From positions 1-25,860 of IMG/VR virus record IMGVR_UViG_3300043587_000020: 25,860 bases of DNA; one strand, given 5' to 3'. Below, piece by piece: positions 1 to 25,860 of the stretch. Position 1 is the stretch's first letter. The number at the start of each line of letters is the position of its first letter. The notes beneath the pieces are model-generated. The model had not been told where the DNA came from, did not search any database, and saw only the letters and a program-made list of their open reading frames with translations. Source of the stretch: a virus. The position numbers and the translations under genes were made by a program.

Positions 1-69
1 TGGCTGCCGAGGCAGCTGGTGTGGATGCCGGTGCGGGGGTGGCGCACCCTCGCGGTGAGGGTGCGCCAC
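1..69. repeat. End-of-window direct repeat, copy A
   Basis: This 69-base segment matches 25790-25858 at 66 positions; the differences are at 17, 47 and 50. Both copies lie between minus-strand genes. If the window is circular they sit next to each other as a tandem pair with a period of about 71 bases. Two of the three differences fall in the left arm of the hairpin at 39-69, which is perfect in this copy and interrupted in the other. Confidence 0.9.
39..69 (-). terminator. Perfect 13-bp hairpin after the early gene block
   Basis: The arms at 39-51 (gtggcgcaccctc) and 57-69 are perfectly complementary around a 5-base loop. The hairpin lies about 37 bases downstream of the stop of the last minus-strand gene. 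There is no T tract, as is common for hairpin terminators in high-GC actinobacteria, so the call rests on stem strength and position. A role in end recognition or recombination is an alternative. Confidence 0.55.
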
Positions 70-105
70 GTCACGCGGCACGGTGTTACGCGCCGGTCCA
101 CCGGG

Positions 106-342
106 TCAGTCGGTGTCTGGCCGTTGTGCGGGCTGGTCTAGGGCATCCAGGTCGAGCGTGATGGTGACCTTGCCGGCGACGGGGAAGTGTTCGACGTCCC
201 ACGCCTCCTGGACGAGCCACGGGGCGAGACCTTCGCTGTAGACCGGCTCGTTGCCGGGGTAGGCGTCGAGCAGCTCGATCAACGCGGCGGTGGCCACGTA
301 CCGGCCGCCCCGGGTCATGCGTTCCTTGCGTCCGCGTGCCAC
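106..342 (-). CDS. Hypothetical protein (78 aa)
   Basis: Function is not recognised. The GTG start shares one base with the TAG stop of the upstream gene and has a clear ribosome-binding site (GGAAGAGG) five bases before it. The N-terminus is basic (Arg/Lys-rich in the first 14 residues) and the rest is acidic, ending in a run with several Asp. No membrane segment or Cys pair is visible. It is the last gene of the leftward block before the hairpin near the window start. Its position after ERF and other early genes suggests an early accessory role, but that is inference from context only. Confidence 0.75.
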   Translation of the reverse strand: MARGRKERMTRGGRYVATAALIELLDAYPGNEPVYSEGLAPWLVQEAWDVEHFPVAGKVTITLDLDALDQPAQRPDTD

Positions 343-668
343 TACACGGCCTCTTCCGAGGTCACGCGCTCGACCTGGTCGAACGGCAGCGACTGCTTGC
401 CGGTCCGGGCGTCCGCCAACTGCATGACGGCCTCCCGGATGCCGGCGGGGACCTCGGCCGCCTTGGAGATCGGTTCGATACGGCGCACCTCGATCACGAC
501 GTACTTCTCGCCGGTCGCGACGTCCTCTACGACTTTCTGGACGTCGTAGATCATGAACGCGGCGCGGGGGGTGGCGCCGTCCTCGATCAGCTCGGGCAGG
601 ATCTGGTCGAGGCCGTTGAGCTCTTCGTTCGCGGGGAGCTTGGCCCGCAGTTTCACTGATGCGCTCAC
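342..668 (-). CDS. Hypothetical protein (108 aa), early block
   Basis: The GTG start overlaps the TGA of the upstream gene as GTGA, the usual coupling in this genome. The predicted protein is soluble, with alternating hydrophobic and charged segments (a stretch around YVVIEVRRIEPI suggests a beta-strand core) and no transmembrane segment or zinc motif. It lies two genes after the 59-aa membrane protein and three after ERF. A DNA-metabolism role (the place where single-strand-binding or nuclease-associated proteins often sit) is possible, but the sequence does not show the OB-fold signature or glycine-rich acidic tail of an SSB. Function is unknown. Confidence 0.8.
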   Translation of the reverse strand: MSASVKLRAKLPANEELNGLDQILPELIEDGATPRAAFMIYDVQKVVEDVATGEKYVVIEVRRIEPISKAAEVPAGIREAVMQLADARTGKQSLPFDQVERVTSEEAV

Positions 669-1033
669 GGTGTGGTGTCTCCTTCTGTTGGGTCGCCGAA
701 CAGGGAGTCCTGTTCGAACGGTGGTGGGGGCGCCTCGGGGCACACGGTGACGTGTTCCCGGAAGGCGCAGTACCCGGCCAGCAACGGCCGGAGCTTGGTG
801 ATGCGGTAGCCGATCATCTCGCCGACCATGACCCGGGCCGCGATCATCCCCGGTTGTGGTCTGGCGTTGATGACGGCTCGTTCGATCCCGATCCGGGTGC
901 CGGGGTCTTTGAGCGGGTCGGCGGTGAGCTTGACGACCTCGACCGGGGCGGCGCAGTCGCGGCATTCGGCGCCGGACCATTTGATGATGTCGGGGCGACG
1001 TTTGGAGACGCCCCAGCCGCCGCCCCGGCTCAT
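665..1033 (-). CDS. Hypothetical protein with Cys pairs (122 aa)
   Basis: The ATG start overlaps the preceding TGA as ATGA. An early CRDC motif (about residues 24-27) and two later Cys (YC and VC, about residues 88 and 97) could form one zinc site, but their spacing is not that of a family I can name. The C-terminus is Pro- and acid-rich (PPPPFEQDSLFGDP), typical of a flexible tail; the QxSLFGD stretch resembles short clamp- or SSB-type docking peptides, which is only a suggestion. It sits between a small membrane protein and a 108-aa unknown in the early block. Confidence 0.78.
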   Translation of the reverse strand: MSRGGGWGVSKRRPDIIKWSGAECRDCAAPVEVVKLTADPLKDPGTRIGIERAVINARPQPGMIAARVMVGEMIGYRITKLRPLLAGYCAFREHVTVCPEAPPPPFEQDSLFGDPTEGDTTP

Positions 1034-1209
1034 AGCAGGCCCCCGCCGGTGCCGAATAGTGCGATGGCAGCACCGATCGCGAGGCACTCGATAGTGGCGA
1101 ACACTGCGTCGGTACGCGATACCGGTCGCCGGGCCTGGTCGACTCTGATGATCTGCAAGACCGCGCCCATCACGAGGTAGCCGACCAGGAAGGTTCCGAG
1201 GTAGTTCAT
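1030..1209 (-). CDS. Small two-helix membrane protein (59 aa)
   Basis: Two hydrophobic segments are visible, at residues 3-21 and 36-53, joined by a basic loop (IIRVDQARRPVSR), so this is a likely inner-membrane protein with two helices. The start overlaps the ERF stop as ATGA, so translation is probably coupled to the recombinase gene. Its location away from the lysin makes a holin role less likely than for the 102-aa protein at 6241-6549, though it cannot be excluded. Function is unknown. Confidence 0.72.
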   Translation of the reverse strand: MNYLGTFLVGYLVMGAVLQIIRVDQARRPVSRTDAVFATIECLAIGAAIALFGTGGGLL

Positions 1210-2147
1210 ACCGGGTCCGGGGGTACGTCGGCGCCCTGGAGCAGGCCGTCGATGAGGGTCTTGGCGTCCTCGCTGGTCAGCTCGGTCCGGGACTCGTAGG
1301 ACGTCTTGAGCAGCTTGTTGATCCAGGCGAGCTGGTCGCCTCGGTCGTGTAGGCCGATCTCGCCCATGAGCGCGAAGAGTTTGCCGCGCTGTGCGGTGGA
1401 CATGCGGCGCTTGCCGTCGAGCTTGTCTCCGTCCTGGGGTGTCGGTGGCTCCTCGCCCGCGTCCTCCTTGGGTTTGTTGGCCAGGTAGGCGGCGAATCTG
1501 CGCAGCTCGGGCGCCTGGGCCGATGTGAGCGCCCCGCCGTCCGACCACTTGGTGTAGGCGGCCGAGGCCTCCGCCTGAACGAACTCGCCGTAGTGGAACG
1601 ACCATGCGCCCCTGACGGTCTCCCGGGCGTTGGCCAGCTCGGAGGGCTGCTCCGGGAACTGGGTGGTGGCTTCCTGTGTCGCGGCGGCTGCGTCGTCGTC
1701 ATCGTCGGGGGCTACGCCGGTGACAGCGCAGAGGGCGTACCGGCGGGCGTAGGTGATAGCCGACCCGACTGCCTGGGCGTTGCCGCCGGCCAGCGGGTAG
1801 ACGCCTTCCATGGCCTCGCCGGATGTGTGGAGTAGCCGGTAGTGCAGGACGAACTTGCCGTCGAGCACGGTGGGGAACGCGGTGAAGGAGAGCCCGTGGC
1901 CGGCGAGGACTGGGAGCACGGCGCGGGAGACGGAGGCGAGGTCGGCGTAGCTGTAGGTGTAGCTGCCGGTGTCTGCGGTCTCGTCTTTGCCGATCCTGGG
2001 CAGGGCGGCTTGGAAGGCGGCGAGGGCGGCGGCGAGGCGGCCCCGTGGTGAGCTCGGGATGAAGTGCTCTGGGAGTTCGGGGAGTTCGGGCCTGAAGCCT
2101 GGCGGCTTCACTGGGTCCGGGTATGGCTCTGGGCTGTTGGTGGTCAT
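1206..2147 (-). CDS. erf: ERF-family single-strand annealing recombinase
   Basis: The 313-residue protein has an ERF core at about residues 33-160. It ends in the family hallmark GSAITYARRYALCAVTGVAP followed by a run of Asp (148-152). ERF proteins are phage single-strand annealing proteins that pair complementary ends during genome recombination, circularisation and replication. The region after residue 160 is less conserved; its last 65 residues (from MSTAQRGKLFALMG) form a helical module often appended to actinophage ERF proteins. The start overlaps the upstream stop as ATGA. No exonuclease or typical SSB was found beside it. It probably works with the RusA-like resolvase at 24852-25358. 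Confidence 0.9.
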   Translation of the reverse strand: MTTNSPEPYPDPVKPPGFRPELPELPEHFIPSSPRGRLAAALAAFQAALPRIGKDETADTGSYTYSYADLASVSRAVLPVLAGHGLSFTAFPTVLDGKFVLHYRLLHTSGEAMEGVYPLAGGNAQAVGSAITYARRYALCAVTGVAPDDDDDAAAATQEATTQFPEQPSELANARETVRGAWSFHYGEFVQAEASAAYTKWSDGGALTSAQAPELRRFAAYLANKPKEDAGEEPPTPQDGDKLDGKRRMSTAQRGKLFALMGEIGLHDRGDQLAWINKLLKTSYESRTELTSEDAKTLIDGLLQGADVPPDPV

Positions 2148-2440
2148 CGGTGCTCGCTCCAGTGCGGGGTCTCGGGCAGGTCGGATGCGGGGTCGTGGGC
2201 TGGTTCGCCGTACGGGATGCCGGACGTGGCACGGACCTGCAACGACCGCAGCAACTCAGCCACCTCGTAGTTGGGGTCTGGGAGCATGTCGGCGCCCTGG
2301 AGCAGACCGGTCGACCACCGGTCCAGGTAGGCCAGGCACCGGTTGAAGAGCTCGGGAAGCAGGGTGGGGTCCTGCTGAGAGGAGACCGAGACCGCGTATT
2401 CGATGTCGGCCCGGATCGTGGCCAGCTCGTCACGACGCAT
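2144..2440 (-). CDS. Hypothetical helical protein upstream of ERF (98 aa)
   Basis: The product is mostly predicted helix and acidic, with no Cys pair and no membrane segment. It contains a GLLQGADMLPDP segment that almost repeats the ERF C-terminus (GLLQGADVPPDP), and the underlying DNA shares 18 identical bases (2288-2305 versus 1227-1244). This points to a local duplication or exchange between neighbours, or to a shared docking peptide. The chosen ATG overlaps the upstream gene by 11 bases and has no strong ribosome-binding site, so the start is less certain. Its stop is coupled to the ERF start. Confidence 0.75.
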   Translation of the reverse strand: MRRDELATIRADIEYAVSVSSQQDPTLLPELFNRCLAYLDRWSTGLLQGADMLPDPNYEVAELLRSLQVRATSGIPYGEPAHDPASDLPETPHWSEHR

Positions 2441-2792
2441 CTTCGGCCACCCCGCACGCCTGCGCAGCCTCGGGCCACGACACGGTCACCTGAGCGGTAC
2501 GCCAGAGGGCACAGACCTCGGCAACCTGTTCGTCGGTCAACTCCTCACCCTCGCCGCGCATCTCTACGATGATGTCCTGGTCGGGGTTGCCGTGGCGGTA
2601 GCCGAACTGCGCCACCAACTGCGCCGTGTACTCCCGCATTTCAGTCCGCTGGTGGGTCTCCTCGATGATGCAGCAATCGCAGGGGCGGCCGGTTTGGCCG
2701 GGCCCGACTCCGTGGTCTTCGGCCCAGTGACCGCAGACGCACTGCCAGTCGACGTCCTTGTCCGTGTGGATGAACTTCTGGCAGGCGGTCAT
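2430..2792 (-). CDS. Cys-rich hypothetical protein (120 aa)
   Basis: A CVCGHWAEDHG segment followed by CDCC (residues 18-42) makes a four-Cys/His cluster near the N-terminus, likely to bind zinc. The following half is acidic and helical, beginning THQRTEM. The same THQRTEM peptide ends the upstream gene and is encoded by a 21-base direct repeat (2637-2657 and 2807-2827). The start overlaps the upstream stop as ATGA and is preceded by GAAGGGAA. It is probably an early regulatory or host-interaction protein; no family is recognised. Confidence 0.78.
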   Translation of the reverse strand: MTACQKFIHTDKDVDWQCVCGHWAEDHGVGPGQTGRPCDCCIIEETHQRTEMREYTAQLVAQFGYRHGNPDQDIIVEMRGEGEELTDEQVAEVCALWRTAQVTVSWPEAAQACGVAEDAS

Positions 2793-2827
2793 CGGTGGTT
2801 CCCTTCCATTTCAGTCCGCTGGTGGGT
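2637..2827. repeat. 21-base direct repeat encoding THQRTEM
   Basis: Identical 21-base copies occupy 2637-2657 and 2807-2827, 170 bases apart. They encode the same peptide in two neighbouring genes: inside the 120-aa protein and near the C-terminus of the 106-aa protein at 2789-3109. The downstream copy abuts the 18-base gene-boundary repeat described at 2789-3123. Confidence 0.9.
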
Positions 2828-3109
2828 GCCGCCGAGGGCATCGGCAAACTCGCGGCACTCTCCAGCGCAAACAGGCTCACCATCTTCAGCGCCGTCGTAC
2901 TCGCAGAACTCCTGGTGGTAGTGGCGCATGACGTCGTCTGGATCGAGGCCCCCGCGTGTCTCCTGTACACCCGCAGTCATGTGTGGCTGGGCAGCCTCAA
3001 GAGCGGCCAGAGCCAGCCGATGCCACAACTCCTGCTCATACTCGTCAGCCGCGTACCAGGTATCACAGGCGGCCTTCGCTGCCGCCTCAACTGCGTCAGC
3101 GGGGATCAT
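2789..3109 (-). CDS. Hypothetical acidic protein (106 aa)
   Basis: The ATG overlaps the previous stop (ATGA) and follows a GAAGGGAA ribosome-binding site with six spacer bases. The N-terminal half is Ala-rich and helical (AVEAAAKAACDTWYAADEYEQELWHRLALAALEAA in part). The C-terminal half holds FCEYD and CAGEC, three Cys that could chelate metal. The C-terminal peptide EGNHR is the same as that of the upstream gene because both ends are encoded by the same boundary repeat. Similar small proteins of this style recur in actinophage early regions without assigned function. Confidence 0.78.
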   Translation of the reverse strand: MIPADAVEAAAKAACDTWYAADEYEQELWHRLALAALEAAQPHMTAGVQETRGGLDPDDVMRHYHQEFCEYDGAEDGEPVCAGECREFADALGGTHQRTEMEGNHR

Positions 3110-3123
3110 CGGTGGTTCCCTTC
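2789..3123. repeat. 18-base gene-boundary repeat (stop, start and SD cassette)
   Basis: The copies at 2789-2806 and 3106-3123 are identical. Read on the minus strand, each contains the last codons of one gene (EGNHR), its ribosome-binding sequence GAAGGGAA and the ATGA stop/start overlap with the next gene. A related GAAGGGAA sequence precedes the internal capsid start at 18483. The pattern is what would be expected if genes are shuffled or duplicated by recombination at short conserved boundaries. Confidence 0.88.
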
Positions 3124-3426
3124 TGCGAGTCGCCGAACCTCGCGCGTGACCTGGGAAGCATGCGACGACGCGACCCCGTACGGGCCCTCCGCCAGAAACA
3201 ACAGCACACCCAGCATCTTCGGTAGCGCCTCCTGCACAGCCCACACACGGTCAGCCACCGCAGCGATCGCGATCGCGTCCCTGATCCGATGCGCCTCCCT
3301 CGACGCCATCCCACCAATCACACCGGTAGACGGGTTGCCGAGCGCGGGCGCCGCCTGGTGCTCATGCTCAGTCGCCGCGACACGGCCACTCAGTTCAGCT
3401 GCGGCTGGTTCCGGTAAAGCGTTCAC
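3106..3426 (-). CDS. Hypothetical protein (106 aa)
   Basis: The GTG start is chosen because a strong ribosome-binding site, GAGGGAGG, lies six bases upstream, even though this gives a 32-base overlap with the preceding gene. The protein is Ala-rich and mostly helical, with a moderately hydrophobic centre (LPKMLGVLLFLAEG) too short and interrupted to be a confident membrane segment. It ends in EGNHR within the repeated boundary cassette. No known domain is recognised. Confidence 0.72.
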   Translation of the reverse strand: MNALPEPAAAELSGRVAATEHEHQAAPALGNPSTGVIGGMASREAHRIRDAIAIAAVADRVWAVQEALPKMLGVLLFLAEGPYGVASSHASQVTREVRRLAEGNHR

Positions 3427-3790
3427 GGGTCGCCTCCCTCAACTGCTTGCGCGCGGACTCGGTCTCGACCCGCAGACGGTCAACGGTCTGCTCGGTCACG
3501 GACGCGACCTGCTGGTTGATCGCCATGACCGCCTCGGACACCGCCTGCGACACGAGCGTGTCCAGCCGGTCAGCGAGCTTGCACCCCGTCTCGTGGTCCA
3601 GCTGGTCAGCGAGCTGGGTGGACAGGTGCGGGCGCCCGAGTACCTTCTCGAGACGGGATTTCACAGACCATGCCTGGTCGTCGTCGGCGAGCATCTCGCG
3701 GAAGTCGACGCGGGGCGGCTGGTCGAGCGGGCGGCCCGCTTGGGCGCGCATCTCAGCGTCAGTCGGTTCCAGGTAGTGCCGGAGCCCCAT
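3395..3790 (-). CDS. Coiled-coil hypothetical protein (131 aa)
   Basis: The second half, from about residue 70 to 125, is a continuous helical stretch with heptad-like spacing (LADRLDTLVSQAVSEAVMAI, then QQVASVTEQTVDRLRVETES), indicating a coiled coil and probable oligomer. The first half is charged and Pro-containing. The start shares an A with the TGA of the surface-protein gene (TGATG). No membrane segment or enzyme motif is visible. Being cotranscribed with the repressor-like gene and the anchored surface protein, it may belong to the same early or lysogenic module, but function is unknown. Confidence 0.78.
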   Translation of the reverse strand: MGLRHYLEPTDAEMRAQAGRPLDQPPRVDFREMLADDDQAWSVKSRLEKVLGRPHLSTQLADQLDHETGCKLADRLDTLVSQAVSEAVMAINQQVASVTEQTVDRLRVETESARKQLREATRERFTGTSRS

Positions 3791-4293
3791 CAGGACACCA
3801 ACGTCCACGTACCGCAGCGCGAGGCCTCGAACGCGACGTCGCCAGCGCCGAGCGTCACCATCTGCGGGCCGTTGCTGATGTTGTTCGTGATCACGTCGCT
3901 CAACTCGCCGGACAGGCCCGACAGGCGAGCCCAGTAGCAGCGGTCGCCACCAGCGGTCTGGTAGGTGCCGCGCTTGATGTCCTTGCCGATCACCCATGTG
4001 CCGTCACCGGGGATGGTGCTTCCGACGACGGGCGCTACCTCCTTCGGCTTGGTTGTGGCCTTGGGGGCGGTGGTGTGCTTCCTGGTCGGGGCTGGGATGA
4101 CGCTGTTGCCGTTGTCGTCCACGATGGTGGCGCTGTTCGGGGCGACCAGTGCGGCCACGAGCAGCACGGTGCAGCCAGTCCCGAACGCGATGACGGGCAG
4201 TGCCCAGCGTCGGCGCGGCTTCGGCCTCGGGGTCGGCGCGGGCGGCGTGTAGGGGCCTGGGCGGTTGTAGTAGTTCGGGTCGAACTCGTTCAT
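3790..4293 (-). CDS. Membrane-anchored protein with exported C-terminal domain (167 aa)
   Basis: Residues 1-29 are Pro-rich with a basic RPKPRRR end, residues 30-52 form one transmembrane helix, residues 55-92 are a Thr/Pro/Lys linker, and residues 95-167 form a compact domain (GTWVIGKDIKRGTYQTAG...CYWARLSG...CGTW). Positive charge before the helix predicts the C-terminus outside the cell, where Cys119 and Cys160 could form a disulfide. This C-terminal module resembles a domain frequent in exported actinobacterial proteins of unknown function. It follows the repressor-like gene by 41 bases with its own ribosome-binding site (GGAAGG). A cell-surface role during infection or lysogeny, such as superinfection exclusion, is plausible but unproven. 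Confidence 0.85.
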   Translation of the reverse strand: MNEFDPNYYNRPGPYTPPAPTPRPKPRRRWALPVIAFGTGCTVLLVAALVAPNSATIVDDNGNSVIPAPTRKHTTAPKATTKPKEVAPVVGSTIPGDGTWVIGKDIKRGTYQTAGGDRCYWARLSGLSGELSDVITNNISNGPQMVTLGAGDVAFEASRCGTWTLVS

Positions 4294-4334
4294 GGGTGTG
4301 GCCTTCCGGTGCGGGTGGTGCGCGGTCTGGTGGG

Positions 4335-4613
4335 TTAGAGGTCTTCGAGCAGGCTGGACATGGGCACTTCAAGGGCGGCGGCAATCCACTGCACGTCATC
4401 GAACGTGAGCTTGATGCGGCCCTGGATGCGGCGCTGGACCCAGACGTCGGGGACGGGGCCTGCGTAGTGTTCGTGATTCATGCGGGATGCGAGGCCGGCT
4501 GCGGTGAGGCGTTGGCCGGCCATCTCGCGGCGGATGCGGTTGAGCACGAGCTCGGATGCGGGGTCTTTGCTGAGTCCTGGCTTACTGACCCGCTCGGGTG
4601 CTTGATCGGTCAC
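4335..4613 (-). CDS. HTH (XRE-like) repressor or early regulator
   Basis: The 92-residue product has a helix-turn-helix region at about residues 22-88. RIRREMAGQRLTAAGLASRM gives the first helices, VPDVWVQRRIQGRIKL the recognition part, and LTFDDVQWIAAALEVPMSSLL the ending typical of XRE/Cro-CI-type folds. There is no cleavage or dimerisation domain, so it is a short single-domain regulator. The GTG start has an AGAGG site eight bases upstream. It stands at the head of the leftward early block and faces the plus-strand operon across a regulatory region with candidate operators. That position suggests autoregulation and control of the divergent promoter. It could act as an immunity repressor or simply as an early-gene switch. 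Confidence 0.85.
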   Translation of the reverse strand: MTDQAPERVSKPGLSKDPASELVLNRIRREMAGQRLTAAGLASRMNHEHYAGPVPDVWVQRRIQGRIKLTFDDVQWIAAALEVPMSSLLEDL

Positions 4614-4636
4614 TGTTCGGCCTCTCGTTGGGGTGT

Positions 4637-4694
4637 TCGATGTGAGTACCTAACCATCGATTCGAGTTGCTGTCAAACACTTGCAGTTCCTGTC
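4637..4694. promoter_or_regulatory. Candidate operators between divergent promoters
   Basis: Two kinds of repeats are visible. The 10-base sequences at 4665-4674 (agttgctgtc) and 4685-4694 (agttcctgtc) differ at one base and are 20 bases apart, about two helical turns. An inverted repeat, TCGATG at 4637-4642 and CATCGA at 4655-4660, brackets the proposed -10 box of the leftward promoter. Both are reasonable binding sites for the adjacent HTH protein; assignment to it is inference. Confidence 0.5.
4647..4676 (-). promoter_or_regulatory. Leftward promoter for the repressor/early block
   Basis: On the minus strand a perfect TTGACA (4676-4671) is followed after 18 bases by TAGGTA (4652-4647). 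This is a sigma-70-type match about 35 bases upstream of the GTG start of the HTH gene. A 17-base spacing to the overlapping TTAGGT is also possible. Confidence 0.6.
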
Positions 4695-4707
4695 GGGTCG
4701 GTATATG
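4681..4707 (+). promoter_or_regulatory. Rightward promoter for the plus-strand operon
   Basis: TTGCAG at 4681-4686 and TATATG at 4702-4707 are separated by 15 bases. That is shorter than ideal, but this is the most AT-rich part of the intergenic region and lies just upstream of the first plus-strand gene. It overlaps the second direct repeat at 4685-4694, consistent with repression by the HTH protein. Confidence 0.45.
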
Positions 4708-4749
4708 TTGCTTCTCGTTACCCCCGCACCCCACACCAAGGAGCACACC

Positions 4750-4935
4750 ATGACCGACACCGCACCCGCCGTCACCTCAGTGATGATGACCACCACTGAG
4801 ACTGGAGAGGCCAAGGTAAACGGCCACTGGGTGCCCGCCGAGCGGCTGGACGACGGCACCGTGATCGTCCTCGCGGGCCACGACTGGACCGAAGCCACCC
4901 TGCCGCAGGCCGTCTCGTTCCTGGTCGGTCGGTGA
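4750..4935 (+). CDS. Hypothetical protein (61 aa), first gene of plus-strand operon
   Basis: The start is well supported: AAGGAG lies seven bases before the ATG. The protein begins MTDTAP and carries a compact domain from about residue 22 (AKVNGHWVPAERLDDGTVIVLAGHDW), likely a small beta fold. Its Trp and Asp pattern does not match a DNA-binding Cro-like protein. The 25 bases around the start are identical to those around the start of the unrelated 44-aa gene at 7389-7523. It is the only gene between the rightward promoter and the methyltransferase scar. Confidence 0.8.
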   Translation: MTDTAPAVTSVMMTTTETGEAKVNGHWVPAERLDDGTVIVLAGHDWTEATLPQAVSFLVGR

Positions 4936-5023
4936 GGATCGGTTCCCTGTGCAGCGGGTACGGCGGAACGGCGTCGTTCCTCAGCAGGCGACTGCCGCGC
5001 TGCGCCATCTGCTCGACCTTTGA
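4932..5023 (+). pseudogene. Deletion scar of a cytosine-5 DNA methyltransferase
   Basis: The GTG at 4932, overlapping the previous stop as GTGA, opens with RIGSLCSGYGG, the characteristic N-terminus (motif I, SAM-binding) of phage C5 cytosine methyltransferases. Directly after this, in a different frame (4967-5023), the DNA encodes NGVVPQQATAALRHLLDL and a stop, which matches the conserved C-terminal end of the same family. The middle, with the catalytic Pro-Cys and target-recognition region, is missing. A simple reading is an internal deletion of several hundred bases joined at short GGCGG-type homology. The scar is open in the first frame into the next gene, so an N-terminally extended 194-residue product is possible. 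Confidence 0.72.
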
Positions 5024-5054
5024 ACGTTCCGCACCCAACGCAAGGAGTACTTCA

Positions 5055-5516
5055 ATGCCCAGTTCTGATCCCGTGGCTGAGTCGTTTCATCGGCCGTCGT
5101 TCGAGAGCGGTGTCCGGGAAGGCATCCGGCAGGCGAAACGCGCGGTTAGCGCGCTGTGGGATGACTCGTACGCCGATCCTGACCGCCACCTCCACTGCCC
5201 GAACCCGTGGCACAAGTCGGCGCCTTCGCGAGCCGAGCAGGACTGCGCCGAGTGCGCACCGGACGGCGAGCTCCCGACCACCACCACGCCGGTAGCCATC
5301 CCTGGCAGCGACCTCCGGCCCGGCCACATTCTGTGGGTCCACGTCGACAAGTGGCTAGAGGTCAAGAAGATCAGGCCCGAGCCCGGCCGCGACGGCATGC
5401 TGCGCGCGGAGGGCGTCGTCCACTTCACCGCGTTCCACCCCCACCACCCCGGCGTCACCCACGCCGCCTCCAGCACCGTGTTCTTTCCGCGCGACATGCT
5501 CGCGGTCGAACGGTGA
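5055..5516 (+). CDS. Hypothetical protein with Cys cluster (153 aa)
   Basis: The ATG at 5055 is chosen because AAGGAG ends seven bases before it. The same frame extends upstream to GTG 4932, but that part is the methyltransferase scar. Residues 30-70 contain HLHCPNPWHK and CAECAPDGE, a likely zinc site (Cys, His, Cys, Cys). Residues 75-153 look like a beta-rich domain (GHILWVHVDKWLEVKKI...GVVHFTAFHPHH) ending in a charged tail. No enzyme motif is recognised. It is coupled to the following 37-aa membrane protein by a GTGA overlap. Confidence 0.8.
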   Translation: MPSSDPVAESFHRPSFESGVREGIRQAKRAVSALWDDSYADPDRHLHCPNPWHKSAPSRAEQDCAECAPDGELPTTTTPVAIPGSDLRPGHILWVHVDKWLEVKKIRPEPGRDGMLRAEGVVHFTAFHPHHPGVTHAASSTVFFPRDMLAVER

Positions 5517-5626
5517 ACGGCTGGGGCAAGGCCGCCCTGACCGTGGCAGCCGTGACCGCTGTCGCCGCCCTCCTGCTGTTCGCGGGATGGGCATCCACCT
5601 GGACCGACTACCCCTGGGAGCACTGA
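5513..5626 (+). CDS. Small single-helix membrane protein (37 aa)
   Basis: The GTG overlaps the preceding TGA (GTGA) and the TGA overlaps the following ATG (TGATG), so this short frame is a gene by context. Residues 6-26 (KAALTVAAVTAVAALLLFAG, approximately) form one transmembrane helix, followed by WASTWTDYPWEH, an aromatic and acidic tail. A tiny membrane peptide in a regulated operon could alter membrane physiology or assist its neighbours. There is no direct functional evidence. Confidence 0.65.
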   Translation: MNGWGKAALTVAAVTAVAALLLFAGWASTWTDYPWEH

Positions 5627-5955
5627 TGCTGACCGAGTACAAACTGAACATGCCGGGGTCGATGGCGCACGACGTCGCCGACCACCTCCGGGGTAGCCAC
5701 CCCGGCTTGGCGTTGGCCATCGAGTCCCAGATCCCGGTGCCTCTGCCAACCATGATCGGCGCCGTGATCGAGCTGCTCGATCGGGGCGGACAGGTCCTGG
5801 TGCTCCAGCCGCAGCGAACCGGGTGGGGCCGCACCAACGACGACCTCCGGTGGCGGGGCACCGAAGGTCTCTGGTACACCAGAGGTCAGGTCGGCGGGAT
5901 GGGTTGCTTCAAGGTGCACTCGCACGGCGTGGACCTCGACCCGATGCCGTTCTGA
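5626..5955 (+). CDS. Hypothetical protein (109 aa)
   Basis: The ATG shares one base with the upstream stop. The protein is mixed alpha/beta without a membrane segment. Residues 14-50 are helical (MAHDVADHLRGSHPGLALAI), and the second half is rich in Gly, Trp and Arg (LQPQRTGWGRTNDDLRWRG). Translation is coupled on both sides within the plus-strand operon. I do not recognise the family. Confidence 0.78.
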   Translation: MLTEYKLNMPGSMAHDVADHLRGSHPGLALAIESQIPVPLPTMIGAVIELLDRGGQVLVLQPQRTGWGRTNDDLRWRGTEGLWYTRGQVGGMGCFKVHSHGVDLDPMPF

Positions 5956-6128
5956 TGGGCAAGCACACGCCGACCGGGCAGTTCACCGGCAAGCAGCTCC
6001 GGGCCTACAAGAACGCCAAGGCCGCCAGCCAAGCCGAGTCGATCGCGCGCCGCGCCGAGGGCAAACCCGACAACAGGAAGTCGCGGGGCGGCTGGTTCTC
6101 GAAAGGCCCGTCCCCGAAAGACAGGTAG
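5955..6128 (+). CDS. Basic hypothetical protein (57 aa)
   Basis: This is the last gene of the plus-strand operon; its ATG overlaps the upstream TGA as TGATG. It is strongly basic (MGKHTPTGQFTGKQLRAYKN..., many Lys/Arg/Gln), with a helical middle (AKAASQAESIARRAEGK) and a basic C-terminus. It is probably a nucleic-acid-associated or ribosome-associated small protein, judging only by charge. The stop is followed 17 bases later by a strong hairpin. Confidence 0.75.
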   Translation: MGKHTPTGQFTGKQLRAYKNAKAASQAESIARRAEGKPDNRKSRGGWFSKGPSPKDR

Positions 6129-6145
6129 CCCCCGGCAACAAAGCA

Positions 6146-6180
6146 GCGGCCCCCCTCGCTTGACACGCGAGGGGGGCCGC
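6146..6180. terminator. Strong 14-bp hairpin between convergent operons
   Basis: The arms at 6146-6159 (GCGGCCCCCCTCGC) and 6167-6180 are perfectly complementary with a 7-base loop. The hairpin lies 17 bases past the last plus-strand stop and 60 bases past the last minus-strand stop (6241). It can therefore end transcription from both sides. Lack of a T tract is usual in this type of genome. Confidence 0.8.
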
Positions 6181-6200
6181 CGTCGTGAGACCCACACCGT

Positions 6201-6230
6201 GGTCCCGCACCAAGATCAGCGTACGGGACC
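6201..6230 (-). terminator. Second hairpin after the lysis genes
   Basis: GGTCCCG (6201-6207) pairs with CGGGACC (6224-6230), with two further pairs inside after one mismatch. It lies just after the holin candidate stop in the minus direction and before the stronger bidirectional hairpin, so it probably helps to end late transcription. Confidence 0.4.
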
Positions 6231-6240
6231 CGACAGCCGG

Positions 6241-6549
6241 TCAGGACAGGAAGTCGCCCGGAGCCTCCGGAACCACCGTGACCGGATCACCTGTCTTCAC
6301 CAGCGACGCCGGCCCCGCCACAACCACACCATCAGGCTGTTGCCGGGCAGCCACGTTCTCGGTCGGCGTCACCACGGACTCCGTGTACCGGCCCAACGCT
6401 GCCGTGAGCACCGCGCCGGTGCCGGCCACCACGATCACGATCCAGCGCGGCACCTCCGGGATAGCGGCCAGCACGGTGGTCGCAGAGGCCGCGCCGGCAG
6501 CGACCGCGTACAACAGCCGGACAGGCTTGGACTCGCTCGTGGTGTTCAT
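6241..6549 (-). CDS. Putative holin (102 aa, two membrane helices)
   Basis: Residues 11-30 and 35-53 are hydrophobic helices joined by a tight turn (IPEVPR), after a polar start (MNTTSESKP); the rest is a hydrophilic tail with Val/Pro/Gly. Holins with this hairpin topology form membrane lesions that let the lysin reach the cell wall. It is the last gene of the late block, two genes after the peptidase lysin, and its start overlaps the preceding stop as ATGA. Function is inferred from topology and location, since holins share little sequence. Confidence 0.65.
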   Translation of the reverse strand: MNTTSESKPVRLLYAVAAGAASATTVLAAIPEVPRWIVIVVAGTGAVLTAALGRYTESVVTPTENVAARQQPDGVVVAGPASLVKTGDPVTVVPEAPGDFLS

Positions 6550-6791
6550 GACTCGATCCTCTCTGGCCAATGCCAGGTGCCGCCCGGGTAGCCTTCGACG
6601 CCGAGCTGCCCGGCGTCGAAGGTCACCGACCGGTCGAAGAACATGCCGGACGGGTTGAGCACGGCCAGACCGACGACGTTGTCTGCCTCGACCTCGGTGA
6701 TGACAGCCGCCCGGCACTCCGAGGCGTACTCGCCGCCGGGGGTGCCGTAGCTGACGTAGTGGACGACCCGCCCCACGCTCGGCCGGGTCAC
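6546..6791 (-). CDS. Conserved actinophage protein of unknown function (81 aa)
   Basis: The GTG start overlaps the lysin stop (GTGA). The sequence has the pattern of a small family common in actinophages and actinobacterial genomes: RVVHYVSYGTPGGEY near the N-terminus, then CRAAVITEV, VGLAVLNPSGMFF, and a closing GGTWHWPE. It is probably a compact beta-barrel. In phages this family often lies near lysis or tail genes, but I know of no proven role. The family call is based on motif recognition. Confidence 0.82.
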   Translation of the reverse strand: MTRPSVGRVVHYVSYGTPGGEYASECRAAVITEVEADNVVGLAVLNPSGMFFDRSVTFDAGQLGVEGYPGGTWHWPERIES

Positions 6792-7396
6792 TTGCCGCCC
6801 CCCTGCTCATCGTCCTTCGACGCAGCGAGGATCTGCGTGTTCCACAGCTCCTCGCGCTGGTACCGGGCAGCCTCCTGAGACAGCAGAGTGTCCAGCTTGG
6901 ATTCGACGCGGGCCAGCTGTGACGCTTGTGCGGGTGTCATGTCGTCCTCTTCCTTCGGTGGCGTGGTGGCAGATCCCAGCGACCATGCGGCCGTTGAGTC
7001 GTACAGGGCACGTGTCGAGCTGACCGACACGTGGGTGTGGTGGGTGTGCCCGTTCGGGCCGGTGTACGGGCGCCAACCCTCGCCGTTGCGGGCCAGAGAC
7101 CAGATCCGGTGGTTCGAGATCACGTACTTGATTCGGGGGTCACGCCGGGCCTTGAGCGTCTCCGCGAACTTGTAGGCGTCGAACCCGCCGGCCGGGTCAT
7201 GGGTGAAGTCGTAGGCCGTGACGATCATGTCGCCGTCCGGCGCCGGGCCCACCCACGGGTTGTGGTCGGAGTCGCGGGTCTGGTGGTCAGCGTTCCCGAT
7301 GCCGCCGTCCGAGGCCTTCGACCTGCGCGGGGCCTGCTTGTTGACCTGCCCGAGCAGCGTGACCAGGGAGCGGGCCATGCGCCACGGCTTAGCCAT
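6788..7396 (-). CDS. Endolysin, M15-type peptidase (202 aa)
   Basis: Residues 25-130 contain the zinc peptidase pattern of the M15 (VanY/L-Ala-D-Glu peptidase-like) group: SDHNP (His45), AYDFTHD (Asp63) and HTHHTHVSVS (His120/His122). These place a His, an Asp and a His as likely zinc ligands, with GWRPYTGPNGH before the last motif. Such enzymes cut peptide cross-links of the cell wall. The C-terminal 50 residues form a charged coiled coil rather than a known wall-binding domain. There is no signal peptide, consistent with release through a holin. The start overlaps the small acidic gene by 8 bases. Confidence 0.85.
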   Translation of the reverse strand: MAKPWRMARSLVTLLGQVNKQAPRRSKASDGGIGNADHQTRDSDHNPWVGPAPDGDMIVTAYDFTHDPAGGFDAYKFAETLKARRDPRIKYVISNHRIWSLARNGEGWRPYTGPNGHTHHTHVSVSSTRALYDSTAAWSLGSATTPPKEEDDMTPAQASQLARVESKLDTLLSQEAARYQREELWNTQILAASKDDEQGGGK

Positions 7397-7523
7397 GCTC
7401 GTTGCCGTCCTCGTCCACGCCGGCGTCGTCGCCCGCGTTCTCGGCCGGCTGGGTAGCCTGCTCAGGCTCGGGCCTCAGGTCGAGGTCGTCGGTGGTCTCT
7501 GGCTCGGGTGCGGTGTCGGTCAT
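7389..7523 (-). CDS. Small acidic protein (44 aa)
   Basis: A short frame with a strong start: AGGAG lies eight bases before the ATG, and its TAA overlaps the lysin start. The product begins MTDTAPEPE and is very acidic (14 or more Asp/Glu, repeated Glu-Pro), with no hydrophobic core, so it is probably disordered. Its translation signals are identical over 25 bases to those of the 61-aa gene at 4750. It fills the gap between the collagen-like gene and the lysin and may couple translation of the lysin. Confidence 0.72.
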   Translation of the reverse strand: MTDTAPEPETTDDLDLRPEPEQATQPAENAGDDAGVDEDGNEHG

Positions 7524-7533
7524 GGTGTGACTC

Positions 7534-8286
7534 CTAGGGATTCTGGTCGGTCAGTACACAAGCCAGTATCCACACCCCGGTCACCGGCGCCTCGACCGTG
7601 AGCACCCGCTGCTTCTGAAGTTCGCTACCCGGCTCGCAGGAAGGCCCAGCGGGCCCAACTGGCCCCTGCGGTCCGACAGCACCCGGCTCCCCCTTCGGGC
7701 CCTCCGCTCCCTGTTCGCCGGTCTCGCCCTTCGGCCCCGTCTCGCCTTTTGGGCCGGTCTCGCCCGGCTCACCTCTCGGCCCGGTCTCACCTACCGCGCC
7801 GACCTCGCCTGACGCCCCTGTGAGGCCGCGAGGACCCAGCGGGCCCTGTCCCCCCTGGCACTTGCTGACAAGGATCAGGCACCCCGGCGCAGCCCCAGCC
7901 GGGCCCTGCTTGCCGGGCAGCCCCTGGACGCCCTGGACACCAGGTACGCCCTGGACACCAGGTACGCCCTGCGCACCCTGGACGCCCTGCGGGCCCTGCG
8001 CTCCACGAGGACCAGCAACACCCTGCGCACCCTTCTCAGCCGGCGGCCGTTCCATGATCTCTTTCGTCTGCTGGCACACACCCCGGCCGAGAATCTTCTC
8101 CGCCTGGGCAGCGTTCGCCTTACACGCCGCCTGGTTCTTCTCGGCCAGCGACACCAGCTCGCCCTGGGCGTTCGCCTGCCCGTCCTCCGCGTCCTGCTTC
8201 TGCAACGTGGTCACCACCAGCCCGGCCGCCCCGAGCAGCATCCCGAGCACAGCCACAACCGGCACCAACCACCTAGCCCGCGTCAT
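7534..8286 (-). CDS. Membrane-anchored collagen-like protein (250 aa)
   Basis: Residues 6-26 form an N-terminal membrane helix after a basic start (MTRAR). Residues 30-82 are a helical stalk with two Cys (55, 71). Residues 86-131 and 145-216 are Gly-X-Y collagen-like blocks rich in GPQ, GVP and GETGPKGE. A Cys-containing break (GCLILVSKC) separates the blocks, and a 30-residue C-terminal cap has Cys217 and Cys243. Phage collagen-like regions usually form trimeric fibres. The anchor is unusual for a virion fibre and suggests a host-envelope location instead. It overlaps the upstream gene by 14 bases. An 18-base tandem duplication is visible around 7935-7972. Confidence 0.85.
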   Translation of the reverse strand: MTRARWLVPVVAVLGMLLGAAGLVVTTLQKQDAEDGQANAQGELVSLAEKNQAACKANAAQAEKILGRGVCQQTKEIMERPPAEKGAQGVAGPRGAQGPQGVQGAQGVPGVQGVPGVQGVQGLPGKQGPAGAAPGCLILVSKCQGGQGPLGPRGLTGASGEVGAVGETGPRGEPGETGPKGETGPKGETGEQGAEGPKGEPGAVGPQGPVGPAGPSCEPGSELQKQRVLTVEAPVTGVWILACVLTDQNP

Positions 8287-8566
8287 CAGCACTGGCCTCC
8301 CGAGCGTGCTTCGCTTTCGGATCTGGCGGCGGGAACGAGAGCAGCTCGTCCAGGTCGGCCGGCTCCGTACCACCAGCTTCCGACAGTAGATCGCGCAGAG
8401 CCGCTACCGCCCGCCGCACCCTCGGCCGCCACCGCTGATACGACTCCAGCTCGGCGACCATCTCCCCGTCCAGCTTGCCCCGACGACGGTCCAGCGCCGC
8501 GTAGGCACCGAACACAGACGCGATCATCAGCCCGATTGCGCTGATGATCGCTGGCAGGTCGCTCAC
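8273..8566 (-). CDS. Small membrane protein, holin-like (97 aa)
   Basis: The GTG start follows GAGGG. Residues 4-24 form one membrane helix (AIISAIGLMIASVFGAYAAL). Residues 27-75 are a charged, coiled-coil-like helix and the tail is polar. The length and arrangement resemble small phage membrane proteins annotated as holins with one helix. Since a two-helix candidate lies beside the lysin, this could be a second holin, an antiholin or a partner of the collagen-like protein whose gene it overlaps. Its N-terminus lacks a cleavage site, so it is likely to stay in the membrane. Confidence 0.72.
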   Translation of the reverse strand: MSDLPAIISAIGLMIASVFGAYAALDRRRGKLDGEMVAELESYQRWRPRVRRAVAALRDLLSEAGGTEPADLDELLSFPPPDPKAKHAREASADDAG

Positions 8567-8606
8567 GTGCCCTCATTTCCCCGTGCTCCCAACACCCTGG
8601 TCTCGG

Positions 8607-9140
8607 TTACTCGAACACCATGATCGTGAGGGTGGTGGAGGCCGAGTTGACGCGGTGTGCGGCGACGGCGGCGGTGCCTTGGGCGCGGAGCTTCAATGTG
8701 TGCGAGCCGGCCGCCGTGAGCACGCCGGTCCACGTCTGGGAAAGCTGCTCTCGAGATGGGGTCGAGAAGAGGCCGGTGAAGTTGAGCAGTGGCGACGCGA
8801 CCAGCACGCCGTCGACCATCAGCTTGCCAAGCGCGACACCGTTGTTCGCGGCAATCATCGAGAAGTAGAACGAGCCGATGGCGACGTACCGGGCATTCGG
8901 CTTGACCGTGGTGAGCGTCTTGGTGGCGCCGGCGATGTCGACCTCGGCCGTGGTCAGGTCGGTGTTGCCGGACGCAACCACCTGGAAGATTTGCGGCATG
9001 GCGGCCTGCCGGACCAGTTCGGCGTCGACGCGGATCAGCTCGTTCTCGACTTCAAGCGCGAGATCCTCGCCGAGGTTAGGGCCGTCTGGGGCGTCAGCGA
9101 GGGTCTGGTACGGGATGCCGTACACGGGAGTCGTAGCCAT
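8607..9140 (-). CDS. Minor tail protein / receptor-binding candidate (177 aa)
   Basis: The N-terminus, MATTPVYGIPYQTLADAPDG followed by LGEDLALEVENELIRVD, is typical of actinophage tail-tip proteins. It is followed by a beta-rich C-terminal domain (residues 55-177, many Thr/Val/Ala strands: VSGNTDLTTAEVDIAGATK and similar), probably a jelly-roll or fibre head. A strong GAGGAGG ribosome-binding site precedes the ATG. It is the last clear tail gene before the lysis region, where host-binding proteins are often encoded. Which exact receptor it binds cannot be told. Confidence 0.72.
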   Translation of the reverse strand: MATTPVYGIPYQTLADAPDGPNLGEDLALEVENELIRVDAELVRQAAMPQIFQVVASGNTDLTTAEVDIAGATKTLTTVKPNARYVAIGSFYFSMIAANNGVALGKLMVDGVLVASPLLNFTGLFSTPSREQLSQTWTGVLTAAGSHTLKLRAQGTAAVAAHRVNSASTTLTIMVFE

Positions 9141-9142
9141 GA

Positions 9143-9400
9143 TCAGTCCTCCTCGACGGGCGTGGCAGTGAGGGCCACCGCAGCCGTGTAGTTCTTGCCA
9201 GCTTCGTTGAACGTCCAGCCCGGAAGGGATGAGAGGGCGTCTACAACGGCTTGCATGGCATCGTCTCTCTCTGCCTCAGTGGAAGGGATGTTGTGGTTGT
9301 AGTCGCTGGTGATCGCGACCCTGACCCACGGCGTGGGTGTCGTGAAGCTCGCGTAGTACCCCGCGTACTTCGGGTCGAACGACGGCTCGCTATACGGCAT
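9143..9400 (-). CDS. Hypothetical tail-region protein (85 aa)
   Basis: AGGAG seven bases before the ATG supports the start. The protein has an aromatic N-terminus (MPYSEPSFDPKYAGYYASF), a strand pair (PWVRVAITSDYNHN) and a helix with acidic residues (STEAERDDAMQAVVDALSSL), then beta strands. It has no membrane segment. Lying between two tail-tip genes and separated by two bases from the next start, it is probably a tail-tip or fibre-assembly protein. Confidence 0.72.
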   Translation of the reverse strand: MPYSEPSFDPKYAGYYASFTTPTPWVRVAITSDYNHNIPSTEAERDDAMQAVVDALSSLPGWTFNEAGKNYTAAVALTATPVEED

Positions 9401-9409
9401 GGCAGGCTC

Positions 9410-10084
9410 CTAGATGTTGGATTTGTAGACAGCGATGGCGTGGACGAACGCGGCCACCCCACCGGAAGGCCAGGTGCCGACCCCGATAGTGGCGGTGCCG
9501 GTGACGGTCAGCGTCTCTCCGCCGGACAGGCCCGTGAAGCGGTTCCGGGATGAGGCCCCGACGCCGACCGTGGCCCCGGGCGTGGCGAGCACTGCGATCG
9601 CACCGCCGCCTCCGCCGTTGCAGCCCACCTCGTACGCCAAGAAGCCGTTGGCTCCGCTGGTGTTCTGCGCGGACGCGTTCCCGGCAATCATCACGATGGC
9701 CTCGTCGGCCCAGTCCGGCACCACGAGCTCCGAGGTCGTACACACGACCGTCCCCAGCACGGTCGGGGCCCACGCACCAAGGTTCTGCGCGCCAGCCGAA
9801 CCGAACGCCACCGACGCCGCAGCAAAGTTTGCATCCCCCACAGGCGTCACCCGGCCGATGATGAACCACGACGCGCCCTGCCCGAGCAGCACCACGACAT
9901 GCCCAGCCTTCAACGCGATCGCCTCGCCCGTGTTCAGCATCGGCACGTTCGTCAGCGTCGCCCCGCCCACCAACACGCTGTTGCCGCCAGTCGAAGCGTT
10001 GAAGTCAGTCAGCAGACCCTGACGCATCCGGACCCCCGGAGCCTCCGGGTCGAACAGCGGAGCCAAGTCATCCGAGACACCCAT
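9410..10084 (-). CDS. Minor tail protein with beta-rich fibre domain (224 aa)
   Basis: The ATG overlaps the DUF5047 gene stop (TGATG); a GTG three bases upstream is the other option. Residues 1-70 form an N-terminal attachment region (LAPLFDPEAPGVRMRQGLLT). Residues 75-224 are rich in Gly, Ala, Thr and Val with a Gly run (CNGGGGGAIAVLAT) typical of phage tail-tip beta domains. It is probably part of the distal tail fibre or hub, directly after the hub-like DUF5047 protein. Confidence 0.72.
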   Translation of the reverse strand: MGVSDDLAPLFDPEAPGVRMRQGLLTDFNASTGGNSVLVGGATLTNVPMLNTGEAIALKAGHVVVLLGQGASWFIIGRVTPVGDANFAAASVAFGSAGAQNLGAWAPTVLGTVVCTTSELVVPDWADEAIVMIAGNASAQNTSGANGFLAYEVGCNGGGGGAIAVLATPGATVGVGASSRNRFTGLSGGETLTVTGTATIGVGTWPSGGVAAFVHAIAVYKSNI

Positions 10085-11226
10085 CACAGGCCCCCGATCA
10101 GTTCGGACTGGCGCTGCCTGGTCTTGATCTTGGCCGTCTGGGTCACGTCCAACGGGATCGTGATCTCATCGATTACGTGCCGCTCGGTGCGGTAGTCCGC
10201 CGTGCGGGCCGTCTGCGCGTTCTTCACGTCGATAACGTCCCACGCTTCCAGGGCCGGGTTCACGATCGACGTCACCTCGGCCTGGTACGGCGTGCCGAGC
10301 TGTTGCCGCAGGATCGCCGCCGCAGCGGACGCGGCTTGGTCCTGAGTGGTGATGAACGGCGAGCTGTAGAAGCGCGGCACGGGACCGAACGGGCCGTTGT
10401 AGTAGGTCGGGGAGGCGGGGTCCAGGTTGTATGCCACGGCCGTCACCGGCGGTGTCGTGTCGGCCGCCTCGCCGGTCGCGACCACCGCGTTGTAGACGCC
10501 TTCTCGAGTCAGGGTCCGGCCCATCGTCACCAGCACCCCGTCTTGCCCGGCGTCGATCGACCACGCCGGCGTGCCCAGCACAGACGGCGGAGTCTTGATC
10601 ACGAAGATGCCCCGGTGATCCCAGTAGCCGACCTTGCCCAGCGAGGTCAGGAACTCTTTCAGCGTGCCGAACCGGTCCTCCTCCGCGATCACCGACCGGC
10701 CCACCGGCCCGTCACGCAGCACGGCGTCGTCCCACTCGATGATCGACGGGTGGTAGTAGACGCCCCAGATCAGCGCCTCGACCAGTTCACGACGGGCCCA
10801 CGAGGACGGGAACTGCTGCGGGGTCACGAACCGGGCATCGATCAGGCCCTGGGACCGGTCAGGCAGCACCATCCGGATCGAGCCCGCCGGCGAGTCGTCC
10901 TGCTCCATCGTGTCGATCCGGAAGTAACCGAGCCCCACGAACTCGCGCTGCCCTACGGCGTACTCGATGCCGCGCTCGACGTAGATGTGGGCGCCGTACG
11001 GGGTTAGGTCTTGCGCGCCAGACCTCGGCCAGTCCGCGCTGACCGTCAGGTCCAGTGTCGAGTAGACGTCGTTGGTGGCCGAGTAGGTCACCGACCCGCC
11101 CAGCACATCCAGCAGGGCGCCAGTGGGGGCCGTGCCGGTCTGCCACGACGTCACCAGCCGGGCACGCACTACCGCAGTGTGTGAGCCGCGCAGAGCCGCC
11201 AGGAAGCGAGCCGACACACCTCTCAT
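10084..11226 (-). CDS. DUF5047-family minor tail (hub-like) protein (380 aa)
   Basis: The N-terminus MRGVSARFLAALRGSHTAVV is diagnostic of the DUF5047 family of actinophage minor tail proteins. A beta-rich domain follows (residues 40-130: GGSVTYSATNDVYSTLDLTV, then FRIDTMEQDD). A second half resembles tail-hub proteins (AEEDRFGTLKEFLTSLGKVG; NAVVATGEAADTTPP; the closing TYYNGPFGPVPRFY and DVIDVKNAQTARTAD). It probably builds the tail-tip ring that connects tube and fibres. A GAGAGGA site precedes the ATG. It is complete at the usual family length. Confidence 0.85.
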   Translation of the reverse strand: MRGVSARFLAALRGSHTAVVRARLVTSWQTGTAPTGALLDVLGGSVTYSATNDVYSTLDLTVSADWPRSGAQDLTPYGAHIYVERGIEYAVGQREFVGLGYFRIDTMEQDDSPAGSIRMVLPDRSQGLIDARFVTPQQFPSSWARRELVEALIWGVYYHPSIIEWDDAVLRDGPVGRSVIAEEDRFGTLKEFLTSLGKVGYWDHRGIFVIKTPPSVLGTPAWSIDAGQDGVLVTMGRTLTREGVYNAVVATGEAADTTPPVTAVAYNLDPASPTYYNGPFGPVPRFYSSPFITTQDQAASAAAAILRQQLGTPYQAEVTSIVNPALEAWDVIDVKNAQTARTADYRTERHVIDEITIPLDVTQTAKIKTRQRQSELIGGL

Positions 11227-11268
11227 CGCGGAGTCCTCTCTGAGTTGCTCAATCTGACCGTCATGGCA

Positions 11269-12069
11269 CTAGGGAACAATCACGTCGCTGGGTGAAGCGA
11301 CGCGGTTCATCACGGCAGCCCACGTCGCGTTACCCGCGATGACCGCCGACCAGGTCCCGTACTCCGCGAGCAGCGCCTGCCACGTGTAGGCCGGGCCCAC
11401 GATCTGCGGAGCGGGCCGAGCCACCTCGGTCAGAGGCAGCGTCCACACCCGCTTGTCCGACAGGCGGCCCACCCTCGACCGCGTCACATCACCCATCGAG
11501 TAGTAGCCCGGACGGACCAGGGTCACCGTCGACGGCACGTGCAGGAACACCACCTGCCCAGACGCCACCAGGTAGTCCATGCCCTCCTCGGCCGGGAAGT
11601 CCTGGGTCAGGATCGCCAGGTCGAACCCGGTCGATGACGCGATGTCCCCGACCGCGACCGGGTAGGACCGGCCGATCACGTCGAACAGGCCCGCACGGGA
11701 CCGCCTGGTCAGCTCACCAGCGTCCTGCACGACCACCTGCCGATTCAAGTACGGCGCCGCCGGCACCTTCAACCACACACCCGCCAGGTCCTGCGTGATC
11801 GGCGAAGACGTGAAGCTGGCCTGCTGCACACCCGCCACGTTGTAGCTGGTGATCTGATAGGTGATCGCGACACCCGGCTCGAACTCGTAGTCGTCCAGAT
11901 TCGCGACCCCACCAGATACCGCCTTCGTGCCGCCGCCGCGCACAACCGTCGACGTCGCGAAGTTGTCCGTGGACCGCCACACATACGCGTACGTCGCCGA
12001 CGCACCCAGCACCGTGGCCGCCAGCCGCATCCGCGACAACACCGGGTCATAGGTCACCGTGAGACTCAT
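11269..12069 (-). CDS. Distal tail / minor tail protein (266 aa)
   Basis: The first gene after the tape measure, coupled to it by ATGA. This is the usual place of the distal tail protein. Residues 1-95 form a beta-sandwich of fibronectin III style (LSRMRLAATVLGASATYAYVWRST; YEFEPGVAITYQITSYNVAG). Residues 100-240 are a second beta domain with a Trp-rich end (TWQALLAEYGTWSAVIAGNATWAAVM). No enzymatic motif is seen. The assignment rests on gene order and fold impression rather than on a named family. Confidence 0.75.
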   Translation of the reverse strand: MSLTVTYDPVLSRMRLAATVLGASATYAYVWRSTDNFATSTVVRGGGTKAVSGGVANLDDYEFEPGVAITYQITSYNVAGVQQASFTSSPITQDLAGVWLKVPAAPYLNRQVVVQDAGELTRRSRAGLFDVIGRSYPVAVGDIASSTGFDLAILTQDFPAEEGMDYLVASGQVVFLHVPSTVTLVRPGYYSMGDVTRSRVGRLSDKRVWTLPLTEVARPAPQIVGPAYTWQALLAEYGTWSAVIAGNATWAAVMNRVASPSDVIVP

Positions 12070-14117
12070 CGGGCCGTCCTCGCCTTCGCAGCACGCCGCG
12101 TGTCCCGCTTATCCGCCCGGATCTCCGTACGGACCACCCTGGTCACTTCCCCGCCGATCTCGATGTGGATCTCCGCCATCATCGGCGCACCCGACGCACC
12201 CTCGCCGAGCCGCTCAGTCGACGTCACCCGGCCGCCCGTGTTCCCGATCGTGATCTTCTCCGGGCCACGCTCGCCGACCAGGTACTCCTTACGCGGCTGC
12301 ACGATGCCGCCCGACGCCCGGCCCGGCGCCCGCACACCCACATCCACATGCTTCGTGGTCTCGATCATGTTCCGGTAGACGTTCGTGGTAAGCGTCACCG
12401 TCTTGCCGGTCAACGAGTTGATCGCGTCCTGGGCCCGCTTCTTCTGAGCCAGCAAAGACGAGATCTCCGCATTCAGCTTGGCCCGGCGTTCCCGGGTCAG
12501 GTTCGGGTCCGCCAACGCCGACCGCGCAGCCGCCAGCTTGGTGTCTAGGTCCTTCTTGTCCGCGATCAGCTTCGCGATCCGGGTCACGTTCGGGATCGCG
12601 ATCAGCTGCACACCCAGAGCCTGCGCTGCCTTCTTCGACATGCCCATCTGGATGGCTTGCTTCACGAACGCCGCCCGGGAACGCTCGGCCGTCGCAGCCG
12701 TCGCCGTGTTTGACGCACCGGCGCGGATCATTGCCTCGGTCTGAGCTTTAGCCGACGTCGCGATCGTGTCCAGAGCCGACCGGTTCGCCCGGCCCTTCTC
12801 CGTGTTCACGTCCAGCGTCCGGCCGTTCGTCTTCAGCGAGGCCGTGGCATCATCCAACGCAGCCTCATACGTGACCTGCGCGCCGCGCACCCCAAGCGTC
12901 TGATTCTGCAACCGGAACAAGGCGTCGATCTGCTCCTCGAACTGCTGCACCAAGGCCGCCGCCGCGTCCTTCTGCTTCTTCGCCGTCGCGGCCTGCTGCT
13001 CGCCGGCCACCACCGCCGCGCCCGTCTTGGCCGCGTTCTGCCCCAGCTTGCCGTTCGACTTGTCGATCTCGGTCCACGTCGCCTTGACCCCGCCAGCCGT
13101 GTCCTCGCCGACGATGCCGAGCTTCCGCAGCAGACTCAGCGACCCGTTGATCGGGGCAGCCAGCGCGGTGAACGCCGCCGTCGTGGTGTCGACCGTGGCC
13201 GCCACAGCCCGGAACAGCACATCCACCGCCGACGTGCCGCCGGTCAGCTCCCGGAACTTGCCGTTGATGTCGTTCAGCTTGGCCAGCAGGCCCGTCACCG
13301 AGGTGAACACCGTGCCCAGCCCGCGAGTCATATCGGCCAGCCCGGACGGGTTCCGCTTCACCGAATCAGCCAGATCCGTCAGGCCGCGCGACATCGACTT
13401 GATCAGCGACTGCGATGCCGGACCCATCGTGTCCAGCACTTCACGGAAGGCATCCGACAGAGGCTCGAGCGCCGGCGCCAGACCCTCAAGCGCCCGACCG
13501 AACTGATCCCCGAACCGGGTCACCGCAGGAGCCAGTTTCGAGAACGCCCGATCCAGCTTGGGAGCGAAGGACTGGAACGTGCGGTCCGCCACCTCGGCCA
13601 TAGCGAACAAGGTCTTCTCGAACGGCTTGGACAGCTTGGACATCTGCGAGCCCATGGAATCCAGCGTCTTCGACCAGGCGCCCTTGACCTGCTCAGACTT
13701 GGCCGCGAACACCAGACCCAGCCCGGCGATACCGGCACCGAACCCGAACACCAGACCAGACGCCGCCACCGCGCCCGCCGCCGGCCCCGCGATAGCCGCA
13801 CCAGCCAGCAACGCCGTGACGATCGCCCCACCGATCGCAGGGCTGGACGACGTCGCAGTCCCGAACACCCTGCCGAAGACGCCAGTGAGGTTCTCCGCCA
13901 CGTTCGCTAGGGCCTTGGCGCCTGACTTCTTGAACCCGGCCGCGAACCGCTCAGCCGCGTTCCTGCCGCCCTTCTCCGAACTCGAACCCTTCTTACCCAG
14001 ACCCGAGATCGAACGGTCGATGTCCTTGACGCTGCGCTCAGCGCTCCGGGCCGCCTTCGCGAAACCGTCAGCGTCACCATCGATCTTGACCCGGATCGTG
14101 CGCGTAGATCCGGCCAT
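12066..14117 (-). CDS. Tail tape measure protein (683 aa)
   Basis: The start at 14117 (MAGSTRTIRVKIDGDADGFA) is chosen because it overlaps the upstream stop as TGATG. The first 70 residues are helical and charged. Residues 93-139 form a long Ala/Gly-rich hydrophobic stretch, usual in tape measures. The rest is repetitive helix (AKLSAP..., LAPALEPLSDAFREVLDTMG, KKQKDAAAALVQQFEEQID), and the C-terminus is compact and basic (RVVRTEIRADKRDTRRAAK). With about 0.15 nm per residue, the length predicts a tail near 100 nm. There is no visible transglycosylase or peptidase insert. Confidence 0.88.
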   Translation of the reverse strand: MAGSTRTIRVKIDGDADGFAKAARSAERSVKDIDRSISGLGKKGSSSEKGGRNAAERFAAGFKKSGAKALANVAENLTGVFGRVFGTATSSSPAIGGAIVTALLAGAAIAGPAAGAVAASGLVFGFGAGIAGLGLVFAAKSEQVKGAWSKTLDSMGSQMSKLSKPFEKTLFAMAEVADRTFQSFAPKLDRAFSKLAPAVTRFGDQFGRALEGLAPALEPLSDAFREVLDTMGPASQSLIKSMSRGLTDLADSVKRNPSGLADMTRGLGTVFTSVTGLLAKLNDINGKFRELTGGTSAVDVLFRAVAATVDTTTAAFTALAAPINGSLSLLRKLGIVGEDTAGGVKATWTEIDKSNGKLGQNAAKTGAAVVAGEQQAATAKKQKDAAAALVQQFEEQIDALFRLQNQTLGVRGAQVTYEAALDDATASLKTNGRTLDVNTEKGRANRSALDTIATSAKAQTEAMIRAGASNTATAATAERSRAAFVKQAIQMGMSKKAAQALGVQLIAIPNVTRIAKLIADKKDLDTKLAAARSALADPNLTRERRAKLNAEISSLLAQKKRAQDAINSLTGKTVTLTTNVYRNMIETTKHVDVGVRAPGRASGGIVQPRKEYLVGERGPEKITIGNTGGRVTSTERLGEGASGAPMMAEIHIEIGGEVTRVVRTEIRADKRDTRRAAKARTAR

Positions 14118-14590
14118 CAGCCGCCCGCCCCCCACTGATCGAGAACCTCATCAACAGCGTCGTTCCACTGCCGGACCACATCGCCCGTGCTCGACTCGAC
14201 CGTCCGGAAGAACCAGTAGTCATCCTGGCCGGCGCCCGTGTGCGGCCGGAACTGCTTCAGCTGCGAGGCACCGAAGTTCGAGCCGAACAGCAGGTCCGAC
14301 ACCCTGGTCGGACCCTGCCCCTTCGACCTGCGCGACTGCGACGTCACAGCAGGGTTGCGCTGGCCAGCGACCACGTTCGGGACACGGTCCCGGCGGGCAT
14401 CCACAGACACAGCAACAGCGGCGGACTGCCGCGAAGAACCCCGGGCAGCGGCCCGGATCTTCGTAGCAAGCCCGTCGCTGATGTGCTGGTTCGCGTCCCG
14501 CAGCGCAGCCGACGCTTCCTTGGGCAGAGCCTTGAACGCGGCGAGCGTCTCCCGGACACCCGAGGTGTTCAGACTGAATGTAATTCCCAT
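14117..14590 (-). CDS. HK97 gp10-like tail completion protein (157 aa)
   Basis: The protein begins MGITFSLNTSGVRETLAAFK and carries the C-terminal pattern LLFGSNFGASQLKQFRPHTG followed by GYWFFRT-like DYWFFRTVESS, which marks the HK97 gp10-like family. Family members join tail to head or complete the tail. Here the gene is not in the usual place upstream of the tail tube gene but between the tail chaperones and the tape measure. Its start lies inside the end of the frameshifted chaperone frame (22-base overlap). It is mostly helical at the N-terminus and basic in the middle. Confidence 0.78.
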   Translation of the reverse strand: MGITFSLNTSGVRETLAAFKALPKEASAALRDANQHISDGLATKIRAAARGSSRQSAAVAVSVDARRDRVPNVVAGQRNPAVTSQSRRSKGQGPTRVSDLLFGSNFGASQLKQFRPHTGAGQDDYWFFRTVESSTGDVVRQWNDAVDEVLDQWGAGG

Positions 14591-14781
14591 CCCTCTGGCA
14601 CCTCTCTCGTGTCGTTGTTGCCGCTCTGCTCAGGTGCTCCGTCCAGTAGCTCGAACGCGGTAGCTACCGCGCGCTCGCCCTCTTCTGCCCACGCGGTCGG
14701 GCTGATGCCCGTTCGGACTGCGAGTTCGATGAGTCGTCGGGAGAGACTCCCGACTCGGTAGGGTCCTCGCCCTCGCCGCCC
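14569..14781 (-). CDS. Tail chaperone T frame, reached by -1 frameshift
   Basis: In the -1 frame relative to the G gene, an open frame without any start codon runs from after the TGA at 14784-14782 to the TGA at 14571-14569. It encodes LIELAVRTGISPTAWAEEGE followed by RAVATAFELLDG, the typical motif of the second tail-chaperone domain (a TG-S-P--W motif). It can be expressed only as a G-T fusion. The shift must occur between 14781 and about 14720, where the G frame is Gly/Glu-rich (several G GGC steps). No classical slippery heptamer stands out, so the exact site is undetermined. Confidence 0.75.
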   Translation of the reverse strand, partial: GRRGRGPYRVGSLSRRLIELAVRTGISPTAWAEEGERAVATAFELLDGAPEQSGNNDTREVPEGWELHSV

Positions 14782-15038
14782 TCACCCTCGGCGCTGTGGT
14801 CCATCTCAGCGTTCACATCGCACGTCTTCTCGAACTCATCCAGCGTCCCGGCGAACAGTTGCTGCCTCCACGCCGCGATGTGAGCCATCTTGTACAGGTC
14901 CCGCAGGTTCATGTCCTCCAGGAAGTCCAGGAACGACGGGTTGCCCTTCGAAGTCTTCTCCCAGACCAGCACGTCCCGGGCCGCGATCGTCAGCTCGTAC
15001 GCCTCCCCGTCATCCGGGGTCACCTTCACGACGATCAT
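14664..15038 (-). CDS. Tail assembly chaperone G (124 aa)
   Basis: The ATG overlaps the upstream stop (TGATG). The protein is a compact alpha/beta domain (residues 1-75: MIVVKVTPDDGEAYELTIA, then WEKTSKGNPSFLDFLEDMN and LRDLYKMAHIAAWRQQL), followed by an acidic Gly/Glu linker and a basic Ser-rich tail. Order (after the tail tube, before the tape measure) and the overlapping -1 frame with a T-type domain identify it as the G chaperone, which coats the tape measure during tail assembly. The unshifted product ends in the TAG at 14664-14666. Confidence 0.82.
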   Translation of the reverse strand: MIVVKVTPDDGEAYELTIAARDVLVWEKTSKGNPSFLDFLEDMNLRDLYKMAHIAAWRQQLFAGTLDEFEKTCDVNAEMDHSAEGEGGEGEDPTESGVSPDDSSNSQSERASARPRGQKRASAR

Positions 15039-15382
15039 CAGAACCCCACCACGCCTCGAGTCACCGACGCCTGAGCCGAGTAGTTGACGTACACCTTGCC
15101 CTTGTCCGGGGCGGACGGGCGGGCGTACGTCGACTGCGCGAACGGGCCGATGTGCTTCGTGCCGGCCGCAGGGACCGTCACGATGTTCTCGGCCACGTCC
15201 AACCCCGACTGGGTAGCCGGCGTCTGGATGGTGACCGTGATCGGTGCACCCGACCCGTTCGTCACGATCAGGTCCACCGCGCCCGCATCCATCACGTCGC
15301 CGTCCACAGTGGGAGCGGTCATCGCCACGGACAGGCCAGTACCGACGATCTTCTGAGTGGCCACAACCACGCGGGGGGCCAT
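15038..15382 (-). CDS. Hypothetical tail-region beta protein (114 aa)
   Basis: The gene is tightly coupled between the tail tube gene and chaperone G (TGATG overlap on both sides). The protein is almost wholly beta strands with Gly, Val, Thr (LSVAMTAPTVDGDVMDAGAV, LIVTNGSGAPITVTIQTPAT), like an Ig-like or decoration module. It may be displayed on the tail tube or be a second tube-associated protein. No family is named with certainty. Confidence 0.72.
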   Translation of the reverse strand: MAPRVVVATQKIVGTGLSVAMTAPTVDGDVMDAGAVDLIVTNGSGAPITVTIQTPATQSGLDVAENIVTVPAAGTKHIGPFAQSTYARPSAPDKGKVYVNYSAQASVTRGVVGF

Positions 15383-15780
15383 CAGCTGAATACCGGAGCG
15401 CCGATAACCGGCAGCTCAATGTCGAAGGTGACGAACGCACCCTGCTCGCCGCCGAACGGGACAGCCTTCGCGACACAGGTCACGGTCGCCGTAGCGCCCC
15501 CAGCCTTCGGGGTGAACACGATGTCGATCTGCTCCCCCTGCATGTCGGTGAGCAGCCGGGCCAGGCCCTGCGCTGCCGTGTAGTCCTGGATGCCGTTGAT
15601 GGTGCAGGACCACACCGCGCTATCGACGTCCTGGACGATGCCGTCCGGGACCATCGTGCGCAACGTCTGGGTCTCCTGGGTGGGGGTCAGAACAACCGAT
15701 GTTGCCTGGTTGGCATAGTCGGTGGCTTCGATGGTGAATACCGCGTCCCGCAGGACGTAGGCACCAGCGGGAGCTGACAC
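15382..15780 (-). CDS. Major tail (tube) protein (132 aa)
   Basis: The GTG start has an AGGAG site seven bases upstream, the strongest ribosome-binding site in this block, as expected for an abundant protein. The sequence is beta-rich (YVLRDAVFTIEATDYANQAT; WSCTINGIQDYTAAQGLARL; DIVFTPKAGGATATVTCVAK; FVTFDIELPVIGAP), matching the fold of siphovirus tail tube subunits. Order after the terminator-like gene and before the chaperones agrees. It is at the short end for the family; no C-terminal Ig-like domain is fused. Confidence 0.8.
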   Translation of the reverse strand: MSAPAGAYVLRDAVFTIEATDYANQATSVVLTPTQETQTLRTMVPDGIVQDVDSAVWSCTINGIQDYTAAQGLARLLTDMQGEQIDIVFTPKAGGATATVTCVAKAVPFGGEQGAFVTFDIELPVIGAPVFS

Positions 15781-15792
15781 GATCGATCTCCT

Positions 15793-16128
15793 CTACTCGG
15801 ATCTTCCGATGATTTCGACGCCGAACAAGTCGCCGGCTTCGCTTGGGACAGTGATGGGTCGGGCCGAGTCCACGTACAGAACCGGCTTCAACGCCTGGGT
15901 AACCAGAGGGATCAACTCATCGAACCGGTCCGTCGCGGTACCGACATCGTTCGCGATCGTGACCGCGATACGCCACCGGGTCTCGAACGCATCCCCGATC
16001 ACTCGAGTCAGCGAATCGACCAGAGGCCACGCATCTCCAGGCTTGGTCGCCTTGGGCCTGTCCGTATAGCCCGTCACCCCGGCCACCGTCGACAGCGCCT
16101 CCGCGATCGACGCACGCGACGTAATCAC
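15793..16128 (-). CDS. Tail terminator-like protein (111 aa)
   Basis: The GTG overlaps the connector gene stop (GTGA). The sequence begins with a short helix (ASIAEALSTVAGVTGYTDRP) and continues with strands and a helix (RWRIAVTIANDVGTATDRFD; LIPLVTQALKPVLYVDSARP). This agrees with small tail terminator or tail completion proteins, which cap the tail tube and join it to the head. The position just before the tail tube gene supports this; no signature motif makes it certain. Confidence 0.68.
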   Translation of the reverse strand: MITSRASIAEALSTVAGVTGYTDRPKATKPGDAWPLVDSLTRVIGDAFETRWRIAVTIANDVGTATDRFDELIPLVTQALKPVLYVDSARPITVPSEAGDLFGVEIIGRSE

Positions 16129-16439
16129 CCGATCGGCAATCTACGAAGCGGCGACTCCAGCCGGCGGATCTCGATGTCCTGCATGGGCGGCGACAGCGCA
16201 CCGAAGTCCGCATCACCCTGCAACACCGCGAGCGGGATGCCGCGCATCGCGAGGTTCCGCGCTACCCGCCGCTTCAACGCCTGGGCCAGATCAGCCGGCC
16301 AGTCCGCATCCACAGCAGGCACGCGGCACCTGCGCGCCTGCGCGACCTGCTCAGCCGCCAAGACATCCGCCAGCTCGGCAGGCGTGTACGACGTCTCACC
16401 GAGGTAAGCCGTCACATCGTCTACATCCGGGGCTGCCAT
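16125..16439 (-). CDS. Head-tail connector protein (104 aa)
   Basis: A helical protein (DVTAYLGETSYTPAELADVL, then AEQVAQARRCRVPAVDADWP and LAQALKRRVARNLAMRGIPL) with the layout of HK97 gp6-like connectors, which bind below the portal. The final segment (IRRLESPLRRLPIG) is basic. Coupling to the terminator-like gene supports a head-completion module. Identification is by pattern and order. Confidence 0.75.
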   Translation of the reverse strand: MAAPDVDDVTAYLGETSYTPAELADVLAAEQVAQARRCRVPAVDADWPADLAQALKRRVARNLAMRGIPLAVLQGDADFGALSPPMQDIEIRRLESPLRRLPIG

Positions 16440-16455
16440 GGCCGCTCAGCGCTCC

Positions 16456-16794
16456 CTAGCTCTTCTTCGCGGACTTCGGCGCGGACGCCTTCGCGGCCTC
16501 GGCCGGCGCCACCGTGGGGTTCACGTAACCGGTCGACTCGAGACGCTCCTGATTCGCTGCCTCCTCGGCCTGCTTCTGCTCGGCCAGCCGGGCATACCCG
16601 TCCTTGATCTCCTGCTCGCGCTGAGCGGTCAGGTCCTCGGCGTCGACGTCGCCATCGGCGTCACCGAGGAACCGGCCATCAGCCGGCCGGACGTTGCCCG
16701 AGGACGAGTAGGCGCGAGCGTTCGGCTTGTTCTCCGTGCTCGACGGCGGAGCCTCAACCTTCGGCTCGGCTGCCTTCGGGGTTTCTGCGGTCAT
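16456..16794 (-). CDS. Low-complexity protein in the head module (112 aa)
   Basis: The start at 16794 has AGGGAG eight bases upstream; a GTG nine bases earlier is possible. The sequence is Ala, Glu, Lys and Pro-rich and predicted disordered at both ends (TAETPKAAEPKVEAPPSSTE; APKSAKKS). A helical middle is likely (LTAQREQEIKDGYARLAEQK, then QAEEAANQERLE). It could be a head-associated fibre or scaffold-like helper. The major capsid protein here lacks an obvious separate scaffold gene, so a scaffold role is possible but speculative. Confidence 0.68.
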   Translation of the reverse strand: MTAETPKAAEPKVEAPPSSTENKPNARAYSSSGNVRPADGRFLGDADGDVDAEDLTAQREQEIKDGYARLAEQKQAEEAANQERLESTGYVNPTVAPAEAAKASAPKSAKKS

Positions 16795-16806
16795 CTCCAG
16801 CACTCC

Positions 16807-17154
16807 CTACAGAGTCACTTCGTGGATAGCGAACGTGAACGATGGCGTGGTCCCGCCGATCGCCCAGCGGACCCGGTAGACGTCGCCGCGTGCAGCGACC
16901 TGCCGGGACCAGTTGCTTGCCGTCGAACGGGACGTGAACACGTCCGCAGACGGGTCCGGCAGGTACCAGGTGGCGCCTCCGTCGTACGACCACTCCACGG
17001 AGAACACGACAGTCGGGGTCGTGCCCGACGCCGCCGTGATCTCCGTGAGCAGGACGAACGACCGGAGCCCGAAGGCCTCGATCGCCCCGGACACGCCACT
17101 CGCGGTCTGTGTCGCTGATGCGACGACCGTCCGCTTCTTCGTGGTGGGAGGCAT
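16807..17154 (-). CDS. Possible head decoration protein (115 aa)
   Basis: The first gene after the capsid, 36 bases downstream. It starts with a basic segment (MPPTTKKRTVVASATQTASG) and continues as an Ig-like beta domain (FVLLTEITAASGTTPTVVFS, EWSYDGGATWYLPDP, VYRVRWAIGGTTPSFTF). Decoration proteins often follow the capsid gene and have such small beta folds. No family is recognised, so this is an inference from fold and place. Confidence 0.7.
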   Translation of the reverse strand: MPPTTKKRTVVASATQTASGVSGAIEAFGLRSFVLLTEITAASGTTPTVVFSVEWSYDGGATWYLPDPSADVFTSRSTASNWSRQVAARGDVYRVRWAIGGTTPSFTFAIHEVTL

Positions 17155-17190
17155 CCCGGTTGTCCGTCCTGCTCGCAGTGGATGGTCGGC

Positions 17191-20100
17191 TTAGACGTCG
17201 GCGGTGGTGTAGTCGATCCGGGCAACGTCGGAGTTCCGCAGCACCGCGCTGCCGGTGTAACCCCAGACCGCCATGTCGATCGACTTCACCTGGTACTCGA
17301 ACGTGAACCGCTTCGGAGCCGACAGCCACGCCCAGACGCTCGACGGCACGAACAGGTAGCTGTTCTCGGCGTTGTCCAGGATCGCCTGGGACAGGGCCCA
17401 CGCCGGACGGAAGGTCTGACCGAGCACGTTCGCCGAAGAGGCGACCGCTTCGACCTGGCCGTTGGCGTTGGTGGGGCCAAGCATCGGGAACAGCGGGCGA
17501 CCAGCGGAGTCCTTCGCGGCAGCGATGGCCTTGTACAGCTGAGCGTCAGCCGCAGCGGCGGTGTACCGGTTACCGCCGCGCACGTACTGGAGATCCACGA
17601 ACAGGTTGGTCAGCGCGGTCTGTAGGGCCCCGTCGACGGCGCCGGCGAGGTTGATCTCGGCACCGCTGTACAGGGTCGCTGCGGAGAGCGCGTTCAGCAT
17701 CGTGGCGATACCGACCTCGGCCGCTTCGAAGTACGCGTTCTGCATCTCCTGCCAGACGATCGTGTCCGTCTGCGGGTTGCCGCCCTGGTCCCACACCTCG
17801 CGGTTGATCTCGACCTTGCCGGAGATCGCGGTCGGGGTGACGGTCTGCACGGTCGCAGCGAACGCGCCCGGGGTCGGCTCGGTGCCCTGGGTGTGGGGGC
17901 CCACCAGTCCGGATGCGCTGGAGAACTTCGGCACGGTGAACGGCGTGATGCTGTCCAGGGTGCCCGTGGTTGCCAGGTCGAACAGCGGACGGGTGAACTG
18001 GAGGCTCGGCACGTACAGCTCGGGCCGGTTCTGGGTCGGGTTGAACGCTGACACGTTGGTCGTGGTCACAGCGAACTGCTGGTGAGCCTCTTCCATGAAC
18101 GTGTCCAGACGCTTCTTGGCGACCTGGTTGCCGTTCTGCATGTCCCGCAGGTCGTCGGTGAAGCAATGCTCGCCGGTGGTCGACCCGTCGAAGCGGTACG
18201 GCAGCTCCTCGGTGACCGCGAACTGAGCGACCTGCTGACGGCCGGCAGCGACAACCTCACGCTGACCGGGCAGCACACCGGTCTGGCCAGCCTCGGTCAG
18301 CAGTTGCGCGAACGCCCCACCGATCGACGCGGTCAGGTCGGCCTGGAACTGGACCGGGTCAAACCCTGCGTTGGTCTCGGACAGCTCGACCACTGCCGGA
18401 GCAGCGGTGAACGCCGCCAGGACAGCTGCGTCACACTGCACGACTCCCGCAGCGTGCAAGGCGCCACACTTGGTGCACTTCATGGTGTTCCCTTCGTTGT
18501 TGGCTGATAGCGCCACTGCGGTCACTCGTGCGTCCTCGAATGCGGGCACGGTGCACAAACTGATCTCGGACAGGGGCGCGCCCGACGCGAACAGCACCCC
18601 GTCGTCTTGCCGAGCGAACCGGCCGCCGGCCTTGAACCCAGCCGACAGCCCATCCCACAGACCCTCGCTCGCCATCAGCAGAGCGTGGTCACCCTCGGGA
18701 ATGTTCGCGATCTTCAGCTCGGCGTACAGGCCCTCAGGCCGGTCGTCCAGCTTGGTAGCGAACCCGATCACCCGGGCCTTGTCGTGCTCGACGTACACCT
18801 TGACCCGCTTGGGGTCGGTGAACGCGATCGAGCCGCGCTGGAACGCGTACGTCTCGCCCTGGTTGATGGCCGTGGCGCCGGCGTACGGGACCGCGAGCCC
18901 CGAGATGGTACGAGTGGCGAGGTTCACCCGGAACTCCGGGCCACTGACCGCAGTCAGTTCGAGCTCGCCGTCGCTGGCAAGCTCGATCGCGGCCGGGGCC
19001 ACAGCCCGGATCTGTCGGACGTTGTCGTTCACGGGCTGGTCTCCCTGCGATACGGCCGGGGCCTTCGCCCGGCTACGTGCGGCCCGCTGAACAGGCGTCA
19101 ACGGCGGCATGCCCTCACGCTCACGGATCTCGTCCTCGTCCAGCAGGCCGATGTCCAGCGCGATCTTGTACGCCTCCCACCGGGCCTTGGTGTCGGTCAT
19201 CGCGAACGCGTCCACGTCCGCCCGGACCACCTGCCCACGGGGCGTCACGTCACCCATCGAGAGCCGGTCCGCGATCGCGTTGATGTACATCCCGAGCACG
19301 AAGTCGATCCGGTCACGGCGCTTCGACTCGGCGTTCAGGTACGTGCGGCTGGTGGTCGACACGGCCAGGTCCTCGGAGTCGAGACCGAACAGGCGCGCGA
19401 TCTCCAGCACGGCATGCTGCCTCGCCTCGGCCAGCTGAAGCTTCTCCGGGTCCCACGCCAACTGCTCGTAGTCGAGGCCGCCGGGCACGTACGCCGTCGA
19501 CTCAGTCAGCCGCTTAGCAGCCCACTGGTTCAGGAACTTCGACGCGGTGAATGCCGCGTCCTTCTCCTCGTCCGTGGCGTCCGCATCGGGGTCGTCATCG
19601 AACGGGTCAACGCCGTCCTTCGGCGTGAAATACCCCTCAGGGACCGGGTTGTTCGCCGAGACGTACGCCCGGTTGTCCAGCATCAGCAGGGTCATGATCG
19701 CGCCGCCGCCGACGATGAGCACACCGTCTGCGGGAGAGTCGAACCGGATCAGCTCACGGTCATCGATGTAGTCGTACGAGTCACCCTGCAGAGACCCGTC
19801 ACGCGAGACATAGGTTTTGTTGTCCTTGCGTTGCTGGACCGAGCGTGGCTCCAGCCGCCGGACATGCTTCGGGAAGCTCGTCAGCGCCTCGCCCATCCAC
19901 TCGGTGACCCGCCACCACGCGGTGCCCTCGAACAGCAGGTCCTCGACGGTGTAGCTCATCGTCACCGAGCGGGGGATGTCACGCTCGGGCTGAGCCAGGA
20001 GCTCGGGGGTGGTGTGTTGCTGGTTCGACCGGTACGCGGCCCACGTCAGCGCGCCGATCGGGGTGCAGATCAGGTTCCGGCCACGCAGCACGGCGGGGCA

Positions 20101-20280
20101 CTGGATCGCGAGGGCCCGGGCGATACGTGGCTTGCGCGCCACCCCCTGGTCGTACGACGACAGACCGAAGAACTCCGGCGGGATCTGCTCGGACCCGACC
20201 GAGAACTGCGGGCCAGCGACATCGTCGGCCAGCGAATCGGTCAGCTGGAGTGCGTCCCTGATCCGTTGCATGAGGCCCAT
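17191..20280 (-). CDS. Portal - prohead protease - major capsid fusion (1029 aa)
   Basis: One uninterrupted frame carries three head functions. Residues 1-416 are an HK97-type portal (EDLLFEGTAWWRVTEWMGE; ARLFGLDSEDLAVSTTSRTY; EDEIREREGMPPLTP), the 12-subunit ring for DNA entry. Residues 417-599 are an HK97-family prohead protease: His499 in VYVEHD, Ser546 in GLSAGF and Glu572 in SEISL are the expected catalytic positions. Residues 600-1029 are the HK97-fold major capsid protein, beginning MKCTKCG with Cys602/605/616. Each part has the length of a normal separate gene. In-frame starts with ribosome-binding sites lie at both joints (GTG 19032, ATG 18483). The first ATG at 20280 has no clear ribosome-binding site; Met4 is an alternative. 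Confidence 0.88.
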   Translation of the reverse strand: MGLMQRIRDALQLTDSLADDVAGPQFSVGSEQIPPEFFGLSSYDQGVARKPRIARALAIQCPAVLRGRNLICTPIGALTWAAYRSNQQHTTPELLAQPERDIPRSVTMSYTVEDLLFEGTAWWRVTEWMGEALTSFPKHVRRLEPRSVQQRKDNKTYVSRDGSLQGDSYDYIDDRELIRFDSPADGVLIVGGGAIMTLLMLDNRAYVSANNPVPEGYFTPKDGVDPFDDDPDADATDEEKDAAFTASKFLNQWAAKRLTESTAYVPGGLDYEQLAWDPEKLQLAEARQHAVLEIARLFGLDSEDLAVSTTSRTYLNAESKRRDRIDFVLGMYINAIADRLSMGDVTPRGQVVRADVDAFAMTDTKARWEAYKIALDIGLLDEDEIREREGMPPLTPVQRAARSRAKAPAVSQGDQPVNDNVRQIRAVAPAAIELASDGELELTAVSGPEFRVNLATRTISGLAVPYAGATAINQGETYAFQRGSIAFTDPKRVKVYVEHDKARVIGFATKLDDRPEGLYAELKIANIPEGDHALLMASEGLWDGLSAGFKAGGRFARQDDGVLFASGAPLSEISLCTVPAFEDARVTAVALSANNEGNTMKCTKCGALHAAGVVQCDAAVLAAFTAAPAVVELSETNAGFDPVQFQADLTASIGGAFAQLLTEAGQTGVLPGQREVVAAGRQQVAQFAVTEELPYRFDGSTTGEHCFTDDLRDMQNGNQVAKKRLDTFMEEAHQQFAVTTTNVSAFNPTQNRPELYVPSLQFTRPLFDLATTGTLDSITPFTVPKFSSASGLVGPHTQGTEPTPGAFAATVQTVTPTAISGKVEINREVWDQGGNPQTDTIVWQEMQNAYFEAAEVGIATMLNALSAATLYSGAEINLAGAVDGALQTALTNLFVDLQYVRGGNRYTAAAADAQLYKAIAAAKDSAGRPLFPMLGPTNANGQVEAVASSANVLGQTFRPAWALSQAILDNAENSYLFVPSSVWAWLSAPKRFTFEYQVKSIDMAVWGYTGSAVLRNSDVARIDYTTADV
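18481..18495 (-). promoter_or_regulatory. Internal capsid start: SD and in-frame ATG
   Basis: GAAGGGAA (18495-18488) precedes an in-frame ATG (18483-18481), with six bases between AAGGG and ATG. The same GAAGGGAA occurs at the gene joints at 2792 and 3109. The ATG opens the capsid part exactly at its natural N-terminus (430 residues). A TGA lies one base out of frame inside ATGA, the usual junction form in this genome. Confidence 0.72.
19030..19046 (-). promoter_or_regulatory. Internal protease start: SD and in-frame GTG
   Basis: AGGGAG (19046-19041) stands eight bases before an in-frame GTG (19032-19030), residue 417, in a GTGA context with the TGA one base out of frame. Starting here gives a 183-residue protease of normal size (first residues VNDNVRQIRAV). 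Confidence 0.65.
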
Positions 20281-20384
20281 AGCGCTGATGGTACATACGA
20301 GATCCGGAATATGCGCTGTATGCCGATCTGCGGGGTTTTCAGGGGGTGGGGGTCACTGGGGTGCCTGACGGGCCCTGAAACCGG

Positions 20385-20422
20385 CGGATACCCCGCAATC
20401 TGTCGAGATCGCGGGGTATCCG
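20385..20422 (-). terminator. Long hairpin between terminase and portal
   Basis: Twelve-base arms (20385-20396 and 20411-20422, CGGATACCCCGC) pair perfectly. After one A-C mismatch three more pairs close a six-base loop (401-406). It begins 10 bases after the terminase stop in the minus direction, the place of an intrinsic terminator, although there is no T tract. An 8-base inverted repeat (TTTCAGGG/CCCTGAAA) lies further along in the same 151-base gap. It could instead be a processing or attenuation structure setting the portal level. Confidence 0.55.
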
Positions 20423-20431
20423 GGCGAAACC

Positions 20432-22036
20432 CTACGCGGCAGACACCAGGCCCTGCGACTTCCGGCGCGGGATCGTCCGAGCCAGGAACACCGCTCCAGC
20501 CGCCGCATACGCCCCATCCACATTCGCAGCCCCCCGCCGCACAAACCGGAACCCGTCACCCGAAACCTGCTTGTTCGCGCCGAGCACATGCGCCGTCAGC
20601 ATCGGGTCACCCGAGTGCCGCACCCGCCCAGCCTTCACCTGCTCCACCAGCCCCTGGCACGCCGACGACATCCCCACCCCGTCCAGAGGCTCGATCCCCC
20701 GGAACTTCCGCGCCAACCGCTGCATATGCGGCGCCGCCGCCGCCGCCGGCCCGTTCGGGAACCAGCCGATCTTCTTCGGCTTCACCTTCCGCAGCATCGC
20801 CGGAATCCCGCCATCAGCGAACGCCGCATCCAGCGACGGCCACGCCCCCAGCACATCCAGCCGCGTCACGCCCGAGTCATCCACCGCCGCCGCGATCAGC
20901 GACACATGGTCGAAGTCCGGCGCCACATCCAGCGTCACCGCCACCCGAGACCGCAGCTTGGCCAACGTCGCAGACGGGTCCTTGCACGCCGTCCAGTGCG
21001 CCTCCTGGATCGCAGCCCGCAACGCAGGCACGCCCTGGCACAGGTGCTCCGGCCGGAACACCGTCGCCGGCAGATTCGCCTTCGACGCCAGTGTCGCTTC
21101 CGAGATCGTGCCGTGCCCCAACGCCGGGTTCGCCCGGGCCCACTGCTTGCGGTCCCACACATCGCAGCCGTCCTCGCCCGACCACTCCAGCAGGCACAGG
21201 GTGTCGTCGCCCTCCCCGTCCTCGATGAACGCCAGCGCAGACGCCCGCAGCGTGTTCAACACGATCGACCCGTCATCCCCCGCGTTCGACAGCCCGTACA
21301 TCTGCGCCTTAGGCCGGGCCGTCGTCGCCCCGTCCATCGCCGCCCAGCCCTCCCAGCCCGTGTCCTGCTCGCCCTTCTGCCGGTGCTCCCGCAGCTCATC
21401 CGCCAACCCCAGATCGATCGACAACGACCGGCCACCCGTCCGGCCCGCAGTCGCCGTCTTGTAGACCGCGCCGTTCGTCAGCTTCAGCGACGTGTCCAAC
21501 GCCCCGTACTTCGCCAACTGCACCCACCGCTCCCGCGCTGGCAACCAGCGCTTCACCACGTCCGACCCGTCATCCAGGTCATCCATCACCAGCCGCGAAT
21601 GGGCACGCCGCCGGGCAGCCTGAAGATCCCGCTCCTGCGCCAAATCCACCGCCGCCGCCCACGCATCCCGCGCATACGACATGTTCGTGGACGTCCCCAC
21701 CACCAGCCGCGCATCGTCTTCCAACATCCGCCACAGCGTGAGGATCTTCAGCAGGGTCGTCTTGCCGTTCTGCCGCGCCACCAGAATCAACACCACCCGG
21801 AACCGGTACGACCCGTCCGGGTTCAACTCCAACGCCCTGATCAGCGCCAGCTTCTGCCACGGGAACAGCCGGACACCCAGCCGCTCAGCGAACCGAATGC
21901 ACGCGAATCCCTTGCTGGTGGCATCCGTGAGCTTCCGCTTGGGCGGCGTGCCAAGCCGAGGCTCGGCCACCCCCATCAACGGCTTGGTCGCAGCCGCGCG
22001 CACCCGGCGCTTCCTGGCCGCAGCCACAGCCGCCAT
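20432..22036 (-). CDS. terL: Terminase large subunit (534 aa)
   Basis: ATPase motifs are clear: ARQNGKT (residues 87-93) as Walker A and SIDLGLADE (206-214) as Walker B, with the GLSNAGDDGS coupling motif at 248-257. The C-terminal half has an RNase H-like nuclease start, VTLDVAPDFDHVS (Asp370), typical of large terminases. The enzyme pumps DNA into the capsid and cuts the concatemer. It is of full family length. The start shares a base with the 71-aa gene stop (TGATG). An HNH endonuclease lies two genes upstream, as in many cohesive-end phages. Confidence 0.93.
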   Translation of the reverse strand: MAAVAAARKRRVRAAATKPLMGVAEPRLGTPPKRKLTDATSKGFACIRFAERLGVRLFPWQKLALIRALELNPDGSYRFRVVLILVARQNGKTTLLKILTLWRMLEDDARLVVGTSTNMSYARDAWAAAVDLAQERDLQAARRRAHSRLVMDDLDDGSDVVKRWLPARERWVQLAKYGALDTSLKLTNGAVYKTATAGRTGGRSLSIDLGLADELREHRQKGEQDTGWEGWAAMDGATTARPKAQMYGLSNAGDDGSIVLNTLRASALAFIEDGEGDDTLCLLEWSGEDGCDVWDRKQWARANPALGHGTISEATLASKANLPATVFRPEHLCQGVPALRAAIQEAHWTACKDPSATLAKLRSRVAVTLDVAPDFDHVSLIAAAVDDSGVTRLDVLGAWPSLDAAFADGGIPAMLRKVKPKKIGWFPNGPAAAAAPHMQRLARKFRGIEPLDGVGMSSACQGLVEQVKAGRVRHSGDPMLTAHVLGANKQVSGDGFRFVRRGAANVDGAYAAAGAVFLARTIPRRKSQGLVSAA

Positions 22037-22251
22037 CAGACGTCCAACCCGAAGAAGTCCGCCATCGCAGCGTTGATAGCCCGGCGGCCGTCCAACTGCG
22101 CCTGGACGAAGTCGTCAGCGACCACCCAGCCGTCAGGTGACCCAACGTCACCACAGGCCTGATTGCCCAGTGTGAGTGACGACATAACGGAGTGGGTGTC
22201 TTTGCGCTCAGCGCGGGGAAAAACTCGCTGATTTCGCCTGCTTTTCGTCAC
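22036..22251 (-). CDS. Hypothetical protein before terminase (71 aa)
   Basis: A GTG start with AGGAG nine bases upstream. The sequence has a basic N-terminus (VTKSRRNQRVFPRAERKD), a middle with one Cys, and an acidic C-terminus (DDFVQAQLDGRRAINAAMAD FFGLDV in part). It occupies the place of a small terminase subunit but is shorter than usual and shows no clear DNA-binding helix pair. It may be a reduced terminase partner or unrelated. Confidence 0.65.
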   Translation of the reverse strand: MTKSRRNQRVFPRAERKDTHSVMSSLTLGNQACGDVGSPDGWVVADDFVQAQLDGRRAINAAMADFFGLDV

Positions 22252-22276
22252 TGTGGGTCACTCCTGTCGTGGTTGT

Positions 22277-22453
22277 TCATCGGATGTGGATCGTGTGGGT
22301 GGTGCTGGTGTACCGGTTGCTGCGTTCGGTGATGTCGATGCTGGTTGGGGTGATGGTGACCATGGTGATGCGGTCCATGGCGTCGATGCTTGGTGCGAGG
22401 ACTGCTAGGGCTTGGAGTACTTGGGCGTGGGTGATGGTGTCGGGTAGGTCCAT
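22277..22453 (-). CDS. Hypothetical protein (58 aa)
   Basis: The ATG is two bases after the HNH gene stop. The small protein has a helix (LPDTITHAQVLQALAVLAPS) and a beta hairpin rich in Thr and Ile (RITMVTITPTSIDITERSNR). No Cys pair or membrane segment is seen. It lies between HNH and terminase-linked genes; its role is unknown. Confidence 0.7.
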   Translation of the reverse strand: MDLPDTITHAQVLQALAVLAPSIDAMDRITMVTITPTSIDITERSNRYTSTTHTIHIR

Positions 22454-22455
22454 GG

Positions 22456-22725
22456 TCAGTCCCAGTGTGTGGTGGGTGGGTTGGGTGTGGGGTTGTTGGT
22501 GGTGGGGTCGCCGATGGTGCGGTTGCAGGGTGCGCAGGTGGCGATGACTCGGCTGGTGTCGGTGGGTGTGCGGCCTGTGGTGATGCCGTCGAGGTGGTGG
22601 GCTTGGGTGGCGATGGTGGTGCATCCGGGGAGTTGTAGTTGGCAGGTGTGGTTGTCGCGTTTGAGGATGCGTGCGCGGTATTTGCGCCATGCGGTGTCGC
22701 TTCCGCCGGCCCATCCTCGGCTCAT
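22456..22725 (-). CDS. HNH endonuclease (89 aa)
   Basis: The HNH signature is complete. Cys28 and Cys35 with Cys64 and Cys67 make the structural zinc site; His43-His44 in QAHHLDG supply the catalytic His; NRTIGD (Asn68) is the closing part. Small HNH proteins next to large terminase genes are needed for cohesive-end cutting in related phages (established for HK97-type systems). The start overlaps the upstream gene stop as ATGA. There is no intron or homing-endonuclease look; it is an integral packaging gene. Confidence 0.9.
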   Translation of the reverse strand: MSRGWAGGSDTAWRKYRARILKRDNHTCQLQLPGCTTIATQAHHLDGITTGRTPTDTSRVIATCAPCNRTIGDPTTNNPTPNPPTTHWD

Positions 22726-22892
22726 GTGGGGTCGCAGGTGTGGGTGCGGGCGTTGGCGGGGCAGCCGCAGGGCATGCGGAGGTCGGGCGGGTAGGGGCCG
22801 TCTTCGTTGACTTGGTGGGCTTGGCAGGTGGGGTCGGCGCAGTCGCCTCCTTGACGGTCGATGGTGTCGGGCATGTGGCATGGGCGGTTCAT
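22722..22892 (-). CDS. Small Cys-rich protein (56 aa)
   Basis: The ATG overlaps the upstream stop as ATGA, and the stop overlaps the HNH start. Six Cys are spread as RPCHMPD, GGDCADPTCQAH, MPCGCPANARTHTC, which can bind zinc. It is otherwise Pro- and acid-rich. Short zinc-ribbon-like proteins of unknown role are frequent in actinophage genomes near HNH genes. Confidence 0.75.
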   Translation of the reverse strand: MNRPCHMPDTIDRQGGDCADPTCQAHQVNEDGPYPPDLRMPCGCPANARTHTCDPT

Positions 22893-23239
22893 GGCTGGGT
22901 GTCCTGGTGGCAGTAGTCGGTGTGTGGGTGGCCGTCTGCGGTGTGGCAGGACGGGCATTCGGGGGTGGTCGGCTGGTGGAGGCGTGTCGGCTGGTGGTGG
23001 CGTGGGCGCGCGATCCCGGTGGCTTCGTTGAGCTGGGTGCCGGTGTCGGTGAACACGATGATGTCGGCGGGGCCTTGGTGGTAGTGGGGGCGGGTGTAGG
23101 GGCAGGTGGTGGCCTGGCAGGTCTGTGCGAGTTGGGCTAGCTCGCCGTGCTCGACGCAGAGCGGGCAGGTGGTTCGGGGGCCCCACGGGTCATCGTTGGG
23201 TGCTGTGCAACAGCACGCCGGTGGGTGGTTGTGTGTCAT
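22889..23239 (-). CDS. Cys/His-rich protein (116 aa), first after the repeat region
   Basis: AAGGAG stands nine bases before the ATG. Cys/His groups form at least two likely zinc sites: HPPACCC, CPLCVEHGELAQ, TCPYTRPHYH and, near the end, CPSCHTADGHPHTDYCH. The central part (ADIIVFTDTGTQLNEATGIA) looks like a short beta fold. It is the first gene downstream of the palindromic repeat cluster and 200-base leader, so a regulatory promoter may lie before it. No enzyme motif is recognised. Confidence 0.8.
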   Translation of the reverse strand: MTHNHPPACCCTAPNDDPWGPRTTCPLCVEHGELAQLAQTCQATTCPYTRPHYHQGPADIIVFTDTGTQLNEATGIARPRHHQPTRLHQPTTPECPSCHTADGHPHTDYCHQDTQP

Positions 23240-23437
23240 TTGGTGACTCCTTGCTGAATTGTTCAGGTTGGTTATTGGTGGGGCCGGTACGTGGTCGCCG
23301 TGCTGGGTGTGTGCGGTCTCGGTTCTGGTTGGGGACTTTGACAATCAACAGTCGTTCTAGATTCCCAAGGACAGGCCCACCCGTCACGTGCCGCAAGGTA
23401 GGGCGCAGCCCACCTATGTTTAGTGGGGGTGTTCTAT
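23240..23437 (-). promoter_or_regulatory. 200-base leader between the repeat cluster and the terminase block
   Basis: There is no convincing gene here on either strand. On the minus strand an AT-rich stretch near 23350-23335 contains the palindrome TTGATTGTCAA, and an AAGGAG site stands before the next start. No pair of boxes fits sigma-70 well. Given that the terminase-structural block starts just downstream, this is the most likely place for its promoter, by position only. Confidence 0.4.
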
Positions 23438-23514
23438 AGCTCAGGGTGAGCTGTTATGGCAGCTCAGGGTGAGCTGTTATGGCAGGCCGATAACAGCTCA
23501 CCCTGAGCTGTTAT
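23438..23514. repeat. Palindromic iteron-like cluster (two direct, one inverted copy)
   Basis: Two perfect 23-base direct repeats abut each other (23438-23460 and 23461-23483). An inverted third copy follows at 23490-23509, extending into an 11-bp perfect palindrome (23490-23500 and 23504-23514, centre ccc). Each copy contains the core AGCTCAGGGTGAGCT, itself a 6-bp inverted repeat around GGG. The 23-base period is about two helical turns, as in replication iterons or multimeric operators. The stop codon of the winged-helix gene lies inside the third copy. Candidate origin, operator or terminator cluster. Confidence 0.85.
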
Positions 23515-23789
23515 TCGACCGCTCGGACCAGCTTCCATTTGACCACTGCCCTGCCGTGATCCGACTTTATGAAACCATCCCGGATTACCCATCCGTGGCG
23601 TTCTAGATCGCTTAGTGAGCGCTTTACCGTGGCGAGCGATATGCCCGCCTGCTGCGCTATCCGGGGCTGCGATGGGTAGGCGTTGGTGCCGTCCGTCTTG
23701 GCGTGGTTCCACAGCACCAGGGCGACCACCTTGGGGTTGGTGCCGAGCTTCGGACTCTTGGTGACGGCCCCCAGCCATCCGTGCTTCAC
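23511..23789 (-). CDS. Winged-helix DNA-binding protein (92 aa)
   Basis: The GTG overlaps the previous stop as GTGA. Residues 17-72 match the HTH_36 winged-helix pattern (TNPKVVALVLWNHAKTDGTN; YPSQPRIAQQAGISLATVKR; SLSDLERHGWVIRDG), with the recognition helix at SLATVKRSLSDLE. Such domains occur in phage and plasmid replication initiators and in transcription factors. The rest is a short beta wing (HGRAVVKWKLV). The gene is only 92 residues, so any initiator activity would need partners. The palindromic repeats at its end are its most likely target. Confidence 0.85.
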   Translation of the reverse strand: MKHGWLGAVTKSPKLGTNPKVVALVLWNHAKTDGTNAYPSQPRIAQQAGISLATVKRSLSDLERHGWVIRDGFIKSDHGRAVVKWKLVRAVE

Positions 23790-24154
23790 GCATGCCGCCG
23801 TGGGTGGCGTTGCAGCCCGCCCTGCGCCTGAGTGGTGAACTCGTGGTCCTTGAAGCGGCCGGTGTTGCCGGCCGCTGTCTCGCACTGGTTTTCGGGCTTG
23901 CCGCAGCGGTCGCAGAGCTGTTCGACCTTGGTGTGGTCAGCAGGGAGCCTGCGCTCTTCCACGGGGAGCATGCCGTTGTATGCGGCGAAGCGTTCGAAGG
24001 CTGGCAGCAGGGAGACGTGGGTGATGTAGCCGCGCAGATCGGGTGCGAGCTGGGCGCCCTCGAACAACGCCATGACCTTGTTCGCCTCGTACGGGACCTT
24101 CAGCACGACCACTTCACTGGCCGTGGGGTGTGGGGTTATCCGTATGATGTGCAT
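23786..24154 (-). CDS. Hypothetical protein with Cys motif (122 aa)
   Basis: AGGAAAGG stands before the ATG at 24154; a GTG nine bases upstream is less likely because the ribosome-binding site would touch it. The N-terminal two thirds form an alpha/beta domain (MHIIRITPHPTASEVVVLKV, then MALFEGAQLAPDLRGYITHV). A CDRCGKPENQC motif (about residues 80-90) suggests a zinc knuckle, and the C-terminus is basic and Gln/Arg/His-rich. It is coupled to the winged-helix gene, so a joint replication or control role is plausible. Confidence 0.78.
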   Translation of the reverse strand: MHIIRITPHPTASEVVVLKVPYEANKVMALFEGAQLAPDLRGYITHVSLLPAFERFAAYNGMLPVEERRLPADHTKVEQLCDRCGKPENQCETAAGNTGRFKDHEFTTQAQGGLQRHPRRHA

Positions 24155-24190
24155 CGCGAGCACCTTTCCTGTTGCGGGTTCGGTCCTTGC

Positions 24191-24224
24191 GGCCCCTCAT
24201 CGTCCTCGCGTGCGATGGGGGGCC
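24191..24224. terminator. Hairpin between 201-aa and 122-aa genes
   Basis: GGCCCC-TC-ATCG (24191-24202) pairs with CGAT-GG-GGGGCC (24213-24224) apart from a two-base internal loop; the terminal loop is 10 bases. In the minus direction it follows the 201-aa gene stop by about 30 bases and precedes the ribosome-binding site of the next gene by 24. A terminator, attenuator or RNA stability element would fit. Confidence 0.5.
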
Positions 24225-24253
24225 GTTCTATGTGCGGAGTGTAGATCTGTGTG

Positions 24254-24859
24254 TCATCGGTCGTGGCGTTCGTCTTCGTCCAGGGTGTCCAGGTAGCGCG
24301 GCTCCTGGGGTAACGGCCGGACGTGATCACCCGGACCCACCGGTGTCCAGAGGGTTCCCCGTGGCTTCACGGGGAACCGGTGCCAGTGGCAGTCGTTGTG
24401 GACCTCGAACCAGGACGCGACGTAGAGGTCCCGGCCGACGTGGATGGCTTCTATCAAGGTCCCGGTGACGGTGACGGCTAGCCTATGCGGCCCTGCGTAT
24501 CGGTGGTAGCGGCATTCGCAGGGGACCTGCCAGGACTCGGTCCAGTGGAGTTGGCAGTCGGGGTCTGGTTCCATCTCGGGTGGGCTGTCCATGGTGCCGG
24601 GGTACCAGTAGCAGGTGCATTGGGCGGGGCGGCGGTCTCGCTGGCCGTGGACGGGGCAGCAGGGGTCTGCGGGGCGTCCGGGGTACCAGCGGGGTGCGTG
24701 GCGGCAGGTGCAGCCCGTGGTGAGCTGCTTGGGGAAGGCGGGCGTGACGCCGTAGCCGAGGCAGATCACGATGATCTGGTGTGCGCGGGATTCTGCCCAG
24801 TGGCGTACCTGGCCGTATGGGACGGCCCAGATGCTTGGGAGTGGGTCGGGGTCAGGCAT
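24254..24859 (-). CDS. Cys-rich hypothetical protein with duplicated motif (201 aa)
   Basis: The ATG overlaps the RusA stop by eight bases. The N-terminus (WAVPYGQVRHWAESRAHQII) is helical. Residues 49-122 hold an internal near-duplication of Cys-x-Cys...WYPG: CTCRHAPRWYPG then CTCYWYPG, with further CCPVH, DC and CEC groups, so several metal sites are likely. Residues 125-165 are a beta domain (LAVTVTGTLIEAIHVGRDLY, then HNDCHWHRF). The acidic-basic tail ends the protein. I do not recognise the family; coupling to RusA suggests DNA processing. Confidence 0.8.
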   Translation of the reverse strand: MPDPDPLPSIWAVPYGQVRHWAESRAHQIIVICLGYGVTPAFPKQLTTGCTCRHAPRWYPGRPADPCCPVHGQRDRRPAQCTCYWYPGTMDSPPEMEPDPDCQLHWTESWQVPCECRYHRYAGPHRLAVTVTGTLIEAIHVGRDLYVASWFEVHNDCHWHRFPVKPRGTLWTPVGPGDHVRPLPQEPRYLDTLDEDERHDR

Positions 24860-25358
24860 GGGGGACCGCCAGGGGGAGTGTGGTGGGCAGGTAGCCGACC
24901 GGCCGCAACTGGCAGTACATGCCGGGCGTGGTGGCTGAGTCACCCAGTCGGTCGATGGACCAGAACGGGTCATCGGCGTATACCTTCTTCGCTTCGATAT
25001 CCACGATCTGTGCGTCGTTGGTGAGCACGCCACAGGACTCCAGCGCGTCGAGGGCGAGCCGGACGAGCTTGTCTAGGTCGCCGCCGATGCCTTGTGCTGA
25101 CTGGGTGGCGGGGTGGGTGCGTTGGGCTGCGGCGGGGGTGCGGGTGACGGCGAAGAGTAGTCGGATGGCGAGTGGCTGGCCGGGGGATGCGCTTTCGCGG
25201 ATGAAGGTGGGGGCGGCGTTTTCGATGAGTGCGCGCCAGGGCCGGTTGCGGGTGGCTTGTTCGCTCATGATGACGCGGCCTTGGTGGATGCGGCCGACCA
25301 TGGAGCCTTTGGGTGCGGGTTCGCCGTAGACGCGGAAGGCCCATGTCTGGGTGATCAC
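24852..25358 (-). CDS. rusA: RusA-like Holliday junction resolvase (168 aa)
   Basis: GTG at 25358 overlaps the previous stop (GTGA). The RusA pattern is present: YGEPAPKGS near the N-terminus, the acidic core GGDLDKLVRLALDAL (Asp94, Asp96), then TNDAQIVDIEAKKVY (Asp115). These three Asp are the expected metal-binding catalytic residues. RusA dimers cut four-way junctions made during phage recombination and replication. It probably acts with the ERF annealing protein encoded across the window junction. The C-terminal 30 residues (beyond SIDRLGD) are a Pro/Leu-rich extension. Confidence 0.88.
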   Translation of the reverse strand: MITQTWAFRVYGEPAPKGSMVGRIHQGRVIMSEQATRNRPWRALIENAAPTFIRESASPGQPLAIRLLFAVTRTPAAAQRTHPATQSAQGIGGDLDKLVRLALDALESCGVLTNDAQIVDIEAKKVYADDPFWSIDRLGDSATTPGMYCQLRPVGYLPTTLPLAVPHA

Positions 25359-25732
25359 CAGCGGGTTCCGTACCGGTTGCAGTGGTCGAGCTCGGTGTGG
25401 TCTGCGGCCAGGACGCAGGGGCTGTCGGCCTGGAATCTGTGCTGGGCTGCGCAGGGGGTGTAGTCGATCCAGCCGTCTACCTGCGCCGAGGCGATACCGG
25501 TCCGCAGCGCATGGTCGCCGGTGCAGTCCGGTGCGCCCTCGGCGTTCTCTGTGGCGTAGGCGGCCAGCGCGTCCCACTCCTCTCGCGTCAGCAGGACCAC
25601 ATCGGTGCGCGTGTCGATGTCGGCCCGGCCGCCGATCTGCTTGAGCGAGACGGGGTGCCTACTGTCGCCACCGATCGAGAGGGTGGTGACGTAGTCGTCG
25701 TTGTCGATCTGGAGCATGCGGGTGGTGTCCAT
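25355..25732 (-). CDS. Hypothetical protein (125 aa) before rusA
   Basis: The ATG at 25732 (MDTTRMLQIDNDDYVTTLSI) follows a GAAAGG site. The frame stays open into the window end, so a longer N-terminus is possible but not needed. The N-terminal part is beta-rich and followed by helix (LTREEWDALAAYATENAEGA). The C-terminal half has four Cys and several His (PDCTGDH, TPCAAQH, SPCVLAADH, DHCNRYG), spaced like paired zinc sites. Coupled to RusA. No family recognised. Confidence 0.8.
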   Translation of the reverse strand: MDTTRMLQIDNDDYVTTLSIGGDSRHPVSLKQIGGRADIDTRTDVVLLTREEWDALAAYATENAEGAPDCTGDHALRTGIASAQVDGWIDYTPCAAQHRFQADSPCVLAADHTELDHCNRYGTRW

Positions 25733-25789
25733 GGTGTGGGCCTTTCGTGGTGGTAGTGGCCGCAGTGGCAGGGGTGCCATGGGCCGGCG

Positions 25790-25858
25790 TGGCTGCCGAG
25801 GCAGCAGGTGTGGATGCCGGTGCGGGGGTGGCGCAACCACGCGGTGAGGGTGCGCCAC
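25790..25858. repeat. End-of-window direct repeat, copy B
   Basis: Matches 1-69 at 66 of 69 bases. The hairpin arms that are perfect in copy A are broken here at two positions. On the minus strand one frame through this copy reads CCLGSHAGPWHPCHCGHYHH, a Cys/His-rich peptide that may be the end of a small gene that starts beyond the window or across the junction, though its stop lies 145 bases inside the next gene. Confidence 0.9.
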
Positions 25859-25860
25859 CT

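Follow-up and report, generated by a model that had tools for sequence, protein, structure and literature searches.

In phage HK97, the portal, protease and capsid genes are separate, and the capsid protein carries a scaffold domain at its N-terminus (PMC10275583). In small actinophages, a two-way capsid-protease fusion has been described (PMC5513430, PMC7302621), and a 'major capsid and protease fusion protein' is found in clusters AN, AX, FE, EE, CW and DM and in Rhodococcus phage RRH1. The portal can also be joined to an adjacent head gene, as in the portal-MuF fusions of Arthrobacter and Microbacterium phages (PMC5513430, PMC7302621), but these fusions include neither protease nor capsid. 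Nested in-frame head genes are represented by C/Nu3 of phage lambda and by the UL26/UL26.5 pair of herpesviruses. For lambda, a B-C-Nu3 initiator complex is supported (PMC3224144). The ordinary components, the two-way protease-capsid fusion and nested in-frame protease/scaffold head genes are all already known.

The window, which is the whole stretch of DNA analysed here (25,860 nucleotides, IMG/VR record IMGVR_UViG_3300043587_000020), contains a single open frame for portal, protease and capsid (17191..20280, 1029 aa), which is also found in two close contigs. All coordinates given are those of the window and all of the features lie on the minus strand. The folds and order of the three parts, and a scaffold-like helical region before the capsid core, are as in HK97. 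However, the three genes of HK97 are separate and here they form one frame, with a putative nested capsid gene. As in the actinophage fusions, the protease, the scaffold-like region and the HK97-fold capsid are in one frame and the gene order is the same, but in those phages the portal is always a separate gene (in the AN/EE-like ones, mostly with an ATGA or GTGA overlap), and this feature is not shared by the window. The likeness to C/Nu3 and UL26/UL26.5 lies in the pairing of a scarce protein that contains the protease with an abundant product started in frame in the 3′ part, both of which are inferred here, and start signals for such a 3′ product inside a longer gene are present in the window frame. 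In those pairs the nested product is the scaffold, whereas here it would be the complete capsid protein, and the fusion also takes in the portal. This comparison is one of mechanism, drawn by analogy, and we do not claim sequence kinship. No description of the three-way fusion, of its breadth or of the nested capsid start was found in the open-access literature searched, though an earlier description is not excluded.

The portal segment (residues 1-416, 19033..20280) matches Pfam Phage_portal over residues 62-390 (2e-27). The protease segment (residues 417-599, 18484..19032) includes a disordered linker to about residue 446 in an AlphaFold2 model and matches Peptidase_S78 over residues 458-593 (2.7e-9). 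Its S546 is invariant and its H499 nearly invariant among 46 aligned fused proteins, so the catalytic Ser and His expected of an S78/HK97 prohead protease are in place, although the score for TIGR01543 is under the cut-off of that model. Other matches of the frame to NCBIfam models were likewise found solely under their cut-offs. The capsid segment (residues 600-1029, 17194..18483) is identified by the PHROGs profile phrog_2263, 'major head protein', which spans residues 442-1026 (8e-41), by the structure model and by HK97-fold matches in the PDB. No PDB relative of the capsid part was found by sequence.

In the AlphaFold2 model, for which the 46 aligned fused proteins were the input, disordered linkers (residues 408-446 and 586-600) separate three folded domains. 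Within the capsid segment, an N-terminal piece with a C-x2-C motif is followed by a helical, scaffold-like region (helical stretch 642-667, then disorder at 682-691) and by the HK97-fold core from approximately residue 692. When compared with the PDB using Foldseek, the single chain matches both HK97 portals (3kdr, 8fql) and HK97-fold capsids (2fs3, 1ohg and others). The profiles, the structure model and the fold matches together show that the frame holds a portal of the HK97-type fold, an S78 prohead protease and an HK97-fold capsid.

A first-pass annotation had claimed one stopless frame of 1029 codons with segments of 416, 183 and 430 residues, an in-frame GTG at 19032 (codon 417) and an in-frame ATG at 18483 (codon 600), and all of these proved exact. 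Its further claim that each segment has the motifs of the stand-alone portal, protease or capsid was also upheld by Pfam, PHROGs, the AlphaFold2 model and Foldseek. It had stated that two-way head fusions are known in phages and that it could cite no three-way one, and this too held, as two-way fusions are described and a three-way fusion was not found in the open-access literature searched.

The upstream neighbour of the frame encodes the terminase large subunit (20432..22036; phrog_9, 9e-66). Elsewhere in the window are genes for a collagen-like tail fibre protein (7534-8373, PF01391) and a DUF5047 tail protein (10084-11226, PF16466 and phrog_1887). An ERF-type recombination protein and a RusA-like resolvase are found at 1206-2147 and 24852-25577, and recombination genes are therefore located at both ends of the contig.

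When the full frame was used as a single-protein query, scans of the viral and genome collections gave no match, and neither did a tblastn search of cultured phages with the capsid segment. However, using the neighbouring terminase as query, a contig from a different metagenome (IMGVR_UViG_3300049142_000047) was reached that carries one frame of 1050 aa, 74 % identical to the window frame end to end. A further contig, IMGVR_UViG_3300028596_000580, is 65 % identical to the window and is fused as far as the contig end reaches. Two profile scans, one with the capsid part and a separate one with the portal-protease part, were then combined with bacterial genomes, and this yielded 122 frames with all three domains. 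The 99 of these that share less than 80 % identity are referred to as the representatives. Three-way prophages were found in Nocardioides psychrotolerans, N. bruguierae, Micromonospora sp. KC723 and 15K316, M. globispora, Salinispora vitiensis and Labedaea rhizosphaerae. Of 201 Micromonosporaceae genomes drawn evenly, at least 9 contain a three-way frame; this is a lower bound, as the initial pass scored few candidates per genome. A genus-level census within the Nocardioidaceae recovered several split loci and one clear three-way frame, which belongs to the query genome. None of 50,697 cultured-phage records covered 80 % of the query when the window protein and the Micromonospora and Nocardioides fusions were used in tblastn. 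The continuity of portal, protease and capsid is conserved in a wide family of Actinobacteria phages and prophages.

It could be argued that an assembly or sequencing error has joined three ordinary genes, particularly as the window is a single uncultured contig. However, the identical arrangement is present in independent contigs and in sequenced isolates. In addition, dN/dS between the window and L004, the only pair for which it is complete, is 0.22-0.59 in all segments, indicating purifying selection. This explanation, which the first-pass annotation had listed as a possible refutation, is all but excluded. The second refutation it had listed, namely that homologues invariably have three separate genes and identical DNA at the joints, met with the opposite outcome, and searches of the kind that it had proposed, for portal, protease and capsid in one chain, returned the 122 fused frames.

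Every in-frame ATG and GTG was scored using the duplex energy of the 15 nt upstream with the 16S tail. At the protease/capsid joint (J2), the ATG at 18481..18483 is preceded by a Shine-Dalgarno (SD) site, GAAGGGAA, at 18488..18495 (duplex −9.5 kcal/mol), and this is the strongest SD/start pair within the window frame. Of the two nearest relatives of the window, L089 retains the site as GAAGGGAA and L004 as GAGAGGAA. With a threshold of −8 kcal/mol or lower, which was set on the first scan and then applied to the second, a J2 start was present in 51 of 53 non-duplicate fusions from the first scan, compared with 52 of 2745 other in-frame ATG/GTG codons. In the separate second scan, the figures were 61 of 67 versus 43 of 2714. 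Over the representatives, 93 of 99 have the J2 start against a background of 84/4546 (1.8 %; Fisher 2.5e-136), but this value overstates the support, as the relatives are not independent. At least one internal start is found in 96 of the 99, and the remaining three have J2 sites of −6.3 to −7.7.

It is likely that selection at J2 acts on the DNA and not on the protein alone. The residue pairs that encode the SD site vary (GG, EG, ER, RK and GE), mRNA structure is reduced at J2 in 47 of 51 fusions, and third-position GC is 0.56 there versus 0.89. Between the window and L004, pS is 0.225 in the second link and 0.37-0.64 in the remaining segments. The mean SD energy is −10.2 compared with −7.0 in synonymous resamples, 13 % of which reach the observed value, though individual loci are rarely significant (below 5 % in 15 of 51). 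Owing to strong codon bias, a sliding-window test of synonymous conservation did not reach significance on its own for the two closest pairs.

The best natural test of the J2 start is provided by three relatives in which the frame is broken, as the capsid begins at the same place. L100 has a separate capsid gene (MPCALCN) whose SD-led ATG comes just after a stop codon, while in L134 and L151 the capsid gene is in a different frame with its own SD (−9.2 and −10.4). L099 was considered as an additional broken joint but was set aside, as it is a mosaic remnant without a capsid gene. In that locus (L099:4488-6900), a portal-protease frame ends in a short stray extension, after which comes a tail-type gene, and the locus is apparently a decayed or rearranged prophage. 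The nested capsid of the window begins MKCTKCG (within 18432-18483), and a C-x2-C motif is found at the N-terminus of 57 of 114 nested capsid proteins, including those of L004, L005 and L100, with His or Cys mostly next. At the front of the scaffold-like region, this motif may resemble a small zinc ribbon, but only a likeness is noted and no function is assigned.

The first-pass annotation had proposed a ribosome-binding site and in-frame start at J2, which held and is conserved across the family, and nested internal initiation, which at J2 is strongly supported by the conservation, the second scan and the frame-broken relatives. Initiation at ATG 18483 is nevertheless an inference, if a likely one, with SD strength as a proxy and no transcript, ribosome or protein data.

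These observations bear on two alternatives. In the first, only the 1029-aa polyprotein is made and the protease cuts it to equal amounts of portal, protease and capsid, in the style of small RNA viruses. The single unbroken frame, the intact protease residues and disordered linkers suitable for cleavage are consistent with this. However, it leaves the conserved translation-start signals at J2 unexplained, does not account for relatives whose capsid gene begins alone at J2, and would give a portal:capsid ratio of 1:1. We consider it very unlikely, and the earlier claim that a polyprotein alone would give the wrong ratio is upheld.

In the second, the J2 start makes all of the functional capsid and the continuity is incidental, with a capsid tail on the portal-protease protein simply tolerated. 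In favour of this, L100, L134 and L151 are not continuous at J2 and their genes are still intact, and split relatives are known at the portal/protease joint (J1). Against it, J2 is open in 122 frames and broken in 3, whereas neutrality predicts about one third in frame, and a 1-nt indel in the short linker would break the frame while sparing a separately started capsid gene. The count is weakened by shared ancestry. With that caveat, we regard incidental continuity as unlikely, and the continuity suggests that the long product matters.

What the first-pass annotation did not notice is that no SD site precedes the portal start, which usually has a −10 box just upstream. In the window, the SD duplex at the portal start is +0.9 and a −10-like TACCAT (20288..20293) lies 7 nt ahead of the ATG, a likely leaderless promoter. 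TANNNT is the preferred −10 in Mycobacterium smegmatis and other mycobacteria, where approximately a quarter of transcripts are leaderless (PMC6448022). SD is usually absent from the portal starts of the three-way fusions, and TANNNT is found 5-8 nt ahead of the start in 56 of 92 representatives, with NANNNT in 22 more. In the first set it was present at 38 of 47 loci versus 4/2987 other in-frame starts, but in the second set at only 31 of 63 (5/2714 for other in-frame starts). The window shows both features expected of a leaderless start, an absent SD and a TANNNT some 7 nt ahead of the start codon, but its closest relatives have only a weak −10 match (GAGCAT in L004 and GATCAT in L089). The portal mRNA is likely to be leaderless, but this is inferred without RNA data, and on transcripts that begin farther upstream the portal would have a leader.

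A third alternative is that the capsid is supplied from an internal promoter and not by ribosomes entering the long mRNA internally. The search for promoters inside the frame was not exhaustive, which leaves some room for this. However, a TANNNT box at leaderless spacing was found at none of 53 J2 starts and, as the SD is present, the nested start codon would be used regardless. An internal promoter as the source is therefore improbable.

At J1, the GTG at 19030..19032 (duplex −8.1) is preceded by an SD-like AGGGAGA at 19040..19046 and is a possible start for a protease-capsid protein. The window, L004 and L089 all retain GGGAGA-(n)-GTG although it lies within the fastest-changing linker, and this conservation leads us to infer that GTG 19032 is probably used in the clade of the window. 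L070 and L071 have no J2 start, yet carry an SD and GTG at J1. However, an internal J1 start with an SD of −7 or lower is found in only 36 of 99 representatives and is therefore not the general solution. The earlier claim of a ribosome-binding site and in-frame GTG at this joint thus holds for the window and its clade but fails as a general statement. Where relatives have portal and protease split, the stop codon of the first gene and the start codon of the second overlap, in most cases as ATGA or GTGA. A quick tree with long outgroup branches requires at least four changes between the fused and split states, indicating that joining or separating at J1 has occurred repeatedly.

The reading that we consider best, and likely, is that a rare portal-protease-capsid polyprotein is made together with abundant capsid from the nested start, though use of the starts is inferred and there are no expression data. 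Most of the capsid protein would come from independent initiation at the SD and ATG 18483, the capsid gene being nested in frame in the 3′ part, and this step is strongly inferred. In the clade of the window, GTG 19032 probably supplies some additional protease-capsid protein. The portal start, on an mRNA that is leaderless or otherwise free of an SD, would be weaker, and the full-length protein is for this reason inferred to be a minor product; in M. smegmatis, mean expression is higher for SD-led than for leaderless genes (PMC6448022). The full-length protein may enter the portal ring and so carry the protease into the procapsid. This protein may later be cut within the linkers (408-446 and 586-600) and where the scaffold-like region ends (about 682-691), by analogy with HK97 proteases, which cleave the N-terminal domain of the capsid. 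Cutting is possible because the protease residues are intact, but the earlier suggestion that some fusion product is cut by its own protease remains merely an inference. A weak portal start and a strong capsid start would suit a head, which takes hundreds of capsid subunits but only 12 portals.

The nearest cultured phages found by tblastn have genomes of 14-18 kb and infect Arthrobacter, Microbacterium, Gordonia and Rhodococcus. Their portal gene is accompanied by one annotated 'major capsid and protease fusion protein' or similar. In all 12 of the 12 such fusion genes sampled (L010-L013 and L080-L087), the strongest internal SD/ATG is at the protease/capsid boundary, and in Corgi and Schiebs the internal capsid start sits after a longer linker. 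GenBank annotates each of the 12 as one product. The relevant sections of PMC5513430 and PMC7302621 do not mention an internal capsid start and treat the gene as a plain fusion. A bolder reading, which we think as likely to fail as to hold, is that about a dozen polyproteins come from the weak leaderless start, seeding the procapsid and carrying in the protease along with the portal, that the strong nested SD start yields the hundreds of capsid subunits, and that the annotated 'capsid-protease fusions' of many cultured actinophages are two genes in one frame.

The name 'major capsid and protease fusion protein' in many GenBank records probably conceals a second, more abundant product and, if so, capsid mass, copy number and virion proteomics of the phages concerned have possibly been misread. 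Head assembly needs very unequal amounts of portal, protease and shell, and how phages set these ratios is usually untested. The three-way family seems to set the ratio through start-site strength alone, and altering single codons in laboratory phages could test this. The position of the protease, behind the portal, points to a simple route by which the protease may be carried into the procapsid.
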